From Betaproteobacteria bacterium (lineage in GTDB: Bacteria; Pseudomonadota; Gammaproteobacteria; Burkholderiales; Burkholderiaceae_A), in the NCBI GenBank assembly GCA_028139135.1, contig JAOINB010000005.1, positions 1 to 64,000 on the forward strand: a stretch of 64,000 bases of DNA, read 5' to 3'. The position numbers and the translations under genes are program-made. The notes beneath the pieces were generated by a model that had not been told where the DNA came from, searched no databases, and saw nothing but the letters and a program-made list of their open reading frames with translations. Numbering within the stretch: position 1 is the first letter of the stretch; every line of letters starts with the position of its first letter. Below, piece by piece: positions 1-64,000 of the stretch.

Positions 1-1
1 G

Positions 2-820
2 ATGAAAACTTTCGAAAACAGTTTCAGTGGGATTGTGAAAAAGGTAGATGCTGGAGAAATTTTTTTTAGAAGATTAAAAGGTGTAATTGATCCGGAAGAA
101 AAAAGGAAAATAATTGGCGCGGTCTTTGTCGAAATTTTTGAAAGCGAGTCAAGGAAGTTTACTGACGTAACATGGCTTGCACAAGGGACAATTTACCCCG
201 ATATTATTGAGTCAGCTGGTGTAGAAAGTGCTAGCGCCACAAAAAAAATAAAAAGTCACCATAATGTCGGTGGTTTACCTGATAAGTTAGCATTAAAATT
301 ACTCGAGCCAGTTAAGTCATTGTTCAAAGATGAGGTTAGACAATTAGGTGTTGAACTTGGTTTAAGAAATGATCTTGTCAATCGTCATCCTTTTCCTGGA
401 CCTGGATTGGGAATACGGGTAATAGGGGAGGTAACGAGTGAAAAAATAGCCATTCTTCAAAAGGCAGATGAAATACTTTTAGGGTTGTTAAAGACCCAAA
501 TTATTGGGAAAGAGGATTTTAACAAAGGTTTTACCAAGGAGGATGATATTGGAAAAAGTTGGTACGAAATAACTGCACAGGCATTTTGTGTATTTTTACC
601 TTTGAAAACAGTTGGTGTTAAGGGTGATGACAGAAGTTATGACTGGGTCATTGCAATACGCATCGTAAACTCAACAGATTTCATGACAGCAAATGCGACG
701 AGGTTGCCATTTGAGTTAATAGAATTAATTTCCTCCGAAATAATCAACAAGGTGAGCGATGTGAGTAGGGTGGTGCTAGATATTTCTAATAAACCACCAG
801 CTACCATTGAGTGGGAGTGA
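2..820 (+). CDS. guaA: GMP synthase (glutamine-hydrolysing), C-terminal part, 5'-truncated by window
   Basis: [24 protein letters not shown] and C-terminal KPPATIEWE are hallmark GuaA motifs; ORF enters from the window edge. Confidence 0.97.
803..818 (+). repeat. attL: direct repeat at the 3' end of guaA (ACCATTGAGTGGGAGT)
   Basis: 14/16 match to 15897-15912; overlaps the last guaA codons; integrase gene adjacent. Confidence 0.85.
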
Positions 821-860
821 GTAACAGTATTTAAACTATTGATTTAATTACGTTTTATTT

Positions 861-941
861 TTGCAAACCACTTGCAAACAATTTTTTTTTCTGTTTTATA
901 ATAATGACTTAGTAATTCGTTTTGCAAACATACTTGCAAAC
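861..941 (+). repeat. Four TTGCAAAC repeats in two pairs (861-868/872-879; 922-929/934-941), putative integrase arm-type sites
   Basis: Repeated octamer with 11-12 bp period between attL and the integrase gene; matching pair at the other end. Confidence 0.65.
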
Positions 942-966
942 TCGAACCATTATTGTGTTTTCGTAG

Positions 967-2319
967 TTGCACGAGAGTCTTTTAAAGAAAAATATGGTCA
1001 TAAGCAGAACTAAATCGAGATTAAAAGATTTTAGAAAGAACAATAGAAAACCAGAGAAGAGAAAACCAAGAAACCAAAAGGTAACAGAGAGTTACGCTTA
1101 CTTCGATGGCAGATATAAAATATTCAGGACTGCTATTTCTAATCAGGTTTATCACTTTCATACCTACCTCAGGAACGAGAAAAAGACATTCCGCAGATCG
1201 TTGCAAACAACAGATTTAAAAGAAGCAGAGAAACGTGCGGAAACTATGTATTTTGACGTTCAATCACAAAGTAACAGCGGCAAAAGAATCTTCTCATTAA
1301 GTGCTAGGGAGTTAGCAGAAAAGTATATAGAGCATGAACAAAAACGATTAAATAACGATTTAATTAGTATTGGTCGTTTTAGAAATATCGAAGCACATTT
1401 AAAGCACTATTTAAGATTTGTTCACACTACAACCTCTATTGCTAATATAGATCCAAAATTCTTCAATGATTATTTAGGGCATAGAAAGAAAATTAAAAAA
1501 GATGTTCGTTTAACAACCATAAATAATGAATTAACAACAATCAAGAAGATGTACGAGTTTGCAAGAGAAGAAAAATATGTACCGCCTGATTACTTCATTA
1601 AATATGAAAAATTTAAAATTGATAAGAAGGCAGAGAGTAGGGATGCTTTTGAAATCCCCGAGTACGAAATTCTGATTAGTTACTCGAAACATTTTCACAA
1701 GTATGCAAAAAACGAGGAAGATGAATATTATTGTAAGTTAATGCATCTGTTCATATTGTTGATGTCCAATCTGGGAATGCGCTTTGGGGAATTACATAAT
1801 CTGCAATATGAAGATATTAAATTTATTAAGAATATCGTGCAAATCACAATTAGGAAAGAAAAGACAAAAGTAAGAAGAGAAAGAGTAATATTAGCGAACG
1901 AAAAATGTGCTGAGTATTTAAAAAGGGTTAGGAAAATATCAAAGTTCACATCAAGAACGAGTTATATATTTTCAAGTTATAGAAAAGATATAATCTGCGA
2001 CAAATCAAACTTATATCGTTGTTATCAAAGACTGATCGAGAGAATATCACAAAAGAAAACCAGTGCTGAATTTGACGTAACAAAGACATTTTATTGCCTG
2101 AGGCATTTCTTTATCACTATACGTTTATTGCAAAATGTAAATACATATAAATTAGCAAGGTACTGTGGTACAAGTCTTAAGGAAATACAGATGACTTACG
2201 ATGGTATGACTTCCCTAGAAGCATCAAAAGAAATATTAAAAAGTCAGCACAGTATCAAACGCTTTGGTGATTTTAATGAGTATTTTGATTACAAGTCAAA
2301 AAGTGTTGAGTTAAAATAA
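967..2319 (+). CDS. Tyrosine recombinase/integrase (start may be 993)
   Basis: C-terminal LGMRFGELHNLQYEDI ... YCLRHFFIT ... YCGTSLKEIQMTYDG matches the R..H-R-H..Y catalytic layout; next to att site. Confidence 0.9.
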   Translation: MHESLLKKNMVISRTKSRLKDFRKNNRKPEKRKPRNQKVTESYAYFDGRYKIFRTAISNQVYHFHTYLRNEKKTFRRSLQTTDLKEAEKRAETMYFDVQSQSNSGKRIFSLSARELAEKYIEHEQKRLNNDLISIGRFRNIEAHLKHYLRFVHTTTSIANIDPKFFNDYLGHRKKIKKDVRLTTINNELTTIKKMYEFAREEKYVPPDYFIKYEKFKIDKKAESRDAFEIPEYEILISYSKHFHKYAKNEEDEYYCKLMHLFILLMSNLGMRFGELHNLQYEDIKFIKNIVQITIRKEKTKVRRERVILANEKCAEYLKRVRKISKFTSRTSYIFSSYRKDIICDKSNLYRCYQRLIERISQKKTSAEFDVTKTFYCLRHFFITIRLLQNVNTYKLARYCGTSLKEIQMTYDGMTSLEASKEILKSQHSIKRFGDFNEYFDYKSKSVELK

Positions 2320-2370
2320 AAAAATTACAAGTTATGCTAAAAAAATTACAGTTGTGCTCAGTAGGTCAAT

Positions 2371-2565
2371 GTGATGAAATTTGAAGACTTTAACCAAATA
2401 ATGGACGACATCGGGGAAGAGGAATCTTGTTGGTATGATATGTATGATATGGAGGTAGTATTAGTGTCCTACAAAAATCGCGAAAGAATCACGGTTGGTA
2501 ACTTATATCATATTAAAGAAATCAAAGTAAACAAAGAGGAAAAAAAAATCTTTTTAACCTTTTGA
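2371..2565 (+). CDS. Small acidic hypothetical protein
   Basis: 64-aa ORF, intergenic, same strand as flanking island genes. Confidence 0.4.
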   Translation: MMKFEDFNQIMDDIGEEESCWYDMYDMEVVLVSYKNRERITVGNLYHIKEIKVNKEEKKIFLTF

Positions 2566-2594
2566 TTGATTGAATATACTTTGGGTATAAAACT

Positions 2595-2804
2595 ATGAAA
2601 TTTGACAAATACAGACTAGAAGAAGAATCCTTACTTAGCGCAGATGATCCGGAGGAATGGAGAGTGGTCGCTATTCCAGGAAAACATGGTAATAGCGGAG
2701 TGATAAAAAAGGGAGACACTTTCAGAGCAATGTATTGCAAAAAAGACAATGATTGCCAAATGATAAAAATTTATTTTGATCAAACAATAAAAAAAAATGC
2801 TTAA
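2595..2804 (+). CDS. Small hypothetical protein
   Basis: 69-aa ORF following 2371-2565. Confidence 0.45.
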   Translation: MKFDKYRLEEESLLSADDPEEWRVVAIPGKHGNSGVIKKGDTFRAMYCKKDNDCQMIKIYFDQTIKKNA

Positions 2805-3159
2805 CACTCATTCTGAACCGATATCAATCTGATTTATTTTTATGTTTTTCATAACTAAATTAATTTCTATTTTAAATCATATAAATTCACTCTATTCCAG
2901 TGATATTCAATTAATGATAGTTTTCTGAACATCAAAATATTCAAAAGAGTTTATTGTTGGTAGTGAGTTTAGATACGGTAGCATGTGACCCCTTTTTTGA
3001 ACACTCTCAGATCAATTTTAAATCTCAAAATTGGTAAGATGATAAAACAATAACCCCGATCACTATTATCCACGTTGCCTTAGAAACTATAAACCTAAGT
3101 ATGCTAAAAAAAATATCCTCTAAGTCAAATTTAAATTTTTTTGTCATAATTTTATATCA

Positions 3160-3921
3160 CTAAATACGAGATTTATTTTTTTCTGCCATGCGTTCAAATG
3201 CAAACTTCTTACGATGTGTCTTTGCTCGTTCAACATAATCGCCTGGAAAAACACCGTTAGACGCATTCACAAGAAGTTTAGCAACACTATTCTTGTATCT
3301 TCTGATTTGTCTCATATCACTTTCATAAGAAGTATCAGTAGTAAAAGGGTGGGGTCTTTTTTCTCTTGACCTTTGCTTCTTGAACTTCTTTTTGAATACA
3401 CTAGTTGTTAAATCGTGCCATTCTCTTTGCGTTGCTTTTGTATTCATTAACTTCATATACACATCTTTAGCAAACACATAGTAATATTTCATATGCTCAA
3501 CTCTGTATGTATCTTCGTGATAATCGTCAGTTGCTGTAAGAGTGTATTCACCCCCATACTTCTTTTTTACTCTTTTCTTTTTCTTATTTGCTTCTTCTTG
3601 TGCTTCAAGTTCTTTCTTGTACATATTCGCAACGATTTTACCAAGTGTTACTGGGGCAAAAATATATGGCACTCTTAGATAGAAAGCATCATCCTTGCAA
3701 ACTTCTCCGACATTCATTCTTGAGAGATTGACATTGTCACGAAACAAAGAAGAGTGTTTTCTCCACCAATCGTTGTAGTTGCCCTTATGAATATCACCCC
3801 ATCTTGCATAGAATGCTTTTTTCTTTTTGAGATTATTCTGAATAACTTTGTCATCAATCTGATGAGCAAGTCTCAAGAAATATAACCAGAACTTTATCTT
3901 GTCTTTGAGTGGGTGTCTCAT
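3160..3921 (-). CDS. Hypothetical basic protein of the island, unknown function
   Basis: 253-aa ORF; palindrome at 3940-3955 just upstream of its start. Confidence 0.7.
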   Translation of the reverse strand: MRHPLKDKIKFWLYFLRLAHQIDDKVIQNNLKKKKAFYARWGDIHKGNYNDWWRKHSSLFRDNVNLSRMNVGEVCKDDAFYLRVPYIFAPVTLGKIVANMYKKELEAQEEANKKKKRVKKKYGGEYTLTATDDYHEDTYRVEHMKYYYVFAKDVYMKLMNTKATQREWHDLTTSVFKKKFKKQRSREKRPHPFTTDTSYESDMRQIRRYKNSVAKLLVNASNGVFPGDYVERAKTHRKKFAFERMAEKNKSRI

Positions 3922-3939
3922 AACAGAATCATAGCAAAA

Positions 3940-3955
3940 TGTTCACAATTGAACA
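3940..3955. promoter_or_regulatory. Palindromic operator-like site TGTTCACAATTGAACA
   Basis: Inverted repeat TGTTCA-N4-TGAACA; recurs at 4110, 5729 (reverse orientation) and, with 5-nt spacer, 7570. Confidence 0.6.
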
Positions 3956-3998
3956 TTAAAAATAATAAAAATATATTTCCGTTTTTCACTTGAAAAAG

Positions 3999-4037
3999 AG
4001 CGGACAGATATTGTTTGATAATTTACGCTCACCGACT
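3999..4037 (+). repeat. 39-bp intergenic direct repeat, copy 1
   Basis: AGCGGACAGATATTGTTT identical to 5363-5380; 34/39 identity over the full element. Confidence 0.75.
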
Positions 4038-4109
4038 TTTCGTGCTCTAAATTATATAATGTATATAAGAGTTGAGAAAAACTTAACTTGATTTAGCGTT
4101 CAGTTTAGT

Positions 4110-4125
4110 TGTTCCAAATTGAACA
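4110..4125. promoter_or_regulatory. Operator-like palindrome TGTTCCAAATTGAACA
   Basis: Near match to 3940-3955; about 31 bp upstream of the likely start (4157) of the next gene. Confidence 0.5.
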
Positions 4126-4156
4126 TTTTATTAACTTTTTTATAGTGAGATTAATC

Positions 4157-4918
4157 ATGAAAAAGAAAACTAAAGTAGTAGAAGTAAATACGCAAGATGT
4201 TAAGACTAACCCTGTAGCGAATGAAGTTGCAAAATCAATTAAGAAAGTGAAAGATATGAGTTTAGTTGAGAGATTCAATCATTCACACGATAGACTTGTT
4301 ACAAGACTTTCACCTGACGAGATTGCACAATCAGATGAACTTGTTGATAAGTATCATCAATTTGCTAAGAAATTCGCTTTAACTGTAATTGAATTAGCAG
4401 TGTTTATGCGTGAGACAAAACAGAAGTTTGTTAATAAAGAGATTTCTGAAAATGTCTTCAAAGTATTTTGTCACAAAATACAAATCAAATCTGATAGTTC
4501 TACTTATAGAAAATACGAGTCTATTGCTAATAATGCTGAGAAGTTGAGATTGTATCAAGATAGATTGCCTGATAACTATACAACTATCTACAATATTTGC
4601 ACGTTAAACAAAGACGAGTATTCCGCTTTTGAGCATGAAATACTCAAGTCAGATGTGCCTATTACGAACAGTGTTGTGAATAAGTTTAGATTTGGTAGGC
4701 AAGAGAAACTCATCGCTCAAACAAACGCATCTATTCAAATTGAGAAGAACAAGAACGATATGACTGTTTTTGATATAACTTTTTTAAAAGAAGATTATGT
4801 TGCAAATCAAGAAAAAATAGATGGCATAATTCATGAGTTGAAAACTCGTTATCGTGCTGACGTTGTTTCAAATACTGAGTTTCAAACTGCTGAAACCTTG
4901 CAAAAGAAAGTAGCATAA
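4157..4918 (+). CDS. Island hypothetical protein (resembles DUF3102-type mobile-element proteins); track start 4109, likely start 4157
   Basis: ORF MKKKTKVVEVNTQDV...; TAATG overlap with next gene. Confidence 0.7.
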   Translation: MKKKTKVVEVNTQDVKTNPVANEVAKSIKKVKDMSLVERFNHSHDRLVTRLSPDEIAQSDELVDKYHQFAKKFALTVIELAVFMRETKQKFVNKEISENVFKVFCHKIQIKSDSSTYRKYESIANNAEKLRLYQDRLPDNYTTIYNICTLNKDEYSAFEHEILKSDVPITNSVVNKFRFGRQEKLIAQTNASIQIEKNKNDMTVFDITFLKEDYVANQEKIDGIIHELKTRYRADVVSNTEFQTAETLQKKVA

Positions 4919-5319
4919 TGTCTGTGTTAGAAACATACTTATCAGACATAGAAGCAAAAGAGCGTCTAACAGTTAATGAAAGAGATGCTCTGCTCTTTCT
5001 ATTTTGCAAAGATGAGTCTAACGATTTAACAATTCAAGCGAAGTTAGCGAGTTCTGAAATTGCCTTTTATAGACTTAGTGAATCCTCTCAACAAAATTTA
5101 TTTGAACTAGTAGTAGATAAAGACTTTGTTCAGAGTATCACAGCAAAAATAGAGCAAGACATAAACGAACAACTAGAGTTTAGAAATCGTTCACAGCATA
5201 TCATTGATAAAGCATTAAGTGAAATAAAGAAAGACCCATATGCAAAACATTTGTCTGATATTTCGCTAGATTTAGATGTTCGTGTTATCAATGAACCTGC
5301 TCATCTAGATATCATCTAA
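4918..5319 (+). CDS. Island hypothetical protein
   Basis: 133-aa ORF translationally coupled (TAATG) to the upstream gene; followed by terminator. Confidence 0.7.
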   Translation: MSVLETYLSDIEAKERLTVNERDALLFLFCKDESNDLTIQAKLASSEIAFYRLSESSQQNLFELVVDKDFVQSITAKIEQDINEQLEFRNRSQHIIDKALSEIKKDPYAKHLSDISLDLDVRVINEPAHLDII

Positions 5320-5330
5320 AACCTCCCTTT

Positions 5331-5356
5331 AAGATGCCACGTGCATCTTCTTTTTA
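5331..5356 (+). terminator. Rho-independent terminator, AAGATGC-CACGT-GCATCTT-CTTTTT
   Basis: Perfect 7-bp stem, 5-nt loop, T-tract directly after the 5319 stop. Confidence 0.75.
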
Positions 5357-5362
5357 CCTATT

Positions 5363-5401
5363 AGCGGACAGATATTGTTTATCAATCTACGCTCAACGAC
5401 T
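5363..5401 (+). repeat. 39-bp intergenic direct repeat, copy 2
   Basis: 34/39 identical to 3999-4037. Confidence 0.75.
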
Positions 5402-5450
5402 ATTCATAGCATAACGACTAAAATAGAAGTAACAGTTTAGGAAAAAAGGA

Positions 5451-5654
5451 GTGTTTAAAATGGTTAGAAATAATAGAAGATTATTAAGAAATAATAGTAG
5501 AAGTATTGATGAGTATTTTATTGAGAAGTTAGAAAGTGCTGAGTTGAAGTTTAGTAGTGAAAGATGGTTTTGGATTAAACTAAGTGGCATTTCTGTATTG
5601 TTGAATATTGCTCTTGTCTATTTTCAATTCTTTGCTGAGAGAGTTGTTTTATAA
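5451..5654 (+). CDS. Small hypothetical protein with C-terminal hydrophobic segment (possible TM)
   Basis: 67-aa ORF ending FWIKLSGISVLLNIALVYFQFFAERVVL; followed by terminator. Confidence 0.6.
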   Translation: MFKMVRNNRRLLRNNSRSIDEYFIEKLESAELKFSSERWFWIKLSGISVLLNIALVYFQFFAERVVL

Positions 5655-5699
5655 AATGTTCATAATTTGAATAAATCAAACCTTCATTAAGAAGACCCG

Positions 5700-5725
5700 A
5701 AGATGCCTAGAGCATCTTTTTTTTT
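5700..5725 (+). terminator. Rho-independent terminator, AAGATGC-CTAGA-GCATCTT-T(n)
   Basis: Same stem as 5331-5349 with a different loop, followed by a run of T. Confidence 0.8.
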
Positions 5726-5728
5726 GCC

Positions 5729-5744
5729 TGTTCAATTGTGAACA
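5729..5744. promoter_or_regulatory. Operator-like palindrome TGTTCAATTGTGAACA
   Basis: Exact reverse complement of 3940-3955; upstream of the gene at 5849. Confidence 0.6.
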
Positions 5745-5848
5745 CTTGACCCAACAAAACACTATTTTGCTCAATTTTAAAGATTACTAAATATTAGTGT
5801 GATGAAGAAATCATCACATATTCATTCAATTACTTTAAGGAGCAGAGT

Positions 5849-6016
5849 ATGAAAACCTACGCAGAAAATTTTGAAGTCAAATATAACGAGGTTCAAGAGA
5901 TTGATGCTTATAATGAAAGCGAAGTGCATAAGATTCTACGAGAGCGTTATGGGAATGCGAGTGAGATAGTTGTTCATTATGCAGATGAACTTCCTTCATA
6001 TGCTTATGACGAGTAA
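5849..6016 (+). CDS. 55-aa acidic protein (below the ORF-track cutoff)
   Basis: MKTYAENFEVKYNEVQEIDAYNESEVHKILRERYGNASEIVVHYADELPSYAYDE; AAGGAG ribosome-binding site; ATG of next gene overlaps its end. Confidence 0.6.
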   Translation: MKTYAENFEVKYNEVQEIDAYNESEVHKILRERYGNASEIVVHYADELPSYAYDE

Positions 6017-6518
6017 CTTTGAAATCACAAAGTGGGCGAGTGACATTTTAGATGCCTCGCCCTTTACTCTCTATGATATCGTATTTGAAATCAATACACC
6101 TATTGTTGATGGGTTCAATAAGAAAATAAGTGCATTTCACCCACTAGCGGTATGTAAAGTTTATAAAGCACTTGATTGGACAATTGATACGATTAGAAGA
6201 GTACATAAAGATAAAGAAAAACATTTGAAGTTTATAGCGTGGATTGGGGGCAATACAGAGCAAGGCAAACACCCTCACATTCACTCAATACTAGAGATGC
6301 CATATGATGATATTGTCTCTTATGAGATTTTGATACACAAGCATTTTCAAAGATACATTGAAAAAACCTTGAAACAATCTGTTATGACTAATGTAACCAT
6401 AAGAGAAATTGATAATGTTAAAGGGTATAGTTTCTATTGCAGTAGAAATGAAGGCGAGTATTCACTCAAAGGCGATGAGAAAATACTCATAGAAAAATTG
6501 TCTTCAATTGAGATATGA
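6006..6518 (+). CDS. HUH-endonuclease-like (Rep-like) protein, putative; track start 5970, likely start 6006
   Basis: GNTEQGKHPHIHSILEMP contains an HxH (HUH) motif at 6270-6284, with Tyr-rich GYSFYCSRNEG downstream. Confidence 0.5.
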   Translation: MTSNFEITKWASDILDASPFTLYDIVFEINTPIVDGFNKKISAFHPLAVCKVYKALDWTIDTIRRVHKDKEKHLKFIAWIGGNTEQGKHPHIHSILEMPYDDIVSYEILIHKHFQRYIEKTLKQSVMTNVTIREIDNVKGYSFYCSRNEGEYSLKGDEKILIEKLSSIEI

Positions 6519-6593
6519 AAGAAGTTGCAATATGCACTAATCGTAACGCCATACTGATGAACTGTTAGTTGTAACGGAAGTGACTATTATTCT

Positions 6594-6645
6594 TAGATAG
6601 AATAGAAATCTATCTAGGTCTACTAATGCTAATTTCAGTTAGTAG
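6594..6645. repeat. Two adjacent inverted repeats (TAGATAG/CTATCTA and CTACTAA/TTAGTAG)
   Basis: 7-bp arms at 6594-6600/6610-6616 and 6620-6626/6639-6645 in the intergenic region after the HUH-like gene. Confidence 0.5.
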
Positions 6646-6763
6646 AACATTCTTTTACTTTCCTCTCCTCTCCACAAGTTTACTAAATAGTAATGATAAT
6701 GTGATTACTTCAATCGCACTATTGGGACAATCTCAATTTAACGATTACGAGAAAGAGAAGAAA

Positions 6764-6937
6764 ATGCAGACAACATTACCTCAAATGAATAAGAACTTAC
6801 ATATTCGTATTGACGAAGATACAGAAACAAAACTAATTGCTGTGGCACTTAAGCACAGCCCAACAAAATCTAATCTATTAAGACATCTTATTAGAGCATC
6901 AGTTAGAGATAACAGATTAGATACTATATTTGCATAG
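6764..6937 (+). CDS. Small ribbon-helix-helix-like DNA-binding protein (track start 6626; likely start 6764)
   Basis: MNKNLHIRIDEDTETKLIAVALKHSPTKSNLLRHLIRASV has Arc/CopG-like beta-helix-helix character. Confidence 0.55.
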   Translation: MQTTLPQMNKNLHIRIDEDTETKLIAVALKHSPTKSNLLRHLIRASVRDNRLDTIFA

Positions 6938-6939
6938 TT

Positions 6940-7302
6940 ATGAATCCATTTAGATTGCTGAGTAAGCAACGAAAAAGAATAAGAAAGTTGAATGCAAGAA
7001 CTTTAAAAGAGTTTCGTAATGAAGAGAAAGTATTTAATCCAAAACGAGAAACACAAGATTATCTATTAGTAACAATTGATAAGGTCGCTGTATTAATACC
7101 AAATGATATGCGAATGAAGTTTAATGATGCCAAGAAGATTATTCACAAGCAGATTAAAAAGATTAAAAAAGTAAGTGATGAATATATGGAAGATTATTTT
7201 GTATTCAATCCCAAGACCCGAACTCTCAAAAAGTATGAACACGATTTATATATTGATGATAAGGAAATAGACAGATTAGCGAGGTCAAATGCACTACAGT
7301 AA
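6940..7302 (+). CDS. Island hypothetical protein
   Basis: 120-aa ORF immediately following the RHH gene. Confidence 0.6.
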   Translation: MNPFRLLSKQRKRIRKLNARTLKEFRNEEKVFNPKRETQDYLLVTIDKVAVLIPNDMRMKFNDAKKIIHKQIKKIKKVSDEYMEDYFVFNPKTRTLKKYEHDLYIDDKEIDRLARSNALQ

Positions 7303-7423
7303 TATATCGCTCCTCCTGACATTCTGCCCAGAGATATGCGAATCTACACCTTATCTCCCAGAAGAGATTAGAACACTCTCCTTATGCGTCCTAAAGACCT
7401 CTGTACACACTTTCTAAAGACAT

Positions 7424-7567
7424 ATGAATAAGAAACCACTATTTGAGTTAGAACTGATAAAAGATTTCAAACCTCAAGTCACTCAGAAGATGCTTCAACA
7501 AATATCTAGTGAACTGAAAAAACTGATACTCAAGCACGATATAAAGATTACTGTTACGAAAAAGTGA
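7424..7567 (+). CDS. 47-aa hypothetical protein
   Basis: MNKKPLFELELIKDFKPQVTQKMLQQISSELKKLILKHDIKITVTKK; below the track cutoff. Confidence 0.35.
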   Translation: MNKKPLFELELIKDFKPQVTQKMLQQISSELKKLILKHDIKITVTKK

Positions 7568-7569
7568 TT

Positions 7570-7586
7570 TGTTCACATCATGAACA
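7570..7586. promoter_or_regulatory. Operator-like palindrome TGTTCA-CATCA-TGAACA
   Basis: Same half-sites as 3940/5729, 5-nt spacer. Confidence 0.5.
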
Positions 7587-7595
7587 ATCGTGTGG

Positions 7596-7650
7596 CGAGA
7601 GAGGGTTTTAGGTACTCCTCCAACCAGATTGAATGAATGACCCTCTCTCG
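7596..7650. terminator. 11-bp inverted repeat CGAGAGAGGGT ... ACCCTCTCTCG between convergent genes (possible terminator)
   Basis: Perfect inverted repeat, 33-nt loop, followed by TTGTTTT. Confidence 0.45.
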
Positions 7651-7655
7651 TTGTT

Positions 7656-8252
7656 TTATGAGAGAGATGTCCTATTCATACAGGAATAAACACTTCCAAC
7701 CCCAATCTTCAACTCCTTTGCTATTTTACGAATACCCATGCCTTTATTACGAAGTAGTTTCACAGATTGAATCAGGGAAGAATTTATATTAGACTTACGA
7801 CCGAGTTTAACCCCTTTTCGCTTTGCATTTGCAAGACCAGATATAGTTCTCTCACGAATTAAATCTCGTTCGTACTGACTGATACTGTTAATAATATTAA
7901 AGAATAATTCGCCAACAATAGTGGAAGTATCTATATTTTGATTTACGCAATAAAGATGAATGTTCTTTGATTTAAGAATGCCAGTTATCTCGCACATATG
8001 ACGAACAGAACGACCCAAGCGAGAAAGTTCAAGCACCATTACAGTATCAAACTTACCTGCAAGTCCATCTTGAATCATTTTGTTTAGAGAGGGGCGTTCT
8101 TTTATGTTGCCCGACACTCCTTCATCCGCATATTCTTCAACAACTGTGAAATCATTACGAATGGCGATTTCTTGCAATTCTTCTAATTGTCTAGCGACAC
8201 ACTGTGTTTTCTGGGAAACTCGTGTATATATGGCAACTTTTCTCATTTCCAA
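7656..8252 (-). CDS. Serine recombinase (resolvase/invertase family)
   Basis: VAIYTRVSQKTQCVARQLEEL, YADEGVSGNIKERPSLNKMI, VLELSRLGRSVRHM, ERDLIRERTISGL plus C-terminal HTH. Confidence 0.95.
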   Translation of the reverse strand: MEMRKVAIYTRVSQKTQCVARQLEELQEIAIRNDFTVVEEYADEGVSGNIKERPSLNKMIQDGLAGKFDTVMVLELSRLGRSVRHMCEITGILKSKNIHLYCVNQNIDTSTIVGELFFNIINSISQYERDLIRERTISGLANAKRKGVKLGRKSNINSSLIQSVKLLRNKGMGIRKIAKELKIGVGSVYSCMNRTSLS

Positions 8253-8379
8253 CCCCGTTCAGTTAATGGTTCGGAGGATATCAAATGGAGGAGGGAAGAC
8301 AAGTGAAAAAAGGTATATTTCTGTAGTAATATTTGGATTAGTAGCACAAAAGATAAGCAGAGTAGGGAAACAAATTTTA

Positions 8380-8399
8380 TAGATTAGAGAAACAATCTA
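8380..8399. promoter_or_regulatory. Inverted repeat TAGATT-N8-AATCTA immediately upstream of mod
   Basis: Symmetric hexamers ending 8 bp before the mod ATG. Confidence 0.35.
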
Positions 8400-8407
8400 A
8401 GATAAAA

Positions 8408-10678
8408 ATGGCAAGATTATCAGATAATCAAATTAGAGATATAACTCGTTTATTAGAGGAAGGAAAACCTCTTCCAGACAAATATAGATTTTTACTGTTT
8501 GGTGACGATAGAGAAGTTGAATTAGTTTGGAATGGAAAGTCTCATGACGTGACCAATATTGTTTTGCCATTTCAAACTATTGAGCATGTTGATGAACCAC
8601 GCTCAGAAAGGGATGTTAAAGCGCAACCTGATCTCTTTGATCTTGCAACAGGGCGTCAATTGAAAGGTTGGACAAACAAACTGATTTGGGGTGACAACAA
8701 ATTCATCTTATCCTCTTTAAGGAATGGTCCTTTGCGGGAAGAGATCGAGAAAAATGGGGGCATCAAACTGATCTATATCGATCCGCCTTTCGATGTTGGT
8801 GCGGATTTCACTATGGATGTTCAAATAGGGGAGGAGACTATAGAGAAGGAACCTAATGTTCTTGAGGAAGTCGCCTACAGAGATACTTGGGCAAAAGGCG
8901 AAGATTCGTTCCTTTCAATGATTCACGAGAGAGTGGTTCTTATGAAAGACTTGCTCTCTTCTTGCGGATCGATATATGTGCATTGTGATTGGAGGTTAGT
9001 AGGAGTTCTAAGATCCGTGATGGACGAAGTGTTTGGGAAAGAAAATTTTCTGAATCAAATTGTGTGGAAAAGGAGAGGAGGCAATGCTTCTACTAAGTCA
9101 AACAAACTAGAAAATGCAGTAGACTATTTACTTCATTATCAGAAATCAGAATCTTTCGTTCAAAATTTTCAATACACGAACGCTGGATCCGAAGATTACA
9201 TTGCTAACAATTTTACACACTCAGACCCAGATGGACGTCGGTATCGCCTGAGTCCGTTAAACAATCCAGCGCCCAGACCAACTCTACGTTATGAATTTAT
9301 GGGTCATAAACCGCACCCAAATGGTTGGAGTGTATCAAAACCTGTTTTGCAAAAGATGTTTGAAGAAAACAAGTTGGTTTTTCCCAAGAAAAAGGGTGGT
9401 CGAGTTAATCGAAAACAGTATCTTGATGAATGGAAGGGTTATGCCATTGACAGTTTATGGACGGATATACCTCCAGTGGCACCTTCAGGGAAGGAAAGGT
9501 TAGATTACCCAACCCAAAAACCTATTGCGTTAATCGAGCGAATTTTAAAAAGTTCAAGTAACCCTGGTGACCTCGTTTGCGATTTTTTTGTCGGTTCAGG
9601 CACCACGGCAGCGGTAGCAGAGAAACTAGGTCGAAAATGGATTTGTTCGGATCTAGGTAAATTTTCTATACATACTGCTAGAAAGCGTCTTATTAGTGTA
9701 CAGAGAGAACTGAAAAAAGAAAACAATAACTATCGGGCATTTGAAGTTCTAAATCTTGGTAAATATGAACGTGAATTCTTTGTTTCTGGACTTTCGGAAC
9801 TTGATGAAAAATCAGCGCAACATGTTAAAAATAATCGCGAACTGGCATTCAACGCACTAATCCTGCAGGCATATCAAGCAGAATCTGTCTCTGGTTTCCG
9901 TACTTTTCGAGGTAAAAAAAATAATCGTTTGATTGCGATTGGTCCCGTGAATATGCCTGTCTCTCGACTTTTTGCTGAACAGGTCGTTACAGAATGCGTT
10001 GAAAAAGGTATTACTAAAGCGGACTTACTTGCCTTTGAATTTGAAATGGGTCTTTTCCCAAGCATTCAGGATGAGGCATCAAATAAAGGCGTCGATCTCG
10101 TCCTTAAACAGATTCCAAAAGAGGTCTTTGATAAACGTGCGGTCGACAGAGGGGAAGCAAAATTTCACGATGTTGCGTATATCGACGTTAAAGCACATAT
10201 CGAGGGTAACTCTATAGCGATCGAATTAACGAATTATTCTGTCTTTTATACACAGGGTATTACTTCTTTAACAGAGGAAAGTCTCAAAAGGGGCAAGAGT
10301 CTGGTGGTGGTAGAAAATGGACAAGTTCTAAAAATCAGTAAGGACAAGGATGGAATAACTAATCCTAGAGAAATCCTCACAAAACAATGGAGCGATTGGG
10401 TAGATTATTGGTCAATCGACTTTGACTATGAATCTAAGAAAGAAATTATCTATGAACGCGATCCAAATACGGGAGAAGATATTCCAAAATGGACGGGTTC
10501 ATATATTTTTGAAAACGAGTGGCAGTCTTTTAGGACGCGTCAAGATCGTTCATTAGAACTTAAATCCGTTCCTTTCGAGACTGCTTCTGGGCGAAGAAAA
10601 ATCGCGGTGAAAGTCGTGGATATCTTCGGAAATGATACGATGAAAGTTATCGATATGACGATAGGAGGGAAGATCTAA
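8408..10678 (+). CDS. Type III-like restriction-modification DNA methyltransferase (Mod, beta-class N6-adenine)
   Basis: LIYIDPPFD (motif IV) precedes DFFVGSGTTAAVAEKLGRKWICSD (motif I); YPTQKP; long C-terminal extension. Confidence 0.93.
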   Translation: MARLSDNQIRDITRLLEEGKPLPDKYRFLLFGDDREVELVWNGKSHDVTNIVLPFQTIEHVDEPRSERDVKAQPDLFDLATGRQLKGWTNKLIWGDNKFILSSLRNGPLREEIEKNGGIKLIYIDPPFDVGADFTMDVQIGEETIEKEPNVLEEVAYRDTWAKGEDSFLSMIHERVVLMKDLLSSCGSIYVHCDWRLVGVLRSVMDEVFGKENFLNQIVWKRRGGNASTKSNKLENAVDYLLHYQKSESFVQNFQYTNAGSEDYIANNFTHSDPDGRRYRLSPLNNPAPRPTLRYEFMGHKPHPNGWSVSKPVLQKMFEENKLVFPKKKGGRVNRKQYLDEWKGYAIDSLWTDIPPVAPSGKERLDYPTQKPIALIERILKSSSNPGDLVCDFFVGSGTTAAVAEKLGRKWICSDLGKFSIHTARKRLISVQRELKKENNNYRAFEVLNLGKYEREFFVSGLSELDEKSAQHVKNNRELAFNALILQAYQAESVSGFRTFRGKKNNRLIAIGPVNMPVSRLFAEQVVTECVEKGITKADLLAFEFEMGLFPSIQDEASNKGVDLVLKQIPKEVFDKRAVDRGEAKFHDVAYIDVKAHIEGNSIAIELTNYSVFYTQGITSLTEESLKRGKSLVVVENGQVLKISKDKDGITNPREILTKQWSDWVDYWSIDFDYESKKEIIYERDPNTGEDIPKWTGSYIFENEWQSFRTRQDRSLELKSVPFETASGRRKIAVKVVDIFGNDTMKVIDMTIGGKI

Positions 10679-13389
10679 TGGCAATCCATAAAGATTTTCC
10701 ATCGTCGCCACATGAGATTCTAAAACCCGAAGTTCGATGGTTCCCCGCTGACGAGACGTTAAGGGACACATCTTATGAAAAGTTAATGCCCCCTCTCGTC
10801 CACGAACTAAGACAAAAAGTTTTTGAGTGGCGAGAAAACGGATATCCGGAAATAAGTGATACCGGGCGAACGCTTTTAAACTGGTGGTTCAAGTCGCCGC
10901 ACCCAATCCCCCACGCGGATGGAACGATTGGTAATTTTAAATATTACTTTGCTCAACGTGAATCAGTAGAGACAGTTATTTACCTGCATGAGTTTGTGAA
11001 AGTAAAAGACAAGCATGATTTGCTGCGTTTCGATACCAGGGGCGTCGTGCCTTCTAAACTTATCGAAGAGACATGGCGGAGATATGTCGTCAAGATGGCG
11101 ACAGGTAGCGGCAAAACCAAAACTATTAGTCTCTTATTAGCATGGTCATATTTTCATAAAAAATATGAAGAGTACTCTGACCTTTCAACAAATTTTTTGG
11201 TTATCGCACCAAACATTATTGTTTTAGACAGATTAAGGACTGACTTTGATGGATTGCGAATATTTTCTGAAGATCCTGTGATTCCAGATAATGGTCTGGA
11301 TGGACGTAATTGGCGGACGGATTTCCAACTCACTCTCCACATTCAAGACGAAGTAGGACCTTTAAACCCGAACGGAAATATTTTTCTCACAAATATACAC
11401 CGTGTCTATGATGACAAGACTCCCGCGCCCACGGCGGATGATGAAAACTCAATGGATTATTTCCTGGGAAATAAACCCAAGGGAAAGACAACCGATTCGG
11501 TTGTAGATCTGGGACGAATCATCAGAGATATCGATGGATTGGTTGTAATCAATGACGAAGCACATCATATTCATGATAGTAGGTTGACTTGGTTTAAATC
11601 GATTGGCGATATCAACAATAAACTGAAACAAAAGGGATCTGAATTAGCGTTACAAATAGATGTTACGGCAACACCAAAGCATAACAACGGTGCAATCTTT
11701 GTTCAAACCATTGCTGATTATCCCCTAGTTGAAGCAATCACTCAGAATGTTGTTAAACACCCTGTTCTTCCGGATGCACCTAGTCGTACGAAACTTACTG
11801 AGAAGCAAAGTTCTGTCTACACCGAAAAATACCAAGACTATATCGATCTCGGAGTTGCCGAATGGAAAAAAGTTTACGCGGAGCATGAAAAATTAGGCAA
11901 GAAAGCAATCCTATTTTTAATGACAGATGAAACGAAGAATTGTGATGCCGTTGCGAAGTATTTAGAGACAACTTACTCTGAATTCAAAGATGCTGTTTTA
12001 ACGATCCACACTAATCCCCGGGGAGAGGTCGATGAAAAGGCATCATCGAAAGCGAAAAAAGAGGAGTTGGAAATATTAAGGAGGCAATCTAATGAAATTG
12101 ACACTTGGAAGAGTCCGTATAAAGCAGTAGTTTCTGTTTTGATGTTAAAGGAAGGATGGGATGTCCGTAACGTTACCACCATTGTTGGACTTCGTGCCTA
12201 TACTGCCACATCAAATATACTTCCAGAACAAACTCTAGGAAGAGGTTTACGGCGTATGTATCCGAGTCAAGACGCGGAAGAATATGTTAGCGTGGTGGGT
12301 ACTGAAGCATTCATGAACTTTGTTGAATCAATACAAAGTGAAGGCATTGAATTAGAGAAAAGACCAATGGGAGATGGGAGTAAACCCGTTGCTCCAATGA
12401 TTATTGAGGTGGACGAGAAAGGAGAGAAAGATCTCGATAATCTGGATATCGAGATACCAGTCCTGACTCCGCGTGTAGTTAGAGAATATAAAAATTTAAA
12501 CGACCTAGATCTGGATGCATTAAAGTTTAAAACTGCCGTATATCGGGAATATTCAGAGGAGGAAAAAAGAGAAATCGTTTTTCGCGATATTACCACAGAT
12601 GAAGTCACCCACACGACCCTCTTAGAAGGGGCGGTCAGTACTGACTATCGAAGCGTTATAGGTTATTTTGCGCAAACAATTTTAAAGGACCTTAGGTTGT
12701 ATGCTGCATATGATCTTTTGTATCCAAAAATTCGAGAGTTTGTTCAGGATAAATTGTTTGGGAGGTTGGTTGACCTCGATGACCCAAATACTTTGAGAAA
12801 TTTGAGTGAACCAGTTGTCTCACGAACGATTTTTGAGACGTTTAAAATTGCAATTAATAACTTAACTATTCGCGATACAGGAAACGCGGAGATTCGAGAC
12901 AGTATTAAAATTAGGAATATGCGCCCCTTCGTAGTAAAAGATCAAAAAAATATTACGGCAAAGAAATCGGTATTCAACAAGATTGTAGGTGATAGCGTAC
13001 TAGAACTCCGATTTTCCCAATTTTTGGAACGGGTTCCAGATGTGATCTCTTATGCGAAGAATTATACCCAATTAAATTTTAAGATTGACTACATTGATGC
13101 GGTGGGGAATATAGCAAATTATATCCCAGATTTTTTGGTGAAGGTTTCGGATAGGAAAACATATGTTGTAGAAACCAAGGGACTAGAAGATTTAGATGAT
13201 CCTCTTAAGATAAAAAGACTCCGCCAATGGTGTACGGATGTAAACACATCACACTCGGATGTTGAATTTGATTTTATTTATGTTGATCAGGAGAAGTTTG
13301 ATAGATTGACCGGTGAATCTCAAGGATCAAAAAATGAATTGGCAACGTTTTCTGATCTTGTTAAAAGATTCACTGCTTACAAGGAATGA
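10678..13389 (+). CDS. Type III-like restriction subunit (Res): DEAD/DEAH helicase plus C-terminal PD-(D/E)XK nuclease
   Basis: Walker A MATGSGKT, NDEAHH, helicase motif VI-like PEQTLGRGLRRM, C-terminal YIPDFLVKV...YVVETKG; TAATG overlap with mod. Confidence 0.93.
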   Translation: MAIHKDFPSSPHEILKPEVRWFPADETLRDTSYEKLMPPLVHELRQKVFEWRENGYPEISDTGRTLLNWWFKSPHPIPHADGTIGNFKYYFAQRESVETVIYLHEFVKVKDKHDLLRFDTRGVVPSKLIEETWRRYVVKMATGSGKTKTISLLLAWSYFHKKYEEYSDLSTNFLVIAPNIIVLDRLRTDFDGLRIFSEDPVIPDNGLDGRNWRTDFQLTLHIQDEVGPLNPNGNIFLTNIHRVYDDKTPAPTADDENSMDYFLGNKPKGKTTDSVVDLGRIIRDIDGLVVINDEAHHIHDSRLTWFKSIGDINNKLKQKGSELALQIDVTATPKHNNGAIFVQTIADYPLVEAITQNVVKHPVLPDAPSRTKLTEKQSSVYTEKYQDYIDLGVAEWKKVYAEHEKLGKKAILFLMTDETKNCDAVAKYLETTYSEFKDAVLTIHTNPRGEVDEKASSKAKKEELEILRRQSNEIDTWKSPYKAVVSVLMLKEGWDVRNVTTIVGLRAYTATSNILPEQTLGRGLRRMYPSQDAEEYVSVVGTEAFMNFVESIQSEGIELEKRPMGDGSKPVAPMIIEVDEKGEKDLDNLDIEIPVLTPRVVREYKNLNDLDLDALKFKTAVYREYSEEEKREIVFRDITTDEVTHTTLLEGAVSTDYRSVIGYFAQTILKDLRLYAAYDLLYPKIREFVQDKLFGRLVDLDDPNTLRNLSEPVVSRTIFETFKIAINNLTIRDTGNAEIRDSIKIRNMRPFVVKDQKNITAKKSVFNKIVGDSVLELRFSQFLERVPDVISYAKNYTQLNFKIDYIDAVGNIANYIPDFLVKVSDRKTYVVETKGLEDLDDPLKIKRLRQWCTDVNTSHSDVEFDFIYVDQEKFDRLTGESQGSKNELATFSDLVKRFTAYKE

Positions 13390-13985
13390 GAAAATCGATT
13401 GAGACAAACATAGAAGGTATCTATCAAGACAGATCTTTAAGTACTAATGAATTAGCACAATGCCTAGCACCTGATATGTATAGTGAAATTGTCTCTTTAT
13501 TAAAATCTGATGATTATAAAAATAAAATTGAACATATAAGTATGTTTTTTTGTGAATTTCTTCGAAGACAGGAAGGAAAAGGTAGGTCTAAATATTTTAC
13601 AAAAACTGAAAAATTACTTGAGGAGAATAACATTGTGCCTATTAATTGGTATTTAAGGGCACTAGATACTGTTTCAAAAATAAGAGTAAAGAAAAAGAAA
13701 GACATCGAAAGAAATCATAATGTGTACTGTATATTAGTCGATGGTTTTGCGAAATCGTCTCCATACGGAGTATATGTAGGCGAGACTTCTAAGGCACCAG
13801 AGCAGAGATTTGGTGAGCATAAGGAAGGAGGGAGGTTAGCAGCAAGAAGAAACAAGAGGTTCATATGTCTTCTTCCTGGGTTGTATCAACGATTTAATCC
13901 TTTATCAAGAGAAGAGGCGAAGGAATTAGAACCGGTAATATGTAAGAAATTATTAGAGAATGATGTGAGAGCGTTTTATGGATAA
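13386..13985 (+). CDS. GIY-YIG nuclease-domain protein with novel N-terminal region
   Basis: VYCILVDGFAKSSPYGVYVGETSKAPEQRFGEHKEG ... EEAKELEP fits the GIY-YIG pattern (Y, R, E); ATGA overlap with res. Confidence 0.7.
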   Translation: MRKSIETNIEGIYQDRSLSTNELAQCLAPDMYSEIVSLLKSDDYKNKIEHISMFFCEFLRRQEGKGRSKYFTKTEKLLEENNIVPINWYLRALDTVSKIRVKKKKDIERNHNVYCILVDGFAKSSPYGVYVGETSKAPEQRFGEHKEGGRLAARRNKRFICLLPGLYQRFNPLSREEAKELEPVICKKLLENDVRAFYG

Positions 13986-14013
13986 CTATTTTTATATATA
14001 TTTTTTAGTATAG

Positions 14014-14883
14014 ATGAATATTTCAAAAGATGACTATATTTTAAGAGCATTCTCAAAAATAAAACATAAGAAATGGGAACTATATATTGTTACCAGAATT
14101 ATTCATTTATTGGATGATCCAGAAATTGAATTTGTATGTCAACAGTTGATCAAGACATCAAATAATAAGCGTTATCTCGCAGATATTTGTTTCCCAAATT
14201 TAAGTTTATATGTTGAGATAGACGAGTTACAGCATAGTAAATTAGAGCACTCAGAGTCCGATAAAGATAGAATGAAAGAAATTTTAGATGCGTCTAACTT
14301 TCTTGAAAAGCGCATCCAAATTTTTACTGCTCAAAGAGAAATAAAAAGTTTAGGAGAAATTAATTCGGAGATTTGGAAAATTGTAAAATTTATCAAAAAA
14401 CGAAAAGAAGAATTGGTATTAAAAAAATTCTTTCAACCATGGAATTTTGATAAAAAATATGATCCAGAAAAGTATATTAGTTTAGGATACTTGGACTCTA
14501 GAAAGAATGTTTCCTTCTTATATCATCGTGATGCATTACGATGCTTTGGATATAAAGGTGGTCATTTTCAAAAAGCGGTATGGGAAATTAAAGGCACAAA
14601 AAAGGGCGTATGGTTTCCTAAGTTATATGCGAATAAAGAATGGAATAATAGTTTAAGTGACGATCTAGGTACTATTGAGATGAGACGAATAGATAATGGT
14701 AAACTTTGGACTATTGGGAATCATGAGTGGTTAGTATTTGCCCATTACAAAGATTTTCTCGGGAGAATTGTTTATAAATTTCTAGGAGAGTTTCACTCGT
14801 CTAGAGAAGACTCAACCATGTTTTGTCATATCTTTTTAAGGAAGAAAACAAAAATTAATCTTAAGGAATATCAAACGCTCTAA
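14014..14883 (+). CDS. PvuRts1I/AbaSI-like modification-dependent (5hmC-type) restriction endonuclease
   Basis: N-terminal DYILRAFSKIKHKKWELYIVTRIIHLLDDPEIEFVCQQ...YLADICFPNLSLYVEIDELQH (Vsr-like PD-(D/E)XK) and C-terminal SRA-like YHRDALRCFGY...VWFPKLYANKEWNNSLS; recognised from memory of the family. Confidence 0.75.
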   Translation: MNISKDDYILRAFSKIKHKKWELYIVTRIIHLLDDPEIEFVCQQLIKTSNNKRYLADICFPNLSLYVEIDELQHSKLEHSESDKDRMKEILDASNFLEKRIQIFTAQREIKSLGEINSEIWKIVKFIKKRKEELVLKKFFQPWNFDKKYDPEKYISLGYLDSRKNVSFLYHRDALRCFGYKGGHFQKAVWEIKGTKKGVWFPKLYANKEWNNSLSDDLGTIEMRRIDNGKLWTIGNHEWLVFAHYKDFLGRIVYKFLGEFHSSREDSTMFCHIFLRKKTKINLKEYQTL

Positions 14884-14900
14884 TATGATTTAATAGAACA

Positions 14901-15833
14901 ATGAATATATTAAGAATAGTACTCGGAGTACGGCACAGATTTTTTAACGAATGTTTCGAAGGTGGATACATTGGGGTAGATTTTGGCATGGATGTGGATC
15001 TTACTAATCATCTATCTGATAGTGTTGAAGAGTTTCGTCGCTTCTTTAAACCAAAGTATTTGGAAAAACATCCAAATGCTGCGTCCATAAAAGGAGGGTT
15101 AGCGTGCAGTTTTACATACACGGTAACAAAATTATTAGGAATTGGGGATTTGGTTTTATCGCCTGATGGTACCGGGAAATATCATGTAGGTGAAATTCAA
15201 AGTGAATATTATTATGTTGCCAGTGAGGAGAGCAGTTTTCTAAGACACAGGCGAAAAATTAAGTGGTTAAATAAATCAATAAATCGAATTGATATGAGTG
15301 AACCACTAAGGAACTCTGCAGGTTCAATTGCTACTATTTGTAATTTATCAAATTACTCAAAAGAAATTCTCCAATTAATTGCTGTTGAAAACACACGTCC
15401 AGTTGCGAGTGAAGACCCAGATGTTGAAAGTCCGAGTGAATTTGCTTTGGAAGAGCATTTGGAGGATTTTCTTGTAAAAAACTGGGATCAAACTGAATTA
15501 TCTGAAAAATATGAAATCTATGAAGATGAAGAATTTAATGGTAGGCAATTTAGTACGGATACTGGTCATATAGACATACTCGCGGTCAGCAGGGATAAAA
15601 AAGAATTTTTAGTTATTGAACTTAAAAAGGGAAGGGCAAGTGACAGAGTAGTAGGGCAAATACAGAGATATATGGGTTATATACAAGAAGAGTTTGCCAC
15701 AGAAGGACAAGTCGTAAAAGGGGCAATTATCGCTTTTGAGGAGGACAAAGGAATTAAAAGAGCATTAAGCGTTACTAGGAATATAGAATTTTATAAGTAT
15801 CAAATTAAATTTAATTTAACAAAGGTTAGTTAA
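14901..15833 (+). CDS. Putative restriction endonuclease: N-terminal PUA/EVE-like domain, C-terminal NucS/DUF91-type PD-(D/E)XK nuclease
   Basis: GHIDILAVSRDKKEFLVIELKKGRASDRVVGQIQRYMGYI is a D-ExK-Q core; N-terminal IGDLVLSPDGTGKYHVGEIQSEYYY resembles PUA/EVE-like specificity domains. Confidence 0.75.
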   Translation: MNILRIVLGVRHRFFNECFEGGYIGVDFGMDVDLTNHLSDSVEEFRRFFKPKYLEKHPNAASIKGGLACSFTYTVTKLLGIGDLVLSPDGTGKYHVGEIQSEYYYVASEESSFLRHRRKIKWLNKSINRIDMSEPLRNSAGSIATICNLSNYSKEILQLIAVENTRPVASEDPDVESPSEFALEEHLEDFLVKNWDQTELSEKYEIYEDEEFNGRQFSTDTGHIDILAVSRDKKEFLVIELKKGRASDRVVGQIQRYMGYIQEEFATEGQVVKGAIIAFEEDKGIKRALSVTRNIEFYKYQIKFNLTKVS

Positions 15834-15836
15834 AAG

Positions 15837-15855
15837 TTGCAAACTACATGCAAAC
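15837..15855 (+). repeat. TTGCAAAC/ATGCAAAC pair, putative right-arm integrase sites
   Basis: 11-bp spaced pair matching the left-end pairs; about 41 bp inside attR. Confidence 0.6.
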
Positions 15856-15896
15856 CATATTTTTTACTATTTAAAACAATAGGTTACAAATTAATT

Positions 15897-15912
15897 ACTA
15901 TCGAGTGGGAGT
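15897..15912 (+). repeat. attR: direct repeat ACTATCGAGTGGGAGT (followed by AG, giving a TAG stop)
   Basis: ACT ATC GAG TGG GAG TAG encodes T-I-E-W-E-stop, identical to the GuaA C-terminus. Confidence 0.85.
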
Positions 15913-16122
15913 AGACAAAAAATTTAATCAATTTATTCATATTTTTTCTATTTTGGAAAAACTCTTGAGTTTTTACTACAGAAATACTGGATAAAGATTC
16001 TGTTATTTTTTTTCCTGAGCATACTTTGTTGTAAAGACTCGTTCAATTGATATTGGTTATTTAAATAATATGGATGGTTACAATGGGGACAATATTTGTA
16101 TAACAAATAAATAAAGGAGTTA

Positions 16123-16389
16123 TTGATGACAGAGCAAGAAGGGTTTCAACGCCTAGAAAAGGCTATTATTGAATTGAAAGATCAAAATTTCTTTTTTATC
16201 TACAATTCTATTTGGAGAATCATTGGTGTTAGTTTAATACAAGGACTTGCTTCTGGTTTAGGATGGATAATCGGAGCGACGCTATTGGTGTCAACATTGA
16301 CTTTTTTTCTTTCTCAAATAGAATTTGTTCCTATTATTGGCGAATGGGTTTCTAGGGTTATCCAGGAAATAAAATCATTTGAGAGGTAA
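16123..16389 (+). CDS. Small membrane protein (DUF5665-like)
   Basis: 88-aa ORF with two hydrophobic segments (GLGWIIGATLLVSTLTFFL); SD AAGGAG. Confidence 0.6.
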   Translation: MMTEQEGFQRLEKAIIELKDQNFFFIYNSIWRIIGVSLIQGLASGLGWIIGATLLVSTLTFFLSQIEFVPIIGEWVSRVIQEIKSFER

Positions 16390-16476
16390 GAAGTAACAAA
16401 AAAAAGTTGAAATATTAATGAAAAACCCAAATTATAGTGTGATTACGAGGATTTAAATTATAGGAAACATAACGCC

Positions 16477-16656
16477 ATGCCTAGGAGAACATATGAAAAA
16501 AGTGGTAGAAAGATCGAAAAGGCATCTGATCTAGATGATGCTGTGAAGGATAAACGTGCGGATTGGAGAGCCTCCCCGAGTAAAGAGAGGAGAAGAAAGA
16601 GGCGCTATGAAAAACGTCTGACGAAAGAGATTTTGTTTCGTGGTTTAGAAGATTAA
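16477..16656 (+). CDS. 59-aa highly basic hypothetical protein
   Basis: MPRRTYEKSGRKIEKASDLDDAVKDKRADWRASPSKERRRKRRYEKRLTKEILFRGLED; below the track cutoff. Confidence 0.4.
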   Translation: MPRRTYEKSGRKIEKASDLDDAVKDKRADWRASPSKERRRKRRYEKRLTKEILFRGLED

Positions 16657-16713
16657 TTTTCTATCTAAAAATATATGGTTATAAAACAATTGGGGCTTAA
16701 TCATTAGATAAAT

Positions 16714-17178
16714 TTGAATAAGCGAACAAGAAATACTAATCTAGATTATAAGCAACACTTTTTTACATTAAAAATTGTATTAGTATTTTGGGTAAAAAAA
16801 ATCAACAATTCTTTCAAGAGGTTTTTTATGCTTTTTTATATTGCTAAAGTCTTATTTACCTCGGTAATTATAATTTCAGTGACTGAAATCGCGAAAAGAA
16901 GCGACAAACTTGGTGGACTTGTGGCTGCGCTACCGTTAACAACAATATTAATCATATTTTGGATGTATTTTGAAGGATTTAGTAACGAAAAAATATCTAA
17001 ACATATGCTTTACACAGCTTTTTTTGTAATGCCAACTCTGCCAATGTTTTTAATTTTTCCGTTATTAATTGCTAAATTTCAATTTATTGGAGCAGTTATT
17101 ATCGGAATTGGATTGACAATAACACTTCTAATTATAACTGATAGGTTGCTGAGATACTTTGGGACAATGTTACTATAA
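16714..17178 (+). CDS. DUF3147-like membrane protein (start may be 16828)
   Basis: LFTSVIIISVTEIAKRSDKLGGLVAALPLTTILIIFWMYFEG. Confidence 0.65.
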   Translation: MNKRTRNTNLDYKQHFFTLKIVLVFWVKKINNSFKRFFMLFYIAKVLFTSVIIISVTEIAKRSDKLGGLVAALPLTTILIIFWMYFEGFSNEKISKHMLYTAFFVMPTLPMFLIFPLLIAKFQFIGAVIIGIGLTITLLIITDRLLRYFGTMLL

Positions 17179-17305
17179 TCATAACGATTACACGAAGTGA
17201 ATTATTGTTAATTTTTTTGACATTTAATAACTGACTGCCACTAGTAGTTTAAGTCGGAGAGCTGAGGCTAAGTATAGAATTTGAATAAGGGTCTGATAAA
17301 AACAT

Positions 17306-17662
17306 ATGTATAATGTTAAAATATTACCGGCATTTGTAGGATATATTCTCACCATTTCAACTTGTTTTGGCTTCACCCTATCCTGTTCTTATCTAGACAC
17401 TTTTAATAGCGAAAATATTCTAACTTTCTTCTTTAAAAAAGATCAGGATAAATATAAGTATTTTTATAAGGGAAAGGAAAGATTTTCATATATACCTCTT
17501 AGAGACGATGAAAACAAATTGGTTCTTGGAATTTTTGATGAAGATTTTGACGGTATGTATGTCTTTAACAAAAATACTAAGTCATTTAAGATGATCACAA
17601 TTCCCTTTAAAAAGGGAAAGCAGGAAAAAATTATTAACGGAAAATGTGAGGAAATTTTATAG
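17306..17662 (+). CDS. Hypothetical protein with N-terminal hydrophobic segment
   Basis: 118-aa ORF. Confidence 0.45.
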   Translation: MYNVKILPAFVGYILTISTCFGFTLSCSYLDTFNSENILTFFFKKDQDKYKYFYKGKERFSYIPLRDDENKLVLGIFDEDFDGMYVFNKNTKSFKMITIPFKKGKQEKIINGKCEEIL

Positions 17663-17665
17663 AAT

Positions 17666-17797
17666 ATGAATAATAACGAAGAAAAGAATGATGAATATGT
17701 CTTAAAAAAATTACTGCATTTATTTCTTTTTTTAGTTGGCCTTGTAGTTATTACGCTTGGAATATCTTTTTTATTTTCTGTAATTCAAGGTTATTGA
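17666..17797 (+). CDS. 43-aa single-TM hypothetical protein
   Basis: MNNNEEKNDEYVLKKLLHLFLFLVGLVVITLGISFLFSVIQGY. Confidence 0.35.
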   Translation: MNNNEEKNDEYVLKKLLHLFLFLVGLVVITLGISFLFSVIQGY

Positions 17798-17829
17798 TTG
17801 TAGAGAAGAGAGAAATTTAATTGACAGCT

Positions 17830-18294
17830 CTAATAAGAAAACCTTATTGACACTGCAGCGTTCCTTGAACAATTTCTCATTTTAATAGAAACATTTTCAA
17901 AGTCATTGGATGATTTTGCATCCATACCCAGCAATAGTGTTGTAACGACTTGTTTGGGATCATCTCTATCGTTATCAGTTGATACTGTGCGTAGTGTTTC
18001 TAAAATTTGAGATTCAATGCGGCCTCTAGATTGATTATCTGCAAATAATTGAGTAATTTTTTCTATACATTTTTGTATTATAGCGTCATTGTTTTTGTTG
18101 AATTGTTGTAGTGTTAATTTTGTGTCGCATGTGTAATTAACAAAGGTCCCATCTTCCTTATAGGTTATAGAAATATCAGATGTAATTTGAGATAGTATGA
18201 GACTTTCAACAGCCTGGTCCATGGTATTTTTTGTGATGCTACATGAAGGTAACAAAATAAAAAATAGTATTAAAGACAAAATTTGTTGATACAT
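17830..18294 (-). CDS. Putative lipoprotein, unknown function
   Basis: N-terminal LILFFILLPSCS lipobox-like signal. Confidence 0.6.
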   Translation of the reverse strand: MYQQILSLILFFILLPSCSITKNTMDQAVESLILSQITSDISITYKEDGTFVNYTCDTKLTLQQFNKNNDAIIQKCIEKITQLFADNQSRGRIESQILETLRTVSTDNDRDDPKQVVTTLLLGMDAKSSNDFENVSIKMRNCSRNAAVSIRFSY

Positions 18295-18527
18295 TTTACG
18301 AAAAATTTGTTAAAAATCCAGAGAGCAATGATATGAATAATACGACAGATGAAAAAAACAAAACGATATATAGAATAATCTTTATAAAATTGTTTCTCTT
18401 TTCGCTATCTTCTTTATTTGCTTTCAATAATTATCTTCCTTTACTGTTTTAAATTTATAATTTACATGATTATAATACCTAAAACTTTTAATGAACAAAC
18501 TGAGAAATTACTATAAGGAGTAAAAAA

Positions 18528-18707
18528 ATGAGTAGTAATGTCGTTGATGGGCTATTGGAGGTTCTTTCTGATGAAGGATTGGGTTTGAATCATATAATAA
18601 TGGTTGACGAAAATGGAACCCATTACCGTATCCAAAATTTAAATATAAAGGAAATATTGGAGCATAAGGAAAGTAAAATGCTTTTTGTAAATATCCAGAA
18701 GATTTAA
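18528..18707 (+). CDS. 59-aa hypothetical protein
   Basis: MSSNVVDGLLEVLSDEGLGLNHIIMVDENGTHYRIQNLNIKEILEHKESKMLFVNIQKI with AAGGAG SD. Confidence 0.4.
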   Translation: MSSNVVDGLLEVLSDEGLGLNHIIMVDENGTHYRIQNLNIKEILEHKESKMLFVNIQKI

Positions 18708-18796
18708 TAAAAGCGGTAAATATTATTCGACAATTTGAGCTTTTGCAAAGTTAATCCACTTTCTAATAAAGGGATTAATTTTAAGTATTAGCAATC

Positions 18797-19345
18797 TTAT
18801 AACTTTCTATCGAGTCCCATCTGGTAATACTTGTGAACTATTTTATCTTGATTCTCAAGGAGCCAGTCAATCGATGGCTCACCGTTTATTGCTTTTGTAA
18901 TTGCTTGAGCAGTAGCTTTTCTATGGATATCAAAAAGTATTTTATGGTCAAGGTTGGTATCATCAGAGACTGAAGGGTTCAACCAAACAGAAACTATAAT
19001 TCCTAATTTCTCTACATCCTCTTTTGGGATAATATTAGAACGAACACAGTCTAGAACACCATTTGCAATTGCTCCTTGTACTGTTCCCATGAGTATATTA
19101 GTGTACTTGCTGCTTTTCACGGTAACTTTACTGACCATAATCGTTGCTGGTTTAACCATAATATCAGTATTCATTATTGCTAGCACTTTTGAGTGCCCAT
19201 TATTTTGGTCTCCGAGCTGATTTGCAAACGCAACTCCGACTGGTCCATCCAACTCTCCAATAATCACCTCAGGTTCAGCAGCAGTTCCTGGAGGCCCCCC
19301 AGCAACTAATGACTCACCAACACAAAACCTTATTTTCTTGGACAT
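18797..19345 (-). CDS. Formaldehyde-activating enzyme (Fae) family homolog
   Basis: VGESLVAGG...IIGELDGPVGVAFANQL...KPATIMVSKVTVKS...GTVQGAIANGVLDCV...INGEPS aligns with the Fae pattern. Confidence 0.75.
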   Translation of the reverse strand: MSKKIRFCVGESLVAGGPPGTAAEPEVIIGELDGPVGVAFANQLGDQNNGHSKVLAIMNTDIMVKPATIMVSKVTVKSSKYTNILMGTVQGAIANGVLDCVRSNIIPKEDVEKLGIIVSVWLNPSVSDDTNLDHKILFDIHRKATAQAITKAINGEPSIDWLLENQDKIVHKYYQMGLDRKL

Positions 19346-19363
19346 AACTTTCCTTCCGTTTAA

Positions 19364-20275
19364 TTAATTAGGAGTACATGAAAATGCAAAAAGATAACAA
19401 ACCTTTAAATCCTCGGACAGTAAGGCGTGGTCATAGACTTCTTGAGGACTAAATTTTTTTAATTGGAATGTCATTGGCATTGGCAACAATCCCCAAGAAT
19501 CCGAAATAGAGAAATTATGCTTACCTAAAATATTTTCTAATTGATCCGGTGTGTATTCTATCTTGTGGTCTGGATCAATAAATGAGTCAGTCTGTATTGA
19601 AGTAATAAGACGATTAGGAGTATCAAAAATAAATTTTCCATCTTCAGATAAGTGATCAGAAATCCAGTCAAGAATATCTGGCAAAAACTCGGGCATAATA
19701 TGTTCAATCGTTTGCCCCATGTAAATAATGTCAAACTTTAAATTTTGTAGTCCTTTTAAGGATGCGATATTCTCAGCCCTTCCATGAAAATATTTCAAAA
19801 TTCCCCAAGAAAAAGTATAATCCCTGTCCTGGGGAAACTTTGGTGTTCCCCAATATTGTTCCTCTGGAGGGAGATCAACGATAAATAACTGTTTCGGTCT
19901 ATGGGGATAACCTAATTCAATTAACGCTCCTTGATCAATATTTGGAGAACTACCTCCTATGTCTAAAATATTAGAGCCCTTCGGTAAATGTCTCGTCCAC
20001 TCGACTCGAGCGAGATGAACCATTTCATGAAAGGGGGTTTGTTTTAACATCTGATACTCAGGGGAATTCACTAGTGTATCTATCAAAAGTGGCGTAGAAA
20101 AAGTTCCATTTTTGATCTGATCCAGCCAATATGACTTTCCATGGGTGTCTATCGGGCGTTGTAATATTAACTCATAAGCAGCACAGACGGCTTTCATAGA
20201 TGAGCTTTCTTTTTTTACTGGTATAGTGGAATAAACTATTTTTTTTATTTTTTTTTGTAAACCTTGAATTGTCAT
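19364..20275 (-). CDS. SAM-dependent methyltransferase with N-terminal DUF4214-like segment
   Basis: YELILQRPIDTHGKSYWLDQIKNG and GSNILDIGGSSPN; FDIIYMGQTIEHI. Confidence 0.7.
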   Translation of the reverse strand: MTIQGLQKKIKKIVYSTIPVKKESSSMKAVCAAYELILQRPIDTHGKSYWLDQIKNGTFSTPLLIDTLVNSPEYQMLKQTPFHEMVHLARVEWTRHLPKGSNILDIGGSSPNIDQGALIELGYPHRPKQLFIVDLPPEEQYWGTPKFPQDRDYTFSWGILKYFHGRAENIASLKGLQNLKFDIIYMGQTIEHIMPEFLPDILDWISDHLSEDGKFIFDTPNRLITSIQTDSFIDPDHKIEYTPDQLENILGKHNFSISDSWGLLPMPMTFQLKKFSPQEVYDHALLSEDLKVCYLFAFSCTPN

Positions 20276-20360
20276 GCCTTGTATTGTGTTGCCTCATTAG
20301 AATTATTCTGATCTTTACTATTTAAGTAACCGAGTTAAGATTGTACAGGATTCCTTAGTA

Positions 20361-20651
20361 GTGTTATCATTCCAATTTCTCAATAATCATATCGTACAAA
20401 TCTTGAAAGCGTCTACTAAACTCAGTTTGTCTATTATACTCGCTGCTGTCATATTTTCGGTAAATTACGTTTGGATACACCGCTTCGAATTTATTTCTTA
20501 CGATGAGAGCGACTCAATGTTCTTTATCGTTAACAAATGGACCGGTCAAACATGCGCAGTCATTTTTAATGCAGATCACACTCCGGTGTCAGAGAACAAA
20601 ATGTTTGATTTTTGCCCAGCGGGGGAGCCAAAAAAAATATTTTTACCATAG
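20361..20651 (+). CDS. Hypothetical membrane-anchored protein
   Basis: 96-aa ORF with TM segment. Confidence 0.4.
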   Translation: MLSFQFLNNHIVQILKASTKLSLSIILAAVIFSVNYVWIHRFEFISYDESDSMFFIVNKWTGQTCAVIFNADHTPVSENKMFDFCPAGEPKKIFLP

Positions 20652-20665
20652 GTTGAAATTAGAGG

Positions 20666-21817
20666 CTAATTTGATTTAAGAATTGATCTATCAACGGAAT
20701 TTATGTCTCTGTGGCCGCATAAAGCCATAGTTCGGTCTAGTTGCTCTTGTAATATCTCGAGAGCTCTAATTACTCCGCTCTCGCCTCCTGCTCCTAACCC
20801 ATATAAATACGGTCTGCCAATCATACCCATGGTAGCTCCTAACGCTCTTACCCTTAAAACATCCTTTCCATTTCTGATTCCCCCATCAAATAGCAAGCTA
20901 ATCTGTCTATTTGAAAGATTATTTCTAATTTCCATGAGAGCTGAAACTGAACTGGCACAGCCATCCAATTGTCTTCCTCCATGATTAGATATTATGAGAG
21001 CGTCAGCACCCATACTTGTAGCTTGCTCGGCATCTTCAGGCGCCATGATCCCTTTAATAATTAACTTGCCAGGCCACAAATCTCGGAATTTTTTTATATC
21101 ATCCCAGGAAAGCGATTCATCAAATTGTTCGTTTATCCATGAAGAGAGACTATTCAAATTCGAGACATTGGTAATATATGGTTTAAGGTTGCCAAAAGTT
21201 TTATTCTTAGTTTTAGCTATTTGAAAGGCCCATTTTGGCTTTAATGCCAAATCTAGTAGGGTTTTGATTGTTAACTTTGGAGGGGTACTTAGCCCATTTT
21301 TCACATCCTTGTATCGTATGCCTAATACCTGGAGATCAACTGTTAAGACTAATGTCTTACAGCCAACCGCTTTTGCTCTAGCCATTAAATCGTTGGTTAG
21401 CTTTCTATCCTTCATCACATATAGTTGAAACCAAAATTCTCGGGAAACATTCTTTGCTAATTCCTCTATTGAGACAATAGACATTGTAGAAAGGGTAAAT
21501 GGAATTTGAAATTTTTCGGCAGCTTTTGCTGCATGAATTTCACCATCCGCATGTTGCATTCCTGTTAGTCCACAAGGTGATAAACCAATTGGCATACCAA
21601 ATTCTTCTCCCAAAAGATTTATTTTTATTTTCCGGTTAGAAAGATTTCTTACGACCCTTGGTTTGAATTGGATATTTTTTAAATCAGAAATATTTTTGTT
21701 GAGTGATTCTTCGTCCCATGATCCAGATTCACAATAATCAAAGAACATCTTCGGCACTGACGACTGTGCTTTTTCTCTTAGTTCTTCAATAGATAAAAAT
21801 CTTTTCATTTTATTCAA
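20666..21817 (-). CDS. lldD: FMN-dependent alpha-hydroxy-acid dehydrogenase (L-lactate dehydrogenase/glycolate oxidase family)
   Basis: GLSPCGLTGMQHADGE, ISNHGGRQLDG, FDGGIRNGKDVLRVRALGA. Confidence 0.88.
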   Translation of the reverse strand: MNKMKRFLSIEELREKAQSSVPKMFFDYCESGSWDEESLNKNISDLKNIQFKPRVVRNLSNRKIKINLLGEEFGMPIGLSPCGLTGMQHADGEIHAAKAAEKFQIPFTLSTMSIVSIEELAKNVSREFWFQLYVMKDRKLTNDLMARAKAVGCKTLVLTVDLQVLGIRYKDVKNGLSTPPKLTIKTLLDLALKPKWAFQIAKTKNKTFGNLKPYITNVSNLNSLSSWINEQFDESLSWDDIKKFRDLWPGKLIIKGIMAPEDAEQATSMGADALIISNHGGRQLDGCASSVSALMEIRNNLSNRQISLLFDGGIRNGKDVLRVRALGATMGMIGRPYLYGLGAGGESGVIRALEILQEQLDRTMALCGHRDINSVDRSILKSN

Positions 21818-23498
21818 TTAAAGCCATCCCTTCTCTTCGTGGATCAACTCCAGTTTCAATGTAAGTCTGTATTTCATCCTTTTTTACTTTGATAACATGA
21901 ATTCCGCTAAACAGCCTTTTTTCCTTTAGGTCATAGTGGCCAATTTTTTTTAATCTGTCGATTACTTCTATTGAAAATTTATCTTTTTCTAAAACTAAAC
22001 CTCTTCCCGTATTGACAAAGCGAGGCTCTTTTACAGCGATTTCTGGATTAAAGTCAAAATCAATTAATCTTACTATTGTTTGTAGAACATAACTGATTAT
22101 ATTTTTACCCCCTGGAGAGCCAAGTAGCGCAAATAGGTTATTATCTTTATCGAAAATAATTGTTGGTGACATTGAGGAAAGAGGTCTTTTTCCAGGTTCA
22201 AGAGAGTTTTGTAGTTTGATTCCATTATCGTCTTTGTGACGAAATGCAAAATCTGTAAGCTGATTGTTAAGAATAAATCCTTGGGACATTATCCTAGAAC
22301 CAAAAGCAGACTCAACTGAACTTGTCATAGATAAAGCGTTACCCCATTTATCAATAATGACAAAATGAGTTGTAGAGTTCATAGAATGATCGGTATAGTA
22401 TGCTTTTTGAGACACATTTTTAAATTTTCCGGGACTTGCGTTTTCAATTTTTTTAAAAAGCGAAATTGAGCGAGCCCTCTGTTTAAGATAATTTTTATCC
22501 AGCATTTGCGAAATTGGAACGTTGACAAAATCAGGATCACCCAAGTAAGAATTTCTGTCTAAAAAAGATAAATATGTAGCCTCTGAAATTAAATGAATCA
22601 ATTCCGGAGAATTTTTTTCAAATTTTGCTAATTCATAATTTTCTAAAATACCTAGAATCTGTAAAATGGTTGCTGCTCCTGAGCTAGGAGGGCCCATTGA
22701 GCACACACGAAAATCTCTGTAGAAACCGCATAATGGTTTCCGAAAAACTATTGCATAGTTTTTAAAATCATCAGGATGTAAGAAGTTTGTCCCGGCTGTT
22801 TTTTTTAAATCAGAAAGAAGGTTTGACATTATTTTTCCGTTGTAAAACGTAGTCGAAATTCCCTGATCTCTAAATTGAGCAAGTACATCCGCGTAAGAAG
22901 GATTGTTTAAAATAACACCAACATTTTTAGGAATAAAATTTTCATTTAATTTAGAAAAAAAATATCTTTTTGCATCAACGTTGTTCTTTAGAAACTTGTC
23001 TCGTGCGACCAAAATATTCAACCGAGGAGAGATTGGAAATCCTTCTCTCGCTAAACTTATTGGCTTGTGATGAAGTTCCGACCAATCAAGTTTTCCAAAT
23101 TTAGCGTGCATTTCTTCTAAAAGAAGCGGAGTACCGGGAACACCTACTGAAGCAGGGTTTGTAACAAGTTTAAAGAAACCCTGGCGGGATCCTCTATACT
23201 GCTCGAAAAAATTGTCTGGGATTCTTTTTGGCGCTTTTTCCCTTCCATCGATTGCGTACAGTTCATCTGATTTTTTATGATAAAAGATTGCGAAGCTACC
23301 TCCTCCTAATCCAGAGGACTGAGGTTCAACTAAGCCGAGTATGTATTGAATTCCCACGCCTGCGTCAACGACATTACCTCCTTTTCTGAGTATATCTATG
23401 CCAACTTTTGTCGCAAGCGGATTTGCCGTCACGACAGCGCCAGCATAAGCAGAATCTAAAAATAGGAAAAAAAGTATAATGTGAAATACAGCTGACAA
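21810..23498 (-). CDS. ggt: Gamma-glutamyltransferase
   Basis: GGNVVDAGVGIQYILGLVEPQSSGLGGGSFAI; STTHFVIIDKWGNALSMTSSVESAFGS. Confidence 0.95.
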   Translation of the reverse strand: MSAVFHIILFFLFLDSAYAGAVVTANPLATKVGIDILRKGGNVVDAGVGIQYILGLVEPQSSGLGGGSFAIFYHKKSDELYAIDGREKAPKRIPDNFFEQYRGSRQGFFKLVTNPASVGVPGTPLLLEEMHAKFGKLDWSELHHKPISLAREGFPISPRLNILVARDKFLKNNVDAKRYFFSKLNENFIPKNVGVILNNPSYADVLAQFRDQGISTTFYNGKIMSNLLSDLKKTAGTNFLHPDDFKNYAIVFRKPLCGFYRDFRVCSMGPPSSGAATILQILGILENYELAKFEKNSPELIHLISEATYLSFLDRNSYLGDPDFVNVPISQMLDKNYLKQRARSISLFKKIENASPGKFKNVSQKAYYTDHSMNSTTHFVIIDKWGNALSMTSSVESAFGSRIMSQGFILNNQLTDFAFRHKDDNGIKLQNSLEPGKRPLSSMSPTIIFDKDNNLFALLGSPGGKNIISYVLQTIVRLIDFDFNPEIAVKEPRFVNTGRGLVLEKDKFSIEVIDRLKKIGHYDLKEKRLFSGIHVIKVKKDEIQTYIETGVDPRREGMALIE

Positions 23499-23570
23499 TG
23501 GACTGATAGATAAATTGCGAAAGTTTATCTGAGGAATGATACCATATAGGGAACATAATTAATAAATCAA

Positions 23571-24041
23571 ATGTCGGTGGCAAATAATCAATTCATGCTT
23601 GCTGCACTTGAACAGGCAAAAAAAGCAGCCTTAAACGACGAAGTTCCTGTTGGTGCAGTTCTTGTTTTAGATGATAAGATAATCGCGGAAGGTCATAATT
23701 TAACGATTTTTAATAAGGATCCAACCGCTCATGCTGAAATAGTAGCGATTCGAGAAGCTTGCCAAAAACTTGGCAATTATCGACTACCACAATGTGAACT
23801 TTATGTAACTTTAGAACCTTGTTGTATGTGCGCAGGTACAATAATGCAGGCAAGATTACAAAAGATATACTTTGGTGCCTATGATAAAAAATCAGGAGTG
23901 GCAAGTAGTGGTCTAAACCTTTTTAACGATCCGAGACTCAATCATAAAACAATATGTGTAGGCGGTGTTATGGCTAACAATTCAAAGAGATTGTTACAAC
24001 ATTTTTTTTTAAAAAAGCGGAATCAGTCGGGTGAAATCTAA
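23571..24041 (+). CDS. tadA: tRNA-specific adenosine deaminase
   Basis: PTAHAEIVAIREA and TLEPCCMCAGTIMQAR deaminase motifs. Confidence 0.95.
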   Translation: MSVANNQFMLAALEQAKKAALNDEVPVGAVLVLDDKIIAEGHNLTIFNKDPTAHAEIVAIREACQKLGNYRLPQCELYVTLEPCCMCAGTIMQARLQKIYFGAYDKKSGVASSGLNLFNDPRLNHKTICVGGVMANNSKRLLQHFFLKKRNQSGEI

Positions 24042-24582
24042 GTGGCCTCCATTTCATATCGCAATTAATTTAACTACCCAAAATCTCCAACTGTTACATT
24101 CGAATGAAGAATGCTGGACATTTGGCGATGAGAGATGGAGTCACGTAAGTATAACCAAAGATCTAATCTTCGAAACGAAAATTTCGTCTGCAGAAAAAGG
24201 ATTTGGACAGGTTAGGGACAGTTTACAAACACCTCTTGGCCGTCACTATGTTAGGGCTAAGATCGGTGAAGGTTATAGAGAAAATTCTGTATTTGTAGCT
24301 AGGCGATTTACTGGAGAATTTTTCGAACCCTCACTTTTGAGCAGATATCCCGGTAGAGATTGGATTTTAACTAGAATTCTTTGGTTGTCAGGTTTGGAGG
24401 TCGGTTTTAATAGATTGGGTAATGTTGATACGATGAGACGATACATTTATATCCATGGAACACCAAATTCTGTTGCGATGGGGACTAAAGGTTCTAAAGG
24501 CTGCATAAGAATGAGGAACTCTGACATTGTAAGACTTTTCGATTTAATTCCGGAGTATACGACTGTGAATATAAGCTTATAA
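24031..24582 (+). CDS. L,D-transpeptidase (YkuD domain)
   Basis: YIYIHGTPNSVAMGTKGSKGCIRMRNSDIVRLFD. Confidence 0.9.
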   Translation: MKSKWPPFHIAINLTTQNLQLLHSNEECWTFGDERWSHVSITKDLIFETKISSAEKGFGQVRDSLQTPLGRHYVRAKIGEGYRENSVFVARRFTGEFFEPSLLSRYPGRDWILTRILWLSGLEVGFNRLGNVDTMRRYIYIHGTPNSVAMGTKGSKGCIRMRNSDIVRLFDLIPEYTTVNISL

Positions 24583-24600
24583 TTTTTTTATGTACTTCAT

Positions 24601-24873
24601 TTAAAATTCAGATGGCGATAACGCTATAACTTTGAGAGCATGTATTTTTCCAGGAATAAAACCGTCTAAACATTTATAAATTAGCTTGTGTCTTTTTATT
24701 CTGCTTAACCCTTCAAAATCCACAGAGACGATTTCCAAGTTTAGATGTGCACCACCAGTGTTTCCCGAGTGACCTAAGTGGTTTTTACTATCATCAATTA
24801 TTTCTATACGCGAAGTGTTAAAACACACGCTTAATAATTCCTCTACCTCTGATATCAATTTGTCATTGTTCAT
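24601..24873 (-). CDS. bolA: BolA family protein
   Basis: GHSGNTGGAHLNLEIVSVDFEGLSRIKRHKLIY. Confidence 0.88.
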   Translation of the reverse strand: MNNDKLISEVEELLSVCFNTSRIEIIDDSKNHLGHSGNTGGAHLNLEIVSVDFEGLSRIKRHKLIYKCLDGFIPGKIHALKVIALSPSEF

Positions 24874-25390
24874 TTTTGAGTCGTGCCAACCAAATAGCCT
24901 GGATTATGGTAAAAACTAAAGTGATGCCAAGCATGCCAAAAAGTTTAAATTCTACCCAAAATTCAGTGGAAAAATTTGATGCAACATAAAAATTTAAGCA
25001 GCCTAAAAAAACAAAAAACAATATCCAGGAAAAATTTAACTTTTTCCATACTTCTTCTGATAAGGAAATTTGTTTTTCAAGGAGACTCTTTATTAAATAT
25101 TTTTTGAAAAATTGTGGGACAAAAAGTGTTGCCGCTAACACGAAATATAATACAGTTGGCTTTAGTTTAATGAACTGTTCGTCTCTTAAAATTATAGTCA
25201 AACCTCCGAAAACAACAATCATGATCAAACCTGCCCACTGCACTTTTTCAACTGGCTTGTTAAATATTTTAAGTGTTCCGATTAAAATTATTGAGGCAAT
25301 CATGGCAGCGCCTGTCGCATAGAATATGTCTGAGTATTTAAAAACCAGAAAAAATAAAATTATTGGAAGCCAGTCTATAAAAAATCTCAA
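24863..25390 (-). CDS. yciB: Septation protein A / intracellular septation protein
   Basis: MRFFIDWLPIILFFLVFKYSDIFYATGAAM; downstream VEKVQW. Confidence 0.92.
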   Translation of the reverse strand: MRFFIDWLPIILFFLVFKYSDIFYATGAAMIASIILIGTLKIFNKPVEKVQWAGLIMIVVFGGLTIILRDEQFIKLKPTVLYFVLAATLFVPQFFKKYLIKSLLEKQISLSEEVWKKLNFSWILFFVFLGCLNFYVASNFSTEFWVEFKLFGMLGITLVFTIIQAIWLARLKNEQ

Positions 25391-25393
25391 TTT

Positions 25394-25783
25394 CTAAAAT
25401 TCCTTAAAAGCCAAGGAGACGGAATTAATACAGTAACGTTTACTGGTGGGCAAGGGGCCATCGTTAAATAAGTGTCCAAGATGAGCGTCACAGGATGCGC
25501 ACTTAACCTCGGTTCGAACCATATTATGAGATAAATCCTCGGTTTCTTTGATATTTTGCTTCGAAAGAGTGTCCTTGAAACTAGGCCATCCTGTTCCAGA
25601 ATCGTATTTATCAACAGATGAGAACAGCTTCGTGCCACAACAAATGCATAGGTATAAACCGGAGCTTTTGTGGTTGTAAAATTCCCCGGAAAAAGGGGGC
25701 TCTGTAGCCCCATGTCTTGTAACCTGGTAAGCTAAAGGTGTTAAGTTTTTTCTATATTCCTCTGAGTTTTTAATATTTGTCAT
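25394..25783 (-). CDS. msrB: Peptide-methionine (R)-S-oxide reductase
   Basis: GTGWPSF, CASCDAHLGHLFNDGPLPTSKRYCINSVSL. Confidence 0.96.
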   Translation of the reverse strand: MTNIKNSEEYRKNLTPLAYQVTRHGATEPPFSGEFYNHKSSGLYLCICCGTKLFSSVDKYDSGTGWPSFKDTLSKQNIKETEDLSHNMVRTEVKCASCDAHLGHLFNDGPLPTSKRYCINSVSLAFKEF

Positions 25784-25901
25784 GAATCTTGATTCTAGTG
25801 CCTCTAGTTTTGTTCGGTTTCTTAAACATGGGAGAGATTATACTCCCAAATAATCCTATCGTAAAAACTTATCCGCATAATTTAATCTAAAACAATAAAA
25901 G

Positions 25902-26909
25902 TTAACGTTTACTGTTTTTAATAATTTCGTTTTGAAAAGGCAAGTTTCCTACTGTCAGGTCAAAAACGCCCCTTGATGATTTTATAAAAAAATTGTTACT
26001 TTTTATCGAGCCTATGCGGCTAAGATCAAGTTCACCCAGTCCATAGAATGTTGGCTCTTTAGGACGGAAAGGAAAGTTCGAGAATGTAATCAATGATCCG
26101 ACTTCATCTTCCTCTGATACATTTCTGGAGTAAATTCTTCTCGGGCATTCATTAATTAAAGTTGGCTCCTCAAACTGCGAATCGAGGTTAAGTAACAAAA
26201 AAGATCTTCTTTTCGGTTTCCCTAAATAGTGCATTCTCGCAACAATTTCCTGCCCAGGGTAACAACCTTTCTCAAAAGACACTGCTGGAATTAAATCAAG
26301 GTTAATTTGTTGGGGCAATAGGGTTTCCGTTAATTCACTAGTAAACCAGGGAGTCCCTTCTCTTATCTCAAAAGTCAACCAAAAGGATTCAGGTTTTTCA
26401 TTACATCGAAGCGTCTGCGTTATCTTAGTTAGGATATTCTCAGAGTGCTGCTTTCGCGTTATTAGTATGTATTTTTCCCCTTGATTATTGAAAAAAGAAT
26501 CCGAGAATATAAAGGCTTCTGTTCCAAATTCCCCAAATTTAGAGTAATAATTTTTATCTCCGTGCTCATCAATAATAGCAAAAGTCTGGTACTCCTCAGA
26601 ATCTTTTGATAGGTGGACATCAGCCCTTAATTTGTACATTGTGAAGCGTTTTTTTATTGTGTCTATAAGACTTAAGGGAGCAATAATGAAGTATTCCTCA
26701 TTATTTTTACGACAAATTTTCATCAGCGAAATAACCCTTCCTTTGGGATTGCAATACGCGGTCAACTGAGATCGATTTATTACCTCTGTGCTCTTTCCGT
26801 TGGTTTTTTCTAACAAAGAAATATCATTGGAAAGTTGACTTTGTAGGAATTTTTGGCTGTCGGAACCGTAAATCCTGACACAAGCAAAATTAGTAAGATC
26901 AAAATACAT
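25902..26909 (-). CDS. ygfZ: YgfZ/GcvT-like folate-binding protein
   Basis: SFEKGCYPGQEIVARMHYLGKPKRR. Confidence 0.92.
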   Translation of the reverse strand: MYFDLTNFACVRIYGSDSQKFLQSQLSNDISLLEKTNGKSTEVINRSQLTAYCNPKGRVISLMKICRKNNEEYFIIAPLSLIDTIKKRFTMYKLRADVHLSKDSEEYQTFAIIDEHGDKNYYSKFGEFGTEAFIFSDSFFNNQGEKYILITRKQHSENILTKITQTLRCNEKPESFWLTFEIREGTPWFTSELTETLLPQQINLDLIPAVSFEKGCYPGQEIVARMHYLGKPKRRSFLLLNLDSQFEEPTLINECPRRIYSRNVSEEDEVGSLITFSNFPFRPKEPTFYGLGELDLSRIGSIKSNNFFIKSSRGVFDLTVGNLPFQNEIIKNSKR

Positions 26910-26992
26910 ATTTTATAAAATATAAATAGAATTTATTGGGAATTTTTTAAACGTAGTTTAATATTAACTCTGGTTTTGAAAATATCAAGCTT

Positions 26993-28045
26993 ATGAAATT
27001 GTTTGTGAGGTTTATCTTATTAGGACTAAGTTTTATTTGTCTTGTTGTAGGACTGGCTTATTATTGGGTGCATAAACCTCTTTTACCGGCGAACCTGGCT
27101 AGCGGAGAGCAAATCAATTCCTTTGAGTTGGTTGTTGAATCTGGAGATTCTGCACAAATAATTGGCAAAAAGCTTGAGAATCTTTCTTTAGAAACTGGGC
27201 CTGTTAGCTTTTCTTTTTTTAGCAGATTGTTTGGGTTGCACAAAAATCTTAAAACAGGTGTGTATCGGATTAGAGAAAGTGAATCTATCGCCTCTATTCT
27301 TACTCGTATTTCAAGAGGGGAGGGTATACATGCATCAATTACCCTTATTGAAGGTTGGACTTTTGAGGAAGTTATGACGGCGATTTACAAACACCCACAC
27401 ATAACGAAAACTCTCGCGATTGATGACATTAGCACTTTATCTGAAACGCTAGCGGTAGAGCTGAGCCTTGATACTCCTAGTATTGAGGGTTGGATTTTCC
27501 CGGACACTTATTTTTTTCAATATGGGGCGAGTGATCAGCAGCTTATCCGCAGAGCTGTCTGGTTGCAAAAGAAGACTCTTAGGGAGGTTTGGGAATCCCG
27601 AGGAATTAATTCGAAGCTTCTTAATCCGACAGATGCATTAAACCTTGCTTCAATTATTGAAAAGGAAACGCAACACCCCCCTGATAGGAGCCTTGTTTCC
27701 GGCGTTTTCCATAACCGGTTGGCTATGAAAATGCGGCTACAATCAGATCCCACTATAATTTATGGACTGGGCAGTAAGTTTGACGGGAATCTAAAAAAGA
27801 GGCATCTAAAACAGGACTCCAATTATAACAGTTATTTAAGAGTTGGCTTACCTCCTACTCCTATATCAAACCCAGGGAAGGATGCTCTAACTGCTGCGGT
27901 TCATCCAGCCGTTACTGATGCGCTTTATTTCGTCGCTAAAGGGGATGGAAGTTCCTACTTTAGCAAAACTTATCGTGAGCATATTAAAGCTGTAAACTAC
28001 TACCAAAAGGGTATTGGCCGACCCCCTAGGGAAAAAATTAGATGA
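26993..28045 (+). CDS. mltG: Endolytic murein transglycosylase
   Basis: LEGWIFPDTYFF, ASIIEKETQ, VFHNRLAMKMRLQSDPTIIYG, PTPISNPGKDALTAA. Confidence 0.96.
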   Translation: MKLFVRFILLGLSFICLVVGLAYYWVHKPLLPANLASGEQINSFELVVESGDSAQIIGKKLENLSLETGPVSFSFFSRLFGLHKNLKTGVYRIRESESIASILTRISRGEGIHASITLIEGWTFEEVMTAIYKHPHITKTLAIDDISTLSETLAVELSLDTPSIEGWIFPDTYFFQYGASDQQLIRRAVWLQKKTLREVWESRGINSKLLNPTDALNLASIIEKETQHPPDRSLVSGVFHNRLAMKMRLQSDPTIIYGLGSKFDGNLKKRHLKQDSNYNSYLRVGLPPTPISNPGKDALTAAVHPAVTDALYFVAKGDGSSYFSKTYREHIKAVNYYQKGIGRPPREKIR

Positions 28046-28706
28046 AAAGGGAACCATTAACATGGGAAAACTTCTAGTTTTCGAGGGAATAGATGGCTCA
28101 GGGAAGAGCACCCAAATTCAGATGCTTAGTAATTTTCTCAAATCACAGAAACAGAAAGTTTTTGTGACTCGTGAACCTGGCGGAACAGAATTTGGAGAAA
28201 AATGTAGGAAATTATTTTTGACCCAAAATTTGGATGGTTTAACAGAGGCATATTTAGCTTTCGCTTCGAGGAATGAGCACATTTTGCAAAAAATTAAACC
28301 CGCGTTGAAACTCGGGCATTGGGTCTTGTGCGATAGGTTCTCGGACTCCACTATTGCTTATCAGGGTTATGGAAGAGGGGTGGAGATACAGTATTTACGA
28401 GAAATGGCTACGAATATGGAGAAACAATTAAGTGAATTAAGAATAGTTTATGTTCACACTAGCTTAGAAACATGTTTAAAGCGAATAAAAAATAGAGGTG
28501 GAGTTAAAAATAAATTTGATAATTCCTCGAGAATATTTTACGAAAAGGTTATCTACGGGTATTCTAATATTGTTAAAGAAAGGGGAAACAATATTATTCA
28601 AGTTGATGGGGATGACGAAATTGAAAAAGTATTCAAGAAGATACTTCAGTCAGTGCCAGAATTGGAAAGGTTTAAAACAAAATACAATCATTCGGGGAAT
28701 ATTTGA
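28014..28706 (+). CDS. tmk: Thymidylate kinase (likely start 28062)
   Basis: LLVFEGIDGSGKSTQ, TREPGGTEFGE, CDRFSDSTIAYQGYGRG. Confidence 0.96.
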   Translation: MADPLGKKLDEKGTINMGKLLVFEGIDGSGKSTQIQMLSNFLKSQKQKVFVTREPGGTEFGEKCRKLFLTQNLDGLTEAYLAFASRNEHILQKIKPALKLGHWVLCDRFSDSTIAYQGYGRGVEIQYLREMATNMEKQLSELRIVYVHTSLETCLKRIKNRGGVKNKFDNSSRIFYEKVIYGYSNIVKERGNNIIQVDGDDEIEKVFKKILQSVPELERFKTKYNHSGNI

Positions 28707-29557
28707 CTGCCATTAACGAGACGTCCTATTTTGTTTTAAAAAATAAACCTTCAGCAATTTTGGTTATAGGTTCAACAACTTCAACAGTTGTAGATACTGC
28801 TATTGCGATTGGGAAAATATACTTGTGTGAGGAAAAGAGTGGACTCCCTTGCGAACAATGCAAAAATTGCATGTTGATTGGAAAAAATGAGCATCCCGAT
28901 TTCATCCATTTTGATACAAGCTCCATTACAAGTGAAAATATTAAAGTCAATGATATTAGCATGTTATCTAGTTTTTTTAAACTTACTTCTAACCAAGGTG
29001 GGACAAGAATATTCTCACTAGGAATTTTGGAAAACGTAAGTTTAACCATTAAAAATGCATTGCTTAAAACAATTGAAGAACCGCCAAAAAATCTTAAAGT
29101 TATTTTACACACCAAATCGAAAAATGCGGTGCCACTAACGATAAAATCTCGATGCCAAATTATAGATTTGAGGAAAGATATCAAGATTGAAATAGGTGCT
29201 TCAATGAAAAAATTCATCGAGCTGGATGAAAAGTTAGTACCGTTTTTATTTAAAGGGGAGAATATCAAAGTGTCTGATGCCGCAAAGGCGTGTCAAAATT
29301 ACGAAATCGAGGATATTTTAGATAGGGTAATTCTTTGGGTCCACGATGCGTTACTTGTAGCATTCGGTCAAAATCCCCTTTTTTTTAAACCTCATAAAGA
29401 TGAATATTTAAATGCTTTAGACAGTGTTAGAAGCGTACAATGCTTGTTAGAAGCAAACTACAATATATTAGAAATGAAAAAATATGTGTTTAATAATCTT
29501 AATAAGATCTTATTTATAGAAAATATTTTTATGGAATTTAAAAATGGGTTTAAATAA
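28703..29557 (+). CDS. holB: DNA polymerase III delta' subunit
   Basis: CEQCKNCMLIGKNEHPDFIHF, NALLKTIEEPP, position after tmk; TTG start. Confidence 0.85.
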   Translation: MTAINETSYFVLKNKPSAILVIGSTTSTVVDTAIAIGKIYLCEEKSGLPCEQCKNCMLIGKNEHPDFIHFDTSSITSENIKVNDISMLSSFFKLTSNQGGTRIFSLGILENVSLTIKNALLKTIEEPPKNLKVILHTKSKNAVPLTIKSRCQIIDLRKDIKIEIGASMKKFIELDEKLVPFLFKGENIKVSDAAKACQNYEIEDILDRVILWVHDALLVAFGQNPLFFKPHKDEYLNALDSVRSVQCLLEANYNILEMKKYVFNNLNKILFIENIFMEFKNGFK

Positions 29558-30320
29558 TTTTGCTGACTCACACTGCCACTTAAACTATCCTGGCTTAATG
29601 GAGCAGCAGTCTGATGTAATAAAACGTATGAAAAAGGCGGGGATAGCATATGCATTGAATGTTTGTACTAAACTAGAGGAGTTTGACGACATTATCACTA
29701 CCGTTGATAAATATGATTTTATATATGCCTCCGTGGGGGTTCACCCTGATAATGTTAATGTAAAGGAGCCGACAACAGACGAAATTTGTCATTTTTCAAA
29801 CAATGAGAAAGTAGTCGCTATTGGGGAAACAGGTTTGGACTACTTTCGATTGAAGGGTGATTTAACATGGCAAAGAGATCGCTTTAGACGTCACATTCGA
29901 GCAGCTAGGGATGTAAAGAAGCCTCTGATTATACATATGCGCGATGCTACCGATGACACTTTAAATATATTAAAACAGGAGAAAGCACATGAAATTGGGG
30001 GTGTAATGCATTGTTTTACAGAGACATTAGATATAGCTAAAAAAGCAATAGATTTAAATTTTTATATTTCTATTTCTGGAATCGTGACTTTTAAGAATGC
30101 TGATCAAGTACAGCATGTCGCTAAAAATGTCCCTCTTGACCGGTTGTTAATAGAGACAGACTCACCATTTTTGGCGCCAGTTCCATATAGAGGGAAGACC
30201 AATGAGCCGAGTTTTGTGATTCAGGTTGCTGAAAAAATAGCTCATCTGCGATCAGAACCCGTGGACTTAGTAGCAGTAGGTACTAAAGAAAATTTTTTAT
30301 CTTTTATACAGAAGCAATAA
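29544..30320 (+). CDS. tatD: TatD family metal-dependent hydrolase
   Basis: FADSHCHLNYPG, GVHPDNV, AIGETGLDYF, LIETDSPFLAP. Confidence 0.95.
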   Translation: MGLNNFADSHCHLNYPGLMEQQSDVIKRMKKAGIAYALNVCTKLEEFDDIITTVDKYDFIYASVGVHPDNVNVKEPTTDEICHFSNNEKVVAIGETGLDYFRLKGDLTWQRDRFRRHIRAARDVKKPLIIHMRDATDDTLNILKQEKAHEIGGVMHCFTETLDIAKKAIDLNFYISISGIVTFKNADQVQHVAKNVPLDRLLIETDSPFLAPVPYRGKTNEPSFVIQVAEKIAHLRSEPVDLVAVGTKENFLSFIQKQ

Positions 30321-30542
30321 TTTATTCTGAATCCAAAAAGAATTGGTGTGTTAACGGTTAGTTGCAAGTTGAGCAAAACCGAAGCCTTGCATTTATCAGA
30401 GGCTAATATGTAAAACGTTTCAATGCAACAATCTCTTTGGTAATTTCATGCTTCTCGCCGATAGTTTACAAAGGATGATATTATGGTGGACTAATAGTTG
30501 TTTGCTTCATTGTCGTATAATATATATTATGTAAACTTAGCA

Positions 30543-31187
30543 ATGCATCTCTTTAATTTAATAAAAAACTATTTAGCTCTTTACTTGATAGACCACGGCT
30601 TTGTTAGGGCTATCTACCCTAACATGCACAAAGTAAGTGAAGGTCTCTTCAGGTCGAGTCAACCCAGTCCTAGACAGTTAGCAAATATAAAAAGGAAACA
30701 CGGAATAAAAACAATAATCAATCTTAGAGGGGAAAATGGATTATCCGCATACAAATTAGAAAAAAAAGCCTGTGAGGAGCTAGGTTTGAATCTGGTAAAC
30801 TTTAGGATTTATTCTAGAAATCCACCGCAAATAGATGAAATTATTGGATTAATTCAAATTTATCAAACGGTTGAGTATCCCGCGTTAATACATTGCAAGT
30901 CAGGTTCCGATCGAACTGGTATTGCTGCGGCTTTGTATCGTATTCTTATTTTAAATGAGACAGTTAAGGAAGCATCCGACGAACTGCATTGGTCTTATGG
31001 TCACATTAAGACATCGCACACAGGGGTTTTGGATTATTTTCTAGAACGTTACGTCAGTCATACAGAAAAACAAAAGATTTCCTTCTTAGATTGGGTCAAG
31101 GATTATGATCCAATTTCCTTAAAAAATGAGTTTCGTAGCTCTGGTTTTATTAGCCTTTTGTTCGATAAGATTATAAAACGGGAATGA
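30543..31187 (+). CDS. Dual-specificity/tyrosine phosphatase-like protein (track start 30498)
   Basis: P-loop HCKSGSDRTGIA; LFRSSQPSPRQL. Confidence 0.85.
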   Translation: MHLFNLIKNYLALYLIDHGFVRAIYPNMHKVSEGLFRSSQPSPRQLANIKRKHGIKTIINLRGENGLSAYKLEKKACEELGLNLVNFRIYSRNPPQIDEIIGLIQIYQTVEYPALIHCKSGSDRTGIAAALYRILILNETVKEASDELHWSYGHIKTSHTGVLDYFLERYVSHTEKQKISFLDWVKDYDPISLKNEFRSSGFISLLFDKIIKRE

Positions 31188-32914
31188 CCGGTAAAACTCA
31201 TTTAAAACGGTTGATACACTATGCTCTCAAGTATAAACCAGGCTTAGTTTGTTCGATTTTGGCAATGATAGCAGTGGCTGCTTTAGAGCCGCTTGTACCA
31301 GCATTGTTAAAACCCTTAATTGACGAGAATTTTTCTCAGTCATCTAATGTGAATCCATTAAAAATTCCTATTTTATTGCTTACTGTATTTTTGTTTAAGG
31401 GTTTGGCAGAATACGCATCAAATGTTTTGAGCCAGTGGGTTGCTAATAAAGTTATCACCGACATACGAGATGCCGTATTTTCACACCAGTTAAATGTGTC
31501 GCTTCAAAATTACTTATCGGAATCTCCTGGTCGTATTATTTCTAGATTTTTATACGATATCCCGCAAATTTCAGCGTCTTTGTCTTCAGCATGGATTATA
31601 GTTGTGAGAGACTCTCTCATTCTGATTGCTCTTCTTTCTTATTTGTTCTTTGTTTCGTGGCCCCTGACATTGGTAATGTTGCTTACCGCTCCACCAATAA
31701 TATTTTTGATTAATTTTGTGGGAAAAAAACTAAGGAAATCAAATTTTGAAATTCAGGAAAATACCGCTTTGATGACTAAGACCATAACTCAAGCAACAAA
31801 TGGAATAAGGGAAATTAAGCTGTACGGAATAGAAAAAAAAATCTCTACTCTATTTGATAGGACTTCGGAGTTGATAAGAAGTAAAACAATGTATGTAGTA
31901 AAACTTACCGCGGCAAATGTTCCAACGGTACAATTTCTTGCTGCGTTAGCGGTAACCATAGTCATATACTTAGCTACATTGCTCTCTCAGGGGGATAAAT
32001 TGACGCCCGGAGCATTTGTATCATTTATAGCAGCCATGTCTTTAATGTTTGAACCAATAAGAAGATTAACAGGAGTGAATGCAATTCTACAGAAAGGGTT
32101 TGCTGCATGTGACAGTATATTTGAGATTCTGGATAAACAAGTGGAAATTCATGAAAATAGACTTAATACCTCCTCAGAAATAATTGAGAATCTTGATGGA
32201 ATTGAAATAGAATTTGAAAATGTATCATTTAAATATCCGGCTACAGATCAGTATTCTCTAAAGGATGTGTCTTTTAAGATTTTAGACCGTGAATTCATCG
32301 GAATTGTTGGTAGTACCGGTTCTGGTAAATCAACATTATTTAACTTGTTTGCCGCATTTTATCTTCCAACAAAAGGAAAAATCAATGTCAATGGAGTTTC
32401 TATCGAAAGTTTGTCAAAAAAGTCCCTCAGAGAAAAGATATCATGGGTGGGTCAACCGGTAACGTTATTTGATGATTCAGTTTTTTCAAACGTAGCAATC
32501 GGAAATACAAATGCCTCTAAAAGCGATGTTCTCAAAGCTTTAGAAATTGCACATTGTATGGATTTTGTAGAAAAATTGCCAGATGGAATAAATACTATTA
32601 TAGGCCCTAATGGGTCTAATTTATCTGGCGGCCAGAGACAACGCTTAGCAATAGCCAGAGCGTTGTTAAGGAACTCCTCAATTTATTTATTTGATGAAGC
32701 AACGTCAGCTTTAGACTCTCATTCAGCAGGATTTATTCGAATGATTTATGACCAGATTAAGGGCCATAAGACCCTTGTTGTTATCAGTCATGATCTAACT
32801 ACTGTAACAAATGCGAACAAAATTTATGTATTCGAGAAAGGAAGCTTAGTTGAATCGGGAGCTCACTCAGAGTTAATTGACAAAAAGCACTATTCTAAAC
32901 TTGTAAACAAATAA
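31184..32914 (+). CDS. msbA: MsbA-like lipid/oligosaccharide ABC transporter, permease-ATPase
   Basis: GSTGSGKST, LSGGQRQRLAIARALL, LFDEATSALD with N-terminal TM domain. Confidence 0.9.
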   Translation: MTGKTHLKRLIHYALKYKPGLVCSILAMIAVAALEPLVPALLKPLIDENFSQSSNVNPLKIPILLLTVFLFKGLAEYASNVLSQWVANKVITDIRDAVFSHQLNVSLQNYLSESPGRIISRFLYDIPQISASLSSAWIIVVRDSLILIALLSYLFFVSWPLTLVMLLTAPPIIFLINFVGKKLRKSNFEIQENTALMTKTITQATNGIREIKLYGIEKKISTLFDRTSELIRSKTMYVVKLTAANVPTVQFLAALAVTIVIYLATLLSQGDKLTPGAFVSFIAAMSLMFEPIRRLTGVNAILQKGFAACDSIFEILDKQVEIHENRLNTSSEIIENLDGIEIEFENVSFKYPATDQYSLKDVSFKILDREFIGIVGSTGSGKSTLFNLFAAFYLPTKGKINVNGVSIESLSKKSLREKISWVGQPVTLFDDSVFSNVAIGNTNASKSDVLKALEIAHCMDFVEKLPDGINTIIGPNGSNLSGGQRQRLAIARALLRNSSIYLFDEATSALDSHSAGFIRMIYDQIKGHKTLVVISHDLTTVTNANKIYVFEKGSLVESGAHSELIDKKHYSKLVNK

Positions 32915-32923
32915 CTGAATATA

Positions 32924-34012
32924 TTATTTCGTAAAAAGTGATTTGTATACTTGAAGATTCCCATTTACCATTTTCTCAACAGAGAAATCTCTTTTTACAA
33001 TTTTCGGGCCCTCTTTCCCTAATTTTTCTCGTAATGATGGGTTTTGGATTAATTTCATCATTGCATATGATAGGCTTTTTTTAGATTGTGGCTGCACTAA
33101 GAGACCGTTTACATTATCGTGAACTATTTCCGGAATACCGCCTACCCTAGTTGCAACTATGGGTAATTGCAAAGATGCTGCTTCTAATAATGCTATACCA
33201 AGACCTTCATTTTGGGCTGGATGGACTAAAAAATCAAAGCAATGAAGTACGCTCCTAATTTCTGAATGGAATCCTTTTAGATAAACATGATCCTGAAGAT
33301 TATTTTTATTTATGTATTCCTCAATTTTTTCTTTGAGATATCCTCTTCCATAAATAAATAAGCGTATGTTTTTATTAGTTTTTTTTATATCACAAAATGC
33401 ATCTAAGAGAAGCATATGGCCCTTACGAGGTATAAGTTGAGCTACTATTACAATAAGCGTTGTGTTTGGGTCGAATATATTATGCTCGTTTCTAAATTCA
33501 TTTTTTAATATATTACTTTTCGAATTTTTCTCAAACGCAATTGCACTTTTTATTGTAATAACTTTATTGCTCGACAAACCCTCTTTGATCAATATATTTT
33601 TAATTTCATCAGATATAGCTATAATTTTTTTATAAAAAAAATACTTTACTCTTAATAATAAAAATCTTTCTTTGTTATCAACTCTTCGCGTAAGTAGACA
33701 AGTTTTCCTTAGTAAGAACGAAGCTAGACCACCATAAAAATCAACCCCTCTTCTACTGTGAATATGAATTAAATCTGGCCCTTTTTGAATAATTAATTTT
33801 AATATTTGAAAAAAAATTCTTATATCAAGTTCGCCTCGGTAAGAGGTGATTACTATTTCAGCATTTCCTTTAAGTTTTTCTTGTAATGTATTATTTTTGT
33901 GACAAAGAACTATGTTTTCAATTCCTTTTTTTGCTAACCCCTCTACAAGGTATACGACTTGTGTAGGCCCCCCATATAAATTCTTACCCCCTTCAATATG
34001 TAATACTCTCAT
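32924..34012 (-). CDS. Glycosyltransferase family 4
   Basis: HIEGGKNLYGGPTQVV, FLVHPAQNEGLGIALLEAASLQLPIVATRVGGIPEIV. Confidence 0.92.
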   Translation of the reverse strand: MRVLHIEGGKNLYGGPTQVVYLVEGLAKKGIENIVLCHKNNTLQEKLKGNAEIVITSYRGELDIRIFFQILKLIIQKGPDLIHIHSRRGVDFYGGLASFLLRKTCLLTRRVDNKERFLLLRVKYFFYKKIIAISDEIKNILIKEGLSSNKVITIKSAIAFEKNSKSNILKNEFRNEHNIFDPNTTLIVIVAQLIPRKGHMLLLDAFCDIKKTNKNIRLFIYGRGYLKEKIEEYINKNNLQDHVYLKGFHSEIRSVLHCFDFLVHPAQNEGLGIALLEAASLQLPIVATRVGGIPEIVHDNVNGLLVQPQSKKSLSYAMMKLIQNPSLREKLGKEGPKIVKRDFSVEKMVNGNLQVYKSLFTK

Positions 34013-35055
34013 GTTATTTTATTCTTCGCGTTGCTATTTATTAGAGTATCAAGGTGTCTCGCAACCAATGAAGGAGTTATTTCTGTCATACATGAAAACT
34101 TATCATTACAAATCGGGTTTCTCCCGCAGGGAGAGCATTCTAGTCCGAGCCAAAGAACTTTTGTTGTTGGTATAACGGGATTTGTATACGGTCTTGTCGA
34201 ACCAAAAATTGCAATGGTAGGGTTTCCAATACTTAGACTAATATGAGTTAGACCAGTATCCACTCCTACTGCAAATTGCGACTGTTTTATTAAATTGGGA
34301 ACATCTTTTAGGTTAGTTTTGTTAACCAAGGAAAATGCACCAACCGATATTAATTGTTCTTCAAGAATTTTTTGTTCATTGTTTAAGGCACGTCCTAAGA
34401 CAATACATTTAGTTTTATATTTACATATTAAATTTTTTATTAACTGAGCCCAAAACTCAGGCTTCCAATGTTTTTGGCGACGAGTAGTAAATGGAAAAAT
34501 TACAAAAAATGGTTCTTTTGTAGTATCGATTGGGCATACAGAAGGCTTAATAATAGAAGAAGTAATATAGAAGCGTGGATTAAACTTGTCAGTAGTCAGT
34601 TTCAAGTATTCTGCTAGAAATAAATACTCCGAGCTGATCCGGTTAGAATTATGCTTTCTGGGTATAATATTCTTTACAAGTAAGTTCCCCGGGAACTCAG
34701 TTCCTAATGAATACTTCAGATTACTTTTGCAGAAAAATGTTATGAAATTCGTTCGAAATAAACCTTGTAAGTCGAGCACCAAATCAAATCTTTCTTTCCT
34801 TAAATATCTAATAAATGATAAAAGTATATTTATAAAGCTTAGGAAAGATCCCTTTTTCAAATGTTGTTTTAAATCCGCCTTTGGAAATAGTAATACATTA
34901 TCAAGTAATGGATCATGGGAAACAAGGCTAGCGAAGTTAGGTTCAATCAGCCAACTTATTTTTGCTTTAGGATATGTTTTTTTTAGCGACGATAAGAGCG
35001 GAAGACAAAAAATTATATCACCGATTGAGGAAGTGCGGATTATAAGAATATTAAT
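34009..35055 (-). CDS. Glycosyltransferase family 9 / heptosyltransferase, extended N-terminus with apparent ATT start
   Basis: Translating 34861-35055 in frame gives INILIIRTSSIGDIIFCLPLLSSLKKTYPKAKISWLIEPNF..., the canonical GT9 N-terminus missing from the track ORF (34009-34860). Confidence 0.82.
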   Translation of the reverse strand: MNILIIRTSSIGDIIFCLPLLSSLKKTYPKAKISWLIEPNFASLVSHDPLLDNVLLFPKADLKQHLKKGSFLSFINILLSFIRYLRKERFDLVLDLQGLFRTNFITFFCKSNLKYSLGTEFPGNLLVKNIIPRKHNSNRISSEYLFLAEYLKLTTDKFNPRFYITSSIIKPSVCPIDTTKEPFFVIFPFTTRRQKHWKPEFWAQLIKNLICKYKTKCIVLGRALNNEQKILEEQLISVGAFSLVNKTNLKDVPNLIKQSQFAVGVDTGLTHISLSIGNPTIAIFGSTRPYTNPVIPTTKVLWLGLECSPCGRNPICNDKFSCMTEITPSLVARHLDTLINSNAKNKIT

Positions 35056-35078
35056 ATCAATTACCCTGAAAGCATAGT

Positions 35079-36110
35079 TTGGTTTCTAACATTTTAATCT
35101 TTTTTGTTGCATCTCCGCTACAAGTTATTGCTTCCTCTATGATAGCAAAAGATATAATCCATAAAAAAAAGTTACCCAAACCAAAATGTATTTTGATTTG
35201 TTACAAACCGAAACTTCAAGAAATTGTCTCCGATCCCATTTGGGATGAAACTCTTTATATGCCATGGCCTAGGTACGAACCGTTACCAGGGTTTTTTGGT
35301 GTTTCGAAACGGTTACTGAGTAATATAAACTTAGTGGGAAAAACGATAGGAAAAAGCCCCAATATTTATTGCTTTTCAGCTACTTACGATAATGAAGCAG
35401 TCAATTATTTTATCAATTTTTTTAAAAAAAATTCTATGAATTGTAACTTTTCATTAATTCCAGATGGTGCGTTAAATCTCATAAGGTATCCTCAGTCACT
35501 AATGAGTAGGATTTTAAAGATTTTGAGAATGTTCAGAATGCTATACTCTAGAAAGATGCGGTATACATATTACAGTGGTGATAGATTAGGGGCAGATGCG
35601 GATTTTGTTAAATCGATATATGTCATTCCTGGCTTAAAAACAGAGTATCATGAAAAAAAACTTATTCAACTTAAACCTTTTTTTTCTACTAAGATAACAA
35701 AAACAAAACAAGAAAAAAGAGCATTAATTATCGGCCAGCCGCTTACAGGATACAAACTAATTGATCGGCAGCGGTTAATGGAAATCTCCAGAGAAATAAG
35801 GGAATGGTCCTCTACTCATGACATAGAAGAAGTTTTTTATAAAGCTCATCCAAAAGATAAGGAAGAAAATCTTTTCGAAGAAGGCTATAAATTATTACCC
35901 GAGAAGGTACTTGTTGAAAATTTTCTTTCTAATAATTATTTTGATTATGTCATTGGGGTTCATTCATCTGTATTAATTTTTGCAAAACAACTATATGGAA
36001 ATCAAGCTGAGGTAATTTCGTTTGGACTCAATAAGTTAAAATTTAAAAATCAAAGTTTAAAAATAAAGCTTTATAACCTATATCATGAACAGGGTATTGT
36101 TATTCGTTGA
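35079..36110 (+). CDS. Putative sialyl/nonulosonyl-transferase-like glycosyltransferase (GT52/polysialyltransferase-like)
   Basis: ILIFFVASPLQVIASSMIAK; FSLIPDGALNLIRYP; YKAHPKD; VIGVHSSVLI; beside NeuABC-type genes; TTG start. Confidence 0.55.
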   Translation: MVSNILIFFVASPLQVIASSMIAKDIIHKKKLPKPKCILICYKPKLQEIVSDPIWDETLYMPWPRYEPLPGFFGVSKRLLSNINLVGKTIGKSPNIYCFSATYDNEAVNYFINFFKKNSMNCNFSLIPDGALNLIRYPQSLMSRILKILRMFRMLYSRKMRYTYYSGDRLGADADFVKSIYVIPGLKTEYHEKKLIQLKPFFSTKITKTKQEKRALIIGQPLTGYKLIDRQRLMEISREIREWSSTHDIEEVFYKAHPKDKEENLFEEGYKLLPEKVLVENFLSNNYFDYVIGVHSSVLIFAKQLYGNQAEVISFGLNKLKFKNQSLKIKLYNLYHEQGIVIR

Positions 36111-36118
36111 TTAATAAA

Positions 36119-37276
36119 TCAAATTAAATCAACAAAATTTTTCTCAAGTAATTTTTCGCTAGAGAAGCTTTTTAGGATACCAGTTATTTCCTTGCTTACA
36201 TTATTTTTTGCATATGGATTAACAACATCCTTTAGTCCATCATTAAAAGCTTTCTGGGATGCTCGATCTATGGCATTGCGGATTTCTGTCACATCCAATG
36301 GGGCTTGAAGAATATTTTTTGCCATTACTCTACCCTCTTGTCTACGACCAATATTAAGTACGGGTTTTTTAAATGATGGAGCCTCAATAATTCCACTTGA
36401 AGAATTTCCTATAATTAGGTTGCAATGATACATTAAATTCAAAAATAGATCTCTTCCCAATGACTGGAAAAAATAATAGTTAGTATGTTTAGAAACAGTA
36501 TCTATGATCAATTTATTAATATCAGTCCCGCCATGATCAATATTTGAACCAGTAAAAACAATATTTTGTTCTTGATATATCTGAAGAGCGGATAATAAAA
36601 TTTTAAATTCTTCTATTGGTGTTAGATTACTTAATGTTGTTGGGTGATATGCCACTAAAAAAATTTGCTTGTTATTTTCTATCTTTAGGATGCTTTGTAG
36701 ATTTTGTTTTGATTTTAATTTTATAGACGAAATATTTTCTACCCCAAGACTTCCAACTGAAAATATGTTATTTGGGTTTTCTCCGAGTTGCCGGACTCTA
36801 TTTTTGTATTCATCGCAGCTAACAAAGTGTAAATGTGATAACTTTGTTATTGAATGTCGGATGGCATCGTCGATTGCTCCGATTGTTTTTTCACCACCAT
36901 GGATATGGGCAATTGGAATTCTATTTAGCATAGCAGATATAGCAATACCAAGCGTTTCAAATCGATCTCCCAGTAAAACGAGAATATCCGGTTTATTTTT
37001 TAAAAAATAATTAGAAAATTCGTTTATAGTATTTGACATTATTACGGCTTGCGGATTTTCCTTAGAATTTGTTTGTCCTAATACATCGAATATTTCATAA
37101 TTATTAAATCCATCATGGATTATTTCCGATATAGTTTTTCCGTATTCTTTTGACAAGTGAGATCCAGAAATAAGTAAATGTAGATTTAATTCTTTATCAT
37201 TGTCAATTTTCCTTAATAAAGGATACAAAATTCCATACTCTGATCGGGATGTGGTAGCTACTGTTATATTCCTCAT
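36119..37276 (-). CDS. neuC: UDP-N-acetylglucosamine 2-epimerase (hydrolysing), NeuC/LegG type
   Basis: TTSRSEYGILYPLLRKI, VLLGDRFETLGIAISAMLNRIPIAHIHGGE, GNSSSGIIEAPSF. Confidence 0.93.
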   Translation of the reverse strand: MRNITVATTSRSEYGILYPLLRKIDNDKELNLHLLISGSHLSKEYGKTISEIIHDGFNNYEIFDVLGQTNSKENPQAVIMSNTINEFSNYFLKNKPDILVLLGDRFETLGIAISAMLNRIPIAHIHGGEKTIGAIDDAIRHSITKLSHLHFVSCDEYKNRVRQLGENPNNIFSVGSLGVENISSIKLKSKQNLQSILKIENNKQIFLVAYHPTTLSNLTPIEEFKILLSALQIYQEQNIVFTGSNIDHGGTDINKLIIDTVSKHTNYYFFQSLGRDLFLNLMYHCNLIIGNSSSGIIEAPSFKKPVLNIGRRQEGRVMAKNILQAPLDVTEIRNAIDRASQKAFNDGLKDVVNPYAKNNVSKEITGILKSFSSEKLLEKNFVDLI

Positions 37277-38328
37277 AACTTATCAATAAGTTCATTTTTT
37301 TTGTAATTCCGAGATGCTTTTATTCCTATATAATTATCCCAGTTTGATGCACATACTCCATCTAATGGTCTTTTTACCGCTAGTAAGTCCTCTGTTAAGA
37401 TGTCACCTTTTTTAATATTTTTTTTCGCAACAATTGATTTCCTCGCCGCAATTTTATTTTCTTCTTCACTTTTTGTAATGTGTTTTTCACTACTGCCGAG
37501 TATAATCTCCATTTCTCTTATTTTTTTTATCAGCAATTCTAGTTCATTTACCGACAGACTAGCTGAGTGATCAGGCCCATCGAATGTTTTATCTAAGGTA
37601 AAATGTTTTTCAATGATTGATGCCCCCATGGCAACAGCTGCCACTGATACATCGATCCCCAGTGTATGGTCCGAGTAACCCACTCGAATATTTAACATTT
37701 CTTTTATGGAAAGCATTGCACGAAGATTTACATCTTCTAATGGAGTTGGGTATTCTGAATTACAATGAAGAATCCAGATATTGCTCCTTGAGAGTTTATC
37801 ACTGAGTAAAATATCAAGGGCAGACTGAATTTCGGTTATTGAGGACATCCCTGTTGATAGAATAACTTCTTTATCTAAGGACGAGACTTTTTTTAGTAGT
37901 GGGATATTTGTAATTTCGCCAGATGGTATTTTTATTATACGGACACCCATCCTCACAAGTAAATCTAAACTAGGAATGTCGAAAGGACTTGATATAAATT
38001 CAATTTTCTTCTCTATAGCATAGTTTCGCAATATTAGCTGCTCATTTGCAGATAGCTCTAGCTTCTTTAACATTTGGCTCTGAGTTATATTATTTGTATT
38101 AAGTTTTTGATACGGAGCCATTCTTGCCTGGGGAATGATTAGCTCATCTGTTATATAGCTTTGAATCTTTACTGCATCGGCATTTGCATCAACTGCAGCA
38201 TCTATCATTTTTTTTGCGATATTTACATCCCCGTTATGATTTACGCCAGCCTCGGCGATTATAAATACCTTCGATTCATCAATTATGCTATTAGCAATAT
38301 TTTGTATCATTTGATAAGTTCCTATCAA
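37273..38328 (-). CDS. neuB: N-acetylneuraminate/legionaminate synthase with SAF domain
   Basis: IIAEAGVNHNGD, SSPFD, IPSGEITN, STGMSSITEI, GYSDHTLG, EKHFTLDK. Confidence 0.95.
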   Translation of the reverse strand: MIGTYQMIQNIANSIIDESKVFIIAEAGVNHNGDVNIAKKMIDAAVDANADAVKIQSYITDELIIPQARMAPYQKLNTNNITQSQMLKKLELSANEQLILRNYAIEKKIEFISSPFDIPSLDLLVRMGVRIIKIPSGEITNIPLLKKVSSLDKEVILSTGMSSITEIQSALDILLSDKLSRSNIWILHCNSEYPTPLEDVNLRAMLSIKEMLNIRVGYSDHTLGIDVSVAAVAMGASIIEKHFTLDKTFDGPDHSASLSVNELELLIKKIREMEIILGSSEKHITKSEEENKIAARKSIVAKKNIKKGDILTEDLLAVKRPLDGVCASNWDNYIGIKASRNYKKNELIDKL

Positions 38329-38902
38329 TTATAGATCCAGCACCGACTATTACATTATTGCCAATGGTTATTCCTTCATGGACAACGGTTCCACTCCCAA
38401 TAAACGTATTGTTTCCGATTTTTACACCGCCATTTATTTTTACACCTGTTGAAATATGACAGTGAGACCCAATGCAGGAATCATGCTCGACAAGAGACTG
38501 AGAATTGATAATTGTATTCTCGCCTATCTTAACATTTATATTGATTAAGGCCTGGTGCATAATATTTACACCTTTTGCTATTTCAGCGCTCGTTGAAACA
38601 TATGCCGTTGGTGAAATTAAAGAAACAATCTCAATATCTAGGCTCGACAATTCGTTATACTTTGTTTCTCTTATAGTTGATTTTCCAATTTTTCCAATAG
38701 TTATAAGAAAGTTTTTATAGATCTTTGATAATTTTTCGGTTTCCTGATCTTTGAAAACTGAGACATTATGAAGTTTTTCCAACTTAAAACTATTTTTCTC
38801 AATAATCCCAACTACATTATACAAGTTCAATAAACCAAGAACATCTAAGCATGCATTACAGTGCCCTCCTCCACCAACTAGAATTAGATCTTTTTTTCTC
38901 AT
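38291..38902 (-). CDS. neuD: NeuD/LegH-type sugar O/N-acetyltransferase (hexapeptide repeat)
   Basis: LVGGGGHCNACLDVL; hexapeptide repeats. Confidence 0.9.
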   Translation of the reverse strand: MRKKDLILVGGGGHCNACLDVLGLLNLYNVVGIIEKNSFKLEKLHNVSVFKDQETEKLSKIYKNFLITIGKIGKSTIRETKYNELSSLDIEIVSLISPTAYVSTSAEIAKGVNIMHQALININVKIGENTIINSQSLVEHDSCIGSHCHISTGVKINGGVKIGNNTFIGSGTVVHEGITIGNNVIVGAGSIIDRNLSNDTKYC

Positions 38903-40095
38903 AAAAATGCGCTGCTCGGTAAATTAACTATCTTCTTCTGAAGAAAAGAAGCGGTATTTAGTTCTGATTTTGGACAGGATTGAAACATCGGTAATAAATG
39001 TAAAGGCTTCCATGATGGTCTCAAAAATATTTTCTCTTTATGGCAGGTTTCTACAAGCCTTTTCTGAAAACAGTCTTCATTATTATTTAATATCACTGTG
39101 TTTAGCCAATAATTACTGATCGATTCTTTATTCTCACTTATTAATCTTAACCATGGAATACCATCAAGCTCTTTTTTATATTTCATATGTAAGTTTCTTT
39201 TATTTTCTAGAAGGTTTGAAAATAACTCTAGCTGAGCACATCCAAGAGCAGCATTGATATTCGGCATCCGATAATTATAGCCAATTTCATCGTGTGATAA
39301 CTCCCATGGATGTGGACTCTTTGCAGTTGTACTCATATGTCGAATTTGTTTTGCCAACATGTCATCACTTGTTAGAATTGCACCTCCTCCACCCGTAGTT
39401 ACAATTTTGTTTCCGTTAAAACTTAAGCAACCTATCTTTCCAAATGTTCCTGTGTGCTTTTTATTTAAAAAACTTCCTAGACTTTCTGCGGCGTCTTCTA
39501 CAATAGTTAGCTTATATTCAGATGCTATGGATAATAGTGTTTCCATGTCAACCGGTTGCCCATAAACATGAACTGGCATGATTGCCGCGATTCTATTGTT
39601 CGTATATTTATTTATAGAGTGGGCACGGTGTTTCTCTGCGGTGAATTTTAGATGATCTCGTAGTTTATCTAAATCTAGATTAAGGTCATTTTCGGAGATA
39701 TCACAAAAATGAGGGATTGCATTACAATAACGTATGGAATTCGCCGAACCAACGAACGTCAATGTAGGCAATAGTACTTCGTCTTTGGATCTAATGCCCA
39801 AACAAAGAAGAGAGAGATGTAAAGCGGAGGTACCATTTACAGTTGCAATTACATGTTTCGCCCTTGTAAGCTCAGACAGCATTTTTTCAAATTTACTAAC
39901 AAAAATCCCAACACTAGAAACAAAATTTGTAGAGACACATTCCTCTAAATATTTAGTTTCGTTGCCTGAAAAAAAAGGTTCATGTAAATTCAATTCATGA
40001 CGGTTACACACCTTTCTAAGTATCTTAATAAACTGGTTGATTCTATCATTAGATTCAGAATCAATTGAACCTAATAAGGATTTGTCTTTATTCAT
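38899..40095 (-). CDS. legC: LegC-type PLP aminotransferase (track start 40173 is probably too long)
   Basis: LHLSLLCLGIRSKDEVLLPTLTFVGSANSIRY, VEDAAESLGSF, LSFNGNKIVTTGGGG. Confidence 0.9.
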   Translation of the reverse strand: MNKDKSLLGSIDSESNDRINQFIKILRKVCNRHELNLHEPFFSGNETKYLEECVSTNFVSSVGIFVSKFEKMLSELTRAKHVIATVNGTSALHLSLLCLGIRSKDEVLLPTLTFVGSANSIRYCNAIPHFCDISENDLNLDLDKLRDHLKFTAEKHRAHSINKYTNNRIAAIMPVHVYGQPVDMETLLSIASEYKLTIVEDAAESLGSFLNKKHTGTFGKIGCLSFNGNKIVTTGGGGAILTSDDMLAKQIRHMSTTAKSPHPWELSHDEIGYNYRMPNINAALGCAQLELFSNLLENKRNLHMKYKKELDGIPWLRLISENKESISNYWLNTVILNNNEDCFQKRLVETCHKEKIFLRPSWKPLHLLPMFQSCPKSELNTASFLQKKIVNLPSSAFL

Positions 40096-41086
40096 TATAA
40101 AGATATGATTTATAGAATTTTTTATTTGAATCATTTGAAAACCAATTAATCGTTTCCTTGAGAGCCTTATCAAAACCCTCTATTGATGCAAATTCTGGTT
40201 TCCATCCAAAGGTTTCGATAGCTAATTTATTACAAGCTAGCAGTCTATCCACCTCAGAGTTTACGGGTCTAATTCTTTCCTTATCTATCATTATTTTGAT
40301 ATCAGGGTTGATTAATTGTATTATTCGCTCCGCTGTTTGCTGCATTGATATTTCAAATCCGCTACCGAGATTAAATGTGGAGCCGGCCCCTTTGTCTGAC
40401 TTTAGAATTTTTAGGAATCCTGCAGTGGTGTCACTTACATAACTAAAGTCCCGGGTTGGTTTCAAAGAACCTAATTTAATTGTGTCAAAGCCCTCTAAGC
40501 ATTGAGTAATTACCGTAGGGATAAATGCTCTAGCGGATTGCCTTGGTCCGAATGTATTAAATGGACGAACTATAACAACAGGTAATTCAAAAGATGAGTA
40601 AAACGAAAATGCTAATTGATCAGCTCCTATTTTGGATGCTGAATAGGGTGATTGTCCACTAAGGGGGTGTTTTTCGTCTATAGGAACATATTGAGCGGTT
40701 CCGTAAACTTCGCTCGTTGAGGTATGGAGAAAACGTTCGATACCAAACAGTTTACATGATTGCAGCAAATTGTGAGTACCAATAATATTTGTCTCTATGT
40801 ATGATAATGAAGATTTATACGAATATGGAATAGCAATAAGGGCAGCCAGATGTATCACATGAGAGCAATCTTTTACAAGGTTATTAACAAAAAACGAATC
40901 TCTGATATCACCAGGGACAATTTCTAATTCATTGATTATTTGGGAAGGTAGGTTCTCAAGCCAACCCCAGGAGTTAAAAGAATTATACTGAGTTAGTGCT
41001 TTAACTGTGAAATCATTAAGAACTAATCTCTCAACCATATGAGAGCCAATAAAACCGTCAGCACCTGTTACCAAAATCTTCTTCAA
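40088..41086 (-). CDS. legB: LegB-type NAD-dependent nucleotide-sugar 4,6-dehydratase
   Basis: VTGADGFIGSHMVERL, HTSTSEVYGTA, YSASKIGADQLAFSFYSSFELPVVIVRPFNTFGPRQSARAFIPT. Confidence 0.92.
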   Translation of the reverse strand: MKKILVTGADGFIGSHMVERLVLNDFTVKALTQYNSFNSWGWLENLPSQIINELEIVPGDIRDSFFVNNLVKDCSHVIHLAALIAIPYSYKSSLSYIETNIIGTHNLLQSCKLFGIERFLHTSTSEVYGTAQYVPIDEKHPLSGQSPYSASKIGADQLAFSFYSSFELPVVIVRPFNTFGPRQSARAFIPTVITQCLEGFDTIKLGSLKPTRDFSYVSDTTAGFLKILKSDKGAGSTFNLGSGFEISMQQTAERIIQLINPDIKIMIDKERIRPVNSEVDRLLACNKLAIETFGWKPEFASIEGFDKALKETINWFSNDSNKKFYKSYLYNE

Positions 41087-41820
41087 TTTAAGTCCTTTAA
41101 ACGTTTATTATTTTGATTTGCAATTACAGCTTCTGCCAATAAAAAATCGTTTAAGTCATCTATATCCGTTGCAATGTCGGAAGATACTTCTACCCCAACA
41201 ATTTTTCCATCCCAAAAATTCTTACGTTGTATAATTTCTTCTTGCTTAGCAATATATGCGATTGGAGTGATGCAAAAAATTTCAGGGGCATCTTGTCTTC
41301 GAGTAATTTTACTAGGCGAAAGAAGATTAATGGAGTTATCTTGTTTATCTCTTTTGACTAGGTTAAAAAATGGGTTGTATTTTGTTTTAGTCACCGATAC
41401 TACAAAAAGATTTTTCTGGTTAAATATCTCAAAACATTGGGAAACCGAATTTTTCGTTCTTAAGGGAGCCGTACAAGGCAAGCTTATGAAATTATCAAAA
41501 TGCCCAACATTGTCAATTACCCACGAAATTGCATGTTTCCATGCATCAAATTCATTAGCATTATCTGAAGCTAATTCTTCAGGTCTTGGTATTACTGCCA
41601 CATTATTTCTTTTTGCTATATTCATCGCCTCTGAACTATCTGTAGATACAAAGATTTTATCGATGAAAGGCAATGTTTTTGCAAGATGAATTGGATAGCT
41701 CAGTAATGGCTTCCCGGCCAACAACTTCACATTTTTATCAGGTAATCCCTTCGAACCAGCGCGTGCGAATATAAAACAATAGGTTTTTGTAGTTCTCATA
41801 GCTCGGTCTAGGTATCCCAC
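41083..41820 (-). CDS. neuA: CMP-nonulosonate (acylneuraminate/legionaminate) cytidylyltransferase
   Basis: FIFARAGSKGLPDKNVKLLAGKPLLSYPI; STDSSEAMNIA. Confidence 0.93.
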   Translation of the reverse strand: MGYLDRAMRTTKTYCFIFARAGSKGLPDKNVKLLAGKPLLSYPIHLAKTLPFIDKIFVSTDSSEAMNIAKRNNVAVIPRPEELASDNANEFDAWKHAISWVIDNVGHFDNFISLPCTAPLRTKNSVSQCFEIFNQKNLFVVSVTKTKYNPFFNLVKRDKQDNSINLLSPSKITRRQDAPEIFCITPIAYIAKQEEIIQRKNFWDGKIVGVEVSSDIATDIDDLNDFLLAEAVIANQNNKRLKDLN

Positions 41821-42866
41821 TCGTCATTAGCTTTTATAAGAGTTTCAGGGATTCCAACATCTACCCAGTATTCATGAATTGGAAAATAATTAATTTTGTA
41901 TTTTTTTTTGACAAGTTCATTAATCAGCGTTGGCATATCACAATAAACACCTTTGTTGAGAAAGTTTCTGAATGCAGGGTTAAAAACATAAATACCTGCA
42001 TTTACATAACACGAGTGATCAGGCTTTTCTAATATCTTGGTGATATTATCTTTATCTGCCTGAATAACTCCATATGGAATATTGATAGAATGCTCTCTTG
42101 CACATACTGTTCCAAAGGTCTTCGATGCTTCAAAATAGTGCAATAACTCGTCAAAGTCTACCATAGACAAAACATCCCCATTCAGCACGATAACCGGAAG
42201 GTTGGAATCAAAGTCTAGAAGTGACAAAGAACCTGCTGTTCCGAGAAATTGTTCTTCTTCAATATATTGAATATCTATTCCTTTATTTTTGCCATTTCCT
42301 AAATAAGATTTAATTTTCTCTTTAAGGTAATTGACAGTAACATAATATTTTGAAAAACCATATGATCGTAGTCTATCAATAATATGTTCTATTATAGGTT
42401 TATTATTCACTAGAAGCATTGGCTTCGGACATTCGTTTGTGATTTTTCCTAACCTTCTGCCCATGCCTCCTGCCATGATTACAACGCAATTTTCTTTTGT
42501 AGTAGCATCTGCTTTGATATCATCAGAAAAAATAATTGAAACTAAATTCTTCTTAGTATCTAAAACAGGTAGTTGTTTAATAGAATGCTTGATAAATACT
42601 TCGCGAGCTTTTTGTTCTGAATAATCTTCTTCCTTTACAAATAAATAATCTTTATTCATTACATTTTCAACAGGATAGTCAACAGTTATACCATCTAATA
42701 AAGCTCTCCGGATATCGCCATCGGTAATAGTGCCCAGTACAACATTCTCCGAATTTAAGACAATTACAATTTTACCTTTTTGCGCATTTAAGGTTTTTAT
42801 AGCATCCTTTACAATTGAACCGGATGAAACACAATATTTCTTGCTTCCTGTTTTATCCACAACCAT
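41808..42866 (-). CDS. ptmE: PtmE-like nucleotidyltransferase with N-terminal CBS domains
   Basis: VLGTITDGDIRRALLDG (CBS); VVIMAGGMGRRLGKITNECPKPMLLVNNKPIIEHII. Confidence 0.85.
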   Translation of the reverse strand: MVVDKTGSKKYCVSSGSIVKDAIKTLNAQKGKIVIVLNSENVVLGTITDGDIRRALLDGITVDYPVENVMNKDYLFVKEEDYSEQKAREVFIKHSIKQLPVLDTKKNLVSIIFSDDIKADATTKENCVVIMAGGMGRRLGKITNECPKPMLLVNNKPIIEHIIDRLRSYGFSKYYVTVNYLKEKIKSYLGNGKNKGIDIQYIEEEQFLGTAGSLSLLDFDSNLPVIVLNGDVLSMVDFDELLHYFEASKTFGTVCAREHSINIPYGVIQADKDNITKILEKPDHSCYVNAGIYVFNPAFRNFLNKGVYCDMPTLINELVKKKYKINYFPIHEYWVDVGIPETLIKANDEWDT

Positions 42867-42877
42867 CCGTTACAAAC

Positions 42878-44080
42878 TTATTTTATTGACGCAAATAGAA
42901 AAGAGCGCCGCTGACAAAATATAGCCATAAAAAACATAAACATCATTGTGGTATTCGAGCGCCATAAATAACTTTCGAAAAATGAGATCACTATAAAGCC
43001 TATTAATATAGATCGAGCACGGTGATCTCCGTATTGGAAAGACTTTACTAGTAGATTTAACATTATTATTGCACCAAATAACCCCAGAGTCGCAAGGACC
43101 ATAAAATATTGATTATGAGGATTATTTGTATATGGAAGATTTGCGTAAGACGAAATTACATAATTTGGATATTCCTGCATAAAATCTCCGGTACCTACCC
43201 CAAAAAATGGGTTTGCTAAAAACATTTCGTACGCGTGAAGAGAAAACACGTATCTTAACCCTAGGGACGAATATACATCTTTGTCGAATGTGAGAATATC
43301 GTTAATTCCTGCAACAATTCTAACTTGCACATCAGGTATCTGATAAGCTAAAAAGCAGGCAATCGGAACAATTAACAGAATTTTAATGAATCCACGTCCT
43401 AGCGATTTACTTGACTCAATCATTAAACAGATAAATAAAATCAGAAATAATAGAAACCCAGCTCTTCCCGTAGAAATTAATAGATTAGATAGCAAAGCTA
43501 AGAATATAATAATTCTTGTGACAAAAACTTTAAGTTTAAATATGTCTGTCGGTATTAATAATTGTCGCAATACAAGGTATACACCTATGGCCAAGATCGG
43601 AGAATACATAACATGAGATAGAAAAGGAGCTGTTTCCATTCCATTGCGCTTTCCACTGAGAATGCCTTCGGGAAGTATTTCTGGAAATAAAAAATATAAA
43701 TAATTGTAGTGGGCTAATACGCTACATAAAAATAATCCAGTGACAAAACTATTTATGTAAGATTCTTGATGTTCGTATTTGGCAGCAACCCAGAAAATCC
43801 CGAAAAATAAATACGGTATTAATCTTCCTAGGGAATCTAGTCCTGCTTCGACATCCGAGGTCCATGCCATCCCTATTAGATGAGCGATAAAAAACAAAAC
43901 AAAGGCAATCACAAAGGGGGAAAAGATCTGTGATTTTAGTCTAGGGAGAAAATCTTTTTGAAAAATCTCTGAGATAAAGAGGAGTAAACAGAAGGGGTAG
44001 ACAAAGGTCATGGTAAAGGGCAAAAAAAAGGCAACTGATCGTAAACTAAATTGCTGAATTGCTTCTGCCGGTCTAGCCAT
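42878..44080 (-). CDS. O-antigen ligase/polymerase-like membrane protein
   Basis: Multi-TM; NPFFGVGTGDFMQEYPNY...NNPHNQYFMVLATLGLFG. Confidence 0.85.
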   Translation of the reverse strand: MARPAEAIQQFSLRSVAFFLPFTMTFVYPFCLLLFISEIFQKDFLPRLKSQIFSPFVIAFVLFFIAHLIGMAWTSDVEAGLDSLGRLIPYLFFGIFWVAAKYEHQESYINSFVTGLFLCSVLAHYNYLYFLFPEILPEGILSGKRNGMETAPFLSHVMYSPILAIGVYLVLRQLLIPTDIFKLKVFVTRIIIFLALLSNLLISTGRAGFLLFLILFICLMIESSKSLGRGFIKILLIVPIACFLAYQIPDVQVRIVAGINDILTFDKDVYSSLGLRYVFSLHAYEMFLANPFFGVGTGDFMQEYPNYVISSYANLPYTNNPHNQYFMVLATLGLFGAIIMLNLLVKSFQYGDHRARSILIGFIVISFFESYLWRSNTTMMFMFFMAIFCQRRSFLFASIK

Positions 44081-44138
44081 ACTCTACCGATTTTAAAATG
44101 TTTCTGATAATAAAAAATAACATTTGGGGCCAGTACGC

Positions 44139-45317
44139 TTAAATATTCTCGAAAATAGTTGTTATTCCCTGTCCGCCACCAATACACATTGTAGCAAGAG
44201 CATATTTTCCCTTAATCCTTTTTAATTCATATAACGCTTTGGTAATTAAAACGGCACCTGTTGCTCCTACGGGGTGCCCTAAAGCTATAGCTCCTCCATT
44301 TACATTAGTTCTGGAGGAATCCAGTTCCAGTCCTTTTTGAACAGCTAAAGCTTGCGCAGCGAATGCTTCGTTCGATTCGATAACATCAATATCCTTTAAT
44401 TTTAGCCCCGCTTTTTTTAGAGCCACCTCAGTAGCCGGAATAGGACCTTCTCCCATAACATCATTTGGAACACCAGATATGGCGTAACTAACTAGGCGTG
44501 CCAAAGGTTGTACATTCTCTTTCTTTGTTGCTTCTTCACTACCCATCACAATGAAGGATGCACCATCATTAATTCCACTAGCATTTCCTGCGGTAACGGT
44601 CCCATTTTCCCGTAAAAAAGCTGCTTTCATTGTTGCAAGTTTCTCAGCAGTTGTTGCGCGAGGATGTTCATCTGTCTTGAAAATAACGTTTTCTCGTTTC
44701 TTTTTGATACTTATTGGAACAATTTGATCATTAAATCTTCCTGAGTCAATTGCATTTTTTGCCCGAGTCTGAGATGTAAGTGCAAATTCATCTTGCATCT
44801 CCCTGCTTATGTGCCACTTTTTTGCTAAGTTTTCAGCGGTAACACCCATATGGCCAACTCCGAAGGGATCCGTAAGCACAGCGACCATCATATCTATCAT
44901 ACTTGTATTACCCATTCGCCTTCCAGAACGCAAATCAGAACTCAAAAACCCTCCTTTTGACATGACTTCTACCCCACCACCAATTCCAAAGGGAGTATCG
45001 CCGAGCCTGATACTCTGTGCTATCGATATAACAGCTTGCATCGCTGAACCACATAATCGATTTACGGTTAATGCAGAAGAATTATGGGAAAGGCCCGCGT
45101 TAATCGAAACAACTCGAGCCACATACGGAGATCTACTTTCAGTAGGAATACAATTTCCCACAACAGAGGAGCTAATAAGTTCAGGGTTCACTGCACTTCT
45201 ATTTATTGCCTCTCTCATTACAGTTGCCCCTAAGTCTATTGGTTCTAGCATCGAAAGGCTTCCGTCAAAGGAGCCAATTGCAGACCTAACTGCACTCAAT
45301 ACAAATACATCATTCAT
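44139..45317 (-). CDS. phaA: Acetyl-CoA acetyltransferase (thiolase)
   Basis: NRLCGSAMQAV, ESNEAFAAQALAV, NVNGGAIALGHPVGATGAV, MCIGGGQG. Confidence 0.9.
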   Translation of the reverse strand: MNDVFVLSAVRSAIGSFDGSLSMLEPIDLGATVMREAINRSAVNPELISSSVVGNCIPTESRSPYVARVVSINAGLSHNSSALTVNRLCGSAMQAVISIAQSIRLGDTPFGIGGGVEVMSKGGFLSSDLRSGRRMGNTSMIDMMVAVLTDPFGVGHMGVTAENLAKKWHISREMQDEFALTSQTRAKNAIDSGRFNDQIVPISIKKKRENVIFKTDEHPRATTAEKLATMKAAFLRENGTVTAGNASGINDGASFIVMGSEEATKKENVQPLARLVSYAISGVPNDVMGEGPIPATEVALKKAGLKLKDIDVIESNEAFAAQALAVQKGLELDSSRTNVNGGAIALGHPVGATGAVLITKALYELKRIKGKYALATMCIGGGQGITTIFENI

Positions 45318-45334
45318 ACAAATCCCTCTTAAAG

Positions 45335-46780
45335 CTAGTTACTAACAATTTTTGCAATGAGGTCATGTTCATTATTGCCTATAATTTCTACAAGAGCGAA
45401 ATTCCCGATCTCTACACGAGAGAGTTTTTCCTGATCAGGGTAGACATGAACAATACCGTCAATTTCCGGTGAATCCGCAGGCCCTCTTCCGATTAACACT
45501 TCTTTCTCGCTATCTATATCTTCGATGATAACCTCTACTCGTTTTCCATTCCATCTTTTTAACTGATTTTTTGAAATTTTAGCTTGATGCAGTAGTAGTC
45601 TAGATTGCCTATTAAGACTTACCTCTTCTGGAACATGATCTTGATATTTATTGGCTTTTGCACCGGCAACTGGGGAATAAGTGAAACAGCCAACCCTGTC
45701 TAACTTCGCCTCAGTTAAAAACCGCAACAGATAATCAAAGTGAGCCTCAGTTTCCCCAGGAAATCCCACAATAAATGTACTACGAATAGTGAGATCTGGA
45801 CAAATTTTCCTCCAGTTTGAAAGCCTAGTCAGGATATCCTCCATTTTTCCAGGACGTTTCATTTTTTTTAAGATGTCAGGATGTGCGTGCTGAAAAGGCA
45901 TATCGATGTATGGAACAATCCCCTGTCTTGATGGGATAATGTCGTTGATATCACCTTTTTTTTCCATTAACGGAATTAGTGAATCAATATTTTTATAAGG
46001 ATAAATGTAATGCAACCTTATCCAAACCTTAAGCTTTTGCAACTCTTTCAAAAGTCCTAAAAGGTTGGCTTTAACAGGTACCCCATTTACAAATTCTGTT
46101 TGATACTTGTTGTCTGCACCATATGCACCTGTATCCTGAGAAATAATGATAATTTCCTTTACACCTTTAGATACTAGGTTTTTTGCTTCTTCGATGATTG
46201 CACTAACTTTACGAGAGAACAGTTTTCCACGCATTGAAGGAATAATACAAAAAGTGCATGATTGATTACATCCTTCAGAGATTTTTAAGTAGGCATAATG
46301 GGAGGGAGTAAGAAGATGATTTCTTGAAATTGTGGCGAAAGACTCTGTACTTGTTTCTTGTTCAAGCGGTAACTTCCGTTTATTTTTAACCTCACAATCA
46401 AAGTGATCCTTCACATTTAGTTGATCTTTGATCAACTTTGCCGTGTGCATCGGATTATTCGGCCCTGTAACTCCCAAAACACCCAGGTCCTCTGGGGTAA
46501 TTAAGGATGTCCCGTCCGAATTTTTTTTTGCACCTAAACAACCAGTAACAATAACCCTCCCATTTTTTTTTTTTGCTTCTTTAATGGAATCTAAGCTTTC
46601 TTTAACTGCTGCGTCAATAAAACCACATGTATTGACCACAACCAAATCGGCTTCTCGGAAGGAAGGAGTAATTTTAATATCGTCGGAAACAAGTAGATTG
46701 GCTATCTGCTCTGTATCAACTAGCGCTTTCGGGCAACCCAAAGAAATAAATCCAACAGATTGAATATTTTTCTTTTCCAT
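45335..46780 (-). CDS. rimO: Ribosomal protein uS12 methylthiotransferase
   Basis: VGFISLGCPKALVDTE, SEGCNQSCTFCIIPSMRGK, TRAM-like C-terminus. Confidence 0.96.
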   Translation of the reverse strand: MEKKNIQSVGFISLGCPKALVDTEQIANLLVSDDIKITPSFREADLVVVNTCGFIDAAVKESLDSIKEAKKKNGRVIVTGCLGAKKNSDGTSLITPEDLGVLGVTGPNNPMHTAKLIKDQLNVKDHFDCEVKNKRKLPLEQETSTESFATISRNHLLTPSHYAYLKISEGCNQSCTFCIIPSMRGKLFSRKVSAIIEEAKNLVSKGVKEIIIISQDTGAYGADNKYQTEFVNGVPVKANLLGLLKELQKLKVWIRLHYIYPYKNIDSLIPLMEKKGDINDIIPSRQGIVPYIDMPFQHAHPDILKKMKRPGKMEDILTRLSNWRKICPDLTIRSTFIVGFPGETEAHFDYLLRFLTEAKLDRVGCFTYSPVAGAKANKYQDHVPEEVSLNRQSRLLLHQAKISKNQLKRWNGKRVEVIIEDIDSEKEVLIGRGPADSPEIDGIVHVYPDQEKLSRVEIGNFALVEIIGNNEHDLIAKIVSN

Positions 46781-46803
46781 ACGAAATAATTACCTCGATT
46801 TCC

Positions 46804-47355
46804 CTAATCACCGTCTTTTTTTTGTTGTTTACTTTCACCCATATTCCTGAAGAATATATCTGAATTTGCTTGCATTTGTTTTTCTATATTTGAAAAATAT
46901 TCTCGAGATTTCTCCATGTAGTCTCCAAAAAAGTTTTGGACAGACTGTGGATTAGAAGAAAAAAATTCTGAAACTCTTTCATTTGGAGTAAAGCCATTAT
47001 CTAAAAACGTCTTAGAGTTATCTTTAAACTTTTCTTGTGCTTCTGCAAAGATTTGAACATTTTTTTCTAGGAATGAACCCATAAAGCTTTGCATCGCATT
47101 ACCATAAAGTCGAATTATCTGGGCTAACACAGATTCAGTGAACATGGGAATACCACCGGACTCCTCCTCCAAAATTATTTGAAGAAGTATCGTTCGTGTA
47201 ATATCATCATTTGTTTTTGCATCAACGACAGTAAAATTTTCGCACTGGAGTACCAAAGTTTTTATATCTGCTAGTGTAACGTAAGAGCTTGTATGAGTAT
47301 CATAAAGTCGTCTGTTCGGATATTTTTTTATAAGTCTTTGTGTTTTTTTATTCAT
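46804..47355 (-). CDS. phaR: Polyhydroxyalkanoate synthesis repressor
   Basis: RLIKKYPNRRLYDTHTSSYVTLADIK. Confidence 0.95.
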   Translation of the reverse strand: MNKKTQRLIKKYPNRRLYDTHTSSYVTLADIKTLVLQCENFTVVDAKTNDDITRTILLQIILEEESGGIPMFTESVLAQIIRLYGNAMQSFMGSFLEKNVQIFAEAQEKFKDNSKTFLDNGFTPNERVSEFFSSNPQSVQNFFGDYMEKSREYFSNIEKQMQANSDIFFRNMGESKQQKKDGD

Positions 47356-47363
47356 TATATTTT

Positions 47364-48113
47364 TTAACCCATGTGAAGACCGCCATTTAAAGAAAAGTCA
47401 GCGCCTGTCGCAAAGCCGCCATCATCAGAACACAGCCAGGCAACAATAGAAGCAATCTCTTCTGTATTACCAAGTCGTTTGATTGGTATTGTATTAACAA
47501 TCTTTTCTAATACATCGGGGCGTATTTTTTTTACCATTTCGGTCCCAATATAACCAGGGGATACTGTATTCACTGTTATACCTTTTGTAGCAAGTTCCTG
47601 CGCAAGTGACATAGAAAAACCATGTATTCCAGCTTTAGCTGTCGAGTAATTAGTTTGTCCAAATTGGCCTTTTTGTCCATTTACGGAGGATATATTAATT
47701 ATACGTCCCCATTTTTTCGTGATCATTCCTTCTACAACCTGTTTTGTAACATTGAAAAGACTGTTCAAATTAGTATCTAAAACTGCACGCCACTGGTCAA
47801 GACTCATCTTAGCAAAGGTAGTGTCTCTAGTAATACCAGCATTATTGACTAGAATATCCACATCACCGACAGTATCTCGCACGAGTTCAAACGCAGTTTT
47901 GGTTGATTCCCAATCTGATACATTTCCAACACTGTGGAGAAAATCATACCCCTCACCTCTTTGTGTATTTAACCAACTGGCAAAATCTCTATTTGGACCA
48001 CAACCTGCGATAACGACATAGTCTAGACTGTAAAGCTTCCTGCAAATTGATGTACCTATACCGCCCATCCCTCCTGTAACGTATGCAATTTTTTTTTGTT
48101 TTTTCATAGACAA
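47364..48113 (-). CDS. phbB: Acetoacetyl-CoA reductase
   Basis: VTGGMGGIGTSICRKL, NNAGITRD, NISSVNGQKGQFGQTNYSTAKAG. Confidence 0.94.
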   Translation of the reverse strand: MSMKKQKKIAYVTGGMGGIGTSICRKLYSLDYVVIAGCGPNRDFASWLNTQRGEGYDFLHSVGNVSDWESTKTAFELVRDTVGDVDILVNNAGITRDTTFAKMSLDQWRAVLDTNLNSLFNVTKQVVEGMITKKWGRIINISSVNGQKGQFGQTNYSTAKAGIHGFSMSLAQELATKGITVNTVSPGYIGTEMVKKIRPDVLEKIVNTIPIKRLGNTEEIASIVAWLCSDDGGFATGADFSLNGGLHMG

Positions 48114-48130
48114 TCTTTCACTAACTAATA

Positions 48131-49741
48131 TTAAAACTTTTTTGCAATCTCTCGAACATATCTCCCAGGTGCTTTCTCAATTACTTTATGGTTTGTGTCA
48201 CCGTATTTCTTTTGTCTAGGAATCAATTTTCCGTTGTTTTTACTTAGCCATAGATCCCAATCTATCCACCAACTTCCATTTTTTTCGTTTGTGTTTTTAA
48301 TCCAATCCGCAAAATTTAAGCCGCCAATTGTATCGTAATCATTGCATATCCAATAGCTTCGTTTATTTTTTGAAGCAGGATTTATGCATCCAGCAATATG
48401 CCCGCTTGCTCCTAAAACGAATCTCACTTTCCCACCAAAAAGACTGGCTGAGGTAAAGGCTGACTTGCAGGGAACAATATGGTCCTCCTTTGCTCCCATA
48501 GCATAAACCGGACATGTGACCGCCCCCAAATCAATTTTTTGACCGCATATGGAAAGGTTATTCGGTTTTTTGAGTCGGTCCTTTAGATAAAAGTTTTTTA
48601 AATACCAGCAATAAAATGGCCCTGGAAGGTTCGCGCTATCCCCATTCCAATATAGGAGATCAAAAGGAACAGGTTTCTCTCCCTTGAGATAATTGGAAAC
48701 GTAGTAATTCCAAATAAGGTCATCTGGCCTTAAAAATGAAAAGGTTGATGCAAGTTCCGACCCAGCCATGACACCTTTTTCTCCGATTGAGTTTTCACGC
48801 ATTGATATCGATGATTCATCGATAAAAATTTTTAATATTCCGGGGTCAGAAAATTCAAGAAGACTAGCCATCAACGTTATGGAATTTACTATATCCCTTT
48901 TTTGTTTTGCAAGCACTCCAGCAGCACAAGTCAAAAGAGTTCCTCCAATGCAAAACCCAAGCGTGTTTATTCTCTCTACATTTAAGACTTCACGTACCTT
49001 ATCTATTGCGGTGATAACGCCAGTTTTTACATAATCTTCCCACGTAAATGTACACTCAGAATCGTTTATATTTTTCCAGGACACAAGACAGACCTGGTTT
49101 TTATTGTCTAATGCAAAGTCAACCAAAGAGTTTGACTCGGTCAAATCCAAAATATAGTATTTATTAATACAAGGAGGTACAAAAAGGATGGGGGTTTGTT
49201 TAACTTTGCTATATTTATTTTTATATTGAATAAGTTGGAAAATATCATTTTCAAATATAACTGCCCCTTCGGTTACTGCTAAATTTTTCCCAACTTCAAA
49301 CGCACTTTCGTCAGTATGAGATATTTTTCCTTTGCCGACATCAGATAAAAAGTTTTCTATACCAGATACAATGCTTTTCCCTTTAGTTTGGAAAAACTTT
49401 TTTTGTACCTCAGGGTTAGTCGCTAAAAAATTCGCCGGAGACATTGTGCTCATAAAATTATCGAGGAAAAAATTCATCTTTTGCCGTTGGTCATCTTCTA
49501 AAGACATTTTCTTTGTCATATCAAAAAGTGTTCTAGCGTTCAACAAATAAGTAGCTGCAAAAGACGAGTATAATCCGGCAGTTGCCCAGTCATTTGAAGA
49601 AAAACGACGATCAGTGGCTAGAACCTCTTTGGCTTTTTCAGGTTCTGACCAAATTTGGAAAAACTCAGAAAGATACTTCTCTTGAATTTGGGTTAAGTCG
49701 CTAGGCTCTATAAATTCTTGTAATTTATTTTTTTTTTTCAT
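48131..49741 (-). CDS. phaC: Class I poly(3-hydroxyalkanoate) synthase
   Basis: LGFCIGGTLL lipase-like box, ILFVPPCINKYYILDL, GASGHIAGCINP. Confidence 0.95.
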   Translation of the reverse strand: MKKKNKLQEFIEPSDLTQIQEKYLSEFFQIWSEPEKAKEVLATDRRFSSNDWATAGLYSSFAATYLLNARTLFDMTKKMSLEDDQRQKMNFFLDNFMSTMSPANFLATNPEVQKKFFQTKGKSIVSGIENFLSDVGKGKISHTDESAFEVGKNLAVTEGAVIFENDIFQLIQYKNKYSKVKQTPILFVPPCINKYYILDLTESNSLVDFALDNKNQVCLVSWKNINDSECTFTWEDYVKTGVITAIDKVREVLNVERINTLGFCIGGTLLTCAAGVLAKQKRDIVNSITLMASLLEFSDPGILKIFIDESSISMRENSIGEKGVMAGSELASTFSFLRPDDLIWNYYVSNYLKGEKPVPFDLLYWNGDSANLPGPFYCWYLKNFYLKDRLKKPNNLSICGQKIDLGAVTCPVYAMGAKEDHIVPCKSAFTSASLFGGKVRFVLGASGHIAGCINPASKNKRSYWICNDYDTIGGLNFADWIKNTNEKNGSWWIDWDLWLSKNNGKLIPRQKKYGDTNHKVIEKAPGRYVREIAKKF

Positions 49742-49786
49742 AATCTTCCAATCTGCTAATACTGTACTTCGATATGTGCCCGTTTA

Positions 49787-50584
49787 TCAAGTTTTATTTT
49801 TAAAAATAAGCGAAGCATGTCTTCCAGTTCGACTTTCTCGACGATGAGAGAAAAATAAGTTCCTATTTTTATAGGTACACATATCATTAGATTTAAATAC
49901 ACCAATAATTTTGTACATCTCGAACACTTGTTTTATTTGACATCGTGCTATGTACCTAATGTCCATGAAAGTTTGCTGCTCAAATTTTTTAAATGCAGCC
50001 CTATATTTAGTTTTAGATCTAACAAATTGGTCTTCTAATTCATGACCAACAGCATAAAATTCCTGACTTATGCAAGGGCCTAACCATACATAAATAACAT
50101 TTCCCATGGGGCTTTTAATTTGATTAAGTTTATCGAAAAAATTTTTAAAAAAAACATTTATAACTTTATTTAATAGCCCTTTCCATCCACAATGTATTGA
50201 TCCGATCACGGACCCTTCCTGACTACTGATCAAAATTGGCAAGCAGTCAGCAGTCATAACTACTGAGCATCGACGCATCTTAGAGGTAATACTTGAGTCA
50301 GCAACGGGTAAATCTAGTGTAGTGTTCACGAATTCTTGCTCAATAATTGAGTCAATATCGAATACTTTATTGCTATGGATTTGCCTAAGCCATACAGCTT
50401 TACTTTTTATGTGGCGGATTAACAATTGTCTATTATGTTTTACCGAATTTGAATTGTCTCCAACATTTTCAGCCAAATTAAAATACGAATATGGTTGTTG
50501 TGAAATTCCGCCATTTCGAGTCGTATAAAATGCTTTAACGTTTTCAGGAAAAAAATCTTCTATAGTGATAACTGATGGATACAT
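49787..50584 (-). CDS. pgeF: Multicopper polyphenol oxidase / purine nucleoside phosphorylase YfiH (PgeF)
   Basis: QIHSNKVF, ADCLPILI, GSIHCGWKGLL, FFSHRRE.RTGR. Confidence 0.94.
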   Translation of the reverse strand: MYPSVITIEDFFPENVKAFYTTRNGGISQQPYSYFNLAENVGDNSNSVKHNRQLLIRHIKSKAVWLRQIHSNKVFDIDSIIEQEFVNTTLDLPVADSSITSKMRRCSVVMTADCLPILISSQEGSVIGSIHCGWKGLLNKVINVFFKNFFDKLNQIKSPMGNVIYVWLGPCISQEFYAVGHELEDQFVRSKTKYRAAFKKFEQQTFMDIRYIARCQIKQVFEMYKIIGVFKSNDMCTYKNRNLFFSHRRESRTGRHASLIFKNKT

Positions 50585-51543
50585 ATTCCTGCTTCCCTTA
50601 TCTGTTTTTCTAAATCATGTGGTGGAATTACTTGAAAAGCCAGATGGTTTTTCTTGATTGGATCGATGAAGGCTAGTGAAAAGGCATGTAATGCTTGTCT
50701 TTGCATAACATTTTCCCTGAGATGTCGAGGAGAACCTCGTTTATATAAAACATCTCCTACAATTGGGTTACCAACACCCTCCATGTGAACTCTAATCTGG
50801 TGAGTTCGACCGGTATTGAGAATGCATTTTACAAGGGTAACTCTTCGGTTTTGCAAGTAACCCGTTTTAATTGGGATTACAGTTGTATGAGCAAATTTTC
50901 CTTTGTCAGTTTTTGAGATCATGAAACGCAACCGGTTCGCCTTATCCCTCTCTATTTTTCTCTGTATTTCAATCTTTGCTGGAATATTACCCCAGACTAA
51001 TGCAAGATAATTTCTTCGAATAATTTTTTTTAAAATTTGTTTAGAGAGAGAATCAAACGCAAGCCTATTTTTTGCTACAACAACAAGACCAGTAGTATCC
51101 TTGTCTAGTCTGTGCACTATACCGGCGCGCGGTAGTTTTCTAGATTCAGGGTACTTGAAAAGCAGACCGTTTAAAATTGTATTCTCATAGTTACCGTTGC
51201 CCGGGTGCATTACTAAATTCGCCCTTTTGTTTATAACTAAAAGATTATCATCCTCATAAATTTGATCAAAAGTTATTTCCTGGGGTTTTAAACTAACAAG
51301 CTCGGGTTCTGGTAAATGAATCTGTATAATTTCCCCGATTTTTGTGATGTGGCTTGGTTCAGTAGATTTTCCATTTAAAAGAATAAATTCGGAATCGATT
51401 AATTTTTTCAATCTTGATCGTGAGACGTCTTTGATAACATCTGAAAGTAGCTGGTCTATCCTTTTATTAGAATATATTTTAGTAACAACTATCTCAAAAT
51501 AATCACTATCTGTGTATTCAATATCTAAATTTTCCATTACCAT
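50560..51543 (-). CDS. rluD: 23S rRNA pseudouridine synthase RluD
   Basis: S4-like N-terminus; AGIVHRLDKDTTGLVVVAKN, TGRTHQIRVHM. Confidence 0.95.
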   Translation of the reverse strand: MVMENLDIEYTDSDYFEIVVTKIYSNKRIDQLLSDVIKDVSRSRLKKLIDSEFILLNGKSTEPSHITKIGEIIQIHLPEPELVSLKPQEITFDQIYEDDNLLVINKRANLVMHPGNGNYENTILNGLLFKYPESRKLPRAGIVHRLDKDTTGLVVVAKNRLAFDSLSKQILKKIIRRNYLALVWGNIPAKIEIQRKIERDKANRLRFMISKTDKGKFAHTTVIPIKTGYLQNRRVTLVKCILNTGRTHQIRVHMEGVGNPIVGDVLYKRGSPRHLRENVMQRQALHAFSLAFIDPIKKNHLAFQVIPPHDLEKQIREAGICIHQLSL

Positions 51544-52444
51544 AAGAACTTTATTGAGGTTACAACCTATTATGCAGAGCTACACACATATAATATTAAC
51601 TTCATTTTTATTGATTGGGTGTGCATCTAAAGGCCTGGACAAGACGGATGGATGGAGCGCACAAAAACTGTATGAAGAGGCTCGATCCGAATTAAACGTT
51701 GGCAATTATGAAACAGCTGTTTCCGTTTACCAAAAATTATCGTCTAGGTTCCCATTTGGAAAATATGCCCAACAAGGCGCACTCGATATTGCGTATGCTC
51801 ACTGGAAAAATGGAGACTCGGGCATTGCTCTCGCAAGTTTGGATCGCTACAATAAGCTTTATCCGAGCCAAGATGGGTCAGACTATGCACTTTATTTGCG
51901 TGGCTTGATAAATTTCAATGAAAATCAAACTCTTTTTAGCTCTATAACCGGAGAGGATATGGCAGAAAGAGACGCAGAAGCCGGAAGAATAGCGTTTGCA
52001 TCTTTTAAGCGATTAGTTAAAAACTTTCCAGATACTCCATACAGAGCAGACGCGATTAAACGTATGAGATTTTTACGTAACGTGTTGGCTGAAAACGAAG
52101 CGCACGTTGCTCGTTATTATATGCGTCGTAAAGCCTATATAGCATCCTTAAATAGATCTAAAGTAATTCTTAGTCAGTATCATGGGACGCCAGCAACAGA
52201 AGAGGCGCTCGCGCTAATGTTTAACATCTATGATATTCTCGGATTGCAAGATTTATCAAATGATTCGCTAAGAGTGTTAGAGCTTAACTATCCTCTAAGT
52301 CCATATTTAGAATATGAATATGATCCCCGAGAACGGGGTGGTTTGCCAAAAAGTATCAGACGAAAAACCAATACGACCTGGAACGAGTTCAACTTGATTA
52401 AAAGTTTAAAAAATATCGTACCTGAAGGTCTTATCGAGGACTAG
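51512..52444 (+). CDS. bamD: Outer membrane assembly lipoprotein BamD (likely start 51572)
   Basis: Lipobox LLIGCAS; YEEARSELNVGNYETAVSVYQKLSSRFPFGKYAQQ. Confidence 0.93.
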   Translation: MYSISKFSITIRTLLRLQPIMQSYTHIILTSFLLIGCASKGLDKTDGWSAQKLYEEARSELNVGNYETAVSVYQKLSSRFPFGKYAQQGALDIAYAHWKNGDSGIALASLDRYNKLYPSQDGSDYALYLRGLINFNENQTLFSSITGEDMAERDAEAGRIAFASFKRLVKNFPDTPYRADAIKRMRFLRNVLAENEAHVARYYMRRKAYIASLNRSKVILSQYHGTPATEEALALMFNIYDILGLQDLSNDSLRVLELNYPLSPYLEYEYDPRERGGLPKSIRRKTNTTWNEFNLIKSLKNIVPEGLIED

Positions 52445-52769
52445 TTTGTTCCCGTTTTTCCTTCCTCCTCAGCCTTTTTTTCTCTCGTATATCAGCACGA
52501 AATTGACGCCTCTCAAGAAGGATATTCTGATGCCTCAATTCGAATTCACGCATTCCAGTCTCATAGTAGATATCAAGATTTTCCAGGCATTTTCCTGAAA
52601 AAAATTTAGATAAGCACTCAGTCTCCCTTAAAGAAATTTCATTTAAAAATTCCCCTCGTTCATTTTTTAGCTCATTAAGTCTTTTCAGAAATTGTTCTTC
52701 AGCTGGATTCGCGAGGACGGCATAATTAATGCACATGAATGTCGAAATGAACGAAATAATTAGTTTCAT
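52431..52769 (-). CDS. Hypothetical secreted charged protein
   Basis: 112-aa ORF with signal-like N-terminus; overlaps zapE start. Confidence 0.6.
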   Translation of the reverse strand: MKLIISFISTFMCINYAVLANPAEEQFLKRLNELKNERGEFLNEISLRETECLSKFFSGKCLENLDIYYETGMREFELRHQNILLERRQFRADIREKKRLRRKEKREQTSPR

Positions 52770-53872
52770 ATTCGGAACGCAGTAATTTCATGAAGCCTGC
52801 TTTTTGTTCTATCGAAATCGATAGCTTTAATAGTTTTTGAGAATAATAGGTCTAAATTGACATCAGCAGTAAGAATCAAGTTAATTTTTCGATCATAAAT
52901 AATATCTATGAACCATGTAAAACGCGTAGCAGCAGATAAATTTTCTTTTGTTAACATTGGGATTTTTTCAATGATAAACACCTTAAAGAGCTCACTCAAG
53001 TCCAAATATTCCTCCTTAGATCGGAAAGAAGAGCATAGTGCATCAAATTTGAACCAACAAACATTTTCCGCCATGGCAACTATGCTTATTCGTCTGTTAT
53101 TAAGAGTAATAAAATCGGCGGATTGTACAGGCCCGTTTGTAATAGCATTAAACTGTGCCTGAAGCATTTGTTGACATTCATCATTGTGGGGATGATGATA
53201 TTTTTTTTGTAATAAGTTTTTTCTTTGAAACAATGGGTTAGCTGATTCAATAAATCGTGCTCTCCTGTGATCCGGCCCGTCAGGGATTCGTATTATTTCT
53301 AATATTGTTTTTAGTAACAAAATCGCAGGAACAAAGGTTTCTCTTTGGAGACCATCCTTGTATAAGTCATCTGGATGAAAATTTGATGTAATGACAAATG
53401 ACACATTGAATTCGTTTAGATGTCTGAAGAGTGACTCAAATATCATAGCGTGAGCAATATCTTGTACATGAAACTCATCGAAGCAAATTATGTCATACCT
53501 TTTCGCTAGTTTTTTTGATATCTTCATTAGAGGCTCTTTGTAACCTTTTAAAAGAATAAGCTCCTCCTGAATATTCTGCATAAATTCATGTAAGTGAATT
53601 CTTATTTTTTTCTTTATTGGAAGGGATGTATAAAAGAGATCCATTAGAAATGTTTTTCCTCTACCAACCCCTCCATAAATATACAAACCTTTAGGAACCA
53701 TAGGATTACGTAGCAAAATCTTATTTTTTTTCTCTGAAAATATTTCCCATTCAATGATAAGCTGATAAAGGAAACCTAAAACGTTCTTTTGACCCTTGTC
53801 ACTAGAGTAATTATTTTTTTTCCTTTCCTTCTCATAGAGCTCTAGGATGTTCACATTAGAGTAGCGACTCAA
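52766..53872 (-). CDS. zapE: AFG1-like cell division ATPase
   Basis: GLYIYGGVGRGKTFLMDLFY, ICFDEFHVQDIAHAMI. Confidence 0.95.
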   Translation of the reverse strand: MSRYSNVNILELYEKERKKNNYSSDKGQKNVLGFLYQLIIEWEIFSEKKNKILLRNPMVPKGLYIYGGVGRGKTFLMDLFYTSLPIKKKIRIHLHEFMQNIQEELILLKGYKEPLMKISKKLAKRYDIICFDEFHVQDIAHAMIFESLFRHLNEFNVSFVITSNFHPDDLYKDGLQRETFVPAILLLKTILEIIRIPDGPDHRRARFIESANPLFQRKNLLQKKYHHPHNDECQQMLQAQFNAITNGPVQSADFITLNNRRISIVAMAENVCWFKFDALCSSFRSKEEYLDLSELFKVFIIEKIPMLTKENLSAATRFTWFIDIIYDRKINLILTADVNLDLLFSKTIKAIDFDRTKSRLHEITAFRI

Positions 53873-53880
53873 TTGTAGAA

Positions 53881-55191
53881 CTAACGAGTTTTTAAAGACG
53901 GAACATCACGTTTTACTGAACCGATAAACGATTGTCTAGGGCGACCAATCTTGTATTCTGAATCAGTTATCATTTCTTTCCACTGTGATATCCAGCCGAT
54001 GGTTCGTGCTAACGCAAAAATACATGTAAACATTTCTTTAGGCACACCAAGGGCTCGCAAAGTGATTCCAGAGTAAAAATCAACATTTGGATAAAGCTTT
54101 CTTTCAACAAAATAAGAATCCTCAAGAGCAATTTTTTCTAGCTTAAGAGCTAACTTAAACAGAGGATCGTTCTCTAATCCCAATTCTGCCAACACCTGTC
54201 GACACGTCTCCTGCATTATTTTTGCCCTCGGATCAAAATTCTTATACACCCTATGACCAAAACCCATTAATCTTACGCCCGAGTCCTTATCTTTAACCTT
54301 CTCCATAAATTCGCCAACTTTTTTTACACCGCCATCCTCATGTATTTTTTCTAACATTTCTAAACAAGCCTGGTTAGCTCCACCATGTGCAGGACCCCAT
54401 AGACATGCTATTCCGCTTGCCACTGCAGCATATGGACTGGTCCCAGAGGAACCACAAAGCCGAACGGTGGAGGTGGACGCGTTTTGCTCATGGTCTGCAT
54501 GTAAGATGAAAATTCTATCCAAAGCTCTGGTGAGTATCTTTTTTTCTTGGAAGTCACTCAAGGGAGTGCCGAACATCATTCGCAAAAAGTTTCCTGTATA
54601 GGACAAGTCTGACCTTGGAAACATGAACGGCCTTCCCTTAGAATAAGTATGTATCATCGCAATCAAGGTAGGCATTTTTGCTATTAACCTAAGCAAACTT
54701 AACTCGTGTTGCTCCTCTGAATTTACATCTAGGCTATCCGGATAAAATGCAGCCATTCCCCCAATTAACCCGGTTAAAACAGCCATCGGATGTGCGTTCC
54801 TAGGGTAGCCATTCATAAATTGCGCCATAGACTCATGAACCATTGAATATGATTTTACTAATTTTTCGAACTGCTCCTTTTGCAAGGCATTGGGCAAGTC
54901 GCCGTTTTGTAATAAAAAGCATACCTCTAAAAAGTCGCATTTGAGAGCCAGCTGTTCAATTGGATATCCACGATAAAGAAGAATCCCCTTATCACCATCA
55001 ATATAGGTAATATTTGATTGACAAGAGGCTGTTGATAAAAAGCCAGGGTCATAGGTAAACTTGCCAGTGGCTTTATATAAACTGCGAATGTCAATGACAT
55101 CAGGACCATCTGTTCCGGCCAAAATAGGCAGTTCAACGGGGTCGCTTCCGTCAGAGAAAGATATAGTAGCTTTATTATCACTTACCACCAT
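53881..55191 (-). CDS. gltA: Citrate synthase
   Basis: [51 protein letters not shown]. Confidence 0.98.
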
Positions 55192-55217
55192 ATGCCTCCT
55201 TTTCTATAGATTGCTGG

Positions 55218-55463
55218 TCAGCAAGATCTTAGTTTAGATAATATAGAAAGTGTTTCCGGAGAAAGAACATTTTCATTTAGTTTCTCTAAATTCAAAATGA
55301 TATCAAGCAACTCATTGTCGGTTTTGTCGAGGAGTTTTTCCAATGCTAACCACTCTCTTTTACTTAAATCTTTTTGATACTTTGAGAAAAACCGTGTGAG
55401 AATTATATCATTTTCAAGAAGGCCGCGGCGAGCTCTCCATATTATTTTTTTTTTTTCAAACAC
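55218..55463 (-). CDS. sdhE: Succinate dehydrogenase assembly factor SdhE
   Basis: RARRGLLENDIILTRFF motif between sdhB and gltA. Confidence 0.9.
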   Translation of the reverse strand: MFEKKKIIWRARRGLLENDIILTRFFSKYQKDLSKREWLALEKLLDKTDNELLDIILNLEKLNENVLSPETLSILSKLRSC

Positions 55464-56172
55464 TTCGTTTGACCATTATTTCTTTTATTTTCCCTATCGC
55501 CTTTGTCGGATTCAAACCCTTCGGACAGACATCTACGCAGTTCATTATTGTATGACATCTAAACAAACGGTACGGATCTTCTAAGTTATCCAATCTTTCA
55601 GCAGTATTTTCATCTCTGCTATCGGCGATAAATCTGTATGCTTGTAATAATCCTGCTGGACCAACAAATTTGTCAGGGTTCCACCAAAATGAAGGACAGC
55701 TAGTTGAGCAACAAGCACACAAGATACACTCGTAAAGACCATCCAGTTCTTCCCGCTGTTGTGGGCTTTGCTTACGTTCTTTCTCTGGGGGAATAGTAGA
55801 ATTTTGTAGATAAGGTTTGATAGATTCGTATTGCTTAAAAAATTGCGTCATATCAACTATCAAGTCTCTTATGACAGGGAGGCCGGGCAATGGTTTTAAA
55901 ACGATCGGTTCTCGCAAATCATTCAAGTTTGTAATACAGGCTAACCCATTTTTGCCATTTATATTCATTGCATCTGAGCCACAAACACCCTCCCGGCATG
56001 ATTTTCTAATAGCTATCGAATCGTCGACTGTTCCTTTAATCTTTAACAAAGCATCAAGTAACATACGATCAGTATTCTCAAGCACGACCGTTAAATCTTG
56101 CATATAAGGTTTTTTATCCTTGTCGGGGTCGTATCTAAAAATCTTAAATTTAGTTTCTCTATCTTCTGACAT
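55456..56172 (-). CDS. sdhB: Succinate dehydrogenase iron-sulfur subunit
   Basis: SCREGVCGSDAMNINGKNGLACI, ECILCACCSTSCPSFWWN. Confidence 0.98.
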   Translation of the reverse strand: MSEDRETKFKIFRYDPDKDKKPYMQDLTVVLENTDRMLLDALLKIKGTVDDSIAIRKSCREGVCGSDAMNINGKNGLACITNLNDLREPIVLKPLPGLPVIRDLIVDMTQFFKQYESIKPYLQNSTIPPEKERKQSPQQREELDGLYECILCACCSTSCPSFWWNPDKFVGPAGLLQAYRFIADSRDENTAERLDNLEDPYRLFRCHTIMNCVDVCPKGLNPTKAIGKIKEIMVKRSV

Positions 56173-56183
56173 ATGACCTTCCC

Positions 56184-57986
56184 TTAAAACGTTCTCTTTT
56201 TTGGTGCGAAAGACTCAACTGAGGAAGGTTTCAAAATAACAGGCTTGTAGTCAAGTCTATTGTCTTCTGAGAACCACAAGGTGTGTTTCATCCAACTTTT
56301 GTCATCCCTCTCAGCAAAATTGTCGTGTGAATGTGCTCCCCTGCTTTCTTTTCTAGCGTCAGCTGAAATAATGGTAGCTTTAGCTACTTCTATCATATTA
56401 AAAATTTCTATTGCCTCGATTCTAGCCGTGTTGAACACAGATGATTTGTCTTTTATGAAAAGCTTATCCATCGAACTATTAATATCCAATATTTTTTCTA
56501 CGCCTTTTTTTAATAACTCTTCATTGCGAAAAACTCCACAATATTTCTGTGTTGTTTCTCTTATAAGATCACCAGTCTCCATAACGTCCTCTCCGGATTT
56601 ATTACTATCCAACCGCTTAATGCGCTCGATAGTCTTGTCTGCACCATCTGATGGCACTCTCCTGTGACCCTCCGCAGAAATATTTTTGTTAACTAAATAC
56701 CTACCAGTCGCTCGACCAAAAACGATAAGATCCAACAATGAATTTGTTCCTAGTCGATTAGCTCCGTGCACCGATACACAGGCGCATTCACCAATGGCAT
56801 AAAGCCCTTCAACAACTGAGTGGCTTCCCTGCATTCCGTCTTGTGAATCTGGTATTATCACCTGACCATTAATGTCGGTCGGGATTCCACCCATTTGGTA
56901 ATGAATAGTTGGAACTACTGGTATTGGATCTTTAATTGGATCAACATTCGCGAACTTTATAGCAATTTCCCGTATGGACGGTAGTTTTTTTAATATCTTC
57001 TCTTCACCTAAGTGATCTAACTTTAGCAAAACGTGATCTTTGTTTTCTCCACATCCTCTCCCCTCGTTAATCTCCTGACCCATAGAACGAGAAACAAAAT
57101 CTCTCGGAGCTAAATCTTTCAGAGTAGGCGCGTACCGTTCCATAAATCTTTCGCCGTCACTATTTAATAAGACCCCACCTTCTCCTCTAACGCCTTCTGT
57201 AATCAAAACACCGGCTCCAGCAACTCCAGTTGGATGAAACTGCCAGAATTCCATATCCTGTAACGGTATGTCCGCTCTTGCCGCCATCCCTGCTCCATCA
57301 CCAGTATTTATAAAGGCGTTGGTGGACGCAGCCCAAATTCTACCCGCACCTCCAGTGGCTAAAACCGTCGCTTTACTCTCAAAAAACATCAAATCTCCTG
57401 TTTCCATCTCCAGTGCTACGACGCCAACACAGTCCCCGTCATCATTCCTTACCAGGTCGAGCGCCATCCACTCTATGAAGAACTGAGTCTTTGCTTCGAG
57501 ATTTTTTTGGTACAACGTATGCAAAAGTGCGTGGCCAGTTCTATCAGCAGCAGCGCAAGCTCTCTGAACTGGCTTTTCTCCGAGATTTGCAGTGTGCCCC
57601 CCAAACGGCCTTTGATAAATAGTCCCATCTTCATTCCTGTCAAACGGCATTCCAAGGTGCTCTAATTCATAAACAGCGCTGGTGGCCTCTCTACACATGA
57701 ATTCGATAGCGTCTTGATCACCCAAATAATCGGAACCCTTAACCGTATCAAACATGTGCCAATACCAGTTATCCTCGCTCATATTTCCCAGAGATGCTCC
57801 AATTCCTCCCTGAGCCGCAACTGTATGAGACCGAGTCGGAAAAACTTTAGACAATACAGCGACGTTAACCCCCGATTGCGCAAGTTGGAGGGAACACCTC
57901 ATTCCTGCTCCCCCCGCACCCACGATAACTGAATCGAATCTCCTCCTCGGAAGACCTGAGATTTTGTGAGATAAAATTTCGGCCAT
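56184..57986 (-). CDS. sdhA: Succinate dehydrogenase flavoprotein subunit
   Basis: [57 protein letters not shown]. Confidence 0.98.
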
Positions 57987-57988
57987 AG

Positions 57989-58366
57989 TTAAACTTTCCA
58001 GATAATTTCAAAAACCCAAATACCACAAATCAATAACCAAACAATGGTAAAAATCTGCAGTCCTAAACGGATACTGACCGGTTTTATATAATCCATCCAA
58101 ATATCCCTTACTCCAACCCATGCATGGTAGCAAATCGCCACTGTTGCTAACAGTGTTGCGATCTTAACCCAAAAAACTTGAAATATCATGGACCATCTTA
58201 AGAAACCGTTGTTCCCCGACAAAAAGAAGGTTATCAACAAAATTATGGAGTAGCTAGCTAAAATAACAGCTGTTATCCTCTGCGCTAACCAGTCTTTTAG
58301 TCCATAGTGAGCGCCGACAACTGTGCGCTTTGTACCGAATTCGGTATTTCTGGCATCATAACCCAT
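57989..58366 (-). CDS. sdhD: Succinate dehydrogenase membrane anchor
   Basis: [33 protein letters not shown]. Confidence 0.93.
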
Positions 58367-58380
58367 TTTTTCTCTAACCT

Positions 58381-58779
58381 TTAAAAATACAGCGCTCTAA
58401 ACGATAAGATTGCTAAAAATATTGTAAGCAAAATAGCGGATACATTTACCACTAGTCCCCATTTAGACGAGCTCTCCTTTGATAACCCAAAATGCAGGTC
58501 ACAAACTAGATGCCTCAAACCTGCAAAGAAATGGTGTGAAAAAGCCCAGAGTATACCAACATAAATAAGAAAGAAAATGGGATGTGTCAATAGTGCTAGA
58601 ACTTCTCTGTAGCCTTGTTCTGAAGATAAACTTAGATCAAAAAAGTAAACAACAAAAGGGAAAATTAAAAACAATGAAGCACCGCTAACCCTATGCAGAA
58701 TAGACATAATTCCAGCCGCTGGAAGGCGGTAACTGAGTATTTGATCTATTCGTATATTTCGAAATTTTTTTCTACCCAT
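58381..58779 (-). CDS. sdhC: Succinate dehydrogenase cytochrome b556 subunit
   Basis: RLPAAGIMSILHRVSGASLF; HHFFAGLRHLVCDLHFG. Confidence 0.95.
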   Translation of the reverse strand: MGRKKFRNIRIDQILSYRLPAAGIMSILHRVSGASLFLIFPFVVYFFDLSLSSEQGYREVLALLTHPIFFLIYVGILWAFSHHFFAGLRHLVCDLHFGLSKESSSKWGLVVNVSAILLTIFLAILSFRALYF

Positions 58780-58880
58780 AAAAGCGAAAATTGTTTACCA
58801 TTTTGTTTGAATAACTTTGTATTGTTCCATTACTTTCTCTGCAAGTAAACCTTAAAAACCTAGTATTTTGGAGTGAGATT

Positions 58881-59870
58881 TTGTCAGGATTAAATGAAAA
58901 AACCGTCAAGGTAAGTGTAACAGGGGCTAGCGGCCAAATTGGATATGCGATCCTATTTCGAATTCTCAACGGAGACGTCTTCGGAAAAAACGTTAAGGTT
59001 GATCTTCAACTAATTGATATCAATATTGATAAAATTCAAAAAGCACTTCATGGTGTAGCTTTGGAGTTAGAAGACTGCGCATTTCCCTTGCTAAACAATC
59101 TAACTTTACACTCCGATCCACACACTGGGTTTGTTGATACAGAGTATTGTTTCCTTATAGGAGCAAAGCCTAGAGGACCAGGTATGGAAAGAAAAGATTT
59201 GTTGAAAGCAAACGGGCAGATATTCAAAATCCAAGGGGTAGCATTGAATGAGAAAGCGTCTAGGAATGTTAAAGTAGTTGTTGTAGGTAACCCTGCCAAT
59301 ACAAATGCTTACATAGCAATGATGTGTGCGCCAGATCTTTCCAAGGAAAACTTTTCAGCCATGATGCGGCTTGATCACAATAGAGCTGTAAACCAGGTAG
59401 CAAGTAAGCTTGATTCCAATGTAAATAGAGTATCGAATATCTGCGTTTGGGGAAATCATTCGCCGACTATGGTGGTAGACATTACTAATGGGTTGCTAAA
59501 TGGTTCAAATAATTTAAAAGATTTGCTTGACGAGGAATGGGTTGAGGGAACCTTACAGCCAACCGTTGCAAAACGAGGGGCAAAAATCATCGACCAGCGT
59601 GGGTTATCATCTGCGGCTAGTGCAGCCAGTGCTGCTATTGACCACATGCACGATTGGGTTAACGGAACACTCTGGACTACTATGGGCGTTCCATCTCAGG
59701 GCGAATATGGTATTCCCGAAGATATTATTTCCGGTTTTCCGGTAAACTGTAATGGTGAGAGGTATTCGATAATTCAAAACTTAGACATCAGTGATGCCTT
59801 ACAAAAAAAAATCAGTATTTCAATAGCGGAACTTCGAGAAGAACAAGAAAATATTAAAAGCCTCTTGTAG
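58881..59870 (+). CDS. mdh: Malate dehydrogenase
   Basis: [54 protein letters not shown]-like motif. Confidence 0.97.
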
Positions 59871-60031
59871 TAATCTTTTTTTTAGGCAAAAAGAGTAGTC
59901 TAATTTCACTTATTTATGAACAATATTTTTCGTGATAGTGGAGAAAATGTTTTGTTTCAAGCTTGCGTAAAAGAACACCTAGAACACGAAAAATAGAGAA
60001 TTAAAATTAGAGGTCGTTAAAAGGAAAGTTA

Positions 60032-61204
60032 ATGAAGCAATCACCCTCCTCAAAAAGAGGTAGAAGTTTTCGAAGCGCTGAATCCCTAATTAGGTTGGCT
60101 GAAGGATTGGTAACTTCAGGGAGTCGTGCTGAGGATGTATATTGGAATAAGAAACTTGAGGCGGAAATAAAAAAGGTAATTTTAGAAAAAGATGAGATTT
60201 CTTTGAATGTAGCCCTAGATAAACTTTCGGAAAAAGAGTCGAGGGCACATGAAGAACTAGCAGATGCCATAGAGGGATGCGTTGAATTTGAAAGAATCAT
60301 TGTCGGTGAAAAAACATTTGACTCGCTGCTTATAACAGCCCCAATTTTAGCGTGGTCAACTATGGGGTTAGCGAATTTTAATGTGAGCCCTGAACAACTA
60401 GAGGAAATTAGTAGCTTGCTCAAAAAACATGTTTTTAATCAAAATGCCCAAATTTCTTTGGTTAACTATCTATACTCCCCTGACCAGCTTCCTGAGTCAT
60501 TTATTGAAACAAGACAGCTAAAAAAAGCTATCACTCATTCGTTGTTAAAGGAGCATCATCTATTACTTGACGAAGGAGAGATCAAGGAGACAGCTACATT
60601 TTTAGCTGATCAAAGGCATCTTCTTGGGGTGGTAGCGGTTGCGAAAGGTGAACATATATTTAGGTGGCAGGATAATTTTGCGCAGCCTGAAGAAATTGAG
60701 GCTTCTTGGAAAAAGGTTAGTCAAGAAATATTGTCAAAGATTATGCCTCAGTGTGCCAGGGATGCAGTTCTTCCACGGGCTTATTATGTTGCTTGTAGAG
60801 ACGCTGATAGGCAGCTGCGTAAATTTTCTATTAACGCATCTGTTTCTTACTTGTCGTCTTCGTCATCTGTAACTGGCGAATCTCTGCTAGTCGTTATAGG
60901 TGGTTGTTATGATAGGCAACTTGAAGAATACCGTATCAGTTTTTGCGATAAAAGAACTTTTGAGGTTTATCACGGGATTGTGTGGCCATTATTAGGACCA
61001 GAAGACGAATTCAGCGAGCTTAATGAAATTATTGAACAGTATTTAAAGTCATGTGGAGTTTCTGAGGTGAAATTTCTAACGCAACGTTTGCCGCTTGAAT
61101 ATTGTGAAGATTGTGGCTCACCGTTATACCCAAATATTGAAGGAGAGATGGTTCACACAGAACAACCTGAAAGCGATGACTTTCAACACCAACATATCCA
61201 TTAG
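60032..61204 (+). CDS. DUF2863-like conserved hypothetical protein
   Basis: RLAEGLVTSGSRAEDVYWNKKLEAEI; HEELADAIEGCVE; family recognised from memory. Confidence 0.65.
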   Translation: MKQSPSSKRGRSFRSAESLIRLAEGLVTSGSRAEDVYWNKKLEAEIKKVILEKDEISLNVALDKLSEKESRAHEELADAIEGCVEFERIIVGEKTFDSLLITAPILAWSTMGLANFNVSPEQLEEISSLLKKHVFNQNAQISLVNYLYSPDQLPESFIETRQLKKAITHSLLKEHHLLLDEGEIKETATFLADQRHLLGVVAVAKGEHIFRWQDNFAQPEEIEASWKKVSQEILSKIMPQCARDAVLPRAYYVACRDADRQLRKFSINASVSYLSSSSSVTGESLLVVIGGCYDRQLEEYRISFCDKRTFEVYHGIVWPLLGPEDEFSELNEIIEQYLKSCGVSEVKFLTQRLPLEYCEDCGSPLYPNIEGEMVHTEQPESDDFQHQHIH

Positions 61205-61215
61205 AACATAGATGA

Positions 61216-63075
61216 CTAATAACTCGCATTTACACCGATCGAAAATTGTTGAGGCATGGTGTTGTAACCGTAAGCGAGTTGATACTTTTTATCCATTAAG
61301 TTTTGCGCGGCAATAAAAACATTAATAATTTTGTTCAATTTGTATTTTATCGAGCTATTTATTACAAAGTACTTTGGTAAACTTTGCGTAGAGTAATCAC
61401 TATCCTTTCTAGCTGAAGACCCTGTCCCACGTATCGAAAAGGCATACCTATCCTTTTTAAAACTAAATCCAACGGAGCCAAAAAAGTTTGCTCTTCTTGC
61501 ACTTTGGATAAGTATTGACGGATTGAAACCATCAGGAGATTGAGGGTTTTGAAAAGTAAGAGAAATATCAAAGGCTTTTTTGCCGGCAATATTTTTTAAT
61601 GAAACTTCAAATCCCGAATTATGAAGACGAGAAAAGTTTTTCGCTTTGTATCCGTCCGAGGGATCGTAAGTAATAGGGTTAGTTGTTTTAGTATCAAAGT
61701 AAAACAACCTAAACATCAGTGAGTCTTTTAGAAAAGTATAACCAGCCTCGAATTGATCGTGTTCTTCAGGTAAAACTTCAGAATTTGTTGACAAAGCGTA
61801 TGCATTCGGCGAAACAAATCCCGTAGACAAGTTTATATTGAAGTTATGCTCTGGTGTTATTGAATAACCAAACCCCATTAAATAAGTGACTCGAGATTTA
61901 AATCGATTTGTATTGTCATTTCTAAGATTTGCTTGCAAAGCGACAGGGCCACGTTGGCTGACATATGCCAAGAATACTGATTCGAAGTCTCTACTCTTAA
62001 TACCCGATGACGAAGGGTTTCGGCTTAATGATCTTTTTTCAACCCCTAATAGAATGTTACTATCACCGTCCAACTTGATGTTATTTTGGAAAGCGACTTT
62101 ATCTTCTTTTGTTACAAAGAATTGTCCGTAATTATATCGTAGTCTAATCTTCGAACTATCAAACGAGATTTGAGCATCATTATCGTTGGCTAAATCAAAA
62201 TTATATACAAAATTTATTTGTTCTTGATCTGAATTTTGTTTTGGGTTGCTACCAAAAAATGAATTATCAAAAAAAGTTTCAGAGTCGGTTTTGAAGTATG
62301 TAAAGTTTGCTAGGCCATTTTTTAGACGTTTTAGCAAGCTTAGGTTAATCGTTTCATTTTTGTGTTTGTCGCTATCACTATCTGTTAGATCAGAAGAGAA
62401 TGTTTGATTAGGGTTTGTTGCAGAGAAGCCATTTGTTTGTAACAAATTTCCAGAAATTAGAGCCGTTAACGAGTCATCAACAGGCGTATCTATGTTGAAG
62501 CTAATATTTTTAGTTCCATAGCTTCCTGTTTCAAACCGGATTAATTTATTAGCTCGTTCATCCGCGCTATAACCAGCTTTTGTTGTACGAATATTTATTA
62601 CTCCACCAATTGCTCCTTCTCCGTAGACAGAGGACAAATTACCGGGAATTACTTCAATTTTTTCAACCAACTCTAGTGGTATGTTTTCCGCAAGAGATGA
62701 TTGGGTTAATTCATCTCTCAAACGCACTCCATTTAACAATACTAGAACGTTGCGGCTTTCTGACCCCCTTAAAAAAAAGGACGTTACACCTCCAAGACCT
62801 CCGTTGCGACCCACCTGAACAGAAGATCTGTTTTGCAGAAAATCAGCTAGTGATTTAACACCAGATTGTTCTATATCTTCCCTATCGAATAAAGAGATAT
62901 TTGAAAATGTTTTTGATAATCTTTGTTCTAAACCCGACCCACTAACCGTTATGGGATCAAGTTGTGTTGCTTTCAGGTTGCCTTTTGTAAAAATAAGACC
63001 GAATAAAATAAGTAAAATTGACCAACATATGTGATACCAGATCTTCATGTTTTCTTTTCCCAGCCCAGCCCCCAA
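61216..63075 (-). CDS. btuB: TonB-dependent receptor, BtuB-like (vitamin B12)
   Basis: Plug domain LNGVRLRDELTQSSLAENIPLELVEKIEVIPGNLSSVYGEGAIGGVINI; cobalamin riboswitch in its leader. Confidence 0.88.
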   Translation of the reverse strand: MGAGLGKENMKIWYHICWSILLILFGLIFTKGNLKATQLDPITVSGSGLEQRLSKTFSNISLFDREDIEQSGVKSLADFLQNRSSVQVGRNGGLGGVTSFFLRGSESRNVLVLLNGVRLRDELTQSSLAENIPLELVEKIEVIPGNLSSVYGEGAIGGVINIRTTKAGYSADERANKLIRFETGSYGTKNISFNIDTPVDDSLTALISGNLLQTNGFSATNPNQTFSSDLTDSDSDKHKNETINLSLLKRLKNGLANFTYFKTDSETFFDNSFFGSNPKQNSDQEQINFVYNFDLANDNDAQISFDSSKIRLRYNYGQFFVTKEDKVAFQNNIKLDGDSNILLGVEKRSLSRNPSSSGIKSRDFESVFLAYVSQRGPVALQANLRNDNTNRFKSRVTYLMGFGYSITPEHNFNINLSTGFVSPNAYALSTNSEVLPEEHDQFEAGYTFLKDSLMFRLFYFDTKTTNPITYDPSDGYKAKNFSRLHNSGFEVSLKNIAGKKAFDISLTFQNPQSPDGFNPSILIQSARRANFFGSVGFSFKKDRYAFSIRGTGSSARKDSDYSTQSLPKYFVINSSIKYKLNKIINVFIAAQNLMDKKYQLAYGYNTMPQQFSIGVNASY

Positions 63076-63084
63076 GGCTTTAAA

Positions 63085-63257
63085 GTTTACAAAACGGCCG
63101 GTATCCAGGCTCCGAAGATCGATTTAATATCGGAAGAAACTCAACCTTCCCAAAAATGTTTATTTTCAGTGGATAATGAGCTCTTACTTCGCTACTGTTT
63201 TGGGGAAAGCATTGGATTTTGACCAATTTCCCGTTTAACTGTTTAAGCACCGTTTCT
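63085..63257 (-). ncRNA. Cobalamin riboswitch (AdoCbl/B12-box type)
   Basis: Reverse complement reads GGTGCTT...AAACGGGAAATTGGTCAAAATCCAATGCTTTCCCCAAAACAGTAGCGAAG...CCACTG...GGGAAGG...GGAGCCTGGATACCGGCC, matching the conserved B12 riboswitch segments. Confidence 0.85.
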
Positions 63258-63634
63258 GACACTGAAAGTGTATATTAAAGCTGACACCTATGCAACTATT
63301 CGATGTAACAAGAAGTTTACAGCAAGGAGCGATTACACTTATCGCATATCTGACAATCATAATCTTTCCATTGGACATTATATTTACATATTACGAGTTG
63401 CTGACGCTGATAAACATATTTAATTTTTTATTTTTGAATGTTCGCAGATTCGGGGAGAGTTGGCATAAACCTGGAGATGTAAAGCTTAAATTGCCTTATA
63501 CTAAAATTGTTTTTAAACCTAGGGTCTGCTTTTAGCTCAACGATAAACGCTAGGCACCTAAAACTTTACAACTGAATTACGGTCACAGTTGCTTTAAACA
63601 ATTATCACGCTAAGCAATATATGCTTTTTCTTAT

Positions 63635-64000
63635 ATGTTTTTATTTTTGTTGACTTCGTTTTGTATTTTTTCCGGTGTAGCTATTTATTTGTATAGAATC
63701 TGGGGTGCCTCATATACGTTTTCGTTAATTTCTGTGGCGACGATTTCCGTTGTAATGTATTCGATGATAGGTACACTAAGCGAAAACGCAATGAATATTT
63801 CTTTTTCTGCACAAAAAAGTCTGCTGACGGAATCACTTTTTGGAAATACTCTTGTTGCAGATCAGGTAACGGACGTAAGTGCTTTAGATGAGCACATACA
63901 ATCTCTAGAAAAAGATTTAAGCGTCAACGGTGGAGATATTAATAAATGGGTGTTGCTCGCCAGGTCGTACATGAAAAAAGAAAATTTCAGCAAAGCATCC
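63635..64000 (+). CDS. CcmI/CycH-like cytochrome c biogenesis TPR protein, N-terminal part, truncated by window end
   Basis: N-terminal TM segments, then DVSALDEHIQSLEKDLSVNGGDINKWVLLARSYMKKENFSKAS (TPR start). Confidence 0.55.
   Translation, partial: MFLFLLTSFCIFSGVAIYLYRIWGASYTFSLISVATISVVMYSMIGTLSENAMNISFSAQKSLLTESLFGNTLVADQVTDVSALDEHIQSLEKDLSVNGGDINKWVLLARSYMKKENFSKAS

Follow-up and report, generated by a model that had tools for sequence, protein, structure and literature searches.

Results

Layout of the five-gene operon

The window, by which we mean the whole 64-kb stretch of DNA analyzed here, carries five intact open reading frames (ORFs) that all lie on the plus strand. The first, mod (8408 to 10678), encodes a type III-like, beta-class N6/N4 DNA methyltransferase (N6_N4_Mtase; E value, 1.8e-40), and the second, res (10678 to 13389), encodes an SF2 helicase with a C-terminal PD-(D/E)xK nuclease (ResIII; 1.3e-16). 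They are followed by genes for a GIY-YIG nuclease-like protein (gene 3; 13386 to 13985), for a modification-dependent endonuclease of the PvuRts1I/AbaSI family with a Vsr-like nuclease and an SRA domain (gene 4; 14014 to 14883), and for a protein that joins a putative EVE/PUA-like domain to a NucS-type PD-(D/E)xK nuclease (gene 5, EVE-NucS; 14901 to 15833). The mod stop and res start codons overlap in TAATG (10676 to 10680), the res stop and gene 3 start codons overlap in ATGA (13386 to 13389), and gene 4 lies 28 bases after gene 3 and 17 bases before gene 5. An ATGA overlap usually means that translation is coupled. A sequence-only reading of this DNA had described the same five consecutive same-strand genes, both overlaps, and the nature of each part; the ORFs and overlaps are present as it described them, and the Pfam, PADLOC, and NCBIfam domain matches agree with its naming of the parts.

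Within the five-gene operon, a consensus scan for promoters and terminators gave nothing above the chance level, and the genes may therefore share a single transcript and be coregulated. The GC content is 0.398 in mod and res and 0.333, 0.301, and 0.348 in genes 3, 4, and 5, respectively.

Mod and Res form a widespread type III-like pair

Mod matches PADLOC MTase_III (4.8e-103) and, in the PDB, the Mod protein of EcoP15I (3.8e-15). Res matches PADLOC REase_III (2.4e-19), its C terminus matches TnsA-like/PD-(D/E)xK nucleases (5.1e-6), and its motifs GSGKT, DEAH, and NYxPDF...VETKG are invariant or nearly so across homologues. Two features of a type III restriction-modification (RM) system, a beta-class N6/N4 Mod and an adjacent SF2 helicase/PD-(D/E)xK Res, are in place. 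A Res profile search returned no type III Res in the PDB, and the closest named NCBI family, BPTD_3080, was matched with 263.5 bits (E value, 3.5e-78), below its equivalog cutoff of 800 bits. Of 100 loci examined, some of them cut short by a contig end, 81 have mod adjoining res, and the two proteins are a widespread, conserved pair. In genome G000, a draft that is about 86% complete, Mod is the sole match to the N6_N4_Mtase family.

Genes 3 to 5 encode three different nuclease-like proteins

The GIY-YIG protein scores 21.4 bits against Pfam GIY-YIG, just under the cutoff of 22.6 bits (E value, 3.2e-4). Stand-alone GIY-YIG proteins match it with E values of 1e-5 to 2e-6 per genome; its C-terminal half aligns with such proteins of 107 amino acids (aa), and in the alignment the VY, YVG, R, H, and E positions are common to these relatives and the window protein with its subthreshold Pfam score. 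The N-terminal extension of about 110 aa is an orphan, and no full-length relative was found in genomes, plasmids, or viral contigs. A model built without an alignment had a mean pLDDT of 40.7 and was too poor for use.

The gene 4 protein combines a PvuRts1I-like_N domain (2.4e-21) with an SRA domain (7.8e-18); across 286 aa it has 38.9% identity with PvuRts1I from plasmid Rts1, an enzyme for which the roles of individual residues have been described (PMC4027163, PMC4157451). In PvuRts1I numbering, the residues K17, E20, D57, P61, E68, D70, E71, and H74 are retained, the last six of which mark the N terminus as a Vsr-like PD-(D/E)XK domain, as are the SRA pocket residues W205, P207, Y210, W215, and N217. 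These domains and conserved catalytic and pocket residues agree with the Vsr-like/SRA-like modification-dependent endonuclease that the sequence-only reading had named here. Leu-58 is replaced by Ile, Arg-208 by Lys, and Ala-212 by Asn, which is residue 207 of the gene 4 protein; E228 of PvuRts1I aligns with M223 of the gene 4 protein, and a Glu sits one residue before. In PvuRts1I, the A212N substitution lowered the preference for 5-hydroxymethylcytosine (5hmC) over 5mC and C (PMC4157451), and since the gene 4 protein has Asn at this position, our guess would be that its specificity is broader. Relatives of PvuRts1I on Rts1-like plasmids come without any of the operon neighbors seen in the window, those in phage records were limited to Streptococcus and Acinetobacter ones, and none was confirmed in viral contigs.

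The gene 5 protein matches NucS_C (1.4e-7) and the PADLOC candidate class PDC-S02 (4.5e-127). Its catalytic residues D225, E240, and K242 are invariant in six homologues, as befits a NucS-type nuclease domain, and all six share an N-terminal block in which the G-D and HRR-W motifs do not vary. A model built with four sequences had a mean pLDDT of 60.5; Foldseek searches with this low-confidence model found NucS/EndoMS, VcaM4I, and YTH domains, among which the match to VcaM4I, an EVE-HNH protein, had a probability of 0.99 and an E value of 2.3e-3. The motifs and the fold match give weak support to an EVE-like N-terminal domain, and modification-dependent restriction enzymes of EVE-PD(D/E)XK architecture have been described (PMC7641849).

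The gene 5 homologues are 45 to 54% identical, and several lie within RM operons: in type I operons (in Acinetobacter and in genome G098), after a type ISP enzyme (locus L143), and in a type IIG-like operon (L114). Another lies near a helicase gene (L144), and at L145 a GIY-YIG gene begins 36 bases after the EVE-NucS gene. With homologues in type I, ISP, and other RM operons, the EVE-NucS gene is a companion to RM operons of several types. A phylum-wide search for further EVE-NucS loci returned the window itself only.

The operon is the last cargo of an integrative element in guaA

At the 3' end of guaA lies an attL-like repeat, ACCATTGAGTGGGAGT (803 to 818, plus strand), which is 14/16 identical to an attR-like repeat, ACTATCGAGTGGGAGT (15897 to 15912, plus strand), in a duplicated guaA 3' end that still reads TIEWE-stop. 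The repeats were detected by alignment and a mismatch-tolerant scan, which gave no third copy in the 64-kb window when it allowed three mismatches on the plus strand and two on the minus strand. Repeats of the type TTGCAAAC adjoin both ends of the element. A tyrosine recombinase gene (integrase; 967 to 2319, plus strand; Phage_integrase, 2.5e-10, with SAM-like domains) stands beside attL, and a serine resolvase/invertase gene (7656 to 8252, minus strand; Resolvase, 2.9e-40, with HTH_7) lies upstream of mod; resolvase genes also occur near the Mod-Res pair at L019 and L147. A small ORF with an HPHIH (HUH-like) motif (5970 to 6518, plus strand) weakly matches the PHROG "replication initiation protein" (E value, 0.029) and is tentatively taken as a candidate replication protein of the element, possibly of the HUH type. 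An 83-nucleotide direct repeat (3999 to 4081 and 5363 to 5445; 72% identical) flanks two ORFs of the element that have no assigned function (4109 to 4918 and 4918 to 5319).

An island-free genome of the same genus (G004) has guaA 1.9 kb from the DUF5665 gene that is found in the right flank of the window, and further genes past DUF5665 also match this flank, in synteny with the region after guaA. It is not a perfect empty site, because the intervening 1.9 kb holds small ORFs of its own. Given the flanking repeats, the integrase at the left end, and this island-free relative, the insertion is a 15.1-kb integrative element at the 3' end of guaA, and the five-gene operon is its last cargo, which stops 64 bases short of the right end. 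A second genome of the genus (G001) has a 98% identical integrase at guaA (contig C6, 3 to 1250) with one in-frame stop; nothing else of the element turned up in this draft, and the contig ends 1.5 kb beyond the integrase. That stop is what might be expected if the genes were decaying, nonfunctional defense remnants on a dead element, a scenario that we regard as highly improbable for the window, where all five ORFs are intact and the catalytic residues of genes 2, 4, and 5 are conserved.

Genes 3 to 5 are not conserved partners of Mod-Res

With a Res profile made from nine Res proteins, we scanned one genome per species (85,462 species) and kept the best 80 loci, 56 of which extend at least 2.5 kb beyond the pair and so have room for genes 3 to 5. 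Compared with every ORF of these best 80 loci, the GIY-YIG and PvuRts1I-like proteins of the window gave no match, and the EVE-NucS protein gave a single distant match, on the opposite strand (L083). Nor did any of 80 viral-contig loci have a same-strand orthologue of genes 3 to 5 next to res. The locus with the closest Res (L019, in a SAR116 genome; 82% identity) lacks genes 3 to 5; past res come small ORFs of unrelated sequence and part of a resolvase gene. Among 369 genomes of the class, the holders of Res, of PvuRts1I-like, and of well-matching EVE-NucS proteins are different genomes, and the only genome to hold two of the families (G167) does so as distant relatives only.

The sequence-only reading had proposed one undescribed five-gene system and a synteny analysis as its check; in this analysis, Mod stays with Res, conserved partnership does not extend to the three downstream genes, and a conserved five-gene system is not supported. 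For a dedicated system whose five genes coevolved, one can point to their common strand, short gaps, and coherent function and to analogous sets of methylase, helicase, GIY-YIG, and EVE-type nuclease genes at L083 and L114, the parts of which are non-orthologous. No second orthologous instance turned up in the 80 genome and 80 viral Res loci, however, separate families are held by different genomes, and the GC content steps inside the operon. By orthology, the neighborhood analysis largely refutes such a system, and we consider it very unlikely; genes 3 to 5 have the look of exchangeable cargo and not of components of a single new machine.

Varied accessory genes lie between or after mod and res

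In 42 of the 81 loci with both genes, one or more same-strand genes of at least 80 aa lie between mod and res (the loci with accessory genes were drawn from L019 to L098 and L147 to L158). Pfam assigns the products in this gap to KilA-N (8), Schlafen AlbA_2 with HATPase_c_4 (8), Bro-N (4), DUF3800 (3), small GIY-YIG proteins (3), AAA with subtilase (2), HepT (2), and PIN (2), with single cases of Fic, YhcG, NYN, DUF488, and others; in all, more than a dozen families are represented, HEPN included. The genes just downstream of the pair are a more heterogeneous group, with GajA/OLD-like ATPases, DarT, TIR, and Fic among them. At least 35 changes of cargo (raw count) are needed on a FastTree tree of 99 Res proteins, and neighboring Res proteins can have different cargo (GIY-YIG at L066 and AlbA_2 at L067; an ATPase at L077 and AlbA_2 at L078). 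PrrC, HEPN, RhuM, and Doc are known as cargo of other RM operons (PMC3710099, PMC12707154). We found no literature on such accessory cargo for this Mod-Res family and nothing specific on BPTD_3080 or on type III operons in which other genes separate mod from res.

GIY-YIG-clan genes accompany the Mod-Res pair at 4 of about 100 loci other than the window: they lie between mod and res at L032, L066, and L083, and at L147, where Res is 75% identical, a T5orf172 protein is encoded 7 bases after res. By rough inference, this recurrence looks above chance for a type of gene with few copies per genome. These proteins and that of the window fall into different subfamilies, UPF0213-like and T5orf172 among them, with the window protein in one of its own, and a profile search found no homologue of the window GIY-YIG protein near Res in 88 loci. 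Of the coupling of a GIY-YIG gene to Res, on which the sequence-only reading had placed weight, the ATGA overlap itself therefore stands and unrelated genes of the clan do recur at the pair, but the linkage is not conserved by orthology.

The same observations bear on whether the first three genes might be an RM system of their own, with the GIY-YIG protein as a subunit or backup effector of Res, comparable to PrrC in EcoprrI, and the last two genes as independent type IV enzymes. The ATGA overlap with res and the clan's recurrence near the same pair speak for such a system, as does a T5orf172 GIY-YIG gene that overlaps both EVE-NucS and helicase genes at L114. We nevertheless think it unlikely, given the difference in subfamily, the missing homologues, and the fact that KilA-N and AlbA_2 are commoner in the mod-res gap (8 each).

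Two further loci resemble the operon of the window in composition. At L083 (2754 to 9548), Mod, GIY-YIG, and Res genes are accompanied by a divergently oriented EVE-like/Mrr nuclease gene beside mod. At L114 (1438 to 12091), a same-strand run encodes an MmeI-like methylase, two unknown proteins, a DEAD helicase, a T5orf172 protein, EVE-NucS, and an unknown 684-aa protein; the helicase, T5orf172, and EVE-NucS genes overlap, and PADLOC has no system name for the whole operon. The sets at L083, L114, and L145 are non-orthologous, which suggests a theme rather than a family. In a bolder and rather unlikely interpretation, the Mod-Res family would serve as a platform in which one accessory slot, in the mod-res gap or immediately downstream of the pair, is reserved for swappable genes that act as backup effectors released when restriction fails; the window would be the GIY-YIG version, and the combination of RM, GIY-YIG, and EVE-type nuclease would have been assembled repeatedly (in the window, L083, and L114).

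Discussion

We conclude, with a probability of roughly two in three, that the locus is a type III-like RM core to which three nucleases were added independently as defense cargo of the guaA element and that it is not one machine. Mod would methylate host sites, and Res would cut DNA that lacks the mark. Having joined the core independently, genes 3 to 5 would extend this protection: the SRA domain of the PvuRts1I-family enzyme may flip out and sense 5-hydroxymethyl- or glucosyl-hydroxymethylcytosine, with cleavage nearby, the N-terminal domain of the EVE-NucS enzyme may sense another modified base, with cleavage by its PD-(D/E)xK domain, and the GIY-YIG protein may be a third accessory nuclease. 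The combination of core and added genes would give cover against phage DNA with and without modified bases. The ATGA overlap of res with the GIY-YIG gene, the recurrence of GIY-YIG-clan genes at L032, L066, L083, and L147, and the possible single transcript count against independent addition.

The layered logic of the earlier proposal, in which RM acts on unmodified DNA and modification-dependent nucleases act on hypermodified phages, remains plausible in light of the residues conserved in gene 4 and of a tested precedent, Vibrio cholerae pathogenicity island 2 (VPI-2), where RM acts on unmodified DNA and a type IV system on modified phages (PMC11411939). Here, an RM core and nucleases against modified DNA share one mobile element, a concrete case in which additive and joint action can be told apart by experiment. 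Of most interest for further work is the accessory slot of the Mod-Res family. It could serve as an anchor for finding new defense effectors, comparable to the genes from type I operons, and, if functional, would link type III-like restriction to abortive or backup defense.

What is new about the locus is the combination; its kind, in which a mobile element carries an RM core together with modification-dependent nucleases, is known. Like the EcoP15I Mod-Res type III system, it has a beta-class N6/N4 methylase with a DPP motif before the FxGxG motif and an adjacent gene for an SF2 helicase with a PD-(D/E)xK nuclease; unlike in that system, the Res profile leads to no type III Res in the PDB and is nearest to BPTD_3080 among NCBI families, and many relatives of the pair have a gene between mod and res. 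Gene 4 shares the nuclease residues and most SRA pocket residues of the PvuRts1I/AbaSI family but differs in the Asn in place of A212, in the Glu that is displaced by one residue from E228, and in its location behind an RM operon. Gene 5, with its putative EVE-like domain, has the domain order of the EVE-PD(D/E)XK enzymes and PDC-S02 (PMC7641849) but sits behind a type III-like pair. RM operons with PrrC, HEPN, RhuM, or Doc also carry accessory genes as further layers of defense (PMC3710099), whereas here a type III-like family is associated with KilA-N, AlbA_2, Bro-N, GIY-YIG, and other genes, as distinct from the HEPN-linked operons described there. Finally, the type I RM system with embedded TgvAB on VPI-2 likewise unites RM and defense against modified DNA on one island (PMC11411939); there, the core is of type I and the nuclease is GmrSD type and embedded, while in the window the core is type III-like and the PvuRts1I-family and EVE-NucS genes are appended.
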